From: a virus
Direction: 5' to 3' (one strand)
DNA: 25,208 nucleotides
IMG/VR virus record: IMGVR_UViG_3300049043_000001
Span: 1-25,208 of that record
In this document: positions 1 to 25,208 of the stretch, one piece after another
Numbering within the stretch: position 1 is the first letter of the stretch
How the letters are laid out: each line of letters opens with the position of its first letter
Made by a program: the position numbers and the translations under genes
The notes under the pieces: model-generated
Seen by the model: only the letters and a program-made list of their open reading frames with translations
Databases searched by the model: none
Told to the model about the DNA's origin: nothing

Positions 1-1102
1 ACAAATCGGCTCGAATCTGACACCATAACAAAGTTACACGTACTTGGGCAGCTAACATCTGTTTGGTATACGCCTGAGCTTGTACTGGACAGCAACGTTG
101 CTGGCGTTGAGAACAACAAATTACCTGCGCCGCTGTAAGTAGGAACCCACATGTACAACGCACCACCACGAGGATTGATGATTAGATAATCACCAAAGTT
201 TGTCTCTGACCATAAACGAAGTTGCTGCGGGATACCAAACGCGGCAGACTGTCCCCAGCCTGTAAACGTGCCAGCGTTATATACCGTAGTACCCAACGTA
301 TGAGATGTGGCTATTGTGCCATTGGCTCCGCGAGTAGCGCCTGTAAATGTGGTGGAAGTATTTCCAGCAGTAGGTCGCAAGCTCTTGGTCAATTAACAAC
401 GTGCCTGTAGCATTTGAGAATCCTGTTGTGGATGCGACAGTGATTGTCGTATTTGCCGCGCTTAACGCCAAAGATAATGTTGTCTGCGTAGTGCCAGATA
501 CAAAACCGCCCCACAAACCTGCGCCCCAGCCAGTAGCAAAACCATAAACGGCTACACCGACGTTGATCTGATAAGTGGCTGTAACTGTACCGCCGCCCGT
601 AGCAGACGATGCATGCGGCAACGGAAGATGAAATTGTGTAGGTATTGGTGGTAGCGCTAACAATCTGAAACTCACCATTCAGATTAAGACCGCCAACGGT
701 AGAAGCCAGAGAAGGTAACAAAGTCGCCTGCAATAGCGCCATGCCCCATGTCTGTCACAGTGACAGTCTTTCAGAGCCTGATGTCGTAGTAAACGGATTT
801 GTAAGTACATTAACATCACGTATAGGCGTAATGTCGTTATACGTTCCACCGTTCTCTACATAGTATTTAAGATTGGTGCCGAGACCTAACAGGTTATACC
901 CGCGCAAAGTCACCCAGTTCCATAACGAACGGGCTACGCCTTGATATGTATTGCTAGAGAGATAGGCTGCCAGCCGCCTAGCTTTTGAGGATAACCGGAG
1001 CGAAAACGTATCTTGTTAACACTCAAACCAACCGCCCTCGTTGGCAAGAGTGGTTCCTTCACGATTCAAACCTGGACGTAGTTGAAGTTTTTGTAAAGGC
1101 AC
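1..1102 (-). CDS. Large tail protein, 3' end outside window (frame breaks)
   Basis: GTG 1102 follows AGGAGTATAAC. The front reads MPLQKLQLRPGLNREGTTLA then NEGGWFE, next KIRFRSGYPQKLGGWQPIS, SSNTYQGVARSLWNWVTLRG and YNLLGLGTNLKYYVENGGTY. Later segments are VTATYQINVGVAVYGFATGW, GAGLWGGFVSGTTQTTLSLA, GTFTGWGQSAAFGIPQQLRL and GALYMWVPTYSGAGNLL, open to the left edge. The start R-PG-x-N-RE...NEGGW...D-KIRFR-x-G-x-P-x-K-GGW is that of a large conserved tail/stabilisation protein of podovirus-like phages, possibly related to P22 gp10 (hub plug). Family membership is recalled rather than tested. Confidence 0.7.
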
Positions 1103-1128
1103 GTTATACTCCTATGAAGGAGGATAGT
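1103..1128. promoter_or_regulatory. Divergent ribosome binding sites in 26-bp spacer
   Basis: The spacer between the tail gene (minus, GTG 1102) and the endonuclease (plus, ATG 1129) contains AGGAGT for the minus gene (plus-strand actcct at 1108-1113) and AAGGAGG for the plus gene (1117-1123). There is no room for a promoter, so each must be transcribed from further away, through the other gene. Confidence 0.65.
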
Positions 1129-1965
1129 ATGAAAACATATTTATACATTTGGTTCAAACCTGACTGGTCTCCATTTTATGTGGTATTGGCAAAACACGGA
1201 ATCGTTGGAATCCTGTTTGCGCCAAAATTAAAGACCGTAACGAAGCATGTATGCGCACCATAATTAAATATGGCGCAAAAAATATAAAAGTGCAACGCAT
1301 GTTCTTTCGAGAACTTGGGAGGATGCCTGTGCTGCTGAGCGGTCACTTATTGCTTGCTTTGGCCGCATAGATAACGGCGGATTACTATATAACCTTACCG
1401 ATGGCGGAGAAGGGAACATAAACCCACCAGCAGCAGAGCGAGAGGCTAAAAGATTGCGTTTACTTAACCCAAATAATCCACTACGAGGCAACACAAAAAA
1501 TTAAATACATCACCCAAGATCCATACAAATAGACTTGCCGCCTTACGCTCTCCAGAAGTACAAGCCAAGATATCTGCCGCCCTCAACGACCCTGAAAAGA
1601 AAGCTGCCAGACTGGCCAAACTACGGGCAACCATAGCCTCTCCCGAATACGAAGCAAAACTAGCCCTACGCCGCAAGCCTAAGCCTGCCAAGCGCACACC
1701 GGAAGAACTGCGGGAATACCGTAGGAAGCTGCTGACTGAGCGGAATAAAGACCCTGAATAGCAACGCAAAGCGAGTGGCTGCGCTCAGATCGTCATCACC
1801 GGATCAGTAGAGAGGCGTGAAACAATCTGCTGAGGGTACGAGCTGCCACAATGAAAACCCCCGAAGTTCAAAGCAAAACTGCGCCGTCCAAAAACCGCCG
1901 AACAGAAACAAAAAATATCAGAATCACAAAAACTGCGATGGGCTAAACGCAAATCCAAAGGCTGA
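1129..1965 (+). CDS. GIY-YIG-type homing endonuclease on the plus strand (frame breaks)
   Basis: The only supported plus-strand gene. ATG 1129 follows AAGGAGG at 1117-1123. It reads MKTYLYIWFKPDWSPFYV, then in the next frame IGKTRNRWNPVCAKIKDRNE, ACMRTIIKYGAKNIKVQRMF, next EDACAAERSLIACFGRIDNG and GLLYNLTDGGEGNINPPA. Y-IW...YVGIGK is the GIY-YIG core and E-x-x-LI-x-x-FGR...LTDGGEG its later motif. The rest is NUMOD3-like helices: RSPEVQAKISAALNDPEKKA, RLAKLRATIASPEYEAKL, KLRRPKTAEQKQKISESQKL, ending RWAKRKSKG. The span is an exact multiple of three. It lies between endolysin and a tail gene, as an insertion would. Confidence 0.78.
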
Positions 1966-1978
1966 TGTAGCGGCATTT

Positions 1979-2402
1979 TTATCCAATCTTTGCACCTGAT
2001 CGAAGCTGTGCAAGTGTTAAGCCGCCAGTGTATTGAAAGTGCGGGGACTCCTTAAACCTCTTCCACTCCCCAGCCCACTCCAGTCCTGCGGCTTTGCCTA
2101 GCTTCCCGACTTGCTGCCAAACTCTCGTCTTTAACATCCCAGGCGCGGTTTACCTGCAACTATGGGGACGACATCTACGGCGCATCTGTAGTTATGCCAA
2201 GACTGCCCAGCCTTAGCGTTTGTTACAATCTTCCCGGCGTTGTGCGACCCTGCGCATACAACGCCTCTTAGCTGAGCGTTATCCCTGTAGGTACTGGTTA
2301 CGTAGCAAGTCAATACCTGTGCTTTTTTGCCGCATCCAGAAAAGCTTCAACCCGCGTTTCAGCGGGCGGTATAAGATCATCCAGACTGCGGCTGTTAATC
2401 AT
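1979..2402 (-). CDS. Endolysin, peptidase M15-like (frame breaks)
   Basis: ATG 2402 gives MINSRSLDDLIPPAETRVEA then FLDAAKK. In a second frame VTSTYRDNAQ follows, then EALYAQGRTTPGK, IVTNAKAGQSWHNYRCAVDV and VPIVAGK, and after another break VWQQVGKLGKAAGLEWAGEW, KRFKESPHFQYTGGLTLAQL and RSGAKIG. The pattern S-x-HNY-x-x-A-x-DV and the later EW-x-x-F-x-x-SPHFQ supply the zinc ligands of M15/VanY-type L-Ala-D-Glu or D-Ala-D-Ala peptidases, which cleave peptidoglycan cross-bridges at lysis. About 140 aa, normal for single-domain M15 endolysins. Convergent with the plus-strand endonuclease, 13 bases apart. Confidence 0.85.
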
Positions 2403-2563
2403 CCCTTGGTAACAACACCAATCAAGCGAGCAATGCCCAATCCAGCAGAGACAATAGCGGTCTGCAACTCGGGAGCAATAGGCACACCAATCGCCGTCAG
2501 GAACAGGATAGCTCCACGCCATGTTGATGGCTCTTCCACTCTGTCAAGAACGTACTGTCTCAT
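2399..2563 (-). CDS. Holin candidate
   Basis: I start at ATG 2563 because it overlaps the previous stop (ATGA); a longer in-frame start at 2584 lies inside that gene. The 54-aa protein reads MRQYVLDRVEEPSTWRGAIL, FLTAIGVPIAPELQTAIVSA and GLGIARLIGVVTKG. It has two hydrophobic segments separated by a short loop and a basic end, the layout of small two-segment holins, which form membrane lesions that free the endolysin. It immediately precedes the endolysin, with an ATGA overlap. The lysis role is well supported by context. Confidence 0.72.
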   Translation of the reverse strand: MRQYVLDRVEEPSTWRGAILFLTAIGVPIAPELQTAIVSAGLGIARLIGVVTKG

Positions 2564-2919
2564 ACAGCCTCCATTGTTTTCCACGATGTCGTTGCTTCAT
2601 CCATGAATACGTTGCGCCATCTGTTGGCATAGGCGTAGGAGGCTGCCCACTGAGCATTAGCGTCTAGTGTCCAGCTTGCATAAGGCTGTGGAGGCACAAA
2701 CGCATCAATATCTTCGTGGTAGGCATAACCAATTCCAGCGTAGTGCTTACGGATTCTGCCGTTGTAGCTGTCTGTTTCCATGCTCCCACCGAACAAACGC
2801 TCACAGAACGCAGCACCGATATACTCTTTTTCTACGCCAGAAGCATCAGCACAGTCTTTGTTATCGACGACGATAACCTGCGTTACTACACCGTTTTCAA
2901 TCTTTGCAAAGTGAGCCAT
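2560..2919 (-). CDS. Conserved phage protein MAHFAKI-type, 119 aa
   Basis: The gene reads MAHFAKIENGVVTQVIVVDN, KDCADASGVEKEYIGAAFCE, SYNGRIRKHYAGIGYAYHED and IDAFVPPQPYASWTLDANAQ. This is a widespread phage protein (N-terminal MAHFAKI, then R-K-x-YAG-x-G and F-x-PPQPY-x-SW), usually near the tail fibre and lysis genes; its function is not established. Near 2630 the frame seems shifted out and back: AYANRWRNVFMDEATT may really be PTPMPTDGATYSW followed by DEATTSW. Ends overlap both neighbours. Confidence 0.75.
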   Translation of the reverse strand: MAHFAKIENGVVTQVIVVDNKDCADASGVEKEYIGAAFCERLFGGSMETDSYNGRIRKHYAGIGYAYHEDIDAFVPPQPYASWTLDANAQWAASYAYANRWRNVFMDEATTSWKTMEAV

Positions 2920-3530
2920 TACGCCTCCAATTTCAATCCGGTCAAACTTAATTCATCGCCCACAACCCCGACTGGGAACGTGTTAAACGACATACTTATT
3001 CGTGTATCGTCACCTTGCACCGTAGGAACATTGTGTTCTAACGACGATGGAAACAATATCAATCTGCCTTTGATAGCCTCAAACCACCAGCTCTCAGAAT
3101 TGTAGATATTCCAATCATCCGGTGGAAACTTAATCTGCTGCCAGCCTGAACGATAGAAATAAATCTTATCGTCCGGGTTCGTATTCAAAGTAAAACACGC
3201 CAGACACAAAGCTGATCCGGATGAGCATGCCGGCGATGCCATTGGCCTTGCTCTGAGTAATTAAACCAGCTCTGCGTAATCCGTCAATCGAACGTCATGC
3301 TTCGGGTTGCTCGTCGCTTTTAAAGTATTCAGCCACACAATCCTCAACCCAGCCACGCAACGGAAGCTCATCACCGAATCACGCAAGACAAAGTTATTCT
3401 TGCTAGTCGTATTGCCCTCGTTTGCGTCGTGTTTCCTGACCACGAACAAACAGCAATTCCTCGTCTGTTAGCTCACCGGTCTAAGTCAAACATACCAATC
3501 GGCGCAGGGAAAAAGGTTGTGCATATTCAT
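2919..3530 (-). CDS. 2OG-Fe(II) oxygenase-like protein (frame breaks)
   Basis: ATG 3530 opens MNMHNLFP, followed in other frames by PIGMFDLDR, ELTDEELLFVRGQETR and NEGNTTSKNNFVLRDS. The catalytic part reads QWHRRHAHPD, SFVSGVFYFEYE, then intact DDKIYFYRSGWQQIKFPPDD and GRLILFPSSLEHNVPTVQGD to the end, LSLTGLKLEA. The first His cluster, the FPSSLEH histidine and the later Arg (DDTRISMSFN) fit the putative 2OG-Fe(II) oxygenase family found in phages. Such enzymes hydroxylate protein or nucleic acid; the substrate is unknown. About 203 aa. TAA overlaps the next ATG (TAATG). Confidence 0.72.
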
Positions 3531-3544
3531 GCGAGCAGCCTTCC

Positions 3545-3795
3545 TCATATCTCCTTCATCTGTGCAGCTTCCATCTTCGCTAAATCTTCAGCGTCTAGCC
3601 AAACTAGTCGGTATGCTTTCCTCAAACTCACGTATCTGATCCATTACCCAAACTACTTCAGTCGCATGATGGGCATGGTCTGGAGGGTTCATCCCAACGT
3701 GTAAACGTAGTGTTGGAGATTTCCCACTTAGCATTAGGACGCAGCAGTTGCATAGCTACGTCAATGCCATAAAAACGATAAATGTTTGTAGTCAT
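3545..3795 (-). CDS. Conserved tail-region protein, about 83 aa (frame breaks)
   Basis: ATG 3795 follows directly on the adhesin stop. The reading is MTTNIYRFYGIDVAMQLLRP, NAKWEISNTTFTRWDEP, then in a second frame EVVWVMDQIREFEESIPT and in a third LVWLDAEDLAKMEAAQMKEI, stopping at 3545. The RPNAKW segment and acidic C-terminal helix are frequent in small proteins that follow phage fibre genes, where fibre-assembly chaperones are usual. That role is inference. No slippery site for programmed shifting is evident. Confidence 0.5.
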
Positions 3796-3797
3796 GT

Positions 3798-5392
3798 TTA
3801 TTGATTTAAAATGACGATTACCATACCGGAGCCGCCAGCCGCTCCTGCTCCAGCAGAATAACCACCAGCACCTCCACCACCACCGCACGAGCTGCTGCAG
3901 TTCCAGCACCACCATTTGAACCTCCCGTCCCACCACCTCCGCTACCGCCAGAGCCACCAGTTCCAGGGCTTTGAATACCACCACCTCCACCACCGCTATA
4001 TGTCACGCTACTGCCAGAAATGGATGATGCCGTACCTGCACCACCTGGGCCGCCAGCAGTAGAACCTGATGAAGTTCCACCAGCAGCAGATGCTCCACCA
4101 CCGCCACCATAGCTCGGAGAACCATTGCCAGCAGAACCGTTATTTCCTTGAGATGGAGAAAGATCAGGCGATCCAGTACCGCCAGCAGTAGCACCAGCAC
4201 CACCATAGCCACCACCACCAGAGCCACCGTTGCCGCCCGCACAATGCACCAGCACCAGCACCACCATAGCCACCACCAGCAGATGTTATTGTTGAAAATA
4301 CGGAATTCCCACCAAGACTGCAACTCCACCAGAACCGCCGCCTCCGCCAACAGTTACTGTATATTCTGTTTGAGCCGTGACAGATAAAGCAGAACCAGTA
4401 CGAAATTGATGACACCTCCACCACCACCTGAAGCACCAGGGCTTGCAGTTCCTGCTCCACCACCCCCGCCACCAGCCACCACTAGAATCGCACACTAGCC
4501 ACACCAGTAGGACATATCCATTTAGCCGATGGATTTAAACGTAAGACTGTTTGGTCACGACGGTGTAAGAAAGAACTACGATGCCAGAGCCGCCGCCACC
4601 GCCTGCGCCAGTTGGGGAACCACCACCGTTAAATGCTCCACCACCGCCACCGCCACCAAGATTGGTAGTTCCAGATGTTGCAGTTACATTACTGTCGTTT
4701 GCTCCTGCTCCACCGCCGCCACTACTTCTTGCGCCACCAATCGTAATACCTTGATCATAAAAAGCACTAGCTCCACCGCCGCCAGCATAAGTTACAGAAC
4801 TTCCGCTACGGCGATGCTCGACCATTTCCTCTTGATGCTGCCGTAGGTGTGCTTGTTGTTCAGGTTCCGCAGCAGATGCACCGCCACCACCGCCGCTACT
4901 TCCAGCATTCGCAGACCCACCGCCATTATTGCCCTGGCGACGGCGACGCGCGAGGAGATTTCCCGCACCCCCCGCGCCACCATATCCACCACCGCCTCCA
5001 GAACCGCCGGCTGCACCAGCAGCAGCAGCCCCTACACCAACCCCATTACCACCACCGGAAGCAGTAATAGTGTGGAATACAGAATCCACTCTGACCGTAA
5101 TCGCGGGGTCGGAGGCTCCAGAAGCGCCACCTGTACCGCCAGCACCAACCGGATGATCGCGGTAATCAGTACCAGCAGTAACACTAAATCCCGTACCTGT
5201 TCTAAAGCCACCAGCGCCGCCACCACTACCAAGTTGAATACCACCACCCCCGCCACCAGCCACCACTAGAATAATCCACCTGCGTAGCACCAGCAGGTGC
5301 AGTCCACTTACCAGAAGCGGTAAGGTTTGGACGACGGTGAAGCCTGTACTGGCAGCCGCCATCGCTTGCATAAGTTTTGTGAAAGCAAACAT
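3798..5392 (-). CDS. Glycine-rich tail adhesin-like protein (frame breaks)
   Basis: ATG 5392 opens MFAFTKLMQAMAAASTGF. Two modules follow. Each starts with a W-x-x-P-x-G segment (LTASGKWTAPAGATQVDY; LNPSAKWICPTGVASV) leading into LVVAGGGGGG and a long glycine-rich tract with Ser, Ala and Thr. The end is GYSAGAGAAGGSGMVIVILN then Q and TAA at 3798. Total about 530 aa. Poly-glycine tracts like these form polyglycine-II sandwiches in phage tip adhesins that bind host receptors. The frame is lost several times, often in GGT/GGC runs. A tail tip or fibre adhesin is the likely role. Confidence 0.65.
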
Positions 5393-6389
5393 TACTCATC
5401 CTCAGTTTGGATTAAAGTTCTGGCGCGTAGTTCCCATACCAGCTTCGTACCGTCTGCCGTGAATGTCAGTATGTCCATGACGGTTTGCGGGTCGGCAGTG
5501 ATCGTTGGGGCAGTATTTCGCAACCCACTTTACGCCAGTAAATGTCGCTGTATTTGTGCCTGCGCCAAGTCTCTTAAGAACAAAATACAACGATTTACCT
5601 GCCGTGTTGCTTGGGCATTGTAAAAATGCAACACGTAGCAGACAAGGTTAGCCGTAATGATGGTGCTGTTGGCTATATTCAGAGTGTAGGTACCGTCCGT
5701 ATTTACATACCCAGTTTGTAATGCCTTTGTGTACGCATTAACCTGCGGATTGTTAATCGTTGATGTGTTAATTGTTACGTTAGTCTCGAGTCAATCCATT
5801 TGACGTACCGCCATTGATGGTGACTGTGTTTAACGTAGTGCTACTTAACGTAGATGCGTTAGAAGTTATGTTGTTAATGTTGCCGCCGACAATACTTACG
5901 TTGCTAAGTATTAGCGCATTTGCTGTGCCGCCAGTAATAGTTACGTTGCCAAGCGTTGATGCAAACGTCACCAACATCAACAATATTTACCGCGTCATTA
6001 AAGACAATCGTGCTTCTGACCAGCAGGCAAAGCAAAATGTCGTACCTTGTTGGCGCAGGGTTTGTGCCAAGTCGTTGGAAATAATGATGGAGTTGGATAA
6101 CCCGTTTGTAATCGTAATACTTGCTTGGCTGCAGCAGGCACAAACAATGTCTGAACATTGGTAATGGTTCCTAGCAAATTCAAACGCAGCGCTCGGTGCT
6201 GTTTGCGAAGCATTGGTATCGGTTAATGCTATCGCCGCATTAGAGACTGGCAAAGGTCACATTGGATGTGCCGGTAATAGCTTGTTCGAAAGCTGTGCCG
6301 AGGTTGGTATTGGTAGTAGCTCCCCACGTACCCGCCTGATCGCCCGTTCCAATCAGTTCAATTTTTAGGCTGCTATATGTGCTTGCCAT
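5392..6389 (-). CDS. Tail fibre-like protein (frame breaks)
   Basis: ATG 6389 gives MASTYSSLKIELIGTGDQAG then TWGATTNTNLGTAFEQAITG. After a break near 6245 come NAAIALTDTNASQTA, ALRLNLLGTITNVQTLFVPA, TNGLSNSIIISND and IVFNDAVNIVDV. A Thr/Asn-rich repeat region follows (TLGNVTITGGTANALILSNV; NNITSNASTLSSTTLNTVTI). The end reads INNPQVNAYTKALQTGYVNT, SLYFVLKRLGAGTNTATFTG and LTFTADGTKLVWELRARTLI, stopping at 5392 with TAATG overlap. The opening GTG-x-x-x-GTWG-x-x-TN-x-NLGTA block is familiar from phage tail fibre proteins. About 330 aa, at least five breaks. Confidence 0.68.
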
Positions 6390-6401
6390 GATTTGTCCTT
6401 A

Positions 6402-7320
6402 CTAATTAACAGTGTTGATTGGTTTCCAATTAGGCGTTTGATCGTCGTTAATTGGTTCCCACAAAAATCTGCTGCTTACTCGATCCGATGCCTGCGCAGA
6501 TTCAGCTACTCTTGTCTGCGTATCGCCTGACGATTCATCCGTATCTGCCGCGCTAGTATTCTCAAGCACCGTTGCCAAGAATATCGCCAGCGCTGAATCT
6601 ACATCTGTTGCCTGTACCGTATCATCTACTAAACCAGTTGTGGTTCTAATTCCAACTATTGCATCAGATACATTCGCAGTTTCAGTACAGCATACCCCAT
6701 ATACCAAACGCGCTTGAATACGTCACTGCTTGCGTTTGCTGTTTCAGCCACATTGGATGTATATGCCAAACCAGCCACAACTGTCTCAGATGCATTTGCT
6801 GTATCCGTAACAGACGCTGGGAATGTTACATACATACTTACTGTTTCACTTGCGTTTGCCGTTTCCGACACGCTGCTTGCAAAGACTCCCAACGAGCTTA
6901 CTGTATCGCTTGCATTTGCCGTTCTCAGATATAGCGCTGCCAAATATAATCGCGGTCGTTATCGAATTCACCTTGCGTCTGGCTGTTTCGCTAAACGAAC
7001 TTGCAAAAACAAGTCCTGCTGTTACTGTTTCTGTCGCATTAGCTGTTTCACTAATACTTGCTACTAAAACTTGATCTGCTGCATACGTGTCGCTGGCGTT
7101 AGCTGTTTCGGAGACAGTTGCAAGTATGGGTGCTGTGGCTGCTACGTTGGTGGAATCAGATGCGGTTAAATAACCAGCCACCAAATCCCCAGCCATTCTG
7201 TCCCCATGTGCCCGTGCCCCAGCCGCCATACGCAATGATAGGCGGTATAGATCTGAACATCGCCATCCAGCCTCACCCCAATAACCACTGCTGTAGCCGC
7301 CATCGACTTGCGCCACTCAT
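6402..7320 (-). CDS. Tail fibre with SETANASD repeats (many frame breaks)
   Basis: Start is ATG 7320 or GTG 7316. A Gly/Trp-rich front (DGGYSSGYWGEAGW; YGGWGTGTWGQNGWGFGGW) is followed by about ten units of 19-22 residues built on the pattern (V/I)-SETANAS-(D/E)-T, for example TVSETANASDT, SISETANATET, SVSETANASET, SVTDTANASET and NVAETANASSD. The end, FLWEPINDDQTPNWKPINTV, resembles the closing Trp/Asp repeats of phage fibres. About 300 aa. Repeats of this sort form extended beta-helical or triple-stranded shafts. The frame is broken at least four times, partly between repeats. Confidence 0.65.
6480..7115 (-). repeat. Tandem imperfect repeats of about 60 bp within the fibre gene
   Basis: On the plus strand the unit shows as gc-(g/a)-tt-(t/a)-gc-(t/c)-gttt-c, returning about every 56-66 bases from 6480 to 7115. 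Each unit encodes a SETANASD-type block. The repeats are imperfect at the DNA level, which argues for old duplication rather than an assembly artefact, although collapsed or extra copies cannot be excluded. Confidence 0.7.
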
Positions 7321-7497
7321 TACTCCGCTGCTTCAAGTTGGTTTCCGTAAACCAGCGCTCTTGTGTTACGCCTTCAGAGGTTGTCCACTCAACAAGATAC
7401 TCAATCTTGCCATCATCGTCCATACGCATTTTAGCTACAGGACCTGTGCACGTACCGCTTTCATGCGCACGTTCTGGCCTTTGACAAATGTTGTCAT
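7320..7497 (-). CDS. Small KOW/SH3-like protein, about 58 aa (frame breaks)
   Basis: ATG 7497 follows GGGGATAGAC. The frame gives MTTFVKGQNVRMK, then after a break near 7464 GTCTGPVAKMRMDDDGKIEY and LVEWTTSEGVTQERWFTE. Adding one A near 7339 yields NQLEAAE and a TAA at 7320 that overlaps the next ATG (TAATG). The pattern of a short barrel (G-x-x-V near the start, DGKIEYLVEW strand, RWF at the end) resembles SH3/KOW-like small domains. Role unknown; probably co-translated with the fibre that follows. Confidence 0.55.
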
Positions 7498-7509
7498 GTC
7501 TATCCCCTA

Positions 7510-8085
7510 TTAAACAGCGTCAAGGTTGAACGAATAAGTGATGTTCAATACGTCACCACTTACAACACTACGATCCCCTGGCGACTGAAAGTCTGCTGCT
7601 GAAAACAGTAAGCCGGACGTACCAGAAGTGACATTACACAGAAAAGCGCCAGCAATGTTTGCTGTAGCGTTCATAGTAAATGAAGCTGTCGATGAAGAAT
7701 TGTTGATGTTAGATGGGTCTGCCAACGTAGCAGCGCCAAAGGTAGCAGCCTTGCGGTTACCTGTATAACTGGAGTTTTCAGTCCAGCCTGTGTGTGACGA
7801 TAATGTATCGCCGCCAGAATACGTGGTAGACGCAGCCGTACCATTTACCAAACCGACATACCACGCAGCCGTGTAAGCAGAGCCAGTAAAGAACTGGGTA
7901 TTCATAGCCTGCAAGCCGACGTTAGTAACTAGGTTAGGTGCAATACCAACCCATTTTTCATTACCATCTTTGTCGTGGCAAGTAATGGTAAACACGCCAC
8001 CAGCAGATAGCCCTTCTACAAAGCCCTGCTTGCGCTCTACAGAACCAGTAATGAATTCACTGGATTTTGATTTTTCAATAGTCAT
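7510..8085 (-). CDS. Conserved tail-region structural protein, 191 aa
   Basis: The gene is intact, starting MTIEKSKSSEFITGSVERKQ after AAGGAG. The protein is beta-rich: VFTITCHDKDGNEKWVG, then a Thr/Ser/Gly/Asn-rich body (AWYVGLVNGTAASTTYSGGD, GNRKAATFGAATL) and a closing beta strand (VSGDVLNITYSFNLDAV). This is a recurrent phage virion protein pattern with no enzymatic residues. It lies between the adaptor/virion genes and the fibre genes, so tail or tail-fibre base is a reasonable inference. Confidence 0.72.
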   Translation of the reverse strand: MTIEKSKSSEFITGSVERKQGFVEGLSAGGVFTITCHDKDGNEKWVGIAPNLVTNVGLQAMNTQFFTGSAYTAAWYVGLVNGTAASTTYSGGDTLSSHTGWTENSSYTGNRKAATFGAATLADPSNINNSSSTASFTMNATANIAGAFLCNVTSGTSGLLFSAADFQSPGDRSVVSGDVLNITYSFNLDAV

Positions 8086-8094
8086 GATGACTCC

Positions 8095-8514
8095 TTACGT
8101 TATACGAATCAGCGCGCTAGACGCTGTATCAGGGGGTAAAGTTACTGTAAATGTGTTGTTGCCAGTTTGAATCTGTCCTGACCCAAAGTCCAGTACCGCT
8201 ATTGAAGCATTTGATTTTGTTGCGTTATATATCAAAGCACCCCTAGTAGTGAACTGTGCAGGGTTCCAAGTTACATTACTAAAACTCACAAATACTGTAT
8301 TGCTATCATTCTGTATGGTTACATTCGATAGCGCTTGACCGCCCGCTGTGTAACCAGTACCGCTAATCTCATTATCCGATGAATACGCTGTCGTATCCTG
8401 ATTCAATGTGGCATACGCCGTGTACAACGCCATCTTCAACGTATCAGATGCAATGTTCTGCTTGCCTTCTAATATGTCTGACTTTAAAGCTTGTAGTCAG
8501 ACCTGGTAGATCAT
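8095..8514 (-). CDS. Conserved virion-region protein, 139 aa (early in-frame stop)
   Basis: ATG 8514 overlaps the previous stop, but codon 6 is TGA; from codon 10 the same frame is open (LKSDILEGKQNIASDTLKMA, then LYTAYATLNQDTTAYSSDNE). Two small compensating indels around 8480-8500 are the simplest explanation. The body (EISGTGYTAGGQALSNVTIQ, ALIYNATKSNASIAVLDFGS) is a beta-rich sequence common in phage tail regions, ending ALIRIT. Starting at 8439 (MKMALYTAY) would truncate the conserved front. A structural role is inferred. Confidence 0.65.
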
Positions 8515-9193
8515 GTGACTCTCACCCTAACCTGACCACTACGGTACGCATCCTGACGCTCCACGCCATCGCCCAGACGTTTCAGTTGACCTAGCGCTTC
8601 GTTGTACTTGGCTTCCACATTAGCTATCAAATCCTGCTCACCCTTCATGTACAAGTAAGCTTCACGCAAGGAGCCATACAACAATACAGGATCATAGTTA
8701 TCGCCTAGCCAGCTTGTACCAGCAGTCACAATTGATTCTGGTAATAGTAATAATGCGGCAGCTCTAACCGTATATCCTTCATTGGGCGTTGGACCCATAA
8801 TAAATGTCAGCTCATTACTGGTTACATTACTACTCACTGTTGGACCAAAAATAGCATAGTACAAAGGTAAACCCGTATCACTTGGCGTTGGATATGCCTC
8901 ACTGTAATGTAGTTCACATCTTTGTTCAACAAATAAGTAAATGTCTCATTAGATGACTGGTAATTCTGTATAACAGCCATCGAATACACAGCAAGAAAAT
9001 CGCCAGGCGCTGACAGATACTTATTGCTAGCTGTCAACGTACCGGTCCTATTCCATCCGCAAGAAGGAATCTGGACAGTGTTATAAACGCGAGTCTCAGT
9101 CTGCTGTACAAACGTAGGAATATAAGACTCAAACTCGGTCTCATAGTTCTCCGTGTACGACTGAATCGCAGCTTTTAACTCGGTGTAATTCAT
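8511..9193 (-). CDS. SU10-type adaptor/tail connector protein (frame breaks)
   Basis: ATG 9193 reads MNYTELKAAIQSYTENYETE, FESYIPTFVQQTETRVYN and NKYLSAPGDFLAVYSMAVIQ up to LLNKDVNYI. After a break near 8905 it continues SEAYPTPSDTGLPLYYAIFG and later PESIVTAGTSWLGDNYDPVL then LYGSLREAYLYMKGEQDLIA to the end at 8511. Local breaks also distort the segments near 9055 and 8765. The order of motifs matches the phage adaptor family typified by SU10, which joins the portal to the tail. About 226 aa. Its TGA overlaps the next ATG as ATGA. Confidence 0.75.
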
Positions 9194-9452
9194 TTAAGCC
9201 ATCGGCCCTCTGCACATCGTGCCTTTGGTAGCAGCACCAGCGCCGCGCATCTTGATACCATCAGTCTTAACTTCTTTGTAGTTGCCCTTGCTCAGACCAG
9301 CTACAGAGATGTTCGATGTCATCCATAACTTTAGCGCCAGCCGTATATGGCAAGTCAGAATCCAGTTTCGCACCCTTCATGGTATGCGGCTCGGCATAAG
9401 TAGATGCTTGACCTACTTCTTTGCCTTTAACCTTCTTAGAGAACTTAGCCAT
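9194..9452 (-). CDS. Small protein with C-terminal DGIKMRGAGAATKG motif (frame break near 9318)
   Basis: ATG 9452 gives MAKFSKKVKGKEVGQASTYA, EPHTMKGAKLDSDLPYTAGA and KVMDDIEH. The uncorrected frame ends at 9267 as LCSWSEQGQLQRS. Dropping one C gives SVAGLSKGNYKEVKTDGIKM then RGAGAATKGTMCRGPMA and a TAA at 9194 directly before the next start. The protein is about 85 aa. The DGIKMRG...TKG tail is a motif I recall at the ends of small proteins in similar phages, and is related in form to the RGKT motifs elsewhere in this window. Function unknown. Confidence 0.65.
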
Positions 9453-9616
9453 TATCGACCTCTTCCGTTGGATTTCTGGTTCATAACGCGAGCCATATTG
9501 CGACCGTATTTTTTCATGGAATCGGTAGTAACGCCACCTTTTGCCATCTTGTGCATACGCTTTTCATGCGCCCGCACTTCCTTGTCAGCGATCTGTTTAA
9601 CTTGCTTTGTGTCCAT
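9452..9616 (-). CDS. 54-aa basic protein
   Basis: ATG 9616 follows TTAGGAGTACAAG. The intact frame reads MDTKQVKQIADKEVRAHEKR, MHKMAKGGVTTDSMKKYGRN and MARVMNQKSNGRGR. Basic and helical, with the K-GGV-T-x-x-x-MK-x-x-GRNMA-R pattern that I associate with small proteins of related phages. TAA overlaps the next ATG by one base (TAATG). Function unknown. Confidence 0.72.
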   Translation of the reverse strand: MDTKQVKQIADKEVRAHEKRMHKMAKGGVTTDSMKKYGRNMARVMNQKSNGRGR

Positions 9617-9625
9617 CTTGTACTC

Positions 9626-10048
9626 CTAATTTATGGTTACGTTTGAAACTGACGTACTAGCTACCAAGTTGTTTGGGGTAAGTCCATCATCAATACCTCT
9701 TGCGCCACCAACTGGATACCATCCCCACTGAATAATCCGGCTACCACCACTTGGATACCCGTCTTCACTAACCAGCGGTCCAGCTTGTATATCCGTCTGC
9801 AAACCAGTAAATCCAGATTGCCAGTACGACTTATCAGGCCGTGGATCCCGTACTGCCTGCGGATCATTAACCGGATATAGACCCAAACTTAACTGAGGCT
9901 GATCTGGTTCCCAGCATGTCTTGCAAACCTTGATATTGACGTTCTTTGTCTTGATCGTCAGTCTCTTTAATTCTTTCAGCAAATACCTAAAACCACAACG
10001 GTCACATTCGGCAATCGCCTTCTTACCGGCTGTATATTTACTAGGCAT
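9626..10048 (-). CDS. Conserved zinc-ribbon phage structural-region protein
   Basis: The 140-aa protein is intact. It starts MPSKYTAGKKAIAECDRCGF and carries two Cys pairs, CDRC (15-18) and CKTC (42-45), spaced as a zinc ribbon. The second half (YPVNDPQAVRDPRPDKSYWQ, IIQWGWYPVGG) is Pro/Gly/Trp-rich and ends in a short beta stretch. It lies 3 bases after the connector stop, so it is presumably co-translated and part of head-tail completion. No enzymatic residues are seen. Confidence 0.75.
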   Translation of the reverse strand: MPSKYTAGKKAIAECDRCGFRYLLKELKRLTIKTKNVNIKVCKTCWEPDQPQLSLGLYPVNDPQAVRDPRPDKSYWQSGFTGLQTDIQAGPLVSEDGYPSGGSRIIQWGWYPVGGARGIDDGLTPNNLVASTSVSNVTIN

Positions 10049-10051
10049 ACA

Positions 10052-10793
10052 TCACCTGTAAGTAATCATACGAGGCACCAAACGATCTGGCGCTTTCTCG
10101 CGGTCTTCTCCTGCCGCCATTTCCCATGACTCATCGTACTGAGACTTCAGCAACTGTATGCGCTCTAAGCCGCCTGGCAGCTTCATAGCCAGCCTGTAAG
10201 CCAAGCCACATATCAGCGCCTCTTGGAAACGGAATGGAATATCTTCCACATTCACACCGTTGCCAGCATCTGTCATACGGCGCAAACGCCAGTAAACAAA
10301 GTAGTAGTACGGAGCTTCAACCGTTCCCTGATCTGGCGTAGGCCACACAGTAAACTGCGGAACCTGCGGAGTAGCACCTACCGTATCTGTTGTCTGTCCT
10401 GAGCGGCGGTTTACCCACACCTGAATAGGACGTCCCTGTGTCAACTTGTTAGGGATAGTCGAATACGTAGATACGCTTATTCTGTTGATGTTGATGTCGA
10501 TCTGGTTCGCTTGGGACCCTGGATAATTACGAATAACATGCTCGATAAGATCAACAGTATCGTCAGGAAGGTCATACGTATTTACCCCTTGTATCAAAGG
10601 AATCGTGCCAGTATCGATAGTCCACAAATTGATGCCGCGATTAGCCCACTCTGTCAACAACAAATTCAAGCTGCGACGTGCCGTGCGGAAGTCGTAACCA
10701 GTACGTAGCTCTAAGTCCAACGCGCTCAAAAGCCTCCTCAACGATATCGTTAAGGGTTGGGTTCAACGCTGTGGTGCTGGTTGTATATGGCAT
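10052..10793 (-). CDS. Head-tail connector/adaptor, gp4-like (frame break near 10712)
   Basis: ATG 10793 gives MPYTTSTTALNPTLNDIVEE then AFERVGL; dropping one base near 10708-10715 continues as ELRTGYDFRTARRSLNLLLT and then intact to TAA at 10052 (about 246 aa). The body contains EWANRGINLWTIDTG, a long beta region and a closing helix, RFQEALICGLAYRLAMKLPG. Helical N-terminus, beta middle and position between capsid and tail genes suggest a head-completion protein of the P22 gp4/adaptor kind, which attaches below the portal. The homology call is from pattern and context and is moderate. Confidence 0.65.
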
Positions 10794-10830
10794 GATTACT
10801 TCTTCTTACAACCTTTGAAAGCGTTTCTGC

Positions 10831-10977
10831 TTATCGTGCTCTCTTACCGAGGGTGCCTGGTTTCTCTGGAGCGGCAGCGAGTTTCTTTGCCGGTGATGGT
10901 CTTTCCTCTTTTACGCCAAGCTGAGCACGCAGAGCACCTGGTTTTTTTATAGCCTTTTGTATCCATTTTTCAGCCAT
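10831..10977 (-). CDS. Small Lys/Ala-rich protein starting MAEKWIQKAIKKPGALR
   Basis: ATG 10977 overlaps the endonuclease stop by 8 bases. The 48-residue frame reads MAEKWIQKAIKKPGALRAQL, then GVKEERPSPAKKLAAAPEKP and GTLGKRAR. The protein is basic and helical; proteins with this beginning are frequent in aquatic phages as I recall, without function. The true end may be at 10796: a one-base change near 10831 adds about 12 residues ending GCKKK, immediately before the next start at 10793. Confidence 0.6.
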   Translation of the reverse strand: MAEKWIQKAIKKPGALRAQLGVKEERPSPAKKLAAAPEKPGTLGKRAR

Positions 10978-11417
10978 CACTTCCTCCGTTAACTACACGA
11001 AGAGCATAAGAACCTTTGTCATTCAAATAGTCAATAGCCTTTTTTAGCACATCCGTTGAATCTTTAGCCATGCCAAGCAAGGTATTGCAGTTTAAACAAA
11101 GTATCCCCTCTAAATGCCCCAGTTTCAGTGGTTATGGTCTATTGCATACATCCTGCGTCTATTTTCGTAGGTCATAAGGTCAGGCAACTCTTCCTTGCAT
11201 ACGGCACAGCAACCATTTTTTGTTGTTGCCAAGCTTCCATAAATTGCTGATGGGTAACGCCATACTTATACTTTAAATGCTGCTCAAGACGTTTTTTTGG
11301 CGACCTACTTTCCCAGCTATTCTTCTGCTTGTGTTTTTGACACGGTATACAAAGATACTGCCCTTTCCAGAATTGATCTAAATCTTTTTCGGTTTCACAA
11401 ACAGGGCAACGCTTCAT
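10970..11417 (-). CDS. Endonuclease VII-like protein (three frame breaks in second half)
   Basis: The N-terminus is intact: MKRCPVCETEKDLDQFWKGQ, with two Cys pairs (CPVC; CIPC) and a basic region. One base missing in the A-run near 11220 breaks the frame. The other frame reads NGCCAVCKEELPDLMTYENR, RRMYAIDHNH, and after two more corrections ETGAFRGILCLNCNTLLGMA and a helix to TGA at 10970. This is the CxxC, D-H-x-H, CxxC core of the endonuclease VII family. Net +1 base fits one deletion and two insertions. It is the second such nuclease in the window and is overlapped at both ends by neighbours, so it is integrated in the operon. Confidence 0.82.
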
Positions 11418-11680
11418 TTTTTACGGGCTGCCCATAAGTTATCCACTAAATTCGGATAAGGTCTGCCAGCCGCTTTAGCCCTAGCCTTGGCTGCTGCCTT
11501 CTTTACCGCTGTTAACACAGAAGGCTTACCCAATTTGGCTGGACGCGGCTTATCCCACACAGGTTTTACTTTCCCACCCTTCTTATACTGGGTGAAGTCA
11601 GTATCATCCCTGCGGGCTTTCTTAGTGCCCTTGGGCATCTTAGATGGGTTGATATCACCCATGCCGCGTGATGGCCTCAT
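11414..11680 (-). CDS. Small Lys/Ala-rich basic phage protein
   Basis: The 88-aa protein begins MRPSRGMGDINPSKMPKGTK, has YKKGGKVKPVWDKPRPAKLG in the middle and ends in a Lys/Ala helix and AAGRPYPNLVDNLWAARKK. The MRPSRGMG-x-INP-x-KMPKG opening recurs in phages of this type as I recall it, with no known function. It is overlapped by ATGA on both sides. Strong positive charge suggests nucleic-acid binding, perhaps with packaged DNA; this is inference. Confidence 0.7.
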   Translation of the reverse strand: MRPSRGMGDINPSKMPKGTKKARRDDTDFTQYKKGGKVKPVWDKPRPAKLGKPSVLTAVKKAAAKARAKAAGRPYPNLVDNLWAARKK

Positions 11681-12105
11681 ATCAGCAGTACCCGCCTTTT
11701 TTCATTCTTGGTCATGCCGCCTTTTTTCATGCCTTTAGCGCCACCCATGATGCCAACAGTCTTACCAGAATCACCTAGATTCTTGCCCTTGGTTTTGCCT
11801 TTAACAGCAACACCATCACGGCTAGGAGCAGCAGTTTTAACAGCGCCCATCTTAGATGCAGCAACGCCGCCTTTTTTCATACCCTTCATCTCAGACTCCT
11901 CATGTTTAATCATAGATTTAGGAGCGCCTTTAGCTTTCATAAAGGACACTTCCTTTTTAACCATCTTCTTTGACTCAGCCATACCGCCTCCAGATTTAGT
12001 AAATTCTTTCCCCACAGACTGCGGCACACCGGCCTTCTTAGCAAATGCAGGATTGTGGGCTACTGCCTGCATAAACCTTTCTTGTTTCTTGCTAACACTA
12101 GGCAC
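11677..12105 (-). CDS. DUF3008-like small basic protein
   Basis: The 142-aa protein starts with GTG: MPSVSKKQERFMQAVAHNPA, then FAKKAGVPQSVGKEF. This beginning resembles the DUF3008 family of short basic proteins. The middle carries SRDGVAVKGKTKGKNL (residues 95-110) and repeated MKKGG boxes. The protein is very Lys-rich. Its end (EKRRVLLI) follows a run of six A; with one more A the frame would continue into the next gene (EKKAGTADMRPSRGMG). However, TGA and the next ATG form a normal ATGA overlap, so I keep two genes. It may be a DNA-associated virion protein (inference). Confidence 0.65.
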   Translation of the reverse strand: MPSVSKKQERFMQAVAHNPAFAKKAGVPQSVGKEFTKSGGGMAESKKMVKKEVSFMKAKGAPKSMIKHEESEMKGMKKGGVAASKMGAVKTAAPSRDGVAVKGKTKGKNLGDSGKTVGIMGGAKGMKKGGMTKNEKRRVLLI

Positions 12106-12369
12106 GAGTCTTACCCCTTATAGCGCAACCATCCGCACGGGCAGAAGCACTGGAAACTTTTCCACCCTTCTTTAAACATCTTAGGCTGCTGTTGGTTAGG
12201 GTCTACGTTAGCCTGTGGCTGCATGTTGAATGTCTGATTCATGCCGCCATTCTGACCGCCAGCTTGTGGCTGATTGCCATAGAACGGATAAGTAGGTTGT
12301 TGTGTCATACCGCCGTCTGCGTATTTTTTCACTTTGCCGCCTTTTTTTATAGGAGGCTGACTTTGTCAT
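12098..12369 (-). CDS. Small protein with KKYADGG and RADGCAIRGKTRA motifs (two frame breaks)
   Basis: ATG 12369 is preceded by AGGAAG. Dropping one A from an A-run near 12347 gives MTKSASYKKGGKVKKYADGG, then a Gln/Asn/Gly-rich middle (YGNQPQAGGQNGGMNQTFNM). Dropping one G near 12160 gives MFKEGGKVSSASARADGCAI then RGKTRA and TAG at 12098. That stop overlaps the next GTG start by 8 bases, which supports the corrected frame. The protein is about 89 aa, basic at both ends and probably disordered in the middle. Function unknown. Confidence 0.6.
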
Positions 12370-12410
12370 CAAGTCTTCCTGACGGCAACTTGCGTTCGCT
12401 TTTGCTCCAA

Positions 12411-12591
12411 TCAGCCTTGATTAGTTTCGTATATTCTTGTGCTGCTCAGGAGTTTTGTCTTGGCATGCAAGGGATCATCAATATTTATGGGCTTTGCTGC
12501 TTTATCTTTTAGACAGTCGTGCACAGTACCCAGATCGATCATGTACAGGCGGAGTAATTCCCTGCGCTCTGCAGGAGTTAATCGCAGCCAT
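12411..12591 (-). CDS. Conserved 59-aa phage protein (frame break at start)
   Basis: ATG 12591 overlaps the previous stop as TGATG. With one A removed near 12577, the gene reads MAAITPAERRELLRLYMIDL, then GTVHDCLKDKAAKPINIDDP and LHAKTKLLSSTRIYETNQG, stopping at 12411. The protein is a short helical one without recognised motif. The clean read-through after one correction and the coupled start support it. This gene is invisible unless the frame is corrected. Confidence 0.55.
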
Positions 12592-12741
12592 CAGCAGATC
12601 CTTCCTGCGAGTTTTGCCACGCTGGGCTATGCCATCACCGCGAGATGAGGCTGTGGAAGTTTTACCACCTTTTGCAAGACCATTTACAGAACCGCCTTTT
12701 CTTGCATCCCTGGCGCATGCAGACTGGCCCAGATCTTGCAT
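12591..12741 (-). CDS. Small basic protein with C-terminal RGDGIAQRGKTRGRIC motif
   Basis: From ATG 12741 the frame reads MQDLGQSACARDARKGGSVN then GLAKGGKTSTASSRGDGIAQ. Removing one base near 12606 gives RGKTRGRIC and a TGA at 12591, which overlaps the next ATG exactly (TGATG). The uncorrected frame runs into the next gene instead. The protein may begin further upstream, at 12833 (MKSGGACK), but that requires one in-frame TAG to be an error. The GKT-type tail recurs in other small proteins of this window. Function unknown. Confidence 0.5.
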
Positions 12742-12861
12742 TGATTTGCCTTTTGCATAAGGGGTTAATCACGCAAGCCCTTCTTTGGGTGATCCATAAC
12801 TTTGGCCTATTTGCAGGCGCCTCCGGATTTCATGTTCTGACGATGGACGTTTTTTAATGAC

Positions 12862-13061
12862 TCATGTACCCGGAGTGTTTTCTTTTGCTCTATGCCAACC
12901 AAGAGCCAGCGGTAATATCTCTTTAGCACCCATGCGTTCTTTAGCTAAGGAACGTATTCTTTGGTCTCTCATCTTTACCAGATGAGCTTACCTGGCAGTA
13001 CTTTACTGTATTCGCCAATTTTAAAATCTTGGCTGCCAATCTTTTGCAACAGAATCTTCAT
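12862..13061 (-). CDS. Possible small protein, two fragments
   Basis: ATG 13061 opens 28 codons (MKILLQKIGSQDFKIGEYSK, then VLPGKLIW). A second frame starting at ATG 12972 gives 36 codons (MRDQRIRSLAKERMGAKEIL). One extra base between them would make a single protein of about 65 aa ending HRAKENTPGT. There is no ribosome site of note, and the start overlaps the preceding gene by 41 bases. Real coding is possible but not proven. Confidence 0.3.
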
Positions 13062-13430
13062 TCTTAGGAGAGCTTTTTCTTTACTACAGTTTTTTTCTTA
13101 ACTTCAACTTCAGGCTCTTCCAAAGCTAGGTTTCTAGCGCCTTTTCCTGCCGCGCTTTCTTCACTAAAGGAACGAGAAGATAATGGCATCTCAGTTTCAG
13201 TAGTAGATTCTTCTTTGATTGTTGGAGCATCCAGACCATGTAGACGTAGCTCCAGCACGTTTACCCATAGAAGAATAGTCATCTACGCCGCTAGAAGTTG
13301 GCCTATCTTCCTTGGCTAGCAGCTACCATATCTGAGTCTTAACTGTTTCGCCTGAGCCAGACTTAACTGGATTGCCGTAGCGGTCGGTAAGAATGCCGCC
13401 TTCGTCGTAGCGTTTAACTTTGCGTTTCAT
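13021..13430 (-). CDS. Small protein with KRYDEGG motif (frame broken)
   Basis: ATG 13430 opens MKRKVKRYDEGGILTDRYGN followed by PVKSGSGETVK. After a break near 13325, the sequence EDRPTSSGVDDYSSMGKRAG is read. Another frame then gives LDAPTIKEESTTETEMPLSS, EEPEVEVKKKTVVKK and finally KSSPKNEDSVAKDWQPRF with TAA at 13021. The protein is about 135 aa, charged and low in hydrophobics, probably disordered. The K-x-Y-x-x-GG start is shared with another small gene here (12098-12369). Function unknown. At least three breaks are needed, so details are approximate. Confidence 0.5.
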
Positions 13431-13433
13431 GAC

Positions 13434-13676
13434 TTATCCTTTTTGCGAAATAAGTTGATCTATCTTTGCTTCAAGTTTGTTGAAGCGCTGATCTATGTGG
13501 TCAGTGATACGCTCAACTTCGGCGTTGGTTACGTTATCACGAGCAATCTCTTCACGAGTTTTATTCAACAATATAGTGATGCGAGAAAGCTCATTGAACT
13601 TTTCGTGCGCCACATAAGCAAAAAGCCCAGTAAATAGACTTAATACAGTCATCCATAGGCCACTCATATCTAACAT
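13434..13676 (-). CDS. Membrane-anchored coiled-coil protein, holin-like candidate
   Basis: The 80-aa protein (or 77 aa from the second ATG at 13667, MSGLWMTVLSLF) has one N-terminal membrane segment, LWMTVLSLFTGLFAYVA, followed by a long charged helix with heptad pattern (KLEAKIDQLISQKG at the end). This architecture recalls XhlA-type lysis accessory proteins and small phage proteins near holins. The start overlaps the endonuclease VII stop. A lysis or membrane function is inferred; no lysis gene is adjacent, since the endolysin is 11 kb away. Confidence 0.65.
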   Translation of the reverse strand: MLDMSGLWMTVLSLFTGLFAYVAHEKFNELSRITILLNKTREEIARDNVTNAEVERITDHIDQRFNKLEAKIDQLISQKG

Positions 13677-14089
13677 TTTTCAACCTCATTTAAATACTTA
13701 TGCCACTTTGGACTATCAACTGATGCATATAAATATTGTGCTGCAAATTCTAAAAGCATCGGATCATCCCTAAAATGGCCCAAACCACGATTGCAATGAT
13801 TGCACAATAAACCGCGAATATTCCCAGTTTTGTGACTATGATCCACAACAAGTTTTTCTTGTGATCCACAAATAACGCATTGCGTAACAGTAGCTTTTAA
13901 TTCTTTCAAAGCTTTGTCTGAACAGTACATTCCTAAACTTACCACGGTTAATCCCATTTCTATATGTAGCTCCTGCATTCCCTGCACCAACTATCTAAGC
14001 CACTTTCTTTTCTTGTTATGCGAAGGGAAGATACTCAGCCTGAAGCTGGTTTTTTCTGTTTTGCATTTAGTACAAGTCAGCATTTCCAT
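13670..14089 (-). CDS. Endonuclease VII-like protein (frame breaks in first third)
   Basis: The C-terminal 70 residues are intact: CVICGSQEKLVVDHSHKTGN then IRGLLCNHCNRGLGHFRDDP, the HNH/zinc core of the recombination endonuclease VII family (T4 gp49 type), with Cys pairs and the D-H-S-H active-site segment. Upstream, frames must be joined: MLTCTKCKTEKTSF gives a first Cys pair, WCRECR a second, and INRGKFRNVL then SDKALKEL continue to the core. ATG at 14083 or 14089 overlaps the DUF6321 stop. Endonuclease VII resolves branched DNA during packaging; free-standing copies in phages are often mobile. The family call is secure, the role less so. Confidence 0.82.
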
Positions 14090-14331
14090 TTTCTTAATGC
14101 TTTATTGATACGGCTATTTGGATCGTTTGCCGTTTTTGCGCTGGCATTCTTCTTTTTGTGCCCCTCCATCCTCGCGCAGAAAGACTTCTTCCGTGAACCA
14201 CCTTCTGGCTGAGGGGCTTTCAAACCTGGCTTCCCCGGATTGGCTGCGTTGTAGGACGCCCGTCCTTTGGCGTTTAATCCGCCCGACGGGTTTTTGCCCT
14301 CTTTCCCCTGCCATGCCGGAGACTTAGCCAT
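14077..14331 (-). CDS. DUF6321-like small basic protein
   Basis: I start this at ATG 14331, giving 84 aa: MAKSPAWQGKEGKNPSGGLN, AKGRASYNAANPGKPGLKAP, then RRKSFCARMEG-type residues (actual KKSFCARMEGHKKKNASAKT) and KALRKWKC. The opening W-x-x-KEG-x-NP-x-GGLN-x-KGR pattern is that of the DUF6321 family of phage proteins, whose function is unknown. A longer in-frame start at 14460 would overlap the preceding gene and lacks the conserved beginning. The protein is strongly basic and probably binds nucleic acid or is packaged with the virion (inference). Its stop overlaps the start of the endonuclease VII-like gene. Confidence 0.72.
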   Translation of the reverse strand: MAKSPAWQGKEGKNPSGGLNAKGRASYNAANPGKPGLKAPQPEGGSRKKSFCARMEGHKKKNASAKTANDPNSRINKALRKWKC

Positions 14332-14399
14332 AAACGACCGTAACGCTTGCAGTTGAGCCGTAGTAGTAACTGTTAGGTTAGATTTAGCAAGACATGCCT

Positions 14400-14614
14400 T
14401 CACCTGGCATGCAACACGTTTAAAGAACCTGATCCAGTCGTGCGGATAGCAAACTTCCATATCTGTGTTGTACCGTCGCTTACCGTTACATTGCCAGCCA
14501 GTAGTATTAGAGGCAATAGTCAGCGCCCTTGAACTCTAGCGCGACCCTCAAATACCAACTGTGGTTGCAGCACCTACACCTAGCGTTGGCCTTGACGTCT
14601 GTTTGCATAGCCAT
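14400..14614 (-). CDS. Small structural-like protein (frame broken)
   Basis: ATG 14614 follows AAGGAGGCATCACC, a strong ribosome site. Reading MAMQTDVKANA in the first frame, then TLGVGAATTVGI and ALTIASNTTGW in the second, and NVTVSDGTTQIWKFAIRTTG ending SGSLNVLHAR in the third gives a plausible beta-rich protein of about 70 aa. At least two breaks are required, so exact residues are uncertain. The composition resembles its upstream neighbour. A virion protein is the best guess. The 68 bases between it and the next start hold nothing recognisable. Confidence 0.45.
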
Positions 14615-14629
14615 GGTGATGCCTCCTTA

Positions 14630-15103
14630 TTAGACGTTCTGCTGGCCGAACAGGTAGTCTGTAACGTAGTAAGTAACGTAGCCGCCAACAGATCCAGTTG
14701 CCGAACTTGCGCTCTCAGTAGTCAACACAGTGTTTACAGATGCGTTAGCCACTGTACCAATACCACCGCCTGCGCCAGTAGCACCAGGAGTAATAGTCTT
14801 GGCAGATGTAGCAGCCAAAGCAGAGACAAAATAAGAAGCGTTAGAAATACCACCAGTAATGGTAGTAAAGCCAACATTCATTGTGCCGGATGTAATAGGG
14901 CTAGTAATAACGACTGACGTTACTACAGCATTAGCTGGAAGAATGACGTTAGCAGTTTGACCGGAAGCAACAACAGCGTTGCTGGAAACAGCCACGTTGG
15001 CTACATAGAAGCTGGCAGACATCAGGCCAGAGCCACAATATGCTTGACGGGTCGTGTCACCGCCGCCCGAGCGCCAAATACTTTGGGTGGTTGAAATAGG
15101 CAT
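14630..15103 (-). CDS. Beta-rich structural protein, 157 aa
   Basis: The intact gene starts MPISTTQSIWRSGGGDTTRQ. The rest is dominated by Ala, Val, Thr, Ser and Gly with almost no Lys or charged clusters (for example NAVVASGQTANVILPANAVV), typical of a beta-rich virion protein. It is the first gene after the promoter candidate and is followed 15 bases later by another small gene with a GGAGG site. Likely a capsid or neck structural protein; nothing indicates an enzyme. The function is inferred from composition and place only. Confidence 0.65.
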   Translation of the reverse strand: MPISTTQSIWRSGGGDTTRQAYCGSGLMSASFYVANVAVSSNAVVASGQTANVILPANAVVTSVVITSPITSGTMNVGFTTITGGISNASYFVSALAATSAKTITPGATGAGGGIGTVANASVNTVLTTESASSATGSVGGYVTYYVTDYLFGQQNV

Positions 15104-15123
15104 TTAAGTTTTTCCTCATGCGG

Positions 15124-15192
15124 TTAGGTGCGTCGAATCTGCATGAAGTCAGCCGGGACTGTTCGACGTACCGAGAAATTTCCGGAATTCAT
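15124..15192 (-). CDS. Possible 22-aa leader ORF
   Basis: ATG at 15192 opens a 22-codon frame (MNSGNFSVRRTVPADFMQIR, then RT). It lies just downstream of the promoter candidate, with no clear ribosome site. It may be a small phage peptide, or chance. The remaining 130-bp gap upstream of the 157-aa gene holds nothing else I can see. Confidence 0.25.
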   Translation of the reverse strand: MNSGNFSVRRTVPADFMQIRRT

Positions 15193-15195
15193 AGT

Positions 15196-15224
15196 CTTAT
15201 ACTATGAGCCGAGAAGGAATGCAA
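15196..15224 (-). promoter_or_regulatory. Sigma70-like promoter candidate
   Basis: On the minus strand TTGCAT and TATAAG are separated by exactly 17 bases, matching 4/6 and 5/6 of the consensus. It lies between the homing endonuclease stop and the structural gene at 15103, where a new transcript would be needed after the capsid terminator. The region is short, and there is no expression evidence. Confidence 0.45.
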
Positions 15225-15232
15225 GAAGAATT

Positions 15233-15944
15233 CTATTGCTGGGCGCAGGTAAATTTCCAACCAGTATAAGGTCCGCGAGTTAATGGTTTCCCAGACTTTA
15301 ATGCACGGTTTATGGTGGGAGGTTTAAGACTTAACGCAGCCCGTAACTCAGCTATGCTTCGGTACAAAGTATCGCCTGTAGGCCCGTTAGCTAATACAGG
15401 GCGGCTTACTTTTGCTCCATGATCTTGTACGTTTTTTGCCATACCAATAGTTACCTTCGCCAGATAGGGTGGCGGATATTTTGGCACGCACCTCTGCAGA
15501 CTTTGGTTTGCCAATAAGATGCGCAGTTTTCTGTTTATTTGTTTCCTCATCAAACTTCCTGCCTTTGGAAAGAAACCCCAATTTTTTCTTTTGCCTCATC
15601 AGTATGCTTGTACCCCCAAGTCGGACTAAGTTCCCCTCCCATCCCAATCATCGGAGCTGTGGCATCTATGCCTAAGTTGTAGCAATACTCCTTACCAACA
15701 TGTTCTCTGCCAGACATTTTCAACGGACAGCAAATCAGCATCATCTGGAAGTTCTTCCACAACCACGAATACAAATGCCTGCTCACCGTACTTTACCCAA
15801 GCAGCTTGTAGATGCCGGTTGTTGTGCCTGCCATTACGCAATTCAGAAATGCCGCGTCTTGCGTCGCTTCAAGTACCACTGTGCTTCGCAACGTTAAACT
15901 TGTTGCTTCACCACGTCTGATTGTTTGTAGATTCCTCGCGCCAT
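15233..15944 (-). CDS. GIY-YIG homing endonuclease with NUMOD-type C-terminus (several frame breaks)
   Basis: Starts at ATG 15944 after AAAGGAGGG. Pieces in different frames assemble into one protein of roughly 235 aa. MARGIYK supplies the GIY motif. Then come RKTRHF, SELRNGRHNNRHLQAAWVKY and GEQAFVFVVVEELP (the conserved helix and strand of GIY-YIG nucleases). NUMOD3-like elements follow: WGYKHTDEAKEK, KGRKFDEETNKQKTAHLIGK and KSAEVRAKISATLSGEGN. The C-terminal helix-turn-helix reads YRSIAELRAALSLKPPTINR, ending GWKFTCAQQ. The family cuts intron- or gene-free alleles and promotes its own spread. It stands alone between the capsid terminator and a new promoter, as expected for an insertion. 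At least four breaks are needed; true decay cannot be excluded. Confidence 0.8.
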
Positions 15945-15957
15945 ATACCCTCCTTTG

Positions 15958-15986
15958 ATTTTACGACACGAGCAAGTGTACCTCAA
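15958..15986 (-). promoter_or_regulatory. Weak sigma70-like promoter candidate before homing endonuclease
   Basis: On the minus strand TTGAGG is followed after 17 bases by TAAAAT, both near consensus. It lies between the capsid terminator and the endonuclease start. The expected transcript start would fall close to the GGAGG ribosome site, which weakens the call. A second overlapping pair (TTGCGG, 17 bases, TACACT) leaves more leader and may be the real one. Confidence 0.3.
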
Positions 15987-16006
15987 CTTAACTGATACCG
16001 CAACAA

Positions 16007-16034
16007 GGAAAATAAAAGGGGGCCGAAGCCCCCT
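16007..16034 (-). terminator. Rho-independent terminator after the capsid gene
   Basis: On the minus strand the sequence forms a 7-bp stem AGGGGGC/GCCCCCT around a TTCG loop closed by C-G, the very stable C(UUCG)G tetraloop, followed by TTTTATTTT. It starts about 30 bases after the capsid stop, ends transcription of the head genes and precedes the homing endonuclease. The plus-strand side has no T tract, so it works in one direction. Confidence 0.85.
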
Positions 16035-16064
16035 GAAATACCATTGGTATTGCTAGGTTTTTTG

Positions 16065-16974
16065 TTAAGCGCCTTGTGAACCAAACATCCCGAGCGGATC
16101 CGACCACCCAAAGCTGTAGCGCTCACGGGATTTGTAACGCACGTTCCCTGTATCGAAATCTCCGTCCATCGAATTTTGCAAGTGGTGTACGAACAAAGTG
16201 CTTCATGCCGTTTGGAACGTCGGTAGTCAAATACCAGCCGTTTACGTCGGTCAAGAAGTGGTTGATCGTATAGCCTTCAGGGATTGAACCGTTGTTCTTC
16301 AATGCGTTGATATCGTTGTCGTTAGTACCAACACGGAGGCTAGTTTCTAACAGACGGGTAGCAACGAACTGGAGAGCTGAAGGAACAATCAGCTTACGTG
16401 GCTTAGCAGCGATCAACAGATCACGTTCATCTGTCCAAGCGGCGATTTGAATAACTGCGTTTTCCAACGAAGTTTCATTCAAGTCAGCTCGAGTAGATGG
16501 TGTGTTGCTGTTAGTGCCGCCGGAGACCAAAGGATGTGCTGTCGAGAACAGAGCAACGCCGTCGCCACCAGAGTAGCTGGCAGAGAAACCGTTGTTGATA
16601 ACAGCAGCAGCTTTGACCTGCTTGGTGTACGACATAGCACGAGCCAGAGCCTTGGTGTAACGAGCCGACAGCGAGTCGTACAAGTTGTCCTCGATAGCCT
16701 CTTCGGTCAGCGAGAAACCAAGTGCAATAGTTTCGTGGTTGTATCGTGCTGTCCAAGCTTCTTGGCCGTTGTCATAACGAATGGCTGAGCCTTCATTCTT
16801 GACAGGTGCGGCTGAGAAACCAGACAGTTTTGTTTCTTCTTCGAACGAACGCTCGGAGGTCTCTGTTTCGTAGATCTCTTTGTGTTCTTCGCCGTAACGA
16901 GCATACTCCAAACCGAACAAAGCGTTCAGGCCAGGCAGCAGCTCTTTCAGTAGTTGTGCGCGTGAAATAGCCAT
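16065..16974 (-). CDS. Major capsid protein (C-terminal frame break near 16175)
   Basis: The reconstructed protein is 302 aa. It starts MAISRAQLLKELLPGLNALF after an AAGGAG ribosome site. The middle contains ALFSTAHPLVSGGTNSN, a segment type common in HK97-fold major capsid proteins, and ends of the fold such as KPRKLIVPSALQFVATRLLE. It lies downstream of scaffold and decoration genes and is followed by a strong terminator, as capsid genes often are. The uncorrected frame ends at 16123. An extra A in the AAAA run (16174-16177) breaks it: LAKFDGRRF versus LANSMDGDFDTGNVRYKSRE, which continues to SDPLGMFGSQGA and TAA at 16065. I regard the longer version as the true protein. Confidence 0.85.
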
Positions 16975-16984
16975 GTCTTACTCC

Positions 16985-17638
16985 TTAAACGCCAGTCGGG
17001 TTCAGATACTGATGCCCGCCGGTAACAGTAGCGGTATTAGCGCCAGAAAGAGATACGGAAATTGTGACGTAAGGTGCATTGAACTTACAGATAAATTCGC
17101 AATAACCGTTCGAGCCGTTGCCAGTATCTGGCACAACGTCAACGATACGGATTGGGAACGAAGCTGTAGTTGCAGTGTTACCACCAAAAATCGCAACAGC
17201 CGAATCACCAGTGTTGTTTGAACCAGCGTTCTGGCACAAAACAGCATTCTCACCAACGATACTTGGGCCGTAGAAGGCTACAGTAGTACCACTGGAAACG
17301 GTTGCCACTTTGAACAAAACGTCTGGATCATCCGCGACATAAGCTTGGATGTCAGATGCAGAAGTACCAGCAGGGAAGTTCTGATAGAACAGCTTCTGCT
17401 TGGTGCTTGGGTTAGTGTAAGTACAGCCCAAGAAAATACCAACAGGCGTAGCTGTGCTAGTGCCAGTGTCTTTCTGGATTGTGCCGTCAGATGCGCGCTT
17501 AACTACATCGCCGTAGAAGATATCAGTGCCGTAACCGCTGGCAATTGACATCAGGCGAGTAGAACCGGCGAACACCTGTCCACCGATCAGATTGACCGGT
17601 AGCAAGCCATAAGGCTTGGATACAGTTGGATATGCCAT
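16985..17638 (-). CDS. Probable capsid decoration/structural protein
   Basis: The intact 217-aa protein starts MAYPTVSKPYGLLPVNLIGG after a good Shine-Dalgarno (GGAGT). It is rich in Gly, Ser, Thr and beta-strand patterns, with few charged residues, as is typical of beta-rich virion proteins. It is directly upstream of the major capsid gene. Decoration (head-stabilising) protein is the best contextual call; a minor head protein is the alternative. No enzymatic motif is visible. Confidence 0.68.
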   Translation of the reverse strand: MAYPTVSKPYGLLPVNLIGGQVFAGSTRLMSIASGYGTDIFYGDVVKRASDGTIQKDTGTSTATPVGIFLGCTYTNPSTKQKLFYQNFPAGTSASDIQAYVADDPDVLFKVATVSSGTTVAFYGPSIVGENAVLCQNAGSNNTGDSAVAIFGGNTATTASFPIRIVDVVPDTGNGSNGYCEFICKFNAPYVTISVSLSGANTATVTGGHQYLNPTGV

Positions 17639-17658
17639 TGTTTACTCCAAAAAATTAA

Positions 17659-18106
17659 CTAGCCACCACTCTTAGAAGTCGAGGATTTCGACTCTTTGAA
17701 CAGAGGCATACGAGGGTCGTTTTGTCGCATCAAATTGTTATCCACAGACAGTATCTGATCTTCAGATTGCTTGAGATAGTGGTTATTACGCTGCTCCACA
17801 AACTCAATCGGTGTCTTGCAAAGTAACAATCCGCCGACTTCGATGCCATCCTTAAAACGGCTACCTTCATCGACTAGCAGTTGAAATTGTGGTTGCTCTT
17901 CAATTTTTACTGGCTCCCAACCTTCTCTGAGTTTGGCAGAGTAGTTGCGTGGGTCAGATGTTCCTTGAAGCGAAACGCGAATCCATCTATACGCATATCC
18001 AGGGAGCTTATCTGGTTCTGGCAGAAGCTCTGCGGGTTTCCACTGCTTAGGGCGTTCCGCTAGGACTGCGTGTTTCTACATTACGGGGTGTTCTATTCTC
18101 AGCCAT
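17659..18106 (-). CDS. Conserved 148-aa virion-region protein (frame break near 18065)
   Basis: This gene is easily missed because the frame starting at ATG 18106 stops after 19 codons. Shifting by one base near 18058-18072 restores MAENRTPRNVETRS followed by LAERPKQWKPAELLPEPDKL, then PGYAYRWIRVSLQGTSDPRN and a long open frame ending KSSTSKSGG at 17659. The start overlaps the scaffold stop by 8 bases (ATGGCTGA). The middle (FQLLVDEGSRFKDGIEVGGL) looks like a compact globular domain. Proteins like this sit beside the capsid genes of related phages, so a virion or head role is inferred; no biochemical function can be read from it. Confidence 0.72.
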
Positions 18107-19053
18107 TTGTAGCCTCCAATTTCATCATTTCCTTGACGTACTGCTCCGGTGTTAATCCCAATTTCTTGGCAATCAGGACTTGCGACTGTTTCAACCTCAC
18201 CTTTTTGGAGGGTGTGCTGCGGTCAGCGGAGGCTACGACAGGTGCAGGTTTAGAAGTTTTCTGCGCTTTTTGTGGCGCTTCTTCCTCATCCTTTTCCCCA
18301 AAGTGCTCTGGGAATCGACGACGCATAGTGTCATCGACCTTCTTCCAATACTCATCTGTGGACGGGTATGACGTCCCATATTGAGCGACTAGCTTTTGAT
18401 GTAACCCCAAAGCAAGGCTAGTCATCTCCTCATCCTTACCAAACCATTCATTGCGCTCTTGCCACGCAATCGCACGCTGGTCAGGGCGAGGAGCTGGATT
18501 TGTTGCGGGTTGTACATCATCTTCTTCTGGTTGTCTAGACGGAACAAAATCATTTGCCTTCTGGAGTTTGAACTGAGCTTTGTTAAGTTTCTCCTGGGCC
18601 TCTAACAAGAGATCAGAATCACCCATGTCATAGGCGTTCTTATAGTCTCGTTTAGCCGCATCCAACTCGAAGCTCTGCCGCAGACTTGTAGGTATCAATA
18701 AAGTGCTGCTCACCCGTAGATAGCCGTCCTTTTAAGGCGCGGTTTTCTTCCATCATCTGTTTGGCATACGCGATAGCTTCTTGCTGTTCGCGAAGTGCCT
18801 GTTCTTTCTCACGGCGCTCGTCATGCCAGACTTTCTTCATCTGCTTCAGACGCGCTCTTACCCCTTCGCTGTATTCCTCAAGCTCATCTTCTTCAAGCTC
18901 TTGAACCATCTCTTTGGGTAAAGGCTGCCGGTTACGATCCTCTTCTGGAGTATCGTCCTCAATCTCTATCTCAAAGTCATCTGCCGCAGCAGAGACCTCT
19001 TCTTTCTCATCGGGGAACTTAAAGTCCTCCGTGTCCATTTTGTTTGTAGCCAT
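18099..19053 (-). CDS. Scaffold-like head assembly protein (frame break near 18670)
   Basis: The reconstructed protein is about 317 aa. It starts MATNKMDTEDFKFPDEKEEV, is strongly acidic for the first 60 residues and then highly charged and helical, with coiled-coil character (VWHDERREKEQALREQQEAI). It ends with a basic region (KKVRLKQSQVLIAKKLGLTP). Acidic N-terminus, coiled-coil middle and basic C-terminus are the usual layout of phage scaffolding proteins, which line the prohead and bind the coat protein through the basic end. It lies between portal and capsid genes, the standard scaffold position. An extra base near 18667-18673 breaks the frame (AAELRVGCG-stop versus AAELELDAAKRDYKNAY). 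Its TGA overlaps the next start by 8 bases. Confidence 0.7.
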
Positions 19054-19067
19054 TTGTTTCTCCTTTG

Positions 19068-19616
19068 TTAACAGTCAAACCGATTGCCTTTGGATCGGTT
19101 CTCCCGTCGTGACAACACCTGAAGATTCTCTGGCACATGTAATCCAGATACTTTTTTGCCATTTAGTGGGATTTTGTGGTCCACCTCAAAGCCTTTAAAT
19201 ATCTGACAAAACATATACATGCCATCGATTTCCGCTTGGTGTCCGGCTGTTAATTGCATTTGATCCCTTATACGTCCTTGCCTGCGGCGTACGCGCTCAA
19301 TCTCGCGGGCACTGTTAGCTGCGTAGTTTTTCCTACGCAATTCCAACCAATGTTCTTTGTTCTGGTTTTGCCAGTCCATAGTCTTTTTGGTGTAGTACTC
19401 ACGATTTTTCTTCATTGAAGCCAAAGATCTGGCATTACAGATTTCTCTGTTTGCCTCTCTGTATCTATCAACGACGGTTTTGCGCGTAAGGCTGTTACGT
19501 TGCATATCTGCTTTGCACACTTTGCAATAAACTTGATAGCCAGTAGCAGCCCTCCGGTCTTTATGAAACTCGGATACTGGTTTCTCAACCTTGCAATGTG
19601 GGCAAAATTTATGCAC
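19068..19616 (-). CDS. HNH endonuclease with N-terminal zinc finger
   Basis: This 182-aa protein starts with GTG, overlapping the previous TAA by 8 bases. The N-terminus has two Cys pairs (CPHC, residues 5-8; CKVC, 31-34), a likely zinc finger. A basic helical linker follows. The C-terminal HNH core reads FEVDHKIPLNG (143-153) and HVPENLQVLSRRENRSKGNR (160-179), giving the D-H pair, the central Asn and the last basic helix. Such free-standing HNH enzymes nick or cut DNA and often behave as homing endonucleases or aid packaging. It is intact and interrupts the head genes between the GroES-like protein and the scaffold, which suggests a mobile insertion, although the overlap with its upstream neighbour indicates it is settled in the operon. 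Confidence 0.88.
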   Translation of the reverse strand: MHKFCPHCKVEKPVSEFHKDRRAATGYQVYCKVCKADMQRNSLTRKTVVDRYREANREICNARSLASMKKNREYYTKKTMDWQNQNKEHWLELRRKNYAANSAREIERVRRRQGRIRDQMQLTAGHQAEIDGMYMFCQIFKGFEVDHKIPLNGKKVSGLHVPENLQVLSRRENRSKGNRFDC

Positions 19617-20010
19617 GACTTATACCCCTTGGATCATCTACAACCGCTTCCACGCAATCATCATTTATCAAGCGGAATTCACGACCATGTATCTTCAAGC
19701 GTGTACCAGTGTTAGGACGGGCGAGAATAAAATCCCCTTCCTTGCACCATGGGCCATTTGGAAACCGCTTCTCATCTTTGTAGCAATCAGGTCCCATTTT
19801 GATTACGAAAAATACGGTAGCCAGAATCTGTTCGTGATTCATGGTTGTGTCTGCTTTTAACAGACCACTCTCGAATTTTTCCTCTTTGTCCGGCAAGCCT
19901 ACTAGGATGTGATACCCAGTTGGGTCCGGCAATTGTTTCGCTTTCTCTTCTGCTGTTTGTGGCAGAGTTGATACCTCGCCGTCTTCGGTGGCGATTGCGA
20001 TTTCACTCAT
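19609..20010 (-). CDS. GroES-like co-chaperonin-type protein
   Basis: This 133-aa protein starts MSEIAIATEDGEVSTLPQTA; I chose this ATG because it overlaps the preceding stop by 8 bases, whereas the longer frame to 20058 would intrude into that gene. Residues about 28-45 (PDPTGYHILVGLPDKEE), GDFILARPNTGTRLKIHGRE (92-111) and FRLINDDCVEAVV resemble the beta-barrel of Cpn10/GroES: GDFIL corresponds to the GD-x-V core and the end to the ILAIV strand. Phage co-chaperonins such as T4 gp31 cooperate with host GroEL to fold the capsid protein. The location among head genes fits that role. The mobile-loop equivalent (FESGLLKADTTMNHEQ) differs from bacterial GroES, so the functional call is moderate. 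Confidence 0.65.
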   Translation of the reverse strand: MSEIAIATEDGEVSTLPQTAEEKAKQLPDPTGYHILVGLPDKEEKFESGLLKADTTMNHEQILATVFFVIKMGPDCYKDEKRFPNGPWCKEGDFILARPNTGTRLKIHGREFRLINDDCVEAVVDDPRGISRA

Positions 20011-20194
20011 CAGATAACTCCATAGTTTTTGCAAGGTCAAGAATAAAACCCTCCGCAATCGAGAGACCCCGAATCTCGCCGCAGAGTTTTTGGTAATCAG
20101 AGTAGTCTTTGGCAGCGTTGTTTGAGACGGCCTCGACTATCTGCTGACGCTTATCTCTCACTTGTTGAATGAGAATTTCAAACGCCTTGTCCAT
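20003..20194 (-). CDS. Small conserved phage protein after portal
   Basis: This 63-aa protein begins MDKAFEILIQQVRDKRQQIV and is predicted largely helical, without membrane segments or metal-binding residues. It starts 6 bases after the portal stop, and its stop overlaps the start of the GroES-like gene by 8 bases. Similar short proteins follow the portal in related phages as far as I recall. No function can be assigned; a head-assembly accessory is the contextual guess. Confidence 0.75.
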   Translation of the reverse strand: MDKAFEILIQQVRDKRQQIVEAVSNNAAKDYSDYQKLCGEIRGLSIAEGFILDLAKTMELSDE

Positions 20195-20200
20195 AATTAA

Positions 20201-22702
20201 TCACCCTTTTTTTGTTTCAGGTGGATTCAGTGCTTGATGAACACTGAGGTTGTGCTGCCTATCTTTATGACTCATTTCCATGCGATCTTTTGCAATCTGT
20301 GAGCCAAGTTCAATACCTTTGACTTCCATCTCTCCATCCAGTCTTGCCTTCTCCGCTGCGGCTTTTGCCCCCGCTTGGACTCCAGCAATACGTTCTTGAG
20401 CTTCAATCCTTGCCTTCTCTAACTCAATACGGTCAGCTTCAGCCGCCGCATCCATGGCAAGCTTCTTCTCTTTGATTTCTACTTCCTTCTGCTTCAACAT
20501 CAGCTCTTGCTGCTGCATTTGAACAATCGGGTCTTGGGCCGCTTGTTGCGCCTGCTTTTGCGCAGCTTCCGCTTGATCTTTCTGTAGCAGTTTTTGTGCT
20601 GCTAGAGCCATCATGCGGGATACTTCTACTTCCATATCCTTAGGTAATTCCTTATCCATCTCTGGCAGAGGAATACCTAAGTTGCTCTTCTATCTGCTTG
20701 CGGTATTCAAACGCCACATGCTCGTTGATGTGCGCCAACATAGCCGCTTGAATCATCTGAGCTTTCGGGTTTTGTCCCACGATCTGCATGATCTTTGGAT
20801 CTTGCATAGCCGACTGATGAACCTGAATGTGCGCTTGATGATCCTGATAGATGAACGCCTTAACTGGCTTGCCATTAAGGATGTTCATGTTCTCTTGCAC
20901 TGGGTCTTTAGGCTTGTGGTCTTCTGCGCTTGGAACTAGTTTGCCGATGTTCTTAATGCCCAATACTTCCAACATCTGGCGGTTCAACTCTACCAAGTCG
21001 TAGATCTGTGGATTGGCCTGAGCCATCTGCATGACCGCCTGATACTGAACTACCTTCTGCGCCATAGTTGCGGCGTTAGGATCAGAGACTGGAATAACAT
21101 CCACTTGATCGTAGTCAGATTTCTTGGCGCGGCGCGAGCCTTCTACTGGCTCATACTCATACTCGTCCGGCGTGTAGTCACGAATGATTTCTTTGAGCAA
21201 CTTCAGCTCTTGTTTCATCGCGTAGTGAACACGCGCTTGAACGGCTGACATTACCTTGAGCGTTCTCTCCAGAATAGCCAGTGTTGTACCGACTGGAGAA
21301 TTAGCAGACATATCTGCAATCTTCAGATCTGCCGCACCAGCAAACCGTCGACCTTCGTCAACGATCTGGTTCATCAACGCTAAGAGGACTTGGCTTGGTT
21401 CTTTGTATGGGAGGGGAGGATGTTGTCTCTAATCGTTCCCGCCGCGACGTCCACATCTCGGAACTCGCCGGGTGAAATTGGAGTGTCATCTCCCTTGACA
21501 CGCATTCCTTTAGTCTTAAGACCGCCAGGCAGGTTTGATAAAGTGCCAGCATCAACAAGCTGCCTAATAATAGAAGTACCAGACTTAGCGAAAGCACCAA
21601 TAAGGTGTATAAGGCCGAAGGCGTAGAAACCAAAGCCGGGTATATATGGGTAGTGAACAAAGTGATTCCTCTTCTGGCACGTTTCATCTTCAGGATGCCA
21701 GTTCCTTCTGATAGCTAAAATCTCTTGAGAAGTTTTTTCGATAGTTACAATGTATGGCAAACCAATGCCAGTATCCTTGCCCTTCTCGTCTTTATCCTCA
21801 TAGCCTGGCAGATCTAGATATACCTGCATTTCCAACAGTTTGTATCTATCGTCCGACGTAGCGCGGAAACCCATACGCTCCGCAATCTTCTTCTCTACAT
21901 CGTCTAACGTATTCTGCGGCTCTGGCAGGTCTATATCTTTATAGAAGCCAGCCACCATCAAGCGGCGCAGTTCATTCTTAGTCTTACGCATGACATGGGT
22001 CATACGATTGGCGGTCTCTAGATTGGATGCGCCATAAGGAACCACTACATCTTCGGCTGGGATGAACAGAGCTACCTGTCTATTAAGACTAGGATCAAAG
22101 TAGACCTTCTTAAATGCGTTACCTGATAGACCCAAACCCCACGCCATGCGCTCATGCTCTGGGCGGTACTCGACCATGACTTCGGTCAACTCATAGTTCA
22201 TATCATCTTGAACGCGCTCCGCAGCATCTTTCTTCTGTGGTGTTTCTTTACCGATGATCTTAGTTTTAACAGGGCCGCCAGCCGGAAATGTTTCCATGAC
22301 CGTCTCGGCTTGGAACTTAACAAGAGCTTCTGATAGCAGCGGATGGTAAACGCCACACGCACCTTCCCATGGTTCTGATCGTTCTTCAATCTTCATCCCC
22401 AATAGTTCTAGGCCATCGACATACGTCTGCATCCAATCCTTGCGGGCGTCGATATCGTCCTCAAAGTCAGACAACAAATCTCCAGCCAACTCCTGAAGCT
22501 CATTCTCTTCCATGAACTCCGCCAGATTGGCATTGAAGTCATCGGTTGCTTCTTCGTTTGGCTCGATATCAATCTCTAAATCACCCAGCCCTAGATGCAC
22601 AGACTCTGGATCTTCTATCTCAATCTCAATATCTGGCCCCATGTCTTCAGATTCCATACCTTGAGGAGCCTGATATAGAGCTTTGTCAAAATTTGTCGCC
22701 AT
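20201..22702 (-). CDS. Portal protein (two single-base frame breaks)
   Basis: The reconstructed protein is 833 aa; the span is exactly 834 codons because one deletion and one insertion cancel. The N-terminus (about 1-85) is very acidic. The core has WEGACGVYHPLLSEALVKFQ, then DDTPISPGEFRDVDV near residue 410 and SPVGTTLAILERTLKVMSAV. The last 150 residues are a long Gln/Ala/Lys/Glu coiled coil. This matches the P22-like portal family, the dodecameric ring at the capsid vertex. Frame is lost near 21409-21416, in a C-rich run on the minus strand (LPS versus LPLPYKEPSQVLLALM), and again near 20676-20682 (EEQLRYSS versus EEQLGIPLPEMDKELP). Uncorrected, it would be called as three separate genes. 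Sequencing error is more likely than programmed shifting, since no slippery heptamer is present. Confidence 0.9.
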
Positions 22703-22710
22703 GTTAGTCC

Positions 22711-24186
22711 TTAGTAGTAAACGCGCTTGCGACGGAAGCCGATATCATCGTCCTCTTCGTCGGAATCAAGCCGCAAAAATCCGCCCTGCCGAAATCGCAT
22801 CAACGCTTGTACCGTGCTATCTACCAAGTCATCGTGTTCTGCGTTCGGAAACCTTGCCATCTCCTCGATAACCTCGTCAGCCCAACGGGTTTCGGGTGCC
22901 CACACTTTACCGGATGAGAATAAGTCCGTCACGCTGTTCAAACGCACGAACTTATCGTTACCTCGCGTCGGTGTATAGTCCTGAACGTACACACCCATGC
23001 GTCTTAACTCAAATATCAACGGCGCGCCCGCAGCTTTTGCTTCAATAATGCAGGCATCCGGCTGCCATTCGTCGTACATCTCTTTAGCTTTTGCCTTTAA
23101 CTCGGGAAACTCCAGCTTATCCTTCCACGCATCCAGCAAAATGATGTTTACATCGCTCTCATTCTCGTCTTTGTGGAACACACCCCATGTTGTACACGCA
23201 GAATAGTCAGCCCGCTGGCTCTTTGTGAACGCAGTATCCCAACTTTGGATGATAAATTCGCACGGAGGCGCTCTATCTCCCTCCCAACGCTTCCACCAAT
23301 CACGTTTTACCAGCGCACCTTCCTCACCTGTAGGCTGTTGCTGGTACTGAGCGTTCCATTTATAGGGTGGAAGTTCTTCCTTTAGCGCTGCAAGTTCTTC
23401 CAGCGGCCAGAATTCAGGCCAAAGTGAGTTACCGGACGGCAAAATCGCTGGCAGTTCTATCACTTCCCAGTCAGATGAGTCACTTTTCAACACCTTGCCG
23501 GTCAAATCCTTATCCGACCAGCGTGTCATCACAATAATAATCGCCCCGCCTGGCTGTAAACGCTGCCGTGGACCAGATGTGTACCACTCGTACACGCTGT
23601 CAAACACGGTTGGATCACCCTGCGCTAGCTTTGCTTCTTGTTCTGAATGCGGGTCATCTATTATCAGTAGGTCTGCACCCTTACCAGTAACAGTACCGCC
23701 TACACCGATAGCGAAATAATCCCCGCCGTGGCTAGTAGCCCAGCGTCCAGCCGCTTTAGAGTCCACCCGCAACCCCACGCCAGGAAAGATTTTCCCGTAT
23801 TGCTCACTATCTACTAAGTTCCTAACCTTCCGTCCAAACCCCACCGCCAGTTCTGCCGTGTTAGACGTTTGAATAACCTTCTTATTAGGGTAATTCCCCA
23901 AGAACCACGCCGGCAACAGATAAGACGCGAACTCTGATTTTGTATGTCGCGGCGGCATATTAATAATCAGCCGCTTTAACTTACCCTGTGCTATTTCCTC
24001 AAACTTCTTAGCCATAAGGGCGTGATGTCTGCCATGTATAAATCCCGGCCACATCTCTTTCACGAATGCCATGAACGACTTCTGAGCTTTCTCGCGGGTA
24101 ACAGCGTCCTTATACTGGCCCACTTGTTCCAGTAACTTCTCCTGCTCCGCCGCCGGAAGCTTAGATATCAGCTCACTTAAGTCCAC
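22711..24186 (-). CDS. terL: Terminase large subunit
   Basis: The 491-aa protein is intact and has the full ATPase plus nuclease layout of the large terminase, which drives DNA into the prohead and cuts it. The Walker A-like motif is MPPRHTKS (residues 77-84; the family commonly has PPRHGKS). Walker B is LLIIDD (173-178) and the coupling motif is MTRW (220-223). The C-terminal RNase H-like nuclease shows SWDTAF (315-320), the IEAKAAG segment (381-387) and HDDLVDS (451-457), which together supply the acidic metal ligands. It starts with ATG inside the end of the 68-aa gene and ends 8 bases before the portal start. Length and motif order are normal for the Terminase_6/Terminase_6C family. It is one of the few long genes here without a frame break. 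Confidence 0.96.
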   Translation of the reverse strand: MDLSELISKLPAAEQEKLLEQVGQYKDAVTREKAQKSFMAFVKEMWPGFIHGRHHALMAKKFEEIAQGKLKRLIINMPPRHTKSEFASYLLPAWFLGNYPNKKVIQTSNTAELAVGFGRKVRNLVDSEQYGKIFPGVGLRVDSKAAGRWATSHGGDYFAIGVGGTVTGKGADLLIIDDPHSEQEAKLAQGDPTVFDSVYEWYTSGPRQRLQPGGAIIIVMTRWSDKDLTGKVLKSDSSDWEVIELPAILPSGNSLWPEFWPLEELAALKEELPPYKWNAQYQQQPTGEEGALVKRDWWKRWEGDRAPPCEFIIQSWDTAFTKSQRADYSACTTWGVFHKDENESDVNIILLDAWKDKLEFPELKAKAKEMYDEWQPDACIIEAKAAGAPLIFELRRMGVYVQDYTPTRGNDKFVRLNSVTDLFSSGKVWAPETRWADEVIEEMARFPNAEHDDLVDSTVQALMRFRQGGFLRLDSDEEDDDIGFRRKRVYY

Positions 24187-24383
24187 GGACTATTCGCCTC
24201 TTCTCTCATTCTCACTATCGACAACGATTCCCGATAGACAGGTTTTTCCAATCGGTTTTGTATTTTCGATAGCGTAGGATAAATACTCACCGGACGATAG
24301 TATCTCCGCCCGCCATGCTGATCCTTATACATCTGGTATAGCAGCGTAAACGCCTCCAGTAATAACTTCTCGTCCTTACTCAT
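24177..24383 (-). CDS. Small hypothetical protein between regulator and terminase
   Basis: This 68-aa protein (starting MSKDEKLLLEAFTLLYQMYK) is mainly helical and moderately basic in its middle, with no motif I recognise. It overlaps the upstream winged-helix gene by ATGA and the downstream large terminase start by 10 bases, so it is probably translated with them. The tight placement makes it a real gene. A role in packaging or in regulation is only inferred from neighbours. Confidence 0.7.
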   Translation of the reverse strand: MSKDEKLLLEAFTLLYQMYKDQHGGRRYYRPVSIYPTLSKIQNRLEKPVYRESLSIVRMREEANSPWT

Positions 24384-24715
24384 TCCAACGTCCTGAAGTT
24401 TATATACACCGGCCGCACAGACCTAACCTTCCCCTTCACTTTCTTCACCACACCTATCTTCACCAACCTATTAATAATGTCGTAGGTATTTCCCATTCCG
24501 CCTTTCTGACGGATATCACATATATCCCGTATAGACGGACCAAACCCATATCTCTTCCACCACTCATCTATAACCAAAAACACTTCCTTCTGCGCCGGTG
24601 TCATATCCTTCTCCAAACATTCTTCAAACGTCATCTCCCGACGTCTAGCCACCATTTCCCTATTTATCAAAATGTTGCTTTTTTTGCAGGGTGGTAATTC
24701 TTCCACCTTGCTCAT
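24380..24715 (-). CDS. LexA-type winged-helix DNA-binding protein
   Basis: This 111-aa protein has, from about residue 38, MTPAQKEVFLVIDEWWKRYG followed by PSIRDICDIRQKGGMGNTYD and IINRLVKIGVVKKVKGKVR. That is the pattern of the LexA N-terminal winged helix (LexA_DNA_bind family), including the recognition helix and the wing turn. The LexA serine-protease/dimerisation domain is absent, so RecA-triggered self-cleavage is not expected. A cytoplasmic transcriptional regulator is the likely role; a DNA-binding accessory to packaging is possible because the gene sits directly upstream of the terminase. The weak Shine-Dalgarno is GAGG about 10 nt before ATG. Its TGA overlaps the next start as ATGA, implying translational coupling. 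The gene looks intact. Confidence 0.75.
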   Translation of the reverse strand: MSKVEELPPCKKSNILINREMVARRREMTFEECLEKDMTPAQKEVFLVIDEWWKRYGFGPSIRDICDIRQKGGMGNTYDIINRLVKIGVVKKVKGKVRSVRPVYINFRTLE

Positions 24716-24727
24716 TTGATAACATCC

Positions 24728-25208
24728 TCATTTTCTCCTAGAAATATACTCCCCGCCATTGTCGTTTTCAAAAGACAAGGGGTGGGTTCTGCTGTTTGCA
24801 AGGGAATAGGTGAGCCTGCGGATTTTCTTGGGATTGTTCGAGTGGAGTAGTATGTTCATGCGAGTCGGAGTCCCGTTTTGATTTTGGGGTGGTGGGGGTG
24901 CGGTGGGGTTCGTCGCTGGCAATTTCTGAAAGCAGCGATTCCGCGTCAACTTCCTGCACGTCATCACCAGCCAGCATAAGCGTTTTAAGTTGGCCAAGTA
25001 TCTGCTCGCGCAGCTCTCCACTATCCTTCACGTGTTCTACGCGCTTGGTCTCCCTGAACGCATCGACGCCGACGAGCTGACCGATAGAGCGTACAGCTTG
25101 CACCCGCACAGCATCTTTGCTTTCTGGATTAGTTGCTATTTCGGCAAGCGTTGAAATGACGATTGAGCGCAAGCCTTCGCTAGAATGAGCAATACGTAAC
25201 TGAACGAA
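24728..25208 (-). CDS. Small-terminase-like protein, 5' end outside window
   Basis: The reading frame is open to the right window edge, so the start is missing. The visible part contains a helical stretch (AVRVQAVRSIGQLVGVDAF), an acidic segment (residues DDVQEVDAESLLSEIASDE) and a proline- and glutamine-rich tail. Its position two genes upstream of the large terminase suggests the small terminase subunit, which recognises phage DNA for packaging; no recognition domain is visible, so this is inference from context. The uncorrected frame stops at 24768. Removing one C from the CCCC run near 24781 would continue it as NPPLSFENDNGGEYISRRK and stop at 24728, just before the next gene. I think the longer end is the true one. 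It could instead be an unrelated conserved phage protein. Confidence 0.5.

Follow-up and report, generated by a model that had tools for sequence, protein, structure and literature searches.

Intronless homing and free-standing GIY-YIG genes are well known from bacteriophage T4 (PMC2988022). Among the free-standing genes, T4 segD is transcribed in the direction opposite to the adjacent essential virion genes 23 and 24, and hairpins that hide the ribosome-binding site are known for I-TevI, segB and mobE (PMC2988022). Homing endonuclease genes (HEGs) have also been described at the boundaries of phage genetic exchange (Barth et al. 2023, PMC10448857).

The window analysed here is a virus record of 25,208 bases with its genes on the minus strand. 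One plus-strand gene in it is, with high likelihood, a free-standing GIY-YIG HEG of the T4 Seg type, lying antisense in the joint between a lysis gene and a virion gene and spreading by homing. Like T4 SegF and SegA, it has a GIY-YIG core and a basic, repeat-rich C-terminus, and stands free between conserved phage genes; unlike SegF and SegA, whose genes share the strand of their neighbours, it is antisense and meets one neighbour in a 26-bp head-to-head junction. In this respect it resembles SegD, which is likewise encoded antisense beside virion genes, a likeness of gene arrangement. No promoter has been found for segD, whereas a promoter-like element and a Shine-Dalgarno site are kept near the start of the window HEG. 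The closest annotated phage proteins are the ‘Seg-like homing endonucleases’ of the Rhizobium phages RHph_X2_25 and RHph_TM3_3_14B (31-35% identity, about 150 aa), but their genes lie on the strand of their neighbours, at other sites, and encode a C-terminal AP2 domain, unlike the window HEG. As in the systems of Barth et al. (2023, PMC10448857), the nuclease gene lies at a boundary where adjacent modules vary between phages; there, however, HEG-islands with cargo are described, whereas the window has a single antisense gene between lysis cassette and virion gene.

The initial annotation had placed a hidden gene between an endolysin and a ‘tail gene’, and its coordinates, its AAGGAGG site and the distances of 13 and 26 bases to the neighbours all proved exact. 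The start codon ATG occupies 1129-1131 and the stop codon TGA 1963-1965; the minus-strand endolysin stop at 1981-1979 leaves 13 bases (1966-1978) on one side, and the minus-strand GTG start of the virion gene at 1102-1100 leaves 26 bases (1103-1128) on the other. The plus-strand translation, which spans several frames, begins MKTYLYIWFKPDWSPFYV and finishes ...QKLRWAKRKSKG. The fit between two genes is thus borne out, but the name ‘tail gene’ is not: this neighbour matches phrog_3287, its counterpart in phage DSL-LC04 is annotated ‘stabilization protein’, and it is better named a stabilization/virion protein. When the region was searched at the nucleotide level, no phage record matched it. The features of the locus, with one distant reference gene, are as follows.

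1..1102, minus strand: virion (stabilization-like) gene, 5' part, frame-broken.
1082..1110, plus strand: promoter-like TTGAAG-N17-TATACT, ending 18 bases before the HEG start.
1092..1102, minus strand: functional virion-gene start, GTGCCTTTACA, one copy of an 11-nt direct repeat.
1103..1128, no strand assigned: head-to-head junction of 26 bp, with the HEG Shine-Dalgarno site, the second promoter-like hexamer and the virion-gene Shine-Dalgarno site.
1109..1113, minus strand: Shine-Dalgarno AGGAG of the virion gene, supplied by the insert.
1117..1123, plus strand: Shine-Dalgarno AAGGAGG of the HEG, also kept in relatives.
1129..1965, plus strand: GIY-YIG HEG, about 278 codons, its frame broken by six indels of 1-2 nt.
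1966..1976, minus strand: remnant of the ancestral virion-gene start, ATGCCGCTACA, the other copy of the 11-nt repeat, adjoining the HEG stop.
1977..1981, minus strand: endolysin stop TAA and 2-nt joint, retained from the empty site.
1979..2430, minus strand: endolysin, frame-broken; its close relative, in L017, is a peptidase of the Peptidase_M15_4/VanY type.
22711-24186: terminase large subunit, a full open frame in the window about 20 kb from the HEG.

The protein matches PHROG 314 (homing endonuclease) with an E-value of 4e-10, and its relative in the contig L002 does so with 9e-15. The initial annotation had called it GIY-YIG/NUMOD3-like and had advised a GIY-YIG profile search. The Pfam cut-off was missed in this search: neither the window protein nor its close relatives match PF01541, and a distant relative (L148) reaches 22.4 bits against a cut-off of 22.6, although this gathering score belongs to a single model and does not define the GIY-YIG superfamily. 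Matches were nevertheless obtained with a profile built from nine HEG homologues, distant ones included, which found the GIY-YIG protein 9u75 (E 2.9e-5) and the UvrC GIY-YIG domain (E 0.003) in the PDB; the close relatives alone gave no match there, the distant homologues being required in the profile. By hhalign the HEG profile matches T4 SegF (E 1.1e-7) and T4 SegA (E 7.6e-7). Tyr6, Tyr17, Gly19, Gly21, Glu70 and Asn88 are invariant in all nine homologues and the predicted secondary-structure order is E-E-H-E-H; these two tyrosines, Gly-x-Gly, glutamate and asparagine on a beta-beta-alpha-beta-alpha core place the protein in the GIY-YIG superfamily. A Foldseek match to the UvrC GIY-YIG domain is weak (probability 0.87, TMt 0.62), on a model of modest mean pLDDT (69). 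The second half of the initial name does not stand: NUMOD3 scores 10.8 bits in the window protein against a cut-off of 20.4, the relatives also fall below it, and the HEG is not classed as a NUMOD3-bearing endonuclease. The gene is free-standing, as the window has no Rfam match, group I introns included, and the flanking genes keep their own start and stop. No relatives of the HEG were found in bacterial and archaeal genomes.

A search of viral contigs returned six relatives that align with the entire query at 77-80% identity. Five of them are intact, with 277-279 codons from the matching ATG, and are 78-80% identical to the window HEG. Between pairs of intact HEGs, substitutions concentrate at plus-strand third positions and the plus-frame dN/dS is 0.09-0.27. 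The plus frame is under purifying selection, and the hidden gene antisense to its neighbours is a real one. It is also frame-broken, as had been noted: comparison with three intact relatives shows six indels that change its frame (7.2 per kb). These might mark a dead HEG, a pseudogene that has been decaying through real frameshifts since its target became fixed, an outcome expected from the homing cycle, and the L007 copy, with five frame-changing indels (6.0 per kb against 1.6 in the L007 virion gene), would fit such decay. In the window, however, the flanking virion gene (5.4 frameshift indels per kb) and endolysin (13.6 per kb), both presumably needed, are equally broken, five of the six close contigs carry an intact HEG, and the catalytic residues are still legible across the broken frames. 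A dead gene is improbable on this balance. Breaks that are as dense in genes on which the phage should depend are explained more simply by sequence error, and they are probably errors rather than decay.

For comparison, 80 loci with the start of the virion gene were fetched; setting aside the window and its six relatives, those among them that have this gene lack the HEG. Most empty alleles have just 2 nt between the stop of the lysis gene and the start of the virion gene, as in L017 (GGATAAAA-ATGCCATTACAG), and in phage DSL-LC04 holin, M15A peptidase and stabilization protein are directly successive. The insertion was initially thought to have used the intergenic gap. Since the two genes are usually 2 nt apart in empty relatives, there was no such gap to use, and the bases on either side of the HEG were brought in with the insertion or arose from it.

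Comparison with relatives lacking the insert, which had also been advised, defined the exact boundaries: an 11-nt remnant and a duplicated start. In the window, as in L003 and L004, ATGCC(GC/AT)TACA comes after the endolysin stop and the 2-nt joint, and the HEG stop codon adjoins it directly. L003 and L004 are identical to empty alleles up to the end of the 11-nt remnant, where they run into the HEG, although their lysis gene encodes a GH24-type phage lysozyme unrelated to the peptidase of the window. The 13-base spacer is thus the 2-nt joint plus the 11-nt remnant of the virion-gene start. This remnant on one side and the repeated start (as GTG) on the other place the insert directly behind base 11 of the ancestral virion gene. 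The 26-bp stretch with its two facing Shine-Dalgarno sites arrived with the insert, and its signature, AGGAGTATAAN-GTGCC, occurs in occupied alleles only in the scan of viral contigs. In those occupied alleles whose lysis gene encodes an M15_3 peptidase, the end of the HEG instead runs about 12 nt into that gene, indicating that the junction was remodelled there. One empty allele, L054, has a 39-nt spacer at 5953-6001 together with a GTG start, AGGAG and Leu12 as in occupied alleles; this spacer is possibly the scar of a lost HEG.

The junction-signature scan yielded seven contigs, all seven occupied, of which one, L148, was new. Its HEG lies antisense at the same site and is only 32% identical to the subfamily of the window. 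A search with the L148 gene found 19 loci; in 18, the contig of L148 among them, the HEG stands head-to-head with the same virion gene. Antisense occupation of this site is therefore seen in 24 contigs besides the window, in two HEG subfamilies about 32% identical, which contradicts the initial suggestion of a recent insertion. The lysis genes beside occupied alleles belong to five families (M15_3, phage lysozyme GH24, the M15_4/VanY type, GH19 and GH108). One and the same site is thus occupied in some related phages and empty in others, and the closest virion-gene relative of the window, L078 (76% identical), is empty.

On the virion-gene tree, explaining where the HEG is present takes five changes, each of them imposed by branches with good support. 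Between L003 and L006, whose lysis genes are unrelated, dS is 0.59 for the HEG and about 2.3 for the virion gene. In the L148 subfamily, HEG proteins are up to 82% identical in amino acids where virion proteins are 42% identical; over all pairs the correlation between HEG and virion-protein identity is not significant (Spearman 0.13, p 0.18). As the histories of HEG and virion gene disagree, the HEG has spread horizontally, independent of the genes that flank it. It is an old, mobile occupant of a single lysis/virion joint, and as a family it is not recent.

A second reading of the same pattern is that the antisense gene has been domesticated, being kept for a benefit to the phage, such as the virion-gene Shine-Dalgarno site or antisense control of lysis, and not by homing. 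The constancy of site and orientation over the 24 other contigs, the supply of the virion-gene Shine-Dalgarno site by the insert and the purifying selection on the HEG would all agree with domestication. It sits poorly, however, with the absence of the HEG from most close relatives and with the disagreement between HEG and virion-gene histories, and little credence is given to it. That the minus strand itself carries the real gene over 1129-1965 can be dismissed almost outright: although each of the five intact relatives has an open frame of 222-224 aa there, 1-20% of synonymous shuffles give one as long, so that it is at most mildly longer than expected, its low apparent dN/dS follows from third positions that face those of the selected plus frame, and the GIY-YIG homology lies in the plus product. 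The antisense frame was rejected as a gene on these grounds, and no gene is better supported over these bases than the plus-strand HEG.

Between L003 and L004, dS is 0.23 in the HEG against 0.04 and 0.01 in the flanking genes, as if HEG alleles had been replaced in place. In the subfamily of the window, a virion gene that starts with GTG and encodes Leu12 tends to accompany the HEG, Leu12 being found in six of the seven occupied alleles and in one other row. Leu12 was considered as a mark of immunity or co-conversion and rejected, since it offers five independent pairs, too few to reach 0.05, and does not hold throughout the second subfamily. A co-conversion tract over the 60 nt at the beginning of the virion gene was likewise rejected, as the excess of identity between occupied alleles is only a trend that 298 of 3000 random sets reach.

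The element TTGAAG-N17-TATACT may serve as the promoter of the HEG. TATACT is identical in all seven alleles of the window subfamily; the first hexamer is a weak, partial match, and promoter-like matches are no more numerous in the region than chance would give. The two facing Shine-Dalgarno sites fold into a hairpin on both strands. A hairpin hiding the ribosome-binding site in the style of I-TevI was rejected, because in no allele does the fold significantly outdo shuffles that keep the Shine-Dalgarno arms. The hairpin follows from two such sites facing each other and is no evidence of regulation.

Intronless homing like that of SegF or SegD is the most likely explanation of the locus. Expression of the HEG would depend on a promoter of its own or on read-through. 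In mixed infections its product would cut the empty alleles of HEG-free phages, and the break would most likely fall close to the 5' end of the virion gene, a flank that every occupied allele shares. Repair of the break would then copy in the HEG together with flanking DNA. The insertion after the 11th base has left the virion-gene start duplicated and added a new Shine-Dalgarno site, so that both flanking genes stay whole. It is also conceivable, though rather doubtful, that the HEG is a long-lived boundary element, whose cutting near the virion start drives repeated replacement of the lysis cassette while its junction preserves virion expression. If this were true, a selfish gene would decide where these phages shuffle their lysis module.

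The locus provides a natural series at one homing site, in which alleles are empty, occupied or possibly scarred, the junction is resolved to the base and the lysis neighbours vary. Such a series makes it directly testable whether the HEG drives lysis-cassette exchange or has only settled where exchange takes place. The locus further illustrates a way for an antisense HEG to occupy a 2-nt joint between needed genes with neither being broken, through a duplicated start codon and an added ribosome-binding site. Two of its traits are less usual: the antisense site stays constant in both diverged subfamilies, and the entry by duplication of a start codon is exact to the base.

Endonuclease genes are not confined to this joint. 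The 25 kb window has five, the HEG at 1129-1965 included, and the others are all on the minus strand. A frame-broken endonuclease gene at 15233-15786, with a NUMOD3 match of 35.7 bits (above the Pfam cut-off), adjoins a coat-like gene at 16123-16974; 13670-13990 encodes a free-standing endonuclease VII (Pfam E 5e-18); and 19068-19616 and 11172-11417 are two endonuclease VII/HNH-like genes by PHROG. Among the relatives, L160 has a further GIY-YIG/NUMOD3 gene (5139-5831, minus strand) about 450 nt beyond its antisense HEG, with a sub-threshold match to the I-TevI DNA-binding domain, and in L002 an HNH_3 endonuclease gene (5836-6303, minus strand) lies between two genes that adjoin each other in relatives.

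Follow-up and report, generated by a model that had tools for sequence, protein, structure and literature searches.

A portable C-terminal tag on small head-operon proteins of uncultured aquatic phages, a candidate virion-loading signal

Introduction

The capsid-targeting signal of phage T4 is N-terminal and is removed by the head protease. The diverse internal head proteins of this phage (IPI-III, Alt) have only a short conserved signal in common (PMC3012670). The first 30 residues of DarB from phage P1 suffice to direct a reporter into the P1 capsid (PMC9024508). Cargo-loading peptides of encapsulins are short and C-terminal, and load cargo into a shell with the HK97 fold (PMC8346489). In the portions of Iyer et al. 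2017 (PMC5512222) considered here, polyvalent proteins contain two to fifteen domains per polypeptide and are predicted to be packaged and injected, and no terminal tag was found on them.

In this study, we describe a tag of about 25 residues that ends many otherwise unrelated small proteins encoded beside capsid genes in phages. It resembles the T4 capsid-targeting sequence as a short conserved signal on diverse head-operon proteins (about 100 N-terminal clusters at the threshold used), but it is C-terminal and unrelated in sequence, and a separate head protease was not recognised near the capsid genes. With the P1 DarB signal it would share its proposed function, capsid targeting, whereas that signal is N-terminal, was shown for one giant protein and is unrelated in sequence. 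The tag is short, C-terminal and placed after a flexible linker like the encapsulin peptides; however, encapsulins are cellular nanocompartments with enzyme cargo and a different sequence. As to the polyvalent proteins, ART-PolyVal and GNAT domains end in a sister tag, and the tagged set has one domain in common with a polyprotein of locus L225. The tagged proteins of the window group are small and single-unit, unlike the multidomain polyvalent giants.

No PHROG matches were obtained for 60 tags, no PDB or Pfam match describing the tag was found, and no mention of the tag strings was found in published literature. A tblastn search with the 28-aa tag consensus against 50,697 named phages gave no match; that it missed the divergent copy in Planktothrix phage Pag-Yong1, which was found by pattern (UMO75986.1 ends in GRDGCAKRGRTKGRFI), is due to the short query.

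Results

Tag carriers and neighboring genes

The window is a stretch of 25,208 nucleotides from IMG/VR record IMGVR_UViG_3300049043_000001, an indel-rich phage contig with three tag carriers, G1, G2 and G3.

12591..13430, minus strand: tagged gene G1, start MKRKVKRYDEGGILTDRYGNPV, frame broken by several indels, tag profile 43.5 bits
about 12668-12591, minus strand: tag of G1, ending in KGGKTSTASSRGDGIAQRGKTRGRIC, frames read
12098..12591, minus strand: tagged gene G2, contains YADGGMTQQPTYPFYGNQPQAGGQNGG, frameshifted, tag profile 57.2 bits
12172-12098, minus strand: tag of G2, KKGGKVSSASARADGCAIRGKTRA up to the stop, frames read
11682..12105, minus strand: G3, N-terminal domain SKKQERFM...AKKAGVPQSVGKEF, tag profile 15.9 bits
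11823-11764, minus strand: internal motif of G3, SRDGVAVKGKTKGKNLGDSG, frames read

The original prediction had assigned variants of one short motif to three genes, and all three were recovered on the minus strand as SRDGVAVKGKTKGKNL (11823-11776), RADGCAIRGKTRA (stop 12100-12098) and RGDGIAQRGKTR followed by GRIC (stop 12593-12591). The HMM used for scoring was trained on just 99 tags from proteins unrelated to the window genes, and the top score among 50 codon-shuffled windows was 9.1 bits. The window copies thus lie far above the level expected if the motif occurred at chance rate in unrelated proteins.

The limits of the genes had to be redrawn. The tag end of a gene predicted at 12591-12741 is correct, but this is not a separate gene and belongs with the MKRKVKRYDEGG start at 13430. 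G1 is a single gene of about 270 codons split by indels, with relatives aligning to both ends (L008/L009 at 13430-13230, 13216-12944 and 12702-12607). A K-x-Y-x-(D/E)-GG start had been attributed to two genes; K-x-Y-x-D-GG is present, but belongs to the last of the predicted genes, which is one broken gene. For the gene predicted at 12098-12369, the C-terminal motif holds but the extent does not, as G2 spans 12591-12098; relatives align at 12356-12159 and 12184-12101, and at least 212 relatives are found in viral contigs. The motif form of the G3 family is internal, not C-terminal, and the C-terminus of G3 is MKKGGYC at 11682, after a frameshift. Its N-terminal domain corresponds to phrog_16759 and is found too in the 'virion structural' phrog_22033/25121.

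14077..14460, minus strand: DUF6321 protein (Pfam PF19846, 2.8e-17), left boundary of the tag cluster
10052..10741, minus strand: head-tail adaptor (phrog_12985/394), right boundary of the tag cluster
16123..16974, minus strand: major capsid protein, Mu gpT-like head subunit (phrog_371, 4.5e-19), used in the tree
22711..24186, minus strand: terminase large subunit, 57% identity to phage 023Pt_psg01 and 54% to Pelagibacter phage HTVC027P
9194..9452, minus strand: predicted fourth motif gene, ending in TDGIKMRGAGAATKGTMCRGPMA, a different single-copy motif
9452..9616, minus strand: untagged gene containing MHKMAKGGVTTDSMKKYGRNMARVMNQ, frames read and homologues compared

The operon also encodes GroES and a scaffold-like protein, and the window adaptor shares its syntenic position with the Pam1-type adaptor annotated in DSL-LC04. 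The gene at 9452-9194 has no match to the tag profile and was removed from the set; its TDGIKMRGAGAATKGTMCRGPMA ending is a separate motif found in single copy in nearly all relatives (GAATKG once per locus). The placement of all motif genes between capsid and connector genes is accordingly true for three genes and not for four, because 9452-9194 lies beyond the adaptor. The gene at 9452..9616 is untagged, but its homologues in L075, L078 and L079 possess TRADGC[VI][TS]KGHTKG... directly after MHKMAKGGV, and tag presence is therefore optional at one site.

Sequence, placement and constraint of the tag

The tag consensus is KKGGxV(S)SASxRADG[CI]Ax[RK]GKT, with the stop exactly 2 (...KTRA) or 5 (...KTRGRMV) residues after it. 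The R-x-DG-x-A-x-(R/K)-GKT motif noticed at first is real but too short, being the core of this longer C-terminal tag. In 364 of 534 tag copies (68%), exactly 2 or 5 residues separate the end of the tag from the stop. The same was true of 177 of the 244 copies in loci fetched without the tag pattern (73%), where no match was found on the opposite strand. The motif is not particular to this contig but occurs in related contigs, with 1-6 copies per genome. In 16 related contigs (33-67 kb), one to four copies per contig were detected, always on one strand, and the reversed motif pattern did not occur.

Mismatch between tag copies is 0.23, 0.21 and 0.61 at codon positions 1, 2 and 3, and the third-position value is still 0.57 between copies inside one locus. 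By its codon pattern, the tag is evidently under strong protein-level constraint. The tag region has a median net charge of +7 over 30 residues and contains 17% FWYILMV; the N-terminal parts of the tagged proteins are basic and low in hydrophobic residues as well. In a non-redundant set of 110 tagged proteins, the median length is 158 aa and no functional Pfam domain was detected. An alignment of 110 dissimilar tagged proteins has its invariant columns confined to the tag.

By their N-terminal parts, the 340 tagged ORFs form about 100 clusters, a count that is threshold-dependent and derived from low-complexity sequence. The tag is appended straight after DUF6321 in L132 and L205, and also to the QERFM domain of the 'virion structural' PHROGs. 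The ITHAYRNMSQ domain carries it in 15 of 16 loci; in L225, this domain is part of an 825-aa polyprotein ending in THAHHLEIEERPL. Judged by sequence comparison, the tag is clearly modular, a discrete ending on about 100 unrelated, mostly small, basic and low-hydrophobicity proteins.

Distribution

Phages with the tag make up a large uncultured group from lakes and the sea. The tag is found only in the late head operon, in the interval from capsid to adaptor, and in about 80 loci its copies are bounded by DUF6321 and the adaptor. The capsids of tagged loci form one clade in the phylogenetic tree (support 99/99). Among 34 loci fetched by capsid alone, the motif is present in 30, with the C-terminal form in 26, and absent from four; it is present in one of the 48 loci of the sister capsid group. 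The tag is confined to one capsid clade and is nearly universal in it. Matches in GTDB were five small MAG contigs of conflicting taxa, and no host was called from them.

A second tag and a shared cargo domain

The second tag, THAHHLEIEERPL, is present in all 54 contigs in one copy each, always 3 residues from the stop, and is net neutral in charge. It caps about 10 unrelated domains, including ART-PolyVal (ADP-ribosyltransferase) domains (63.5 and 50.5 bits; cutoff 31.2) and a GNAT (acetyltransferase) domain. ART-PolyVal was found in the sister THAHH set only and not among the window-type tagged proteins. KGG boxes recur where domains join in the sister polyproteins. Models of the shared cargo domain are of moderate confidence (pLDDT 62 and 72), and a fold search with it gave weak matches only (probability at most 0.47, none significant). 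The weak matches are KptA/Tpt1, DUF952 and an ART toxin, which we take to be members or relatives of the ART superfamily. The domain was given no ART assignment because these matches are not significant.

Discussion

Among the functions suggested by the original prediction, virion targeting is best supported: the tag is modular, strictly C-terminal, encoded in the head operon and attached to many unrelated proteins, and it can be exchanged for a second tag that caps polyvalent-type proteins. By analogy with the described systems, we judge it moderately probable that a portable C-terminal tag, of which the motif forms the conserved core, acts as a virion-loading (capsid-targeting) signal. A putative partner held in place in the head during assembly (capsid inner face, scaffold or portal) would bind the peptide at its free C-terminus; every protein acquiring the tag would then be co-packaged and delivered with the DNA, like the T4 internal proteins. 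The main support for loading is that a tagged domain recurs in a polyprotein with the second tag, which caps ART-PolyVal and GNAT, domains of a type for which packaging and injection are predicted. Because none of the 110 tagged proteins matches a functional Pfam domain, we infer injected activities from the sister tag and a single shared domain.

The tag might instead dock proteins on a morphogenetic partner such as GroES/GroEL, scaffold, portal or neck, so that the carriers would be assembly factors needing neither retention in the virion nor injection. The GroES and scaffold-like genes of the operon and the adjacency of tagged genes to capsid, DUF6321 and adaptor agree with this, but about 100 fast-turnover unrelated N-termini at 1-6 copies per genome are characteristic of cargo but not usual among assembly factors, and the same domain type occurs in polyvalent-like proteins elsewhere; we regard docking as unlikely. 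Binding or condensation of DNA (or RNA), by which a basic tail holds small basic proteins on the packaged genome and virion association is a by-product, conforms to the basic tag region and the basic, low-hydrophobic N-terminal parts. However, a tail acting by charge alone requires neither the invariant D-G...G-K-T nor a fixed stop distance of 2 or 5 residues, and the second tag, in equivalent position and with a shared cargo domain, is net neutral. The proposed nucleic-acid-binding signature accounts for neither feature and is quite unlikely.

That the motif is a site of proteolytic processing in head maturation, or else a degron, is highly improbable. The short conserved sequence adjoins the C-terminus and the KGG boxes recur at domain junctions, as processing would have it; yet removal of 2-5 residues needs no conserved stretch of 25, the two tags are without a common cut-site consensus, and neither the window head module nor the annotated DSL-LC04 and Pag-Yong1 modules contain a recognised separate head protease, many proteins being unannotated. 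The processing tag of the original prediction is unsupported by these results. A DNA-level element, namely a recombination hot-spot conserved as DNA, shuffling cargo genes and encoding a functionless peptide, would account for the mosaic in which unrelated N-termini precede a single conserved segment, but has a very small chance of being true: the peptide is preserved although its third codon positions are close to saturated, and this contradiction led us to reject a DNA-level repeat. There is practically no likelihood of a Walker A nucleotide-binding loop here, though D-G-x-x-x-R-G-K-T fits G-x(4)-G-K-[ST]. The stop 2-5 residues on leaves no space for a helix after the P-loop, the hydrophobic strand before the motif is absent, and 23 of 523 aligned copies have H or R in place of the lysine while the rest of the tag is intact. 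Given the extreme C-terminal position and the absence of a strand-loop-helix (P-loop) match in Pfam or PDB, identity as a P-loop NTPase was rejected.

If the virion-loading reading is true, the tag becomes a search key that marks proteins as candidate injected effectors by their ending; more than 100 unannotated small proteins of abundant aquatic phages would become a testable list, and the cargo of polyvalent-type systems would become accessible. Capsid targeting by transferable peptides, as in T4 and P1, would also have arisen in other phage lineages in a C-terminal form. We propose more tentatively, as a somewhat doubtful generalization, that tailed phages may rely on C-terminal address tags specific to their lineage (RADGxAxRGKT..., THAHHLEIEERPL and perhaps others) as a general and evolvable loading system for exchangeable capsid effectors, in which every capsid lineage would have a tag of its own and cargo domains would cross lineages by gaining the local one. 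Even with another function, the tag remains a phage feature that has not been described before: an ending that is portable, strictly placed at the C-terminus and shared by about 100 unrelated proteins.

A cell-surface sorting tag of the LPXTG/PEP-CTERM type was also considered and rejected from the composition and charge of the tag, which has no hydrophobic segment; a single Gram_pos_anchor match, to residues 3-27, is below cutoff. In the DSL-LC04 capsid group, a possible third tag, ...QGPFMxVKKKDGNRPVKIY at the C-terminus, was observed on three N-terminal groups only.

Motif genes in the window

At 25,208 bases, the window is an entire IMG/VR virus record and has numerous frame-breaking indels. 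The identified genes are on the minus strand and come in this order: TerL, portal, GroES, scaffold-like, pre-capsid gene and major capsid protein, followed by cement-like, DUF6321, small membrane-type protein, motif genes, adaptor and tail genes. The named phages nearest in TerL are 023Pt_psg01, DSL-LC04, Pelagibacter HTVC027P/HTVC023P and Pag-Yong1, and the nearest in capsid is Pag-Yong1 (67%). By eye, four or more ORFs resembling HNH or similar homing endonucleases could be seen among the structural genes (19068-19616, 15233-15786, 13670-13990 and 11172-11417, minus strand). Indel-broken tail-fibre-like ORFs with Gly-rich and NASETV-type repeats occupy 3800-5392 and 6400-7316 (minus strand).

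Three motif copies were found just as the original prediction stated, but its gene boundaries had to be redrawn, with MKRKVKRYDEGG (13430) and RGDGIAQRGKTRGRIC before the stop (12591) belonging to one gene, G1.

Corrected models of the motif genes
13430-12591, minus strand: G1, starts MKRKVKRYDEGG, ends RGDGIAQRGKTRGRIC and stop
12591-12098, minus strand: G2
12105-11682, minus strand: G3, motif internal

The gene at 9452-9194, proposed as a fourth member, was rejected because its ending differs and is single-copy.

A profile was built from 99 tags on proteins of other N-terminal clusters, without the signatures of G1-G3. It scored the window copies at 57.2, 43.5 and 15.9 bits, against a maximum of 9.1 in 50 codon-shuffled windows. 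Each of 16 contigs of 33-67 kb contains one to four copies of the pattern, in a single cluster on a single strand, and the reversed control pattern has no match in the same contigs. The motif thus exceeds chance. Among the matches listed from a scan of 2.9 million viral contigs, 116 pattern-fetched loci were examined, and every one has genes of this same phage module.

Anatomy and carriers of the tag

The consensus is K-K/S-G-G-x-V-x-S-A-S-x-R-A-D-G-[CIV]-A-x-[RK]-G-K-T-[KR]-(A or G-[KR]-[MI]-[VCI])-stop. The tag lies two residues from the stop in 88 and five in 276 of 534 copies; in the 80 loci fetched via G2 homology the figures are 59 and 118 of 244. The internal form of the G3 family, SRDGVAxKGKTKGxN, is a minority. 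Mismatch at codon positions 1/2/3 is 0.23/0.21/0.61, and 0.20/0.19/0.57 between copies within one locus; since positions 1 and 2 differ far less than 3, selection on the tag is at the peptide level.

The carriers fall into about 100 N-terminal clusters, a count that depends on thresholds, and an alignment of 110 tagged proteins is invariant only at G-G, D-G, G and T, all in the tag; in sequence, the carriers are therefore mutually unrelated. The median length of the non-redundant carriers is 158 aa; they contain few hydrophobic residues and have a net positive charge, and none of the 110 matches a functional Pfam domain. DUF6321 and the QERFM domain found in 'virion structural' PHROGs both occur with the tag fused behind them. 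Window gene 9616-9452 is untagged, and some of its homologues are tagged. A mini-motif, AFxEARxxGxKTFxxxGKxYxT, recurs in many carriers (loci L029, L062, L096, L121, L134, L150 and L153) and in otherwise unrelated contexts. On a Patulibacter MAG contig (L206:6125-8093) the tag caps an ORF otherwise reading as a partly repeated bacterial acyltransferase, probably a chimeric assembly.

Operon position and phage lineage

Across about 80 loci, the tags are placed in the interval from DUF6321 to the adaptor; the exceptions are additional copies in the 9452-type gene. On the capsid tree the tagged phages make up a single clade (support 99/99), with sampling tilted towards tagged loci. This tilt is offset by loci fetched by capsid alone and kept if spanning capsid to adaptor, where the motif is present in 30 of 34 from the window's clade versus 1 of 48 from the sister DSL-LC04 clade. 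Pag-Yong1 falls within the tagged clade, with one copy on a 308-aa protein. Three named phages of 65,014 bases with identical TerL and capsid scores, OL906435, OQ594354 and PP438419, entered under the different cyanobacteria Planktothrix, Synechococcus and Planktothricoides, are probably a single phage entered three times, and their host labels merit a check.

A second tag and a shared putative cargo domain

Two tagged families have a domain-like region in common (23-26% identity across families), whose structure models are moderate and gave no significant fold match. One of these families, ITHAYRNMSQAEYDAAKKSGYF...VRVPKSKLPE-KAVRFKDVE, bears the tag at 15 of its 16 loci. At the remaining locus, L225, the region is part of an 825-aa protein encoded directly downstream from a terminase-like ORF; this protein has K-x-GG-x-AHMADGG linkers and terminates in GGKVTHAHHLEIEERPL and stop. 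This ending was found in 54 contigs, one copy each, eight of these contigs being 33-56 kb long; it is always three residues from the stop and caps about ten unrelated domains; the RADG tag is absent from these 54 contigs. Its carriers include a GNAT and two ART-PolyVal domains identified with confidence (63.5 and 50.5 bits; cutoff 31.2), the latter a Pfam family named for ADP-ribosyltransferases of polyvalent proteins. Head packaging and injection of polyvalent proteins are predicted by Iyer et al. (PMC5512222). To judge from their equivalent placement, GG-x-V lead-in and common cargo domain, the two endings probably do one job.

The giant multi-unit ORFs after the terminase-like gene (L225:1303-5843), whose units are joined by K-x-GG-x-AHMADGG linkers, have no Pfam match and only a weak PHROG match, and look like an unrecognised polyvalent protein.

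Proposed mechanism

The sequences establish modularity, position, selection, operon context, clade restriction and exchange with a second tag. By analogy, we infer a C-terminal capsid-targeting signal: the tag would direct its protein to the capsid, a clade-specific head component would recognise it, and the cargo would be exchangeable. The diverse internal proteins of T4 have only a capsid-targeting sequence in common (PMC3012670); here, too, the tag is on otherwise unrelated proteins. In P1 DarB the first 30 residues send a reporter to the capsid (PMC9024508), whereas the present tag is C-terminal. Encapsulins load cargo into HK97-fold shells through short peptides that are likewise C-terminal (PMC8346489); loading here is putative.

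Further candidate endings

The 9452-9194 gene ends (9194-9260, minus strand) in RGxGAA[TI][KR]G, single-copy in nearly all tagged phages. An unrelated 245-aa protein, HTVC023P gp32, also terminates in this type (RPDGIRGVGAAIRGHKFIGVK and stop), possibly another portable ending. In the DSL-LC04 capsid group (L366-L445), small proteins of three N-terminal groups have the recurrent C-terminus GVQGPFMxVKKKDGNRPVKIY, a candidate third tag.
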